DNA from: Fidelibacterota bacterium
GTDB lineage: Bacteria; Fidelibacterota; Marinisomatia; SCGC-AAA003-L08; JACNLC01
Assembly (NCBI GenBank): GCA_013204025.1
Contig: JABMOW010000042.1
Location: 1-32,509, forward strand
Length of the DNA: 32,509 nucleotides
Direction: 5' to 3'
Part shown: piece by piece, positions 1-32,509 of the stretch
Layout of the letters: each line of letters begins with the position of its first letter
How positions within the stretch are numbered: the stretch's first letter is position 1
Position numbers and translations under genes: made by a program
The notes under the pieces: model-generated
Seen by the model: only the letters and a program-made list of their open reading frames with translations
Told to the model about the DNA's origin: nothing
Database searches by the model: none

Positions 1-78
1 ATCCAAAACAGTATTGATGTGTCGCTCAATATCTTTCCGGATCCCCTCCTGTTGTTTTTTCAAATCAACAAACTGCAT
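1..78 (-). CDS. DegT/DnrJ/EryC1/StrS family aminotransferase, N-terminal fragment
   Basis: Only the first 26 codons are present; the gene continues beyond position 1. The peptide begins MQFVDLKKQQEGIRKDIE and continues to TVLD. This matches the conserved opening of PLP-dependent sugar aminotransferases (M-x-F-x-D-L-K-x-Q-...-I-x-x-x-I-...-V-L-D) that make amino sugars for surface polysaccharides. The ATG at 76-78 is preceded by a good ribosome-binding site (GGAG, 5 nt spacing). The gene starts 30 nt after the stop of the sulfate-activation gene, so the two are probably co-transcribed. The catalytic lysine and the rest of the fold lie outside the window, so the substrate cannot be stated. The family call rests on a short but characteristic N-terminus. 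Confidence 0.7.
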   Translation of the reverse strand, partial: MQFVDLKKQQEGIRKDIERHINTVLD

Positions 79-108
79 TTAAACTCCAATAATTATATAT
101 TCTATCGA

Positions 109-1821
109 TTATCCTAAAAATCCTTCTTTTTCCAAGTACAGAAATACTTGTTGTACTGCTTGTTCCTGTGTAATGTCGGCAGTATCGACTCTTAGCTCTG
201 GTGAATCGGGAACTTCATACGGGTCGTCAATTCCGGTGAACCCCTTAATGATCCCTTTCCTGGCTTTTGCATATAATCCTTTTACATCACGTCTCTCACA
301 TTCCTCTAATGAGGTTGAAATATGGACTTCAATGTAAGCACCTACCTGCGAGATAAGTTCTCTATTAAAACGACGCGGTTCTTCATAAGGTGCGATCGGA
401 GCGCAGATAGCAACACCGGCATTTTTAGTAATTTCACTTGCCACATATCCTATACGCTTAATATTCAGATCACGATGTTCTCTTGAAAAACCTAATTCAC
501 TGGATAAATGCATTCGAACAACATCCCCATCCAAAAGTGTCACCGGGCGGTCACCGACCTCCATCAATTTGACCAATAAGCCGTTTGCAATTGTGGATTT
601 TCCTGATCCGGATAATCCGGTAAAAAATATGGTAAATCCTTGTTTAGATTTTGGAGGATAGGTTTTCCTCAGTTCCACCGTTACTTCAGGGTAGGTAAAC
701 CATTCGGGAATATCCAGACCCTGGGTCAATCGACGTCGTAACTCCGTACCAGAAATATTAAGCACACTTGCCTCTTTAGGTACTTCATCGACAGGCATAT
801 AACCAGCCATATCTTCAACATAAACCATCAATTTAAACGGAACCATTTTAATTCCGATTTTATCAGAATATTTCACAACCAGCTCTTGTGCATCATACGG
901 ACCGTAAAATGGATTTCCGTTACTATCATTTCCGGGACCGGCATGGTCTCGTCCCACGATCAAATGAGTGCATCCATAGTTTTTTCTGATAATAGCATGC
1001 CAAAGCGCTTCCCGTGGGCCACCCATTCGCATAGCAAGCGGGAGTAAGCTCATCATGGTCGTCCCTGATGGATACTTGGAAAGTATCTTTTGATAACATC
1101 TGACCCTGGTATAATGATCAACATCGCCCGGTTTTGTCATACCCACCACAGGATGGATTAATAGATTTCCGCTGATCTCTTTTGCGGCGCGAGTGGTCAG
1201 TTCCACATGAGCACGATGCATGGGGTTTCTCGTTTGAAAAGCAACGATTTTTGTCCAACCCATTTTTGAAAATTGCTCTCGTAACTCAGCAGGAGAATGA
1301 CGCAATAACTGATAGTCATAATGTTTGGGATATTCAATTCCGGTGATGTTTCCACCGATATACACCTCACCAGCCTGATGCATAAGATAGTTAACTGCCG
1401 GGTGTTTCTCATCTACCGTACCAAATACCTTTTGTGCCTCTTCAGATTTTTCTGGTGTCCAGATATCACTTACATCCAAGATGGCGAGGAGAACTCCTTC
1501 ATTATCCCGAAGTGCAATTTTCTCACCCTTATTGAGAGTTTCGGAGAATGATCTGGATACATCCAATGTGACTGGGATAGGCCAAATTTCACCAGACATG
1601 AGTGACATATCATCTAGCACGCTTTGATAATCACCTTTCTTCAGAAATCCAATTAAAGGTGAAAAGGTACCATTTACCACTAGTTCTAGATCACAGATTT
1701 GTCTTTCAGTTAAAGTAAGATTTTTATAATGAATGGCGTCTTTTCTAATTGCGGCAGCTTCCTGCCCTGAAGCCATTAAATTGATTAACTTCCCTCCATG
1801 TGGAGTGATAAGTTCAGTCAT
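109..1821 (-). CDS. sat-cysC: Bifunctional sulfate adenylyltransferase / adenylylsulfate kinase (PAPS synthase)
   Basis: A 570-aa fusion that would convert sulfate and ATP to APS and then phosphorylate APS to PAPS in the cytoplasm. The ATP sulfurylase part (about residues 1-390) has QTRNPMHRAH at 196-205, a GGPREALWHA segment at 267-276, GRDHAG at 290-295 and ISGTELRRRL at 356-365. The APS kinase part (about 395-570) has the P-loop GLSGSGKS at 402-409, DGD at 431-433 and a PIAPY segment near 475-479. Both halves look intact. The length fits the short bacterial fusion type. The ATG at 1819-1821 has AAGGA about 5 nt upstream. It is followed at 30 nt by a sugar aminotransferase, and no sulfite-forming reductase gene is adjacent. 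I therefore infer PAPS supply for glycan sulfation rather than assimilation, although the window shows only one neighbour on that side. Confidence 0.95.
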   Translation of the reverse strand: MTELITPHGGKLINLMASGQEAAAIRKDAIHYKNLTLTERQICDLELVVNGTFSPLIGFLKKGDYQSVLDDMSLMSGEIWPIPVTLDVSRSFSETLNKGEKIALRDNEGVLLAILDVSDIWTPEKSEEAQKVFGTVDEKHPAVNYLMHQAGEVYIGGNITGIEYPKHYDYQLLRHSPAELREQFSKMGWTKIVAFQTRNPMHRAHVELTTRAAKEISGNLLIHPVVGMTKPGDVDHYTRVRCYQKILSKYPSGTTMMSLLPLAMRMGGPREALWHAIIRKNYGCTHLIVGRDHAGPGNDSNGNPFYGPYDAQELVVKYSDKIGIKMVPFKLMVYVEDMAGYMPVDEVPKEASVLNISGTELRRRLTQGLDIPEWFTYPEVTVELRKTYPPKSKQGFTIFFTGLSGSGKSTIANGLLVKLMEVGDRPVTLLDGDVVRMHLSSELGFSREHRDLNIKRIGYVASEITKNAGVAICAPIAPYEEPRRFNRELISQVGAYIEVHISTSLEECERRDVKGLYAKARKGIIKGFTGIDDPYEVPDSPELRVDTADITQEQAVQQVFLYLEKEGFLG

Positions 1822-1856
1822 AATATCCTTATATTGTTAATATTTTTTAATCCAAA

Positions 1857-1881
1857 AAAGCTCTTTCTTAAAAAGAGCTTT
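1857..1881 (-). terminator. Rho-independent terminator after the zinc-ribbon membrane gene
   Basis: A perfect 10-bp inverted repeat (AAAGCTCTTT / AAAGAGCTTT) with a 5-nt loop, followed on the minus strand by a T run (TTTTTTGG). It lies 27 nt past the stop codon at 1908. It also sits only about 36 nt upstream of the ATP sulfurylase start, which leaves little room for a separate promoter there; read-through or a promoter inside the hairpin region is possible. Confidence 0.8.
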
Positions 1882-1907
1882 CCTAATTAGTTAGTTTCTG
1901 TTCGTCA

Positions 1908-2396
1908 TTATTTCGATCGGTACCCAATCGCGATCCCAGTATAATCGCATTTTTTACATGAATAATGCTTTACTTTGGCGAATAGTGCGATTTCGATCAA
2001 TTTTTGTAGAGGTGTACGATGAGTTCTCTTTAAGTCCCCATCACAAGTAGGACAAGTACTTAATGATGCATAACGCCTAAATATTCTAAACCTCGTTCTA
2101 ATAAATACCATGTACGCTGCAATGAGTATGAGTATGATTCCCACAATATCAGAGGTTTCAATACCACTGACAATCTTCAATATTGTGGTCATTACGTAGA
2201 AGAATAATGATTTAATTGCAGAAATGATTGCGATGATTAGTCGATAGACGTACGATTTGATTTTCATTTTCTCAACGAGGAGAAAAACGCCTAATGCGAA
2301 TATGGAGACGACAGTTAATTCAAAGCGGTACTCTCTAAAAAGTGAGTGTCCCGATGATTTTCTTTTCTTTTTTGTTCGAGTGCTGTTGTGATTCAT
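1908..2396 (-). CDS. Small membrane protein with C-terminal zinc ribbon, function unknown
   Basis: 162 aa. The N-terminus is very basic (KKKRK near 9-13). Three hydrophobic segments follow at about residues 26-43, 50-75 and 83-99, and then a soluble tail. The tail carries CPTC at 115-118 and CKKC at 147-150, which is a CxxC...CxxC zinc-ribbon pattern that would lie in the cytoplasm if the N-terminus is inside (positive-inside rule). I do not recognise the family. The ATG at 2394-2396 has no convincing ribosome-binding site. The gene stands between the suf operon, about 210 nt upstream, and its own terminator, so it is probably a single-gene unit. Nothing in the context points to a role. Confidence 0.7.
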   Translation of the reverse strand: MNHNSTRTKKKRKSSGHSLFREYRFELTVVSIFALGVFLLVEKMKIKSYVYRLIIAIISAIKSLFFYVMTTILKIVSGIETSDIVGIILILIAAYMVFIRTRFRIFRRYASLSTCPTCDGDLKRTHRTPLQKLIEIALFAKVKHYSCKKCDYTGIAIGYRSK

Positions 2397-2606
2397 ATTT
2401 TCGGTTTATCAACCTTTAAAGAATAATTTTATGTTATCATGTACCGTCAATGCTTTGTTCAAGAATTAACATGAATACATTCAAATACGAACTGTGAAAT
2501 TTATATCTGTAACGCGTAATATAAAAATCGATTTAAGGGTCAATATTGGATTGAGGAAGATGTATGTAGTTATATTTATGTTATATTATGAAATATTAAA
2601 TAATAA
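2397..2606. other. AT-rich intergenic region between sufS and the membrane gene
   Basis: This 210-nt stretch is the longest gap in this part of the window. I see no hairpin strong enough to end the suf transcript. On the minus strand a TTGACG box (2445-2450) and a TTGAAC box (2457-2462) could be -35 elements for the membrane gene, but no good -10 sits at the right distance. The short plus-strand reading frame here is AT-rich and has no coding character. Confidence 0.4.
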
Positions 2607-3842
2607 TTATCTAAAATACTCCATTGTCTTCTGGAGACCACTAATCAATTGTTCAATCTCATCAATTGTGTTGTACACATAAAAACTAACTCTTACTGAT
2701 GCGGATAAATCATATTTATCCATCACCGGTTGCGCACAATGGTGACCTGCTCTGACAGAGATTCCGAATGTGTCTAATAAATGAGCGATATCATGCGGGT
2801 GTATATCTTTATGGAAGAAACTGATCACTGAGGTTGAGTCAATCCCATTCTCATGACCCAAAACAGTCAATCCTTTGATTTCTCGTAACCGTGATACTGC
2901 GGTTGATGTCAACATTCTGACTTGGGAATCAATTGAATCAATATTCATGTTTTTCATAAAATCAATCGCCGCACCCAGTCCAATTACCTGTGCGATGTTG
3001 GGAGTGCCAGCTTCAAACTTATATGGGATATCGTTCCAGATGGCCTTTTCCATGGTAACGGAAAGAATCATATCACCTCCGCCAAGAAACGGATCCATTG
3101 TTTCGAGCATATCTGCTTTCCCATAGAGGATACCAACTCCGGTGGGACCCATCATTTTATGACCGGAAAACACATAAAAATCACAGTCTAAATTTTGAAC
3201 GTCTAGTTTTGAATGAGGAACAAACTGTGCTCCATCAATGAGCGTTTTTGCACCCACATCTCTGGCATATCCAATAATTTCCTTTACCGAATTGATTGTT
3301 CCTAAAACATTTGACTGGTGACTGATGGCAACTAATTTTGTGTTTTTTGTGAAATATCTTTCCGGTGAGGACATATCCAGCGATCCCGATTTGTTCAAGG
3401 GAATATATTTTAGCGTTGCTCCGGTATGTTGTGCAGCCAGCTGCCATGGGACTAGATTGCTGTGATGTTCCATTTCCGTCACGAGTATTTCATCCCCGGT
3501 CTTCAAAAACTTTCGCGCCCAGCTATAAGCGACCAGATTGATGGATTCAGTCGTACTTTTAGTAAAAACGATGTTCCGTCTGTCTGCAGTCCCGATAAAC
3601 TCTGCTACTTTATCTCGGACAGATTCATATGCTTCTGTTGCCTGTTCTGCGATTTTATAGATCCCCCGGTGGACATTCGCGTTATATCGGCAATAAAATT
3701 GATTGACAGCTTCAAGCACCTGTGTTGGTTTTTGAGTAGTGGACGCATTGTCCAGAAATACTAGGGGAGGTAAGTCTGGCTGATTAAAAATGGGGAAATT
3801 CGACCGAATGTTGTACAGATCAAACATGTTATTCATACCCAT
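2607..3842 (-). CDS. sufS: Cysteine desulfurase SufS
   Basis: A PLP enzyme of 411 aa that takes sulfur from cysteine as a persulfide and passes it to SufU for Fe-S cluster assembly. Visible landmarks are FLDNASTTQKP near 29-39, EMEHHSNLVPWQ at 123-134, the SGHK motif with the PLP-binding lysine at residue 229, and RAGHHCAQP with the catalytic cysteine at residue 369. The length is normal for group II (SufS/CsdA-type) desulfurases. Three in-frame ATGs (residues 1, 3 and 6) are possible starts and none has a clear ribosome-binding site, so the exact start is uncertain by a few residues. It is the last gene of the operon and begins 3 nt after the stop of the sufT-like gene. Confidence 0.95.
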   Translation of the reverse strand: MGMNNMFDLYNIRSNFPIFNQPDLPPLVFLDNASTTQKPTQVLEAVNQFYCRYNANVHRGIYKIAEQATEAYESVRDKVAEFIGTADRRNIVFTKSTTESINLVAYSWARKFLKTGDEILVTEMEHHSNLVPWQLAAQHTGATLKYIPLNKSGSLDMSSPERYFTKNTKLVAISHQSNVLGTINSVKEIIGYARDVGAKTLIDGAQFVPHSKLDVQNLDCDFYVFSGHKMMGPTGVGILYGKADMLETMDPFLGGGDMILSVTMEKAIWNDIPYKFEAGTPNIAQVIGLGAAIDFMKNMNIDSIDSQVRMLTSTAVSRLREIKGLTVLGHENGIDSTSVISFFHKDIHPHDIAHLLDTFGISVRAGHHCAQPVMDKYDLSASVRVSFYVYNTIDEIEQLISGLQKTMEYFR

Positions 3843-3845
3843 AAA

Positions 3846-4391
3846 TCAAAGCATACCCAATTGAAGTTTGGCTTCATCGGTCATCATATCTTTGTTCCAC
3901 ATGGGATCCCAGACCAGTTTGACCATCACGTTCTCTACGCCGGACACAGTTTGAACTTTTGTTTCTACATCACGTGCGATAAACGGACCCATTCCACACC
4001 CAGGTGCAGTCAAAGTCATACTGATGATCACATTCCGTTTGCCTTCAACAGGTTCATCAATTTCCAGATCATACACAAGTCCTAAGTCAACGATATTAAT
4101 AGGTATCTCTGGATCATAACATGTTTTGAGCTGATCCCAGATGATAGACTCGTCAAAATCTTGTAGAGGTAGATTATTCTGCTTAGCGAGAATTTCAGTT
4201 TCTATCCCAATGGCATCAGCATCTTCCCCGGATATTCGTACAAGGCTACCGTTTACTGATAATGTATAATCGCCCCCCAGCGCTTGTGTAATTCTTACTC
4301 TGGCACCCTTTAGCAGCGTCACCTGCTCACCTGCCGGTATCAGGACTGCCTTACAATCTCTACTCAGTGTTATGATATCATCGTTGAACAT
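3846..4391 (-). CDS. sufT: SufT-like Fe-S assembly protein (DUF59/MIP18 domain)
   Basis: 181 aa. The N-terminal 75 residues form the extra domain seen in SufT-type proteins. A DUF59 domain follows (about 83-170), with YDPEIPINIVDLGLVYDL near 92-109 and the TLTAPGCGMG segment with a conserved cysteine at residue 132. SufT/MIP18-type proteins help Fe-S cluster maturation, and some DUF59 members are cluster carriers. Placement between sufU and sufS agrees with that role. The stop at 3846 leaves a 3-nt gap to sufS, and the start at 4391 is 6 nt after sufU, so translation is likely coupled. The family is clear; the exact molecular step is not settled by sequence. Confidence 0.9.
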   Translation of the reverse strand: MFNDDIITLSRDCKAVLIPAGEQVTLLKGARVRITQALGGDYTLSVNGSLVRISGEDADAIGIETEILAKQNNLPLQDFDESIIWDQLKTCYDPEIPINIVDLGLVYDLEIDEPVEGKRNVIISMTLTAPGCGMGPFIARDVETKVQTVSGVENVMVKLVWDPMWNKDMMTDEAKLQLGML

Positions 4392-4397
4392 AATTTT

Positions 4398-4841
4398 TTA
4401 TTCTGTCGTTGTTGTTGTGTCGTTTTGGTCTAAAATATTTTTCAAAGTGTGCCATGCAAGAAGCGCACATTTTACCCGTGACGGATATTTATGTACACCG
4501 GTCAACACTTCAAGTTTTCCGATATCATCAGAAGTGATTTCACCCGATGTGATCATATTTCTAAAATTCTTAAACAATTTCTCTGCATCGGCAATGGATT
4601 TTCCTTTTAACTCTTCTGTCATGATGGATGCAGAAGCCTTCGAAATGGCACAACCAGAGCCCATAAAACTGATATCCGATATGTAATCTCCATCAATTTT
4701 GATAAATAGTTGAAGTTTATCGCCACACAGTGGATTATGTCCATCTGCCTTTACAGTAAAATCTTCCATAAATCGGAAATTTCTGGGGTTTTTGTTATGA
4801 TCCAGAATCACCTGTTGGTACAATTCTCTTAAATTATCCAT
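4398..4841 (-). CDS. sufU: SufU, zinc-dependent sulfur acceptor / scaffold-like protein
   Basis: 147 aa of the IscU/SufU fold. It has the three conserved cysteines C39 (NPLCGD, with D41), C64 (GSGCAIS) and C125 (RVKCALLAW). An extra stretch between C64 and C125 (about 98-116) is the insert that separates SufU from IscU. In SufU systems the protein binds zinc and accepts persulfide sulfur from SufS, replacing SufE; no sufE is seen here. The C-terminus ends in a short threonine run. The gene starts 3 nt after sufD ends. It is intact and in the expected operon. Confidence 0.93.
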   Translation of the reverse strand: MDNLRELYQQVILDHNKNPRNFRFMEDFTVKADGHNPLCGDKLQLFIKIDGDYISDISFMGSGCAISKASASIMTEELKGKSIADAEKLFKNFRNMITSGEITSDDIGKLEVLTGVHKYPSRVKCALLAWHTLKNILDQNDTTTTTE

Positions 4842-4844
4842 GGT

Positions 4845-6143
4845 TTATGATCCCGTTCTCTTGATGTCAATCAGGTACTTTTCGATTGCCTGTTGTAAAA
4901 TATTCTTTACAGATTCATTCGAGATCGAATCTAATATTTCCAATGCAAATCCCTGGATGAGCATGAATTTTGCCATTTCTTCGCTAATTCCACGAGACTG
5001 AAGATAAAATACAGCGTCCATATCCAATTCCCCGGTGGTCGATCCGTGTGAGCACTTCACATTATCTGCATTTATTTGTAATCGTGGATTGCTGTTCGTA
5101 GTAGCGTCTTTTGAGAGTAATAATGTCTGATTTTTTTGATTCGCTGAAGTAAGCTGTGCATTAGGAAATACAGTCACCAGACCATCAAATACTCCATGTG
5201 ATGTATCGGTAAGTACTCCTTTAAATATTTCATTGCTGGTGCAATTAGGAGCTATGTGATTAATAAGTGAATGATTATCAATCAGCCCATTATTTTTCCC
5301 CAAAATCAAACCCCGTATATCACATTCCGCACCTTGACCGGATAAATTAACCGTCAGATCATTCCGAATTGTTTTTCCGCCAGTTGAGAAATATTGTGCA
5401 TGAACGCGAGCATTATCCTCCAAAGAAATCCCGGTATTGGTGATTTGATGGTCATTCTCACCACCAAATTGGATAACATGATAATCGAGTTGGCTATTAT
5501 CGCTTAACTTGATTTCTGTCACAAAATTTGAAAAAGAAGATTCGCCCACGCCCTCATTGGAAAGAACAATCGTGCATTTAGAGTTTTTCCCTAAAATAAT
5601 TAAAAATCGGAAATTTAAATTTGTTGGATGATTTGCAATTTCATTTTCGAGGTGGAAATGTACAGGTTTGTCCAATCGAATATTATCCGGTACAATAAAT
5701 ATAAGTCCATCCTGGAATAAAGCCGTATTCAGTGCTGTGAAAGCATCCTGATGCGCCGGGACGATGGTAGAGAATAACGCTTTAACTGTGCTGTTATTTT
5801 CAGATGATACTAATCGTTCAATTGTACAACCGGAAGTTAGGGAAAACTCTGAAAATTGATCCGGATTATTATACTCTCCACTGTGAATATTTATCTGATA
5901 GGCGTCTGATAGTAATAGGTTTTTATTTGAAGAATTTGACGGTGGGTGGAAACCATAATCGTACTCTTGATTGATAATCGGTTGGATATTCGTAAACCGC
6001 CATGCTTCATCTTTATTGGTTGGAAATCCATTGTCAAGTAGGAACTCTCTCGCCTGTTGACGGGAAGCGTTGAATGACGTCATCGTTGGATGATCCTTTG
6101 GAATCCCTTTCACATACGAAATAGGTTTCTGAATATTCTGCAA
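4845..6143 (-). CDS. sufD: SufD, component of the SufBCD Fe-S scaffold complex
   Basis: 432 aa of the SufB/SufD beta-helix family. The C-terminal half has CSHGSTTGELDMDAVFYLQS and RGISEEMAKFMLIQGF, the segments shared with SufB. The N-terminal helical part has the KDEAWRFTN motif near 43-51, typical of SufD. SufD pairs with SufB and the SufC ATPase in the cytoplasm. The start is uncertain. The longest reading uses TTG at 6141-6143, 1 nt after the sufC stop, with GAAGG upstream. An ATG at 6081-6083 (residue 21), with AAGGA about 10 nt upstream, is a fair alternative that would keep the conserved domain. Confidence 0.92.
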   Translation of the reverse strand: MQNIQKPISYVKGIPKDHPTMTSFNASRQQAREFLLDNGFPTNKDEAWRFTNIQPIINQEYDYGFHPPSNSSNKNLLLSDAYQINIHSGEYNNPDQFSEFSLTSGCTIERLVSSENNSTVKALFSTIVPAHQDAFTALNTALFQDGLIFIVPDNIRLDKPVHFHLENEIANHPTNLNFRFLIILGKNSKCTIVLSNEGVGESSFSNFVTEIKLSDNSQLDYHVIQFGGENDHQITNTGISLEDNARVHAQYFSTGGKTIRNDLTVNLSGQGAECDIRGLILGKNNGLIDNHSLINHIAPNCTSNEIFKGVLTDTSHGVFDGLVTVFPNAQLTSANQKNQTLLLSKDATTNSNPRLQINADNVKCSHGSTTGELDMDAVFYLQSRGISEEMAKFMLIQGFALEILDSISNESVKNILQQAIEKYLIDIKRTGS

Positions 6144-6144
6144 A

Positions 6145-6909
6145 TCAAGCCTTCGGTAATTGCGATGATTGGTCTTTCACCCAAGAATACCCTCGTTCTT
6201 CCAAATCCAGAGCAAGACTTTTATCTCCAGATTTGACAATTTTTCCGTCGAGTAAAATATGGATAAAATCTGGTTCGAGATAATCCAGCATTCGCTGATA
6301 GTGAGTGATTAAAATGAAGGAACGATCAGAATTTCGGAAATTATTGATTCCTTCTGCTACCGTTCGTAATGCATCGATATCAAGACCGGAATCTGTTTCA
6401 TCTAAAATACTGAGCGTGGGTTGAAGAACAATCATTTGGAGGATTTCATTCCGTTTCTTTTCTCCGCCCGAAAATCCTTCATTTACCGGACGTTTAATAA
6501 AGCTATCGTCCAGATTTACTTCCTTCAGTTTTTCGCGGATCACCTTTAGGAAATCCATTGCATCTAATTCAGAATCACCTCGATATTTCCGGATAGCGTT
6601 CATTGCTGCTTTGAGAAAGTACATATTATTCACGCCAGGAATCGCTATTGGGTATTGAAACGACAGGAATAATCCTTCGCAAGCTCTCACTTCAGGCGAC
6701 ATTGCCAACAGATCTTTTCCCAAATATTGCACACTACCCTCGGTAATTTCATAGCCCGGCTTACCGGAAAGTACGTTTGCAAAAGTACTTTTTCCTGCAC
6801 CATTGGGACCCATAATTACATGGAGTTCGCCAGGTTTCACAGTTAGATTAATGCCATTGAGAATGGATTTTCCGTCTATTTTTGCATGTAGATTGTTAAT
6901 TATAATCAT
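6145..6909 (-). CDS. sufC: SufC, ABC-type ATPase of the SufBCD complex
   Basis: 254 aa counted from the ATG at 6907-6909 (MIIINNLHAKIDGK), which matches where SufC proteins normally begin. Landmarks are Walker A GPNGAGKS at 34-41, the Q-loop in FQYPIAIPGV, the signature SGGEKKR at 147-153, Walker B LSILDETDSGLD at 166-177 and the H-loop in ILITHYQRML. SufC powers rearrangement of the SufB-SufD pair during cluster assembly. The frame is open upstream to a TTG at 6990 inside sufB, but those 27 extra residues do not resemble the family. With the chosen start there is a 61-nt gap to sufB and no strong ribosome-binding site, which is the one oddity. Confidence 0.92.
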   Translation of the reverse strand: MIIINNLHAKIDGKSILNGINLTVKPGELHVIMGPNGAGKSTFANVLSGKPGYEITEGSVQYLGKDLLAMSPEVRACEGLFLSFQYPIAIPGVNNMYFLKAAMNAIRKYRGDSELDAMDFLKVIREKLKEVNLDDSFIKRPVNEGFSGGEKKRNEILQMIVLQPTLSILDETDSGLDIDALRTVAEGINNFRNSDRSFILITHYQRMLDYLEPDFIHILLDGKIVKSGDKSLALDLEERGYSWVKDQSSQLPKA

Positions 6910-6970
6910 AGGTTCTTGGTTTTGTTTTCTAATTGATTGTTTGCACATTAATGAGGTTGATGATGGATAA

Positions 6971-8416
6971 TCATCCCACACTTCCCTCAAGGCTCACTTC
7001 CATTAATTTTTGGGCTTCTACAGCAAATTCCATCGGAAGTTCGTTGAATACATCCTTACAGAATCCGTTGACGATCATGGATACGGCATTCTCGGCGGAG
7101 ATTCCACGCTGATTGCAATAAAATAACTGGTCTTCGCCAATGCTGGATGTGGTAGCCTCGTGCTCCACCTGTGCTGATGGATTTCTTACATCAATGTATG
7201 GAAATGTATGAGCGCCACATTTGTCTCCGATGAGTATTGAATCACATTGTGAGTAATTCCGGGCGTGAGCTGCGTTTTTCATCACTTTTACAGCACCGCG
7301 GTAGGTCTGTTGTCCCTTCCCGGCGGATATCCCTTTTGAGATGATGGTACTTCTGGTGTCGTTCCCAATATGGATCATTTTTGTACCGGTGTCTGCCTGT
7401 TGATAATTATTGGTAAGGGCTACTGAATAAAATTCACCAATGGAATGATCTCCCTGTAAAAGGACACTGGGGTATTTCCATGTGATGGCTGATCCGGTTT
7501 CCACCTGAGTCCATGAAATTTTTGAATTTCTGCCCCGGCATGCTCCTCGTTTAGTGACAAAATTGTAAATCCCCCCTTTACCTTCTTTGTCACCGGGATA
7601 CCAGTTCTGAACAGTGGAATACTTAATCTCTGCATCATCCAAGGCAACCAATTCTACCACTGCTGCATGAAGCTGATTTTCATCTCTCATGGGCGCTGTG
7701 CATCCCTCAAGATAGCTCACATACGACCCTTCATCTGCAACAATGAGTGTTCTTTCAAACTGGCCCGTATTGGAAGCGTTTATCCGGAAGTAGGTTGACA
7801 ATTCCATTGGACTTCTTACCCCCTTCGGGATATAGCAGAAAGATCCGTCGCTGAAAACAGCAGAATTAAGGGCTGCGAAGTAATTATCGGTTATCGGTAC
7901 CACCGAACCCAGATATTTCTTTATCAATTCGGGATGGACTTTTACCGCTTCAGAGAAAGAACAGAAAATAATGCCAGCTTTAGCCAGTTCGTCCTTAAAT
8001 GTGGTGGCAACGGATACACTATCAAAAATAGCATCTACTGCCACACCAGATAAGAGTTTCTGCTCTTCGAGCGGAATACCCAATTTATTGTAGGTGTCCA
8101 ATAATTCGGGATCAACTTCATCGAGGCTTTCCAACTCTTTTTTCTTTTTGGGAGCTGAGTAATAACTGATGGACTGATAATCGATGGGCGAGTACATCAC
8201 CTTTGCCCAATCAGGCTCGGTCAAGGATTTCCAATGGCGGTACGCTTTTAACCGCCACAGGAGCAACCAATCTGGTTCCTGTTTAATTTGGGACAAACGC
8301 CGGACAACATCTTCGTCCAGACCAGGCGGAAAAGTATCCTGCTCGATGTCTGTTACAAAACCGAATTTGTATTCCTGCTGGGTGATCCGTTCGATGATTT
8401 TAAGATTGTCAGTCAT
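6971..8416 (-). CDS. sufB: SufB, Fe-S cluster scaffold protein
   Basis: 481 aa, the usual size for SufB. It contains the family's strongly conserved stretches: [19 protein letters not shown] near 195-213, YLEGCTAP with C239, NFVTKRG near 285-291, and [17 protein letters not shown] near 391-407, whose C400 aligns with the cluster-assembly cysteine of Suf[16 protein letters not shown] block (about 361-374) also fits. De novo Fe-S clusters are built on the SufBCD complex from sulfur delivered by SufS and SufU. The ATG at 8414-8416 lies 12 nt after the A-type carrier gene and has only a weak ribosome-binding site, so coupling to the gene upstream is likely. Confidence 0.96.
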
Positions 8417-8428
8417 GATCGATAGGCT

Positions 8429-8800
8429 TTATACGGAAAAACTGCTCCCGCATCCACATGATTTACTGGCGTTGGGATTAATCAATCGAAGTCCCGCAGA
8501 ATTCTCATCGCCTGAATAATCCAGGACTAGTCCTTTTAGAAAGGGATAACTCTTGGGGTCACAAATAATGGATAATCCCTGGCTGGAAAAAATCATGTCA
8601 GATTCCTCAGCTTCATTGGTATATTCCATCTGATATGAATAATCATTGCAATTGCAATCCCCCTGAACGACTCTCATCCGCACGCCGAATCCATTAAGAT
8701 TTTTTTCGGTGAATTCTTCACTGAAATAATTTGCTGCGGTTTCAGTCATTGAGATTTGTTCGTGTGCAGAAATGGTCGTGGTGATATTATTTTCTAGCAT
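8429..8800 (-). CDS. A-type Fe-S carrier (HesB/IscA/SufA family) with unusual cysteines
   Basis: 123 aa of the HesB/IscA fold, a carrier that binds and hands on Fe-S clusters. The C-terminal CGCGSSFSV (C115 and C117) is canonical. The first ligand region is not: instead of GGCSGxxY it reads GDCNCNDYSYQM, with cysteines at 49 and 51, an apparent two-residue insertion and no SG. A further cysteine, C80, sits in IICDPKSYPFL where an ordinary hydrophobic residue is usual. The start ATG (8798-8800) overlaps the end of the regulator gene by 7 nt, so translation is coupled. Because of the altered first motif I do not choose between sufA, erpA and iscA. Confidence 0.88.
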   Translation of the reverse strand: MLENNITTTISAHEQISMTETAANYFSEEFTEKNLNGFGVRMRVVQGDCNCNDYSYQMEYTNEAEESDMIFSSQGLSIICDPKSYPFLKGLVLDYSGDENSAGLRLINPNASKSCGCGSSFSV

Positions 8801-9192
8801 GCCAACTCCTCTAATGTTATATTGCTAAACATTGAACGTATATCTTTGTTTATTTTATTTAACGGAAACCGTATATTACACTGCTCCAACTGATCACAAA
8901 TTGCATTGATGCTACAATCAGTGACACCAATTGGTCCCTCCACAGCTTCCATGAACTCTGTCAGATTAATCGAAGAAAGCGGTTTATTAAGCCCATATCC
9001 CCCTTTAGGACCCTGAACTGCAAAAAGTATATCCAGACGAGTAAGCTGTTGGAGTACTTTTGCTAATAGTTCATTTGAGATATGTAAATTTTTAGCAATC
9101 TCTTTAGTGCTGACCACCTGATCATCTCCTTGATGATAGATATATCTGATGGCCATTAGGGCATATTCCACTTTTTTGGTTAGTTTTAGCAT
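8794..9192 (-). CDS. Rrf2 family transcriptional regulator (IscR/SufR-like)
   Basis: 132 aa from the ATG at 9190-9192 (MLKLTKKVEYALMAIRYI), the usual opening of Rrf2 proteins; the frame extends to a TTG at 9240, but those residues do not fit the family. A winged helix-turn-helix spans about 8-70, with the wing motif GPKGGYGLN at 61-69. The cluster-binding loop has C93, C99 and C105 in the exact C-x5-C-x5-C spacing of IscR (C92/C98/C104). The fourth IscR ligand, a histidine three residues after the last cysteine, is an arginine here (R108). It is first in the suf operon, so autoregulation by cluster status is the natural inference. A palindrome lies 48-70 nt upstream. Confidence 0.9.
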   Translation of the reverse strand: MLKLTKKVEYALMAIRYIYHQGDDQVVSTKEIAKNLHISNELLAKVLQQLTRLDILFAVQGPKGGYGLNKPLSSINLTEFMEAVEGPIGVTDCSINAICDQLEQCNIRFPLNKINKDIRSMFSNITLEELAC

Positions 9193-9239
9193 AATCTGAC
9201 AGGCAAATTTATCAGGTGTTTTAAATGTCTTCCAACACA

Positions 9240-9262
9240 AATCCGACAGTATTTGTCGGATT
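9240..9262. promoter_or_regulatory. Candidate operator of the suf operon (palindrome)
   Basis: Perfect 9-bp arms AATCCGACA and TGTCGGATT are separated by 5 nt, 48 nt upstream of the regulator start. The inverted CCGAC/GTCGG repeat resembles the kind of site bound by Rrf2-family dimers. On the minus strand a TTGTAT box ends about 8 nt before it, and a weak TACTGT at 17-nt spacing falls inside it, so a bound repressor would block the -10 region. It is not followed by a T run and so does not look like a terminator. Confidence 0.6.
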
Positions 9263-9276
9263 AATTTAATACAAAC

Positions 9277-9305
9277 AAAAAAGCCCGTCAGGTGACGGGC
9301 TTTTT
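9277..9305 (-). terminator. Strong terminator ending the surface-protein operon
   Basis: The arms AAAAAGCCCGTCA and TGACGGGCTTTTT (13 bp) are separated by GG, with a T run at the minus-strand exit. It lies 23 nt past the stop at 9328 and just upstream of the suf promoter region, insulating the two operons. The A and T flanks would let it work in both directions. Confidence 0.92.
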
Positions 9306-9327
9306 AGAATTAAAAATTAGATAGTTG

Positions 9328-12300
9328 TTATTTAACTAACATTATCTTCTGTGTACTTGTGAAGTCTCCGGCTGTCATGCGAACGAGATACATTCCGCTT
9401 GATAGGTCAGAAGCATTCCAGTTTACGCTGTAGTTACCAACTTCAACTGAACTATTCACTAATACGGCAGCCTGACGACCAAGCATATCATACACAACGA
9501 TTTTTACATCAGAAGTCTTTGGTACATCATAACCGATAGTTGTCGTCGGGTTGAATGGATTGGGATACGCAGCTTTTAATGCATATACACTGGGTACACT
9601 CAATGAAACATTGATGTAATCAACGTTAGATGCAGCAAGGTACTCTTCAATCACAAATTCACCAGACACTGTGAACAATTCATTGCTTTCAGGAGCAACA
9701 ATGACCATCGTAGTAGAAGTTCCATTGGTTGCATAGTCAGCAACAAATGCATTTTCAGTTAGTGTAATCGTCGCGCCAGCATCATGACTAATAGTTAATT
9801 GGAATGCACCAACATAACCGTCAGCAGTGAAGGTAGCTGAATTGTCAACAACATCAATTACTGCTGAAGTCGCAATTTCAACAACTCTTGGATTCAATAT
9901 CTTGTTCACTGTCCAGACCACATCAAGAACGTTAATAGTACCATCATCAGTGGCATCAGCTGCAGAGAATTCGCATGGATCAGTAATTGTGGAGGTACCC
10001 AGAATAACTGAAACCTGCAAAACTACGTCCAGTACATTAACACTACCATCACCATTGGCATCACCATTTTCAAGTAAGCATGGTTCGATTGTCTCATAGT
10101 ACATCCAGTCCAATGCTCTTTTGCTGGGACCTTCAAGAGTGGCACCCCACCATTCGTATGTAGGATCTGAATTGAGGGATAATGGGTCTAAACCGAGAAG
10201 AACGGTTTTGTTTCCATTTGCCCATGCTTTCCAGACACCCACAGCAAAACCAGATGCATTGTCATACAGGTATGCAGAAGCATCATCTGTAACTTCAAAG
10301 CCATCCAAATAGTTGGTGGTTCCGATTTCATAACCGGGATCATACATCACAGTACTGCCATCGCCAAGTCCCATAACACCATCATACAGAACGCCTGACA
10401 TGAAGTCACCTTCAACGGCATCAATCACAGATGCGCCACCGGCTGCCAAGTCGTTATAGCTATGGGCAACACCCATATCATTGAAGAATGAACCAGGTGC
10501 AAAGTCTTCGTCTCCCCAAGTACCGTTTATCAAACCAAAGGTTTCATCACCAGCGAGGAAATAGTTCTTACCACCTTCATTCAACCATGCATGAATAATA
10601 TCATAATGATCAGTGAAGTCTTCCCATGTGTCGGTAGTTGTGATTTCAAAAACAGTGGTGTAGAAAGACAACAAATCGGCATTTATTCCACCAGTCCAGA
10701 AGTCAGGCCATTCCCAAAGTCCACCTGTACTCGCATCATAGAAATAGTACATGCCGGGATAATCAGCGGGATCGAATTCGTTGTTTAGTACAAACAAAAT
10801 TTCGCTTGAAGGTGCATAAACGAAGTATGTGCCCGAAGGGGTACTGAATGTACCATCAACATCAGTAGCAGAGACGCGATATTCAACGTCAGTCCCACCC
10901 GCTTGACCGGCTACCATTCCGCTATATGCGCCACCGCCATCGTCTGTCATTCCAACAGCACTCCATGAACCGCCACCATCAATTGACCATTCCAGATCAA
11001 CAGCAAATGCATCGCCATTGACATCAGAGCAGTTTGCAGTAACCGTCTGAGCATCAGAACCGTAAACGGTTCCTGAAGGACCACTTGTGATTTCGCAAAG
11101 TGGAGGACTTGCAGGTGCAAACCATGCCAGGAAGTAAGATACGAAATCATAGAATTCCTGTTTGTAGTAAATGGTTCCATCTTCGAGAGAATCTACAGCA
11201 GCATCAGCCATGAAACTGAATAATGCTGTTTTATTGGCACCATTGTCATACTGAACACCAACTATTTCTTGAGTATTTAAACCCTCATAAACTGCTACTG
11301 CAACGTCGGGCGTCATGAAATCAGTCCAGTTCGTAGTCGTATAGATACTTGGACGAGTTGCCAAGTCTGTAAGACCAACCGCTAATGAAACGAGGTTAGT
11401 ATCACCGGCACCGCCATTATCAGGATTGTCATCATAGTCAGGGTCATTGCTTCCACCACTGATACCAAACCAGTCATAGGCAGGGTCTCCAGGAACGAAA
11501 GTTAAATCAATTGGATATGAGTCTAATGCATGGCCATAGAACCAGTCATGGTCAACCAACATAAGGTTACCACCAACACCAATGAAGTCACCATAACCTG
11601 GGTCAACTTCAGTTGATATAACCGGCACGGTAGCATTACCCCAACCGAAAACAACGATATTTGACCATCCGTGATTTATAACAGATCCGTCAATACCACC
11701 ATTGTCATTGCAAACCCATAACTCATAGACATATCCATCTGCTGCTGCTGCCAGCTCATAACCACCTAGATAATAGTCACTGGAACCATCATCAATTAAA
11801 AGAAGGTCAGCGTCTGGGTTAACAGGTGCTTTGATTGTGAAAGATTTGGTAGAACCAAAGGCTTCTAATCCATCATTATCAACAGAGTTAACCCACCAAG
11901 AAACTACATCCCCTTCAACACCAGAATATGTGATGTCAATTCCATATAGACCATTACCGGCTGCATCAGTAGAAATATCGAACGCATTAAGTGCAACGGT
12001 AAGATCTTGAATCTCAACATCATTGACTGCAACGTAAAGATGAATATCATCATCATCACTAATACCAGCACCAAAATCATCCACGTCATCAAATAAATCA
12101 ACTTCGACAGTACGTGTATCAGTAGTGGCATAGGTGTTTGAAAGATTACTTGTAACCGCTGCTATAGGAGCGCCCCATGGGTAGGTGACTCTAACCAATA
12201 CCATATTTTCAATGATTTGATTATAAGGTCCCCAAAGTCCGGGATCATCAGCATTCCATGGACCACCAAACCAAGTGAAGCATTCAGTACGACCAGTTAC

Positions 12301-13014
12301 TTCGTTATTCATTGCCAAAGGCTGAGGTAAATCTCCACCTTTTACAAATGCAATAACGAATGGAGGGACATTCGCGAGATCAGTCTCATCACCAACCTGG
12401 AACGTACCACCGATATCCAACAATGCACCTGCTGACCAGTCAGATATGTATTCTGTGATGGTATTAGGTGTAGGGTTGGTTCGCAATGTACCTATTGGTG
12501 AAAGATTAGTAGATCCACCATCGATATCATAGCAGTCACCATTTGCGCTGAGTTCACTGGCTGCACCATAATCAGCGCCAAATGCAATTGCATTACCAGC
12601 ACTGAACCATTGGTGATATACTTCCTGTACAATACAGGGTGCTGCAGGAGTCATTACCACTGCAAATGTATCACCGGCACCACCACTACTGAGGTAGTAG
12701 TATGAATCTGCTTCGTTCATATAGGACAGATCCCAGCAGTCAAATGTACCATCAGGGCAAGAGCGGGTTCCGCCTTCTGAATGATCATTCGGATAGTTCT
12801 TCTTTATTCGAACCAATCCCTCTTCAGTGTTTTGGTTATCATTAATTGGAAAACTGCCAAAATCTGCAGGGTTCTCTGACAGAACTTGATTTGTTCCACC
12901 GATCAGAAGCTGCACTTTATTTGAAGTTAACCGACTGGGGCTCTCTTGTTTCACCGCCCACATAAGGCTGAAACTAAACAAAACTACCAGTAAATAGACC
13001 ATTTTGTATTTCAC
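9328..13014 (-). CDS. Secreted T9SS-sorted protein with two GATase-like modules and dockerin-like repeats
   Basis: 1228 aa. A signal peptide spans about 1-22. An uncharacterised N-terminal region follows, and then two related modules at about 400-635 and 735-975. Each opens with a short beta-strand motif (LLLIDDGSSDYY; EILFVLNNEFDPADY). Each closes with an NKT-x-L segment and then an aromatic-rich W-containing end (FLAWF; RALDW), as in GATase/flavodoxin-like extracellular modules. An Ig-like segment lies between them (about 640-730). Two dockerin-like calcium-binding repeats follow (NGDGSVNVLDVV near 986-997; DDGTINVLDVV near 1020-1030), then a beta-sandwich and the C-terminal sorting domain with YPNPFNPTT near 1150. 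The start is GTG at 13012-13014, supported by AAGGAG 8 nt upstream. It lies 21 nt after the TPR lipoprotein gene. No enzyme motif was seen; a surface-anchored scaffold is my inference. Confidence 0.85.
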   Translation of the reverse strand: MKYKMVYLLVVLFSFSLMWAVKQESPSRLTSNKVQLLIGGTNQVLSENPADFGSFPINDNQNTEEGLVRIKKNYPNDHSEGGTRSCPDGTFDCWDLSYMNEADSYYYLSSGGAGDTFAVVMTPAAPCIVQEVYHQWFSAGNAIAFGADYGAASELSANGDCYDIDGGSTNLSPIGTLRTNPTPNTITEYISDWSAGALLDIGGTFQVGDETDLANVPPFVIAFVKGGDLPQPLAMNNEVTGRTECFTWFGGPWNADDPGLWGPYNQIIENMVLVRVTYPWGAPIAAVTSNLSNTYATTDTRTVEVDLFDDVDDFGAGISDDDDIHLYVAVNDVEIQDLTVALNAFDISTDAAGNGLYGIDITYSGVEGDVVSWWVNSVDNDGLEAFGSTKSFTIKAPVNPDADLLLIDDGSSDYYLGGYELAAAADGYVYELWVCNDNGGIDGSVINHGWSNIVVFGWGNATVPVISTEVDPGYGDFIGVGGNLMLVDHDWFYGHALDSYPIDLTFVPGDPAYDWFGISGGSNDPDYDDNPDNGGAGDTNLVSLAVGLTDLATRPSIYTTTNWTDFMTPDVAVAVYEGLNTQEIVGVQYDNGANKTALFSFMADAAVDSLEDGTIYYKQEFYDFVSYFLAWFAPASPPLCEITSGPSGTVYGSDAQTVTANCSDVNGDAFAVDLEWSIDGGGSWSAVGMTDDGGGAYSGMVAGQAGGTDVEYRVSATDVDGTFSTPSGTYFVYAPSSEILFVLNNEFDPADYPGMYYFYDASTGGLWEWPDFWTGGINADLLSFYTTVFEITTTDTWEDFTDHYDIIHAWLNEGGKNYFLAGDETFGLINGTWGDEDFAPGSFFNDMGVAHSYNDLAAGGASVIDAVEGDFMSGVLYDGVMGLGDGSTVMYDPGYEIGTTNYLDGFEVTDDASAYLYDNASGFAVGVWKAWANGNKTVLLGLDPLSLNSDPTYEWWGATLEGPSKRALDWMYYETIEPCLLENGDANGDGSVNVLDVVLQVSVILGTSTITDPCEFSAADATDDGTINVLDVVWTVNKILNPRVVEIATSAVIDVVDNSATFTADGYVGAFQLTISHDAGATITLTENAFVADYATNGTSTTMVIVAPESNELFTVSGEFVIEEYLAASNVDYINVSLSVPSVYALKAAYPNPFNPTTTIGYDVPKTSDVKIVVYDMLGRQAAVLVNSSVEVGNYSVNWNASDLSSGMYLVRMTAGDFTSTQKIMLVK

Positions 13015-13035
13015 GTGTTATTCTCCTTGTATTAC

Positions 13036-14229
13036 TTATTGATTAGCTAATAATCCTAATAGCTCGTTAATAAACAAGCCATAGTTTGTTGTGTAGGTAT
13101 AAGTTAGAATAATGGTATCATCATTGTTCATAACCGGGCTACCCTGAAAAGTAAATGTATTATCACCCTCGTCCACATCCAGCACCGTATAAGTGAGATT
13201 CAATTCGCAGGATTGAACTGAGGGTTCAGTGAATAATAGCTTAAAGACCGTATTATCACTATCCCAACTGTCATCGCCATTAACATCAGTGAATACCTCA
13301 TGATCATCCCAGATTGAATTATTGTATAAGTCATCGAGAATGTTTGAGTCATTTAGATATTCACCAACATCCCACATCCCATTTCCATCCAGTCCGGATG
13401 GGTTTGTAATTTCATCATAACTATCACTGTTGGGGTCTGATCCAAATACATAATTTGTATCTGCTTCGGCAAAACACCCACCTAAACCATCTTCAAAATT
13501 GTTTGGGCAACCATCAAGCCCATAGTCATCATATTCTTCGCTATGATTGAACGCACAGTCAGAATTCGCGTCAACATAGGGTTCCTGAATGGTCCCAATG
13601 TGGATTCCGTCTAAATCAGTTTCATCCATTTTAGTCACTCCAGCCTGCGCTGTCATTTGTTGAACAGTAGTAAAAACATATCCTGAATTTATTAATTCCT
13701 CATACAATTCAGAAATATTCTGCATGTAAAATTGAGAATAGTATTTTAATTGTTCAAGAGAAAAGTTAGTAATCGCATTATCATATCTGAAAATAAAGCC
13801 AGGGTCAGCATTTAAAACCAGATCAATATAGCTGATGGTACTTTCATAGTCTCCATTTGCAAAAGAAACAATGGCGAGGCCTGCGTTTGCCTCATTGGTG
13901 TATAGAGATTCAAGTTCAGGTTCGAAAAATGAAAATTGGGTTGCCCTACCAAAGTTGGAAACCGCATTTTCAAGATCCAAATCAGAACTTCTGGCATATG
14001 ACCATCCCAATCCCAAATAGGGTTCTGCTTTTGTAGCATCCCGATTCGCTGCGGTTTGGAAATATTCAATCGCCCGATCGAAGTCAGTCTCCTGAAAACT
14101 GATCCAAGCTTTTTCCATCAGCCAATTATATGTATGCGGGCGTTGTGATAGAAAAGTATCGTCGCTATATTTTTCAGTACAACTGAAAACAAACAACAGG
14201 ATTAACGTAATAAATAGAATTTTTCTCAT
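13036..14229 (-). CDS. TPR-repeat lipoprotein with acidic calcium-binding-like insert
   Basis: 397 aa. The N-terminus MRKILFITLILLFVFSC ends in a lipobox (VFSC, Cys17), so it should be an outer-membrane-directed lipoprotein. Tetratricopeptide repeats span about 35-150 (AWISFQETDFDRAIEYFQTA, then YLGLGWSYARS, then a third copy with GDYESTISYIDLVLNADP). Residues about 215-325 form an acidic D/N/G-rich insert with NGMWDVGEYL and NSIWDDHEVF. It has the same NGxxDxGE style as inserts in other genes of this operon. The C-terminal part is unassigned beta-rich sequence. The ATG overlaps the stop of the 1701-aa gene by 4 nt (ATGA). Position and TPR content recall SusD-type partners of TonB receptors, but there is no clear SusD homology. 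Confidence 0.85.
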   Translation of the reverse strand: MRKILFITLILLFVFSCTEKYSDDTFLSQRPHTYNWLMEKAWISFQETDFDRAIEYFQTAANRDATKAEPYLGLGWSYARSSDLDLENAVSNFGRATQFSFFEPELESLYTNEANAGLAIVSFANGDYESTISYIDLVLNADPGFIFRYDNAITNFSLEQLKYYSQFYMQNISELYEELINSGYVFTTVQQMTAQAGVTKMDETDLDGIHIGTIQEPYVDANSDCAFNHSEEYDDYGLDGCPNNFEDGLGGCFAEADTNYVFGSDPNSDSYDEITNPSGLDGNGMWDVGEYLNDSNILDDLYNNSIWDDHEVFTDVNGDDSWDSDNTVFKLLFTEPSVQSCELNLTYTVLDVDEGDNTFTFQGSPVMNNDDTIILTYTYTTNYGLFINELLGLLANQ

Positions 14230-17200
14230 TTCATTAATACCATTTTAATTGTTTGATTATAATTTTCCGTAGACAGACGTGCGAAATATACACCGGTTGG
14301 TGCCATAATCCCTCCCTGTATCGAACCATCCCATCGGACGGAATACTCGCCGGCAGTGTAGAATCCATCAGTGAGTGTCCGGATATGCTGCCCATTCATA
14401 TTATAAATGTTCAGCACCACATTCTGGTCTTGCGGTAATGAAAATCCAATATTCGTCACCGGATTAAACGGATTCGGATAATTCTGATTCAGAGCATACT
14501 GATCTGGTATGATGTAAATTGTTTGATCCTGAAGGTGGTTTTCACTTGTTGCAAGGAGGAAGTATCCCAGCTGTTCAGAATAGGCACGAATTTGACCATT
14601 TTCCACTGTCCCACCAATATTAATCCAGCCTTCTGGTGTGAGGTGATAAATTTTTGAAGTGTTTTCATTCAAGCCTTTCAAATCAAACGATACCTTCACG
14701 GGACGCGCGGGTACATAATCCTCCGGACCAAAATAAGATATATGTGTTTCTGGGGTAACGTCATTTACATCAAAAACAAATCCCTCACTACTAATCAATG
14801 CGGAATTTTCAATATAAATAAATGATTGAGAATTGAAATCAGTATCATAGATCATTAATCCTACATCGTCATCGCCAGAATTAATGATTCTCCCTACTGC
14901 GGTGGTTGTATAATTGATGGATACCTGTACAACATCCGTATCAACCAGATTACCACTTTGATCCGTTCCTGAATAGGTAAGCGTATATTCATCCCATTCG
15001 CCAAGGATGAAAGGGCTGTAATACATGACAAGGTCAGCATTTGGTGAAGGAATGGAATTGAGTAGAACATAAGTTGTGTCAAACTCGGAAGCAACCTGAA
15101 TTCTTGGTCCTTCAATTCCAAGTTCATCGAAAATGGAACGCTGGCTTGCTACGTATAAATCAAGAAAGTTGTGAATACCTGGATTTTGCATTACATAAAA
15201 GTCACTGAAATCCTGCGGTGATGTAATGTTTGTCACAACAAAATCAAATGATGCAGGTGGTTGGGTATCATCCACTTTTGCAGCAATTAGAATTAGATTC
15301 ATATTCCCTGACCATATCCATTCAGAAGTGGAACCATCACATGCGCTGCCAGACCATATACCGCCATTTGCTGTGCAACATTCCTGTTGAGTCAACGATA
15401 TTTCATCCTCGCAACTACCGGTTACTTTTTTAAATTCAAAGTCTTCACCTGGTATTGTATTTGTGGTGACTGGTAGTATTCCCCTGCTGGTTAAGGAGTC
15501 TAAATCAAAGCCAACAACCTCGTACATGGGATCCATATCTTTGGTGAACCCACTTTTCAACATGATCTTATTGGCGCGGAAGTTAATACCATCATAACCA
15601 TCAAACACCAAGTCGTCCAGTGGATTGAGCAGTGGGCTTTTGAATGACACACTGTTATCCAACAGACTGACCGAAAATCCTTCGATGAGATGAAACCCGA
15701 ATGACCATGGTGGAATTTCGCGAATGCTGTATGGAGGGGGCCGATTATCATTAAACTTTATTGCCGCCGCATTTTTTGAGGCTGGCGGACCATAGAGATC
15801 TACATTTTCTAAATTGTACATGCCATCGTAAACGCCTAGCTCATGGGTCATATCCAAAAAACATGCAGTTGCATATTGAATGAATACTTCCTTGGTATCG
15901 GGGCTTCCCGGATCCATGGTTATAAGCGCTGAATCAATAGCAGCTATCCCTATAAAGTCACTCGAAGCAATTTCATCAATTATCTCCCAACCTGTATTTC
16001 CTGAATATTTTTCAAATAAATAGTTCAAGAAGAGGTACACATTATGGTGATCGGTTCGGTTTTTCTTTGAGAAACTGATGTACGTTAACTGGTTTGCTGC
16101 TGGACTTCCTGGGTCTGTTAAATTACCAAAGAATTTGGTTTCTCCCAATAATCGCTTCTGTTCAAAATATGCAAGCCCCTCCTTCAACCAAACTTCTTCT
16201 GCAGGTTCATTTTTTGTAACTAGCAATTTAGTAAATTCATGAACCAGAGCATTGTACATGGTTTCTTCATCCGGAATGCTGGATGTACCATTATAAACTA
16301 TCTGTGGAGAAACATCCAAATAGAGAATATCACCTGCGTTCACACCTGTTTCAGTTGCTTCATCGATACTGAAATATCCGTGAGTGAACAAGCTGGAATT
16401 TGTATCGTTAGATCCTTTACCGAATTCATCAGAAATGTCATAGAGAACAACAGATACTTTCCCATCCAAAGGACCATATGTAGTCATCAGTCCATCTTTA
16501 TGATTCTGATAGAACTCTGCGACATCAATGACATCCTGTGGATTAACAACTGTCCAGACGGGCGCCCAATTTGGTACACTCTGGATTGCCAAGCAAGAGG
16601 CTTCATCTTTAACATCAATAAATACACATCGTCCATTGACAAATTCTACACCACTTTCTGTACAGCGACTTGGACCAATTACTACATCATCATCGCCTTT
16701 ATGACAACGACCTTCCCAAACAGATTCTTCCACATATACATCAAAATCAGAACTTTGATAAGGAAGTACGAAGAACATTTCTGCTGGCAGATCAGCAAAT
16801 GCCCGGTGGCTAGTGTTCCACATTGTCTTACCGTAGCTGAGTTTCTTTGTTGTAGGTTCGAAAGGATCCCAAATCCCATTCACATACAATTCCGTAAATA
16901 CTTCACCAAAATCGTAAGTGTTATTCCCTTCGGTGCCCGTGGGATTGGTTGTGCTGTCGTAATTGTCTCCGACGGGATCAAGGTTAGGTGTCCAGATCGC
17001 ACCCCCATCATTACATAGTGTTTCTGTTTCATATAATGCCCATGCTCCTGCTGCAACCCAATCGTTGTCAGAATTCCATACACCCGGAGGACTGTGCCCT
17101 TCACAAGCTTCAAGAGTATTCCCATAAAACCTTGGAAAACAACTACCATCCGCGAGACAGTCATCTTCAGTAGTATACTGCGGGTTTGAACAAACTGCGG

Positions 17201-19331
17201 CTTCACATTCTTCTTGCGTCATCAATGTTGGGTCGGAGCATCCACCAGAAGGTTCACAACTCCCGGGGTAACCCGGTTCATCAACATCCTGGATATTATC
17301 AGTGCCATAATCCATGAAAGGCTCTGGTATCGTATCGCACGTTCCATCATTATTCAGATCTTGGCACGCTAATCCGGAAGTACCATCAATGTTGCTGAAT
17401 GCTCCACTCTGAAGTATCACATTGATTTCAAAAATTTCATTTGAAGGAATAGAAGCAGAGATATTGGCAAATTGATCTTCAGGGATCTGATAGATAAGAT
17501 TTTCAGTATCCACTTCAGTATTAGTTAATTGTAGGCCGGTTATTGCTACTTCACTTCCATTTATTTCAAGTGTGACGGAATCGAAATTTGACTGGTTTGT
17601 ATTAATGTTTTTATTAAACATAATTATTAATTGCTCATTTTCAAAGTCCAATTGGGAAGTGCTGATAGACGGACCTCGCAAGTCCATCATGTAGTTGATA
17701 TCGCTATCTATAATGGCAAAGTTACCATTATTATTTGAATTACCAGTTGAATAAAACAGGTAGGGGGCTGCCGATATGATTAATGAATCGCCTGCTACTC
17801 CAGCTACTTCAAACCATCTGGAATCTGCCTCTGAAACCTCAAGATAAGTTTTTTCCTGGTTATTATTTCTGCTAACGTCTGCAGATGTAATAGCTAGTTC
17901 GTCTCCGGTATTGGCATTCGTTACGGTAATGCCCGAAATCGCAAGATTTTCAACTATTTCATAAAGTCGAGTCGTTTCATAATAAACAACCTTTGTAGGA
18001 CTCCAGTCGAAAACAATTCGATTTGATTCAGAATCGTACGAAATAGATGAAAGAATTGGATTATTATACTGACCGATGATATCGAGAGCCAGTGTATCAG
18101 TAGGATTCCCATTGCCCATCACATCATATATCGCGTAAGGTTCTAATACAACATAAATCGTATCGGAGGGATTTGAATTGAGAATCAGATTCTCTACCGC
18201 TTTTTGATCGGTAAACAATAATTCTGAAATTCTTAGATAATTTCCTAAGGCGAGTGAAACAGCTTTGACACCGTTCAGCGCTACCACTTGATCTCCATTC
18301 ACAATTTTGATTTTAGAATAGACAGGAAAAGGATTCAATTTTTCGATATCGCGTGAATTGTCAAAATAAAATAAGAATTCATTCAATCCTAAATCGTACG
18401 TTGTGTTTGTCAGTATCAATGGCATTGCATCAACTATGATATTTAGTGCCAAAGTATCTGTCTCATTGGGATTGTAATTCAGATCAACAAATGCTGATTT
18501 GTTGATAATCACATTCACTGGTGAAATTGCAGGTTCAATAATATTTAATTCCAATTTTTTAGCATCGCTAATAGTGGGATATAAGCTGATCATAGGAGAA
18601 TCGAGGGTATCAACAATGCTACGAAAGCCCTCCAAGGTCATTTCATTCTCACCACTGATAAATTGTATTTTAAATGGATTAATATTACTTTCCATTTCTA
18701 ATACACCATTTCCATTGGCATCTTCGGGGTTTTCTCCACCATCTAATTCCTTATTACCTGGGCAAATTTCTGTCCCGCTACTACATGATTGATCCTCAGC
18801 AATTTGGTCAAACTGAACGGTACGATCAAAGTAGAAATGTAACAAATTTAGTCCAGCGTCATAAACTACATCAATTATTTCCGGGTATGCGTTGATGTTA
18901 TTGGTGATCGTGATCGGTATTGATGAATCTTGAGAATTAGGTTGATACAAACCATCCAGAAATGCCCCTTCGCTCACATTTAGTGTTAAATTATCAATAT
19001 CCAACTCTTCCAGTGCAACTGCTTGCTGGTTTGTATTACCCCAATACATCAAGTCGCTTCTCGTATCTAGGACAGTACCATACACCATGTTTATTTCAAC
19101 AAAATCTGCCAACTGGTTCGGATTTAATATATCACCGCCCGTAAGCTGAATGGTTGAATTATTATCTGATATGCTTAACAATCCAATCAGGACATTATCC
19201 GTTTTCACGGGTTCTAAAAATTGAATAGTTAATACATTTTCGGAAACATCATACGTACATCCGGTTGGACTAAAACCAAATGCAAAATGTAATCCGACTA
19301 AAATAAAAATGATTGAAATATATTTTCTCAT
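14226..19331 (-). CDS. Giant secreted T9SS-sorted protein with Ig-like repeats and a decayed zincin motif
   Basis: 1701 aa. Signal peptide about 1-19. The N-terminal part holds about five copies of a beta-sandwich repeat, near 22, 150, 302, 422 and 549, each with a YDxxxNxLxFxF-type strand. A cysteine-rich region follows (about 690-780) with TxxxCxxxGGxW-type units; a further copy is near 1310. At 1031 comes HEFTK, then WLKEG at 1048-1052, which matches the HEFxH...WxxEG pattern of gluzincin peptidases except that the second histidine is K1035. The C-terminus is a sorting domain with YPNPFNPVT. The start ATG has AGGA 8 nt upstream and overlaps the PorV-like gene by 4 nt. Catalytic activity is doubtful; a surface structural or binding role is likelier. 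Confidence 0.88.
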   Translation of the reverse strand: MRKYISIIFILVGLHFAFGFSPTGCTYDVSENVLTIQFLEPVKTDNVLIGLLSISDNNSTIQLTGGDILNPNQLADFVEINMVYGTVLDTRSDLMYWGNTNQQAVALEELDIDNLTLNVSEGAFLDGLYQPNSQDSSIPITITNNINAYPEIIDVVYDAGLNLLHFYFDRTVQFDQIAEDQSCSSGTEICPGNKELDGGENPEDANGNGVLEMESNINPFKIQFISGENEMTLEGFRSIVDTLDSPMISLYPTISDAKKLELNIIEPAISPVNVIINKSAFVDLNYNPNETDTLALNIIVDAMPLILTNTTYDLGLNEFLFYFDNSRDIEKLNPFPVYSKIKIVNGDQVVALNGVKAVSLALGNYLRISELLFTDQKAVENLILNSNPSDTIYVVLEPYAIYDVMGNGNPTDTLALDIIGQYNNPILSSISYDSESNRIVFDWSPTKVVYYETTRLYEIVENLAISGITVTNANTGDELAITSADVSRNNNQEKTYLEVSEADSRWFEVAGVAGDSLIISAAPYLFYSTGNSNNNGNFAIIDSDINYMMDLRGPSISTSQLDFENEQLIIMFNKNINTNQSNFDSVTLEINGSEVAITGLQLTNTEVDTENLIYQIPEDQFANISASIPSNEIFEINVILQSGAFSNIDGTSGLACQDLNNDGTCDTIPEPFMDYGTDNIQDVDEPGYPGSCEPSGGCSDPTLMTQEECEAAVCSNPQYTTEDDCLADGSCFPRFYGNTLEACEGHSPPGVWNSDNDWVAAGAWALYETETLCNDGGAIWTPNLDPVGDNYDSTTNPTGTEGNNTYDFGEVFTELYVNGIWDPFEPTTKKLSYGKTMWNTSHRAFADLPAEMFFVLPYQSSDFDVYVEESVWEGRCHKGDDDVVIGPSRCTESGVEFVNGRCVFIDVKDEASCLAIQSVPNWAPVWTVVNPQDVIDVAEFYQNHKDGLMTTYGPLDGKVSVVLYDISDEFGKGSNDTNSSLFTHGYFSIDEATETGVNAGDILYLDVSPQIVYNGTSSIPDEETMYNALVHEFTKLLVTKNEPAEEVWLKEGLAYFEQKRLLGETKFFGNLTDPGSPAANQLTYISFSKKNRTDHHNVYLFLNYLFEKYSGNTGWEIIDEIASSDFIGIAAIDSALITMDPGSPDTKEVFIQYATACFLDMTHELGVYDGMYNLENVDLYGPPASKNAAAIKFNDNRPPPYSIREIPPWSFGFHLIEGFSVSLLDNSVSFKSPLLNPLDDLVFDGYDGINFRANKIMLKSGFTKDMDPMYEVVGFDLDSLTSRGILPVTTNTIPGEDFEFKKVTGSCEDEISLTQQECCTANGGIWSGSACDGSTSEWIWSGNMNLILIAAKVDDTQPPASFDFVVTNITSPQDFSDFYVMQNPGIHNFLDLYVASQRSIFDELGIEGPRIQVASEFDTTYVLLNSIPSPNADLVMYYSPFILGEWDEYTLTYSGTDQSGNLVDTDVVQVSINYTTTAVGRIINSGDDDVGLMIYDTDFNSQSFIYIENSALISSEGFVFDVNDVTPETHISYFGPEDYVPARPVKVSFDLKGLNENTSKIYHLTPEGWINIGGTVENGQIRAYSEQLGYFLLATSENHLQDQTIYIIPDQYALNQNYPNPFNPVTNIGFSLPQDQNVVLNIYNMNGQHIRTLTDGFYTAGEYSVRWDGSIQGGIMAPTGVYFARLSTENYNQTIKMVLMK

Positions 19332-20341
19332 AGTCCATATCCTATACTAAATTGATGTAAAAAGCCCAAAAGACCATAGTTTGAGACTGAGTAATTGAAG
19401 GTAATATCTTGCTGAATGAACGATTTTCCATTAACTCCAAATCCACCCATCCAACTGACAGAATCATGATTGGAATATAATCCGCCACGAATTGATAACA
19501 GGTTCATATAATTGTATTCCATCCCGATCTGTAATCTTTCCAGCGCATCATTTGGGTGAACTCCATCAACAGATACAAATAGCTGCTGATTAGAATCATC
19601 CTCAAAAAATTCATAATTAACCCCAATTTGGAATTGAAGTGGAATATGGTAGGGGCGGTAGGATTCATCTACGGTAGCAGTATCTCCATTTGCATAATCA
19701 ACAAACGTTTTGTCAAAGTCCAGTTCAGGACCAAAATTCCGAATGGTCATTCCCATATTTAGAGTATTGAACCCGGTAATGTAAAATGTACTGAGATCAA
19801 CACCCCATGCAGAGGCTTCCATATCATATTTTGCAACACCTTCTTTAATATAGAAGAGATTGACACCAAATGAGAATCGCTCTGTTAACTGGGTTGCGGT
19901 TGATACCCCTACTGCAAGGCTTTTCCATGCAAAAGTATTTCCCGTTCCATTGGGCTCAAAGATTGTTGTTTCATTCATTTTTCCGGTATTCAGTGCACGA
20001 TAATGAAATGCAATTGCCCGGCCATTCCCCATCTGCATGGCATAGGCAGCAGATGTGAATTGGATGTCGGCTGCCCAATTTACCATTCCAAAAAACAGGT
20101 CTTTATTATCCAGATACACCAACGTTGCAGGATTATAAAATGCGGAAGAAGCGGAAGTGTTTTTATAGGCTGCATATGCATTACCCATTCCCGCAAACCC
20201 TGCATCCGGACTAATGAGCAGAAAATGTGATCCGGACGTCCCTGATTTAGGCACAATTTCAGTACCGGAGCTTCCACCATCAGCAAGTATCACTGAGGTA
20301 AATACTAATAGAATTGAGATTAACAAGCGTGTTTTCATCAT
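19328..20341 (-). CDS. PorV/PorQ family outer-membrane beta-barrel protein
   Basis: 337 aa with signal peptide MMKTRLLISILLVFTSVILA. The mature start has the family signature: LLISPDAGFAGMGNAYAA followed by SASSAFYNPATLVYL, the GxxxxGMGxAYxA...xxNPAxL pattern. Alternating beta strands follow to the end (FSIGYGL), as in FadL-like barrels. PorV is the T9SS outer-membrane protein that binds sorting domains of exported cargo, and PorQ is a paralogue in cargo attachment. Its place between two exported-protein genes, with 4-nt overlaps on both sides, suggests it serves these substrates. Which subfamily it belongs to cannot be settled by eye. An ATG at 20336-20338 is a possible start one codon later. 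Confidence 0.88.
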   Translation of the reverse strand: MMKTRLLISILLVFTSVILADGGSSGTEIVPKSGTSGSHFLLISPDAGFAGMGNAYAAYKNTSASSAFYNPATLVYLDNKDLFFGMVNWAADIQFTSAAYAMQMGNGRAIAFHYRALNTGKMNETTIFEPNGTGNTFAWKSLAVGVSTATQLTERFSFGVNLFYIKEGVAKYDMEASAWGVDLSTFYITGFNTLNMGMTIRNFGPELDFDKTFVDYANGDTATVDESYRPYHIPLQFQIGVNYEFFEDDSNQQLFVSVDGVHPNDALERLQIGMEYNYMNLLSIRGGLYSNHDSVSWMGGFGVNGKSFIQQDITFNYSVSNYGLLGFLHQFSIGYGL

Positions 20342-22686
20342 CTGAATACCACAAACTTTCCAATATGTTTATTAATTTTATCTGATGTCTGTCCCACAGT
20401 TTGAACATCAGGAGCCTCCACAACATAAATATACACTCCACTCACAATAGATTGCTGATTGAGGGTAACTAAATTCCAGAACTCGAAGTCAGTCGCATCG
20501 TCATGTTGTATTTCCATAATCAGGTCACCTGCCAAAGTAAAGATAGAGATTTTACACAAAGGAGGTAGATTTTTAAATTCCAATTTATCTTCATATTGAA
20601 CTTCCCAAACCGCACTACCCAGATAAGGATTGGGAACGACAGTAATTTTACTTAAAGAGCCGATACCATCTTCTTCTTCATATAATTTCCCGGGAAGTAC
20701 AGGAACGGGAGCGCCGCCAGGAGATTTCTTATAATTGGTTAAAGGAGAATATGCTGGAAATAATTCCTGGCCTGCCTCTTCTTTAGATTTATAACTATCG
20801 TAAGCGACAATCGCATAATAGTATGGCAGTCCATCAATTGGGTGCTCAACATGTGTTCCCCACATGGTTTGTCCGCCAACTTCATAACAACGATTTTCAT
20901 CAAGAGTATCGTATGAATCATCACAGGAATTTTTGACACTGGGTAGGTCAACCAGTATCCAGTTGTCAAATTCATCCACTTGATTCAAAGTATCACCAAC
21001 AGAGTTGACAAGGAGTACTGGTTCGTCCACGTTATCGAATGCAGCAATCAATTCCCACCCCTGTGGATTGTACATTGCTCGGTAAACCTGATATCCTTCA
21101 AAATCGCTCCACCCCAACATATTGTCTATTTCAACCTCGGCACGATTATCCCATGCCAGCCTCATTCCGCTTGGCAAAGGACTGTAAGACAAAGATGGAA
21201 CCGGTGGCGGAATTGGAAGACTCCAATGTATGCCTTCATCAAATGCTGAAGGATGCAAAGGATCACTTTCTTCATTCCCGGAATAGTATGCTACATACGC
21301 ATTGTCGATATTTTGCCTTAAGCCCTGCAAACCATTTCCGCAAGCAAGTACAAAGACAATATTAGTATGGTCATTTTCGGCCATGTCAATTGGTCCAACG
21401 GTGAGCAAGAACCGGTAATCAAATTCTGGAAATCCCAGTTCAAGAGGATTGTCCAAAAATCGTTTTCCCAGACTAGCAGTATTGGTCCCCGTCATAAACT
21501 GGTATCTTTCCTCATCTGAACCCGGGTCACTTTCCCAGTTCCACCATTGGTGAGTATAAGCACCAAGATATGGATTACCATCTTCTGCAATAAACGGGTC
21601 AGATTCTGAATAAAGTATCGCTCCACCTAGGAATCCGTTATTTGGATTTGGATTTTCTCTTTCACCGTAGTCATTTGCTGATGAAGTAGCGTTGTCACCA
21701 TCATAGATATATGACATCGTCCGTGGGAAGAGATACCCTTTCAGCGTATCACCATCGACAATTGCAGGTGTACCAGGAATTCCACCTAATGCATCCGTCT
21801 GCCAATTAATGATATATCCCTTCGAGTCCAAGATCAGCGCCCATTCATCGTAAAATCCATCTGGTTCTATCAGCGAAAGATCGTAATTGGGATTTTGTGG
21901 ATAATCCTTACCGTATGGAATTCCCCAATCATCATAACCGGTAAGTCCATCAAGATCAAAGTCATTAGGATCAACAATGTCTGCGATATCAGTATCCGTA
22001 TCTAAACCATCCCATCCATCATAATCGACCAGATCGTCAATATGGGGGGAATCCGCATCAGAAGAGGAGACATCAATATCATACCAATAAGCAAAGTACA
22101 TATCTTCCAGATTACCATGAATTCCTGTGTTCGTAATGCTATACTCAAAAGCAATAAAGTCATCGTAATCCGGCAGACTCCAGGTCATCCCTCGTTGCTG
22201 TATCTTTACACCTAACGGTTCATGTTCGCTGTCGGAATGGGCTTCCAAGTCATCATAGAGGACATAACTATCTTCTAGAGATTTTGCTTTTTCTCCATTG
22301 ACGAAAGCACCGATTTCACCTGGAGAACCCTGTGAAGGGAGATATTCAACATCCGGATTGTAGAAATAGGTGGTCACTGTAGGCTCACCAGCAATCAGGG
22401 TACCAATCCAGAAACCGGAGTCGTACAGGTAATTATTTCCTGATCCTGATGGCCATTGAGAAGATGGGCGACCAGTTGACGGTGAGTTTGGATCTCCTAC
22501 GCTACCATAATTGGTAACCGCAGACCACATATTATTCGTCTGATGGATAAGAAACGCTTTCTCCGGACGCGTTGCACGAGGCAACGTTGTGTAGCCATCA
22601 ATCTGTTGGGGAGCGAATTCTTTTGGAAACAGCCCAGCAATTAAGAAGACAGCAATAATGATACATTTACTAATTTTAGAAATCAA
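20338..22686 (-). CDS. Secreted surface protein with FnIII-like and variant C-terminal sorting domain
   Basis: 782 aa. Signal peptide MISKISKCIIIAVFLIAGLF. The body has no recognisable enzyme motif. It includes an acidic stretch at about 215-260 (DTDTDIADIVDPNDFDLDG). A probable fibronectin-III-like segment at about 495-560 contains GMRLAWDN and DFEGYQVYRA. The end is FlgD-like, with VVPNPYLGS and SGVYIYVVEA, which resembles a T9SS sorting domain without the usual NPFNP. The start is TTG at 22684-22686 and overlaps the end of the TonB-receptor gene by 11 nt. GGAG sits 6 nt upstream, inside that gene's last codons, and no in-frame ATG is near. A relation to exported proteins of FCB bacteria is likely; the function is unknown. 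Confidence 0.85.
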   Translation of the reverse strand: MISKISKCIIIAVFLIAGLFPKEFAPQQIDGYTTLPRATRPEKAFLIHQTNNMWSAVTNYGSVGDPNSPSTGRPSSQWPSGSGNNYLYDSGFWIGTLIAGEPTVTTYFYNPDVEYLPSQGSPGEIGAFVNGEKAKSLEDSYVLYDDLEAHSDSEHEPLGVKIQQRGMTWSLPDYDDFIAFEYSITNTGIHGNLEDMYFAYWYDIDVSSSDADSPHIDDLVDYDGWDGLDTDTDIADIVDPNDFDLDGLTGYDDWGIPYGKDYPQNPNYDLSLIEPDGFYDEWALILDSKGYIINWQTDALGGIPGTPAIVDGDTLKGYLFPRTMSYIYDGDNATSSANDYGERENPNPNNGFLGGAILYSESDPFIAEDGNPYLGAYTHQWWNWESDPGSDEERYQFMTGTNTASLGKRFLDNPLELGFPEFDYRFLLTVGPIDMAENDHTNIVFVLACGNGLQGLRQNIDNAYVAYYSGNEESDPLHPSAFDEGIHWSLPIPPPVPSLSYSPLPSGMRLAWDNRAEVEIDNMLGWSDFEGYQVYRAMYNPQGWELIAAFDNVDEPVLLVNSVGDTLNQVDEFDNWILVDLPSVKNSCDDSYDTLDENRCYEVGGQTMWGTHVEHPIDGLPYYYAIVAYDSYKSKEEAGQELFPAYSPLTNYKKSPGGAPVPVLPGKLYEEEDGIGSLSKITVVPNPYLGSAVWEVQYEDKLEFKNLPPLCKISIFTLAGDLIMEIQHDDATDFEFWNLVTLNQQSIVSGVYIYVVEAPDVQTVGQTSDKINKHIGKFVVFR

Positions 22687-25600
22687 AGGTAACTCCTATT
22701 CTGAATCTTCTACTGTCACCGTACACGCCGGGATTTAGATTTTTCCCCATTTCAGGATATTTTTTGTTAGCGTCAACGACTCCATCTTGGTCCATATCAA
22801 CGGCCATCATGTACTCTTCATAAGTCAGCGTTCCATTTTCATATTTATTATTAATGTTGCGATATTGGTGATACCATTCAACATCATCTACATAACGGAT
22901 ATTTTTTCGATCGAATAGATTCTTAATTGTTATATAAATACTCGTGTTTATTTTACCTAATCTCATTCCATAGTTCAATTTAAGGTCTGATTCGAGAGTA
23001 TTGGGTAGTTTTCCAGTATTTTCAACCTGTAGTCTGCCCTGTCCTGGTTTTGTATATCGAGTGCCACTTCCCCCACCGATAATCCAGGTCGCCATAAACC
23101 CATTATATGCAACATTCAGGTCGGCATTAAACGTATGTGTTTGATCCCAATCCAGATAAGATTCGAATGTTGGCACGATTCCACCAGCCCACTCAGTTAA
23201 ATACCCCTGACCGACTGATGAACTTTTACCTTTTGCGATTGAATAAGTATAGTTGACAGAACCAAAGACTAGCCCGGGAGGTCTGACAGAAAAGATCATC
23301 TCTACCCCTCGCACATTTCCATAATCGCGATTTTCATAACTGGTGTACCAATCAGAAACCGTCCAATAGACAGGACGTGTATCCGTGAGACCATAGATAT
23401 CTTTGAAAAAACCTTTAAGCTCAACAAGAACATTTCTACGGATCTCATTTTGGACACCAACTTCGTAAGATACAGTGAGTTCTGGATTTAGTGCAGGATT
23501 CCCAATTATTGGGAATCCACCACCCAAATTATATCCCAGATTTCTAAACAGATAATCTAGTCGTGGACGTTGGTAGTACCTACCATAATTGAAATATAAT
23601 TTTGAATGATCGGTAATAGGATGTGATATTCCGAGTCGGGGCGAAAATACGAACTTCGCTTCAGCAGCAAGCGGATCTTTAATATCTCCAGGTTGATGAA
23701 TATAAAGACCAGATTCGAAATGTGCAGTATTAAAGGGTTCAATATCGCCATCGCCATCCCAGTCGTCTTCATCATTTTCATCCCATAATGGATCTGTTTC
23801 ATCAGAAGGTGTGGCTTCTGTTGGATCAAAATATTCTGCTCTCAGTCCCGCGTTGACGATGATTCCTTTATATTCCATTTTATTGTTGATAAATACTCCC
23901 CAATCCGTAGGTTCAACGGTGTAGTTTTCAGCGTATCCATATCTGTCTGGGGCATCATGATTTGTCAGTTTGTAGTATTTTACTTCAACACCCGTATTAA
24001 TTTTGTTATGAAGATCAACCTGTGAGACGAACTCCATTTTGAATGTATTAGTGATTTTATTGTCGTAGTGCCAGTGATCTCTATTAAATGTATAAGGATG
24101 CCCTGGACTGACTGTGTAGTAATCATTGATGATCTGACCTTCACTGGGGATGTCTTTCCATGATAGCCAATCATCTTCGTCAATATTACCATCGCCATTA
24201 TTATCAAAAGTTCCTTCGGATTCATCCACAAAATCATTATTATTACTGTCATGGAACATATCCTGTGAATCATCATACCCATTGATGGTAAGTCCGGGAT
24301 TATAGGCATCAAGGTTACCGTTACCATTTAAATCTTCACCATCATCAAGAATTCCATTAAAATTCACATCTTCATTTAATCGCTCAATAATATTCATGGT
24401 GTTATTAGTAGTATATGTAGCGAATTTGATTGTCAAGTAAGTACTGGGAGAAAATGTGTAGGTCAATCCTGAATTGATCAAATCACTTTTTGTTTGATAC
24501 CAGGGTTGTCGATCGAACATGGAATAAGTCGTAAGACTTGCATTATGATCAACATCTTCAGATTGTAATAAGCCGTCATTATTGCTATCTTCGCCAAGAT
24601 CAAGCATCCCATTCAAATTCAAATCTTCAGTGTCCAACTGTCCATTCATATACCATGGATGAAATGTGGGATCATTTGAGGGGTTATCTGGTGAAAAATC
24701 CCAAAGCTCGTCTTCTGAAACGATTTTATTCCAGAGGTGCGCATATCCGTCCTGAAAGTTTGATTTTGAATATAAACCTGATAATGACAGTTTTAGGTTT
24801 TGTACCGGGTTGAACGTCAGCTTTCCGGAGAAATTTACCAGATCTTCAAACTGGTTTCTGAATCGGCCATTATCCTCATTCAATTCACCTGAGAATGAGA
24901 AAAACATCATATCCTTAACAATGGGGCCAGATAATGAGAATTCGTACTTATTTTGACCTTCCGGATCTGATCCATTAAAGCTATCATTAATAAACTGAGA
25001 AGTAGATAGTCTGGTATTCGCCTGAAAAGTGTTTCTGCCTTCGGTTGATGATAAGTTTATCACACCGGATTGAGCATCGCCATACTCTGCAGAAAAACCA
25101 CCCGTGATAATGCTCATTTCACCTACACCAAGCATGGGAACGTTCGAGTCATTTGCATTCCCTGTTAGTGGATCCTTCAAAGCAATGCCATCAAATAGGT
25201 ATACTGTTTCCTGAGCACGCCCACCTCTTAAGTGAAGTACACCATTCTCTTCAACAGCTCCTGCTGCAAATGTTACAGCGCCTTCTACACTTTCGACGGG
25301 AAGATTAAACATCTCATCGCCTGAGTAAGTCTGAGTACTGGATGTCTGGTCCATCTTGACTACAGGTTTTGGTGCATATACTTCTACCACTTCGCCAGGC
25401 AATGCTGCAGTTGTCATTTCGACATCAATAGTCGTTGTCAGATCGGCTGTCACTTTGACTTCTTTATTCACCAAAGTAGCATAACCGATCATCTTTGCCT
25501 CAACAGTATAGACATCAGGGGGAATGTTTAAGATAAGGTAGTTGCCATCCAGGTCAGAGGCGGTACCGATTGCAGTCCCCACCAACATAATATTTACACC

Positions 25601-25708
25601 GATGAGAGGGTCTCCAGTGCCTTTGTCAGTGATCTTGCCAGTTATTTTTCCGGTATTACCTCCGAACAGTACGGCAACTAGACATATTATTAAAAATGTC
25701 CTTTTCAT
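22676..25708 (-). CDS. TonB-dependent outer-membrane receptor (carboxypeptidase-regulatory-like N-domain)
   Basis: 1010 aa from the ATG at 25706-25708, which has AGGAAATATC upstream and is followed by a good signal peptide (MKRTFLIICLVAVLFGG); the longer frame starting at 25747 lacks support. A carboxypeptidase-regulatory-like domain spans about 20-105 (GKITDKGTGDPLIGVNIMLV). The plug domain spans about 110-230, with VTFAAGAVEENGVLHLRGGR and GGFSAEYGDAQSGVINLSS. The remainder is a 22-strand-type barrel ending in the outer-membrane signature RIGVTFDF. Unusually, extracellular-loop positions carry acidic repeats (LNLNGMLDLGED; VNFNGILDDGED; GDGNIDEDD). It is the first gene of the surface operon. 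The substrate is unknown; the architecture is SusC-like. Confidence 0.92.
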   Translation of the reverse strand: MKRTFLIICLVAVLFGGNTGKITGKITDKGTGDPLIGVNIMLVGTAIGTASDLDGNYLILNIPPDVYTVEAKMIGYATLVNKEVKVTADLTTTIDVEMTTAALPGEVVEVYAPKPVVKMDQTSSTQTYSGDEMFNLPVESVEGAVTFAAGAVEENGVLHLRGGRAQETVYLFDGIALKDPLTGNANDSNVPMLGVGEMSIITGGFSAEYGDAQSGVINLSSTEGRNTFQANTRLSTSQFINDSFNGSDPEGQNKYEFSLSGPIVKDMMFFSFSGELNEDNGRFRNQFEDLVNFSGKLTFNPVQNLKLSLSGLYSKSNFQDGYAHLWNKIVSEDELWDFSPDNPSNDPTFHPWYMNGQLDTEDLNLNGMLDLGEDSNNDGLLQSEDVDHNASLTTYSMFDRQPWYQTKSDLINSGLTYTFSPSTYLTIKFATYTTNNTMNIIERLNEDVNFNGILDDGEDLNGNGNLDAYNPGLTINGYDDSQDMFHDSNNNDFVDESEGTFDNNGDGNIDEDDWLSWKDIPSEGQIINDYYTVSPGHPYTFNRDHWHYDNKITNTFKMEFVSQVDLHNKINTGVEVKYYKLTNHDAPDRYGYAENYTVEPTDWGVFINNKMEYKGIIVNAGLRAEYFDPTEATPSDETDPLWDENDEDDWDGDGDIEPFNTAHFESGLYIHQPGDIKDPLAAEAKFVFSPRLGISHPITDHSKLYFNYGRYYQRPRLDYLFRNLGYNLGGGFPIIGNPALNPELTVSYEVGVQNEIRRNVLVELKGFFKDIYGLTDTRPVYWTVSDWYTSYENRDYGNVRGVEMIFSVRPPGLVFGSVNYTYSIAKGKSSSVGQGYLTEWAGGIVPTFESYLDWDQTHTFNADLNVAYNGFMATWIIGGGSGTRYTKPGQGRLQVENTGKLPNTLESDLKLNYGMRLGKINTSIYITIKNLFDRKNIRYVDDVEWYHQYRNINNKYENGTLTYEEYMMAVDMDQDGVVDANKKYPEMGKNLNPGVYGDSRRFRIGVTFDF

Positions 25709-25776
25709 GATATTTCCTGTCCCAATTAAAATTATTTTATTACACAAACTCTATTTAAGGGAAGATTGAGGATGAA

Positions 25777-25805
25777 ATATTACAAGTTTGGAAAGAAAAT
25801 TACAA
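25777..25805 (-). promoter_or_regulatory. Candidate sigma-70-type promoter of the surface operon
   Basis: On the minus strand TTGTAA (25800-25805) and TAATAT (25777-25782) are separated by exactly 17 nt. This leaves about 60 nt of leader before the receptor ATG at 25708. The 206-nt gap 25709-25914 is the only sizeable non-coding space upstream of the operon. I saw no strong hairpin in it; a short CGGAT/ATCCG repeat near 25856-25867 is too weak to call. Confidence 0.4.
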
Positions 25806-25914
25806 CGATTTTTCAGTTTTTCAGGACAGATTTAGTGAAAATCACAACGGTGAATCGGATTATCCGCATTATCTGATAAGAATTTTTTAATAATTATTGG
25901 GTTAATGATTTATA

Positions 25915-26613
25915 TTATTTAACCAAAAGAAGCTTTTGGTTAAATTTTGTCATCGGTTTATTAAACGAAATATCGGAAGAAACGACCTGTAGAAAATATA
26001 TTCCAGAGGGTAACTGTCCTCCATCCCATACCAGATTTGTTGTCCCGCGGAAAACATTATTAGAATACAATTTATCAACAAGGCGTCCATTTAAATCAAA
26101 AACTAGTACTTCGATTTTTGAGTATGTATCGCTGTCAATCAAGATGCTTACTTTTCCATTGAATGGATTAGGGTAGGTTTTTATACTGAATCCTATTGGT
26201 AAATTGACCTGCTCATCGAGAGGAAGTGTTTGAATGTTAAAAAATCCGTTGTTTGCCCAGGGGTAATTTTCTGATGAAACGACGTGAATAATTCGATCAT
26301 CGGATGCATCCCAGATGTAGAATTCAGGAATGTCCCCCGTAAGCATATACCCATCTGACCATTCATTACCATCATCTCCCATTGCAGGCACCGTTGTATA
26401 CGGCCCCTCCCATTGCACCGAGCCTACGCAGGTCTCCCCTTTGAAGGCAGCAATCCAATCCTCTCCTTCGATAGGATTAGTATCCACCTCAGCGGAGATG
26501 ATGAAATAAAATGCCTGTAATGACGATTGATTAAATTGAAATGACTGAGGCTGATCAAATGCTATTAATAGATATAATGTCATTATACTGATTAATTTAT
26601 AATTTATTTTCAT
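25915..26613 (-). CDS. Small secreted T9SS-sorted protein
   Basis: 232 aa from the ATG at 26611-26613, chosen because AGGTGA lies just upstream and a signal peptide follows (MKINYKLISIMTLYLLIAF). The longer frame to 26658 would run through a terminator hairpin. Residues about 25-130 form a compact module (FNQSSLQAFYFIISAE, then DWIAAFKGETCVGSVQW, AMGDDG, DIPEFYIWD). It is clearly related to a module near the end of the giant adhesin gene upstream. The C-terminal 80 residues are a sorting domain with YPNPFNGKV and SGIYFLQVV. It would be a minimal exported protein made of one module plus the sorting tail. The function is unknown. Confidence 0.85.
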   Translation of the reverse strand: MKINYKLISIMTLYLLIAFDQPQSFQFNQSSLQAFYFIISAEVDTNPIEGEDWIAAFKGETCVGSVQWEGPYTTVPAMGDDGNEWSDGYMLTGDIPEFYIWDASDDRIIHVVSSENYPWANNGFFNIQTLPLDEQVNLPIGFSIKTYPNPFNGKVSILIDSDTYSKIEVLVFDLNGRLVDKLYSNNVFRGTTNLVWDGGQLPSGIYFLQVVSSDISFNKPMTKFNQKLLLVK

Positions 26614-26630
26614 TGATTCACCTGTAAATG

Positions 26631-26655
26631 AAAAAGACCCACGCGGGGTCTTTTT
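26631..26655 (-). terminator. Terminator after the Sec-DsbA lipoprotein gene
   Basis: 10-bp arms AAAAAGACCC and GGGTCTTTTT with a 5-nt loop, followed on the minus strand by a T run. It lies 26 nt past the stop codon at 26682 and ends about 17 nt before the start of the next gene, which would then need its own promoter or read-through. Confidence 0.88.
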
Positions 26656-26681
26656 CATTCTATAAATATTTACTACTTATT

Positions 26682-27491
26682 CTAATTTTTAAGTATACCG
26701 TCTATGATTCCAGTATAGGTATCAAGATCACGCTTTGGTGGCTCAACGCCGTTGATAAGGAATTTAGGAACAGCCATCCTTAACCCTGTTGATTTTAATT
26801 GTGCAGCTTCTCTTTGGATTCGATCTTGAAGCGCAGGATCGGTAATGTCTCTTTTCATTTGTTCAATATCGAGGCCAAGCTCCACTGCATACTGCAATGG
26901 GAGATCTTCGTCTTTCTTCAGTTGCTGATAATTCCCAAATATCTTTTTATACATTTCAATATATTTTCCCTGTCGTTCGGCTGCGAGGGCATAAAGCGCT
27001 GCTTTATTCGCTTGTTTATGAGAGCTGAGAGGGAAATTTTTTATCACAAGCTTAACATCGTTCGGATATTTTGCTAGAATTTCGTCTATCAAACTGATAG
27101 ATCTAGAACAGTAGGGTCATTGAAAATCCATCCATTCAGTGATTGTCACTTTAGCGTCTGCAGGACCAAAAACGAAAGAATCTCCAATTGCTATATTCAG
27201 AGGTTTACCAGGCTCTGGTGGTTTATTCGCTGGTTGTGCAGATTTTTGCTCAAGAGCCTTCATCTGATTATTGATTTGGGTTATTGAAGCCTGAATACTG
27301 GCAATATTACCTGATATTTCATTTTGACTTTTCTCAAACGCTTCGATTTTTGAGGCTAAAAGATTTTGCTTTTCAATCGTATTGCTCAATTTTGCACTTT
27401 GCTCATTCATCGCTTTCGGATCGCTACACATCATTAGCGGTAGAACCAAAAATAGAGTTGCAAATGCTTTTAATGGCATTTTATCTCTCAT
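26682..27491 (-). CDS. DsbA-like thioredoxin-fold lipoprotein, probable selenoprotein (U-P-Y-C), TGA recoded
   Basis: 269 aa when the in-frame TGA at 27117-27119 is read as selenocysteine. The N-terminus has a signal with a possible lipobox (LMMC, Cys22), then a coiled coil at about 29-83 and a proline-rich linker at 87-97. A DsbA/thioredoxin-4 domain fills 100-269. Its active site reads TEWMDFQ-U-PYC, with U125 and C128, where relatives have DFQCPYC. After it come VKLVIKNFPLSSHKQANKAA and the cis-proline loop AVPKFLING (P242). The frame is unbroken on both sides of the TGA, and the downstream half has no start or ribosome-binding site of its own. AAGGA precedes the ATG by about 6 nt. A SECIS-type hairpin follows the TGA. 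It is expected to act outside the cytoplasmic membrane as a thiol-disulfide oxidoreductase. The alternative is a gene broken by a nonsense change at exactly this cysteine. Confidence 0.85.
27074..27119 (-). promoter_or_regulatory. Bacterial SECIS element with the recoded UGA
   Basis: In the mRNA the UGA (27117-27119) is followed by 15 nt and then a perfect 7-bp stem, UCUAUCA/UGAUAGA (27095-27101 with 27085-27091), capped by the 3-nt loop GUU (27092-27094). The loop G is 22 nt after the UGA, inside the 16-37 nt range known for bacterial SECIS elements, which carry a G at the start of the apical loop. A lower 5-bp helix, CUAGA (27102-27106) with UCUAG (27074-27078), closes the structure with a one-sided bulge. 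The element would be bound by SelB. Confidence 0.82.
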
Positions 27492-27532
27492 GTATTTCCT
27501 TATTTTAGTTGGTTGATAATTTAACGAAAGGA

Positions 27533-27558
27533 GTGGGCTTGGAATTATCCAAGCCCAC
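27533..27558 (-). terminator. Hairpin just past the giant adhesin gene, possible terminator
   Basis: The 10-bp arms GTGGGCTTGG and CCAAGCCCAC flank a 6-nt loop and begin 8 nt after the stop at 27566. The stem is GC-rich, but the minus-strand exit has only a short pyrimidine run (TCCTTTC), so termination may be partial. The structure could equally stabilise the 3' end of the adhesin mRNA. Confidence 0.6.
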
Positions 27559-27565
27559 CTAGCCT

Positions 27566-30500
27566 TTATTTTATTAACATCAGTTTTTGTAATGATGTTT
27601 GATTTTCGGTTACAAGTTTAATAAAATAGATTCCACTTGCAAGATCAGAAGCATCCCATGAAATAGCGTATTCACCCGGTTGTTGTTGTGTATTCACTAA
27701 GCTTGTTACTTCCTGACCGATCATGTTCACTATAACAAGGCTCACATTCGTTTGTTCCGGGAGCTGGTATCTTATGGTAGTTCTTGGATTGAACGGATTT
27801 GGATAAGCAGGGAGTAAACTAACTTGTGTTGGTAATTCAATATATGCAGAGACTTCATCCAGTGCAAATAAACCAAGGTTGTGCCAAGCAGGTGCATTAA
27901 TATTTAAGTTAATCAACTTGTGTTGAGAAGTATTAAAAAGTTTGAATTCAGGTACTTCACCACTATTGAGGTAACCAAAGGTATTATCAGATCCGTCATA
28001 TCCCATAACCGGGATATCTGATATGGTTCCCAGCCATTGACGTGCGCCAACAACCACGCCATTATGATAGGCAACAATCCAGTCATCGGTAGAAATGGGA
28101 AGACCTTCATTTGTTATATTTTCAATGAAATAAAATGCCTGCATTGAAGATTGGTTATATTGGAATTCAGAAGGAACATCTGATAAAGACGGAATTGTGT
28201 AAACCTCATCAGATCGAGCCATTCCAGGTTCATTATAAGAGAATGATATCCCAGCATTCATCTGGAAGATATATCCCATTGTTGGAACAAATCCACCAGT
28301 AGTTAGTGATCCCACCCATTGATCATTATAATAGAAAGCGGCAACACCTTCACCAATGATTCCAGTACTATTAGCGAGCACATCACCTGATAAGACATCG
28401 AAGAATGAACCTTGTTCAAAGAACGGATACGATACGAAATTACTTCCTGCATCTAGATCGTATGTGGGATATGCTTCGGGCATTAAACCAGCAATTTCCA
28501 AAGTCACAGGATTATTCATTTTAATCCAATAGCTGTTCAACAGATTGATTTCCGTTAAATTACCCTGCCACATACTTGTCTCGCAAAAGTACTGACTCGC
28601 CTGACTTTCAGTTATAATACCAGTATAATCACAATTATTGGGTTGAAATACATCTAACAACAATGGCGATTCGGGTAACGCAGGGAAACTTCTCAAATTC
28701 GAGCCAGAATGTAAGTCCATAGAGTAGGGTCCGCAAGCCGTAATACCGGTATTGCCACCTACACAATCACCGCAATCATCTATAAACGCTGTTCCATCGC
28801 ATTCTCCCGCACAGTCCATAGCTCCGTTAAAGTCTGCAAGATCAACACAGTCCTCGCAATCATCAATTACCCAATCGCCACCTGTTACTCCATTACAGTC
28901 AATCTGATCTACAACGACCTCAAAATCTTCAGTATCTGTAAGCAATTCAGGGTCAGTTACGGTAAGCGTCACAAGACCGGAAGTTTCAACACCGAAAGCC
29001 GGAGTCCAGGTAACTAGTCCGTTTGCTGATACCAACATTCCTTCAGGTGCATTAGATAAATCATACGTAAATGTGACATCTTCAGGGTCAGCGTCAAAAA
29101 CAGTCACCTGGTATGTATACTCAGAGGAGATAATTGCAGAAGTCGGTGCAGTGGATGTGATTACCGGTGCATCATCCATTGCTGTAATAACTAATGTAAT
29201 TGTCTCACTGTCACTGCTGTTTCCATCAGATACAGAGATTTCAATGCTTTCATCACCAAAATAATCCTGAACAGGAAGAAGAGTTAATTCATTTCCAATT
29301 ATACTGGTGATAACATTGTCACTGGTATTCGCAGAATAAACTAATGAGGCTACATCGGTATCAACATCGGTTGCTGATAACGTTAGAATTATAGAACCAT
29401 CTTCTTCAACAGTCTGATCTCCCACATCACCAAGAACAGGTGTATCATTGAATGGTATTACAGTGGCAGTCACCTGAGTAGAAAGGTTGGCTTCACCATC
29501 TGATAGATTGATAATCACCACAGCACTTCCGCTCAAATTTGCAGCAGGAGTAAGAGTAACCACATATTGCACTGGTGGAACTGCACCTCCACTGGTAATC
29601 ACGGTTATATTTCCGGTTGGAAATAGGGTCGGATTATTCGTGATAACAGTTACCGTTACAATTTCGTTTGGATCCACATCATTTGCCGTAAACTGTATAA
29701 TTGAGCTTCCTCCATCTTCATAAATAGAAGCAGGAGCAATTATATCTGTGAAATACGGTTGATCATTTACATTTGTGATCGTTAAATTGAATGTTAGAGG
29801 ATCAGACAAATTATCAACGGATTCTCCATCATCAGCGGTCACAGAGATCGTAGCAACTCCCACCATATTTAGCAATGGTGTCATCGTTAATTGATTTCCA
29901 TCAACTGTCACTGTTACTAACTGCGAATTACTTGTAACTTCAGCAGAGAAAGTGATATCACCAATAGGAGTATCCACATCTGTTGCTGAAAGTGTAATGG
30001 TTCTTGGCATTTCTTCAGCCGTTGTTTGATTGGCAATAGTCACCACAATCGGAGGATCGTTTATTGTTGTTACAGTCAGAACAAACGTTTCCGTATCCTG
30101 AAGCAAATCGGTACCTTCCAATTCGGTCACTGTTAATGTGACCGTAATTGAACCTGAGTAGTTCAGTGCGGTGGTCAATAACAATTCGCCTGTAACCAAA
30201 CCAGTTTCATCAGGTTCTGAAATATTTTGTGGAGCGATGGTTAACTTTTGGATATTGGTCGAAGTATAAGTCAGCTCCAATGTATTATCAGGGTCAAAAT
30301 AGGAAATCGGAACCACTAACGGCGTATCTTCCGGAGTGGTCTGATTTACAATTTCCATGATCATCGGTTGATCATTCACACCATTTACGGTAAAGATAAT
30401 GGTTGCTTCGTTGGAGACACCTGCAGGATCACCGTCCAGATTACCCGGATTTGTCAAAGTAAACTTCAAACTATCTGTACCGCTAAAGTTCATATTCGGA

Positions 30501-32485
30501 GTATATCCCAAGATCCATTCAGCCATAATGGGATTGATTAAGGCGTAGGATGAGTTGTCCGTGATACTTCCATTTACAGGTGCTTGAGTGATCGTATAGC
30601 TGGCGCCCGATGCAGGCCATGGATATGAAACATCTAGTCCCAGAAGTGAGAAATTAGTCGCTGAATCTTCTGTAAGCGAGACAGATTGATTATATGCCAA
30701 CGGAACACCTCTAAAAATGTTTTCACGGGCGGCCGGATTGACTAGGGTAATAACCTGAATACCGGATTCAGAAATAGCATCTTTCACTTTATAAACAAGA
30801 TAGTCGGGACTCATACTGCCCGATGTGACCATGTATTCGTTTCCGCTTATATGTGTAGCGGTTCCGCCAAATGCACTATACCCCACACCATTTACCTGGG
30901 GAATAAATTCTATGGTCAATGGATCACCATCTACATCATTAACAATGCCGGAAAATGAAAGAATATCGGGATCAGAAGTAAATGTGAAAGTAAATGCCTG
31001 AGCGGTTGGCAGATCATTAATGGGATAAACCGTTATGCTCACAGTCGAAGGCTGCGAATGCATGGTACCATCATATGCGGTATAAGTCAATACATCCGAA
31101 CCGTTGTAATTAGAATCTGGTATGTAGGTTAACATATCTCCATCGATAAAAGCCAATCCATGTATTGGATCGGATCCAATCTCAAATGTGATATCCTCAC
31201 CATCCGGATCAGCACCTACTAACTCTGATACAAGTGTATTATCTTCATTCACAAATCCTGATAAGTTATAAGATATGGGTGCATCGTTGACATTGACTAC
31301 TGTCACTTCAACAATTGCGATTTCAGAATTTAAAAGTTCATCGGTTGATGTTTCTACCAATTCGAAGAATAGTTGATCAGTGCCCACAAAACCCGGATCG
31401 GGAGTGTATGTGAAATCGAAATCGCTGATAAATACTATTTCTCCGTTTGCAGGAGAATCATCTATGAATTGTAAGGTGACATCATCACCCTCCACATCAA
31501 ATCCGTTGATTGATAATTCAAGATAAGTATTTTCTGATATGACAAATGATCCAGTGGTAGAAATAATATCAACTATCTCAGGTGCATCGTTTTCAGATAA
31601 TATCTCTATTGAAACAATGGCAACATTTGACCAGAACTCACCAATAGCATCATAAATAGTGAAAGTAAATTCGTCATACCCAAAATAATTTTCTATTGGA
31701 GTGTAAACATAATTTGCGAGCACTCGGTCAGCAGTCAGGACACCATGTACAGGTTGGGAAATGATTTCAAATGATAGAGATTCTTCCGGAGTATCTTCAT
31801 CGATACCTGCTAAATTGATATCCATAACCTGGTCTTCGAGTATTTGCAGATTTTGTGACAAAGCGATGGGTACGTTATTAAAATCGTGGATCATAATTGT
31901 AACTATCGCGATCTCTGAATATGAAGTTTGGTTAAATACTTTATATTCAAATCCATCAACACCAGCATAATTCACTTCCGGTGTGTAAATGCATGATAAA
32001 GTCTCGTTTGTACAATCCAGTGACCCATGTGAAGGCGAAGTTTCGATCATAATTTCTAAAGGAAGATCGTTGGGATCACCAGCATCTAAATAAATAGTCA
32101 ATGAATTATTTTCGATAACTTCAAGGTTAGGCATATCATTTGCCCACGGCAGATCACAAACGTGATCATTTGAAGGATCATCATCGCAAACCTCACAGGC
32201 GATATAATTGGGACCATCACAAATACCTAGACAGTCAACAACAGCTATACCGTCGCAAGTACCAGCACAGTCGGTGACATTAGATGTACAATCAGGTACA
32301 GGATCACTACAATCTTCTGTCCAGCCTGCTTCTACTAATGCATCACAATATTCAGTTTCAGTACCAGGGGTTCCCATGCCATCAACGTCTTCATCAAAGC
32401 AATAGGTTAACATCAGAGCGTCACCACCCCAAACTCCGGCACAGTCTTCATTACAGTGATTTTCTGTATCGTCATCACAGACATC
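27566..32485 (-). CDS. Giant cadherin-like tandem-repeat surface adhesin with T9SS sorting domain, 5' end missing
   Basis: At least 1615 aa from the ATG at 32411-32413, but no signal peptide is present. The frame stays open upstream to a TGA at 32486-32488, so the true start lies outside the window. A cysteine-rich DCxGxCDG-type region comes first. About ten or eleven beta-sandwich repeats of the cadherin/tandem-95 kind follow, joined by VNDAP/VNDQP-type linkers with EDxxxxxxLxxxDxD calcium sites. A second cysteine-rich region precedes a pair of related modules (GSNLRSFPALPE; GSNFVSYPFFEQ). An FQYNQSSMQAFYFI module comes next, and then the sorting domain with YPNPFNPRTT. Typical of very large exported adhesins; the ligand is unknown. 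Confidence 0.88.
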   Translation of the reverse strand, partial: DVCDDDTENHCNEDCAGVWGGDALMLTYCFDEDVDGMGTPGTETEYCDALVEAGWTEDCSDPVPDCTSNVTDCAGTCDGIAVVDCLGICDGPNYIACEVCDDDPSNDHVCDLPWANDMPNLEVIENNSLTIYLDAGDPNDLPLEIMIETSPSHGSLDCTNETLSCIYTPEVNYAGVDGFEYKVFNQTSYSEIAIVTIMIHDFNNVPIALSQNLQILEDQVMDINLAGIDEDTPEESLSFEIISQPVHGVLTADRVLANYVYTPIENYFGYDEFTFTIYDAIGEFWSNVAIVSIEILSENDAPEIVDIISTTGSFVISENTYLELSINGFDVEGDDVTLQFIDDSPANGEIVFISDFDFTYTPDPGFVGTDQLFFELVETSTDELLNSEIAIVEVTVVNVNDAPISYNLSGFVNEDNTLVSELVGADPDGEDITFEIGSDPIHGLAFIDGDMLTYIPDSNYNGSDVLTYTAYDGTMHSQPSTVSITVYPINDLPTAQAFTFTFTSDPDILSFSGIVNDVDGDPLTIEFIPQVNGVGYSAFGGTATHISGNEYMVTSGSMSPDYLVYKVKDAISESGIQVITLVNPAARENIFRGVPLAYNQSVSLTEDSATNFSLLGLDVSYPWPASGASYTITQAPVNGSITDNSSYALINPIMAEWILGYTPNMNFSGTDSLKFTLTNPGNLDGDPAGVSNEATIIFTVNGVNDQPMIMEIVNQTTPEDTPLVVPISYFDPDNTLELTYTSTNIQKLTIAPQNISEPDETGLVTGELLLTTALNYSGSITVTLTVTELEGTDLLQDTETFVLTVTTINDPPIVVTIANQTTAEEMPRTITLSATDVDTPIGDITFSAEVTSNSQLVTVTVDGNQLTMTPLLNMVGVATISVTADDGESVDNLSDPLTFNLTITNVNDQPYFTDIIAPASIYEDGGSSIIQFTANDVDPNEIVTVTVITNNPTLFPTGNITVITSGGAVPPVQYVVTLTPAANLSGSAVVIINLSDGEANLSTQVTATVIPFNDTPVLGDVGDQTVEEDGSIILTLSATDVDTDVASLVYSANTSDNVITSIIGNELTLLPVQDYFGDESIEISVSDGNSSDSETITLVITAMDDAPVITSTAPTSAIISSEYTYQVTVFDADPEDVTFTYDLSNAPEGMLVSANGLVTWTPAFGVETSGLVTLTVTDPELLTDTEDFEVVVDQIDCNGVTGGDWVIDDCEDCVDLADFNGAMDCAGECDGTAFIDDCGDCVGGNTGITACGPYSMDLHSGSNLRSFPALPESPLLLDVFQPNNCDYTGIITESQASQYFCETSMWQGNLTEINLLNSYWIKMNNPVTLEIAGLMPEAYPTYDLDAGSNFVSYPFFEQGSFFDVLSGDVLANSTGIIGEGVAAFYYNDQWVGSLTTGGFVPTMGYIFQMNAGISFSYNEPGMARSDEVYTIPSLSDVPSEFQYNQSSMQAFYFIENITNEGLPISTDDWIVAYHNGVVVGARQWLGTISDIPVMGYDGSDNTFGYLNSGEVPEFKLFNTSQHKLINLNINAPAWHNLGLFALDEVSAYIELPTQVSLLPAYPNPFNPRTTIRYQLPEQTNVSLVIVNMIGQEVTSLVNTQQQPGEYAISWDASDLASGIYFIKLVTENQTSLQKLMLIK

Positions 32486-32509
32486 TCACATTTCTACATA
32501 AGATAATCC

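Follow-up and report, generated by a model that had tools for sequence, protein, structure and literature searches.

A DsbA-like gene of Neomarinimicrobiota with an in-frame UGA that probably encodes selenocysteine

The window (the whole stretch of 32,509 nucleotides that was analysed) carries a gene for a DsbA-like protein on its minus strand at positions 26682 to 27491. The ATG start codon lies at 27491 with AAGGAAATAC 5' of it, the TAG stop codon ends at 26682, and a single in-frame TGA stands at 27119-27117. Read as selenocysteine (Sec125), this TGA gives a protein of 269 amino acids with the residues TEWMDFQ-U-PYC around it. An earlier inspection of the letters alone (hereafter the sequence-only reading) had proposed exactly this; its coordinates, frame and TGA position are all correct, and the strand, which it left unstated, is minus for every feature of the gene given below. 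The second redox residue of the UPYC motif, Cys128 (27108..27110), is invariant in the orthologue alignment. The same holds in 19 of 19 orthologues for Pro242 of the VPKF motif (26766..26768), which we take from the DsbA family to be the proline of the cis-Pro loop.

Plain ORF calling divides the gene into pieces of 124 and 136 amino acids, just as had been predicted for automatic annotation. When the codon usage of the window is applied with stops penalised, both halves nonetheless score best in the frame that contains the TGA. The downstream half had been described as having neither a start codon nor a ribosome-binding site. Inspection of the sequence indeed reveals no purine-rich ribosome-binding site before position 27092, but a TTG at that position is a candidate start.

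Residues 105-264 (26700..27179) form the catalytic domain. They match PF13462 (Thioredoxin_4) over their full length with an E-value of 2.2e-21 (77.2 bits against a cut-off of 23.2), and residues 116-248 match PF01323 (DSBA) with 2.8e-15 (57.1 bits against 25.6). The AlphaFold model has a mean pLDDT of 85.5, mostly above 90 in the DsbA-type domain, and places a long helix at residues 25-83 (27243..27419). None of 1000 shuffles equals the heptad score of this helix. Fifteen of the 19 orthologues, the window protein among them, have a stretch before the domain, and each shows a heptad pattern that no more than 23 of 1000 shuffles match (no more than 7 of 1000 in 14 of them; segments were taken at fixed offsets by script). 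This stretch may form the coiled-coil stalk put forward by the sequence-only reading; the other four orthologues lack it. In these stalk-less Sec orthologues (L023-L026) a short N-terminal region takes its place.

The case for a lipid anchor is more mixed. A signal peptide with a degenerate lipobox (LMMC, Cys22) can be read by eye at 27426..27491. Among the 15 stalked orthologues, to which the lipobox counts apply, the lipobox looks usual in ten, with Ser directly before the Cys (-1). In the window protein, however, this position is Met, and a small -1 residue is likewise missing from L016 (FTMC) and L017 (LLYC); two further stalked orthologues (L019 and L028) have no such lipobox Cys. Judged by its lipobox, the window protein is a doubtful candidate for lipidation. 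Since its lipobox is non-canonical and stalk-less members exist, neither the anchor nor an oligomer is universal in the clade.

Among 245 genomes searched from the phylum (Neomarinimicrobiota), 21 have any match, and 19 of these contain an orthologue at the threshold of at least 177 bits. The 18 orthologues besides the window gene are 41-61% identical to it (search table). Each of the 19 contains exactly one TGA, which always encodes the first position of the motif (UPYC, UPHC or UPFC), and at that threshold the 245 genomes contain no orthologue with Cys. Aligning homologues at this codon, which had been recommended as a check for TGA against TGC or TGT, thus returns TGA in all 19 orthologues of the phylum. 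As none of the orthologues in this set has Cys, selenocysteine seems to be required for the function and not just tolerated. Seven weak matches (28-41 bits) have no internal stop; five occur in genomes with an orthologue. Six of the seven (L035-L040) lie in frames of 405-443 amino acids that combine a membrane part with a DsbA-like end carrying Cys, and the member from the window's own genome shares its frame with a VKOR match.

A gene in two pieces, as delivered by plain ORF calling, is also what a pseudogene or a sequencing error would look like: the TGA could be a real stop followed by a dead downstream half, or a wrong base. Against this stands first of all the identical TGA in 19 of 19 orthologues from separate genomes, which excludes chance. 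In addition, change after the TGA is mostly synonymous: 27 synonymous against 3 amino-acid-changing codon differences between L030 and L033, and 51 against 29 between L020 and L021. The corresponding counts are 61 and 38 between the window gene and L016, while the very close trio L024-L026 (4/5, 8/6 and 7/7) says little. In pairs that are diverged enough to tell, these counts point to purifying selection downstream of the TGA, and the downstream halves of the homologues are undecayed, so that this refuting condition named by the sequence-only reading is not borne out. Together with the covarying hairpin described below, these observations rule out chance or decay for practical purposes, and we regard a pseudogene or error as extremely improbable. 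What does count against the selenocysteine reading is the patchy distribution of the gene: it occurs in only 19 of the 245 genomes, and G179, from the same family as the window's genome, has tRNA-Sec and selA without an orthologue.

Directly 3' of the UGA lies a SECIS-like hairpin of seven pairs with the loop GUU (27085..27101). The 19 sequences align without gaps in the region right after the UGA, and the G and one U of the loop are invariant. A conserved loop G has been noted for bacterial SECIS-type hairpins (PMC1794560, excerpt). Across the 19 sequences, 97.6% of the cells of this seven-pair stem, which closes a three-base loop, are paired. Changes on both sides are seen in 4 of the 7 stem pairs, which only 1 of 500 shuffles equals, and the 12 compensatory cells (shuffled mean 2.0) are reached by none of the 500; controls slid along the alignment give at most 3. 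RNAalifold recovers the same stem unaided. Taken by itself, the window hairpin is unremarkable: it is mildly more stable than shuffled sequence (z -1.48) and 15 of 200 shuffles fold as well. This weakness counts against the selenocysteine reading, and the evidence from the hairpin is comparative instead. Rfam families gave no match in the window at gathering thresholds.

The machinery needed to decode UGA as selenocysteine is available. The sequence-only reading had named the sel genes of the same organism as a check, and all four components are found in the genome (3.15 Mb in 163 contigs, 88% complete). The tRNA-Sec scores 65.2 bits (cut-off 47) and is called tRNA-SeC with anticodon tca (UCA) by ARAGORN. 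SelA, at 540 bits (cut-off 268), shares a contig with SelB, which scores 350 bits (cut-off 242; searched in this genome only), and SelD reaches 379 bits (cut-off 125) with one TGA inside the match. Across the phylum, tRNA-Sec (E 1e-8) is found in 152 and SelA (E 1e-40) in 177 of the 245 genomes. For the 19 genomes with an orthologue these numbers are 14 and 15, and at least one of the two is found in 17. Neither was found in the orthologue genomes G170 (58% complete) and G175 (72% complete), which we count against the selenocysteine reading.

The frame stays open whatever the TGA encodes, so that a reassignment of UGA to an ordinary amino acid (as in code 4 or 25) also has to be considered. 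TGA, however, is the ordinary stop of 6 of the 18 other window genes (the absence of internal TGA from these 18 follows from the construction of the ORFs). Moreover, among the protein matches listed for the window's own genome, which include 67 T9SS tails in frames of up to 3886 amino acids, a TGA inside the match is seen only in the Sec gene and selD. The TGA stops and the TGA-free T9SS-tail matches rule out a changed code, and the genome has a true tRNA-Sec besides; the chance that UGA is reassigned in this organism is negligible. The selD gene itself (L013, contig C11) has a single in-frame TGA. SelD is a known selenoprotein family according to excerpts of PMC13188914, and the SelD of this genome is probably a selenoprotein too.

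Given these results we put at about 95% the probability that the apparently stop-broken gene is an intact, functional selenoprotein gene of some Neomarinimicrobiota, a reading about as strong as sequence alone allows. Ribosomes would insert selenocysteine at UGA 125 by means of SelA, SelB, SelD and tRNA-Sec, with the hairpin 3' of the codon directing the insertion. The gene is also an example of what plain ORF calling turns into two fragments.

In a scan of named genomes 540 relatives were found and 80 loci kept. Eleven of these carry the TGA (ten from Candidatus Neomarinimicrobiota and one from 'bacterium TMED161'); they overlap with the loci of the phylum search and are not independent of them. 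The others comprise one close Cys orthologue (L064) and 68 distant loci, with TGC or TGT in all 55 where the motif was found; the remaining 13 gave no motif row. It should be noted that one of the two search patterns requires Cys, and the set leans to Cys forms.

L064 (CANFEH010000075, 2965-3717) comes from a metagenome-assembled genome labelled Zetaproteobacteria. It is 45% identical to the window protein and shares the order of parts (LATSC before the stalk, a heptad stalk and the DsbA domain), but has TGT in place of TGA. The seven-pair stem is absent from its predicted fold, and selA was not found in its assembly (1.8 Mb, completeness unstated). A tree was built of 40 rows: the 19 Sec proteins, L064 and 20 further Cys proteins, the 21 Cys rows being hand-chosen from the 69 non-Sec loci of the scan. 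A single clade of 20 rows (100/99) unites the Sec proteins with L064, which sits among them (inner branches 96/95 and 96/95). Forcing all Sec rows into a clade that excludes L064 lowers the log-likelihood by 18.9 units, at a borderline p-AU of 0.0488. An origin of the Sec form from a Cys ancestor like L064 is consequently disfavoured by the nesting, with the AU test borderline. Tentatively, L064 could be explained by transfer and a change from Sec to Cys, and its Zetaproteobacteria label may be a binning error.

DsbA-like selenoproteins (PF01323, UxxC) are known as such and are commoner in marine samples, according to excerpts of PMC2398784 and PMC13188914. One form, 'DsbA 1' of the Global Ocean Sampling, has the PF01323 domain and UxxC in common with the clade, whereas the excerpted description, by which alone the two are set side by side, mentions no stalk or lipid anchor. 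The 63 sequences of that set may already include this clade. A second candidate for comparison is NF041057, the Rcas_1661 family thioredoxin-like (seleno)lipoprotein, which appears as the 'DsbG-like' selenoprotein in the excerpts of PMC13188914. It is likewise a thioredoxin-like UxxC (seleno)lipoprotein; its profile aligns to residues 13-249 of the window protein and matches every one of the 19 orthologues with an E-value of 1e-5 or lower. The existence of this curated family makes a lipid-anchored Sec architecture less new than the sequence-only reading had supposed. The window protein reaches only 59.3 bits against an equivalog cut-off of 190, which is attained in 0 of the 245 phylum genomes, and membership in NF041057 is rejected by these scores. 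Even the likeness is unspecific, since the Cys protein of G242 (77.5 bits) scores as well as the best Sec protein (78.4 bits).

Our literature search found no report joining selenocysteine, DsbA, lipoprotein, coiled-coil and UGA, none linking the name Neomarinimicrobiota with a selenoprotein, and no match for Rcas_1661. Papers that mention both Marinimicrobia and selenocysteine do exist, as do papers with both SAR406 and a selenoprotein; in the excerpts of one of the latter, PMC5029168, SAR406 cells and a 'DsbA-like protein' appear in separate tables. On sequence grounds, and with scores well short of the NF041057 cut-off, the clade appears to be a new subfamily within a kind of selenoprotein that is already known. 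The additions made here are the clade itself, the presence of Sec in all 19 of its members from this phylum, and its heptad stalk.

The best match in both sequence (5.5e-16) and structure (3.8e-11, first in the Foldseek ranking) is 3gyk, a thioredoxin-like oxidoreductase of Silicibacter pomeroyi, although it covers only the catalytic domain (residues 107-248). Third in the ranking is ScsC of Caulobacter crescentus, and further Foldseek matches include Proteus mirabilis ScsC, Wolbachia DsbA1 and DsbA2, Francisella DsbA1 and BcfH (E-values for the ScsC structures: 7rgv 2.6e-10, 4xvw 3.0e-7, 5id4 3.9e-7). The ScsC proteins of P. mirabilis and C. crescentus resemble the window protein in combining an N-terminal helix with a DsbA-type catalytic domain. 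They differ in having Cys rather than Sec and are only 18-22% identical to it. According to the excerpted literature, C. crescentus ScsC is an isomerase that trimerises through its N-terminal helices (PMC8900818), and trimeric isomerases are also described for P. mirabilis (ScsC) and Wolbachia (alpha-DsbA2). The ScsC helix is thus a trimeriser by experiment, as far as those excerpts go, whereas for the window protein we infer as much.

From the heptad stalk and the structural neighbours of ScsC type we propose that the protein may be an oligomeric isomerase. It would be exported and held at the envelope, where the Sec125-Cys128 pair of the DsbA-like domain would carry out thiol-disulfide exchange on extracytoplasmic proteins, in a direction that may be oxidising or isomerising. 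The heptad-patterned helix would most likely oligomerise the protein, much like its N-terminal counterparts in ScsC, and the whole could act as a disulfide isomerase or oxidase that proofreads the disulfides of large secreted proteins. Partners of the oxidising as well as the reducing kind are conceivable, given the two VKOR matches and the single DsbD_TM match in the genome, and VKOR-type and DsbD-like membrane proteins may feed the Sec protein. To an oligomeric isomerase or oxidase we give roughly even odds. If the stalk does oligomerise, the clade offers a natural test of what selenium contributes to an extracytoplasmic disulfide isomerase.

Many UxxC selenoproteins of the thioredoxin fold are thought to be reductases or peroxidases, and the four stalk-less orthologues would suit a monomeric or membrane-bound redox protein of that type. 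Nonetheless, the domain is of the DsbA/Thioredoxin_4 kind and not a peroxiredoxin, and the nearest solved structures are of the DsbA and ScsC types. We consider such a reductase or peroxidase rather unlikely.

Upstream of the Sec gene and on the same strand, a giant gene (27566..32413) encodes Ig/cadherin-like repeats and a T9SS sorting tail (PF17963, PF17803, PF18962), and its product is a possible client of an isomerase or oxidase. On the other side lies a small T9SS-tailed gene, also on the minus strand (25915..26658, PF18962). A T9SS-tailed upstream neighbour on the same strand occurs in 12 of 18 loci (11 confirmed by PF18962, L058 by motif only). This count is based on 19 related, and hence not independent, loci with our own ORF calls of at least 90 amino acids, one locus being left out for an unreadable upstream gene. 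The pairing is absent from six loci (L043, L044, L048 and L049-L051; families f1, f4, f11 and f20). Downstream, a same-strand protein of one linked group occurs in 12 of 19 loci, but this group comes from single-linkage clustering and is held together mostly by the T9SS tail that its members have in common.

Between the giant gene and the Sec gene stands a terminator-like hairpin (27532..27559, minus strand; terminator scan and fold). The region has two terminator-like sites where 0.9 would be expected. Of 11 other loci that were folded, 8 likewise show strong hairpins by eye ahead of the Sec gene, and L020, L030 and L033 show none. Because such hairpins separate the two genes, they are probably not on one transcript, and we abandoned the idea of a shared operon in favour of conserved adjacency alone. 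A 15-pair inverted repeat 3' of the Sec gene (26626..26660, no strand assigned) is a further possible terminator according to its fold; its T-run falls within the stem and the terminator scan does not call it.

One explanation of the adjacency is that the Sec protein serves specifically to fold the adjoining large, often cysteine-rich T9SS protein, whose disulfides would be made or shuffled in the periplasm before export. The pairing in 12 of 18 loci is to be compared with 67 T9SS tails in the whole of this genome, and T9SS transports folded proteins (PMC9251779, excerpt). The Cys content is 1.4 to 6.4% in the 8 T9SS-tailed neighbours that can be read over more than 600 amino acids. The giant neighbour in the window, however, is not Cys-rich at 1.42% (the other 17 window genes range from 0 to 4.07%), and four neighbours readable only as C-terminal fragments have 0 or 1 Cys each. 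The unpaired loci and the relatedness of the others weigh in the same direction. Since the hairpins argue against an operon, we hold the client relationship to be possible but on the doubtful side. The full combination would be an envelope-tethered, Sec-dependent isomerase, oligomerised by its coiled coil, that is encoded beside large T9SS surface proteins and specialises in forming their correct disulfides before export. It would represent the first ScsC-like foldase with selenium, and we think it unlikely to hold in its entirety.

At the first ATG of the giant gene no signal peptide is visible, and its frame stops seven codons from the contig end (32413-32509); its N-terminus is probably cut or mis-assembled. 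Elsewhere in the window, positions 2607-8800 hold a run of genes that we take to resemble a SUF iron-sulfur cluster operon, and positions 109-1821 presumably correspond to something like a fused ATP sulfurylase/APS kinase.
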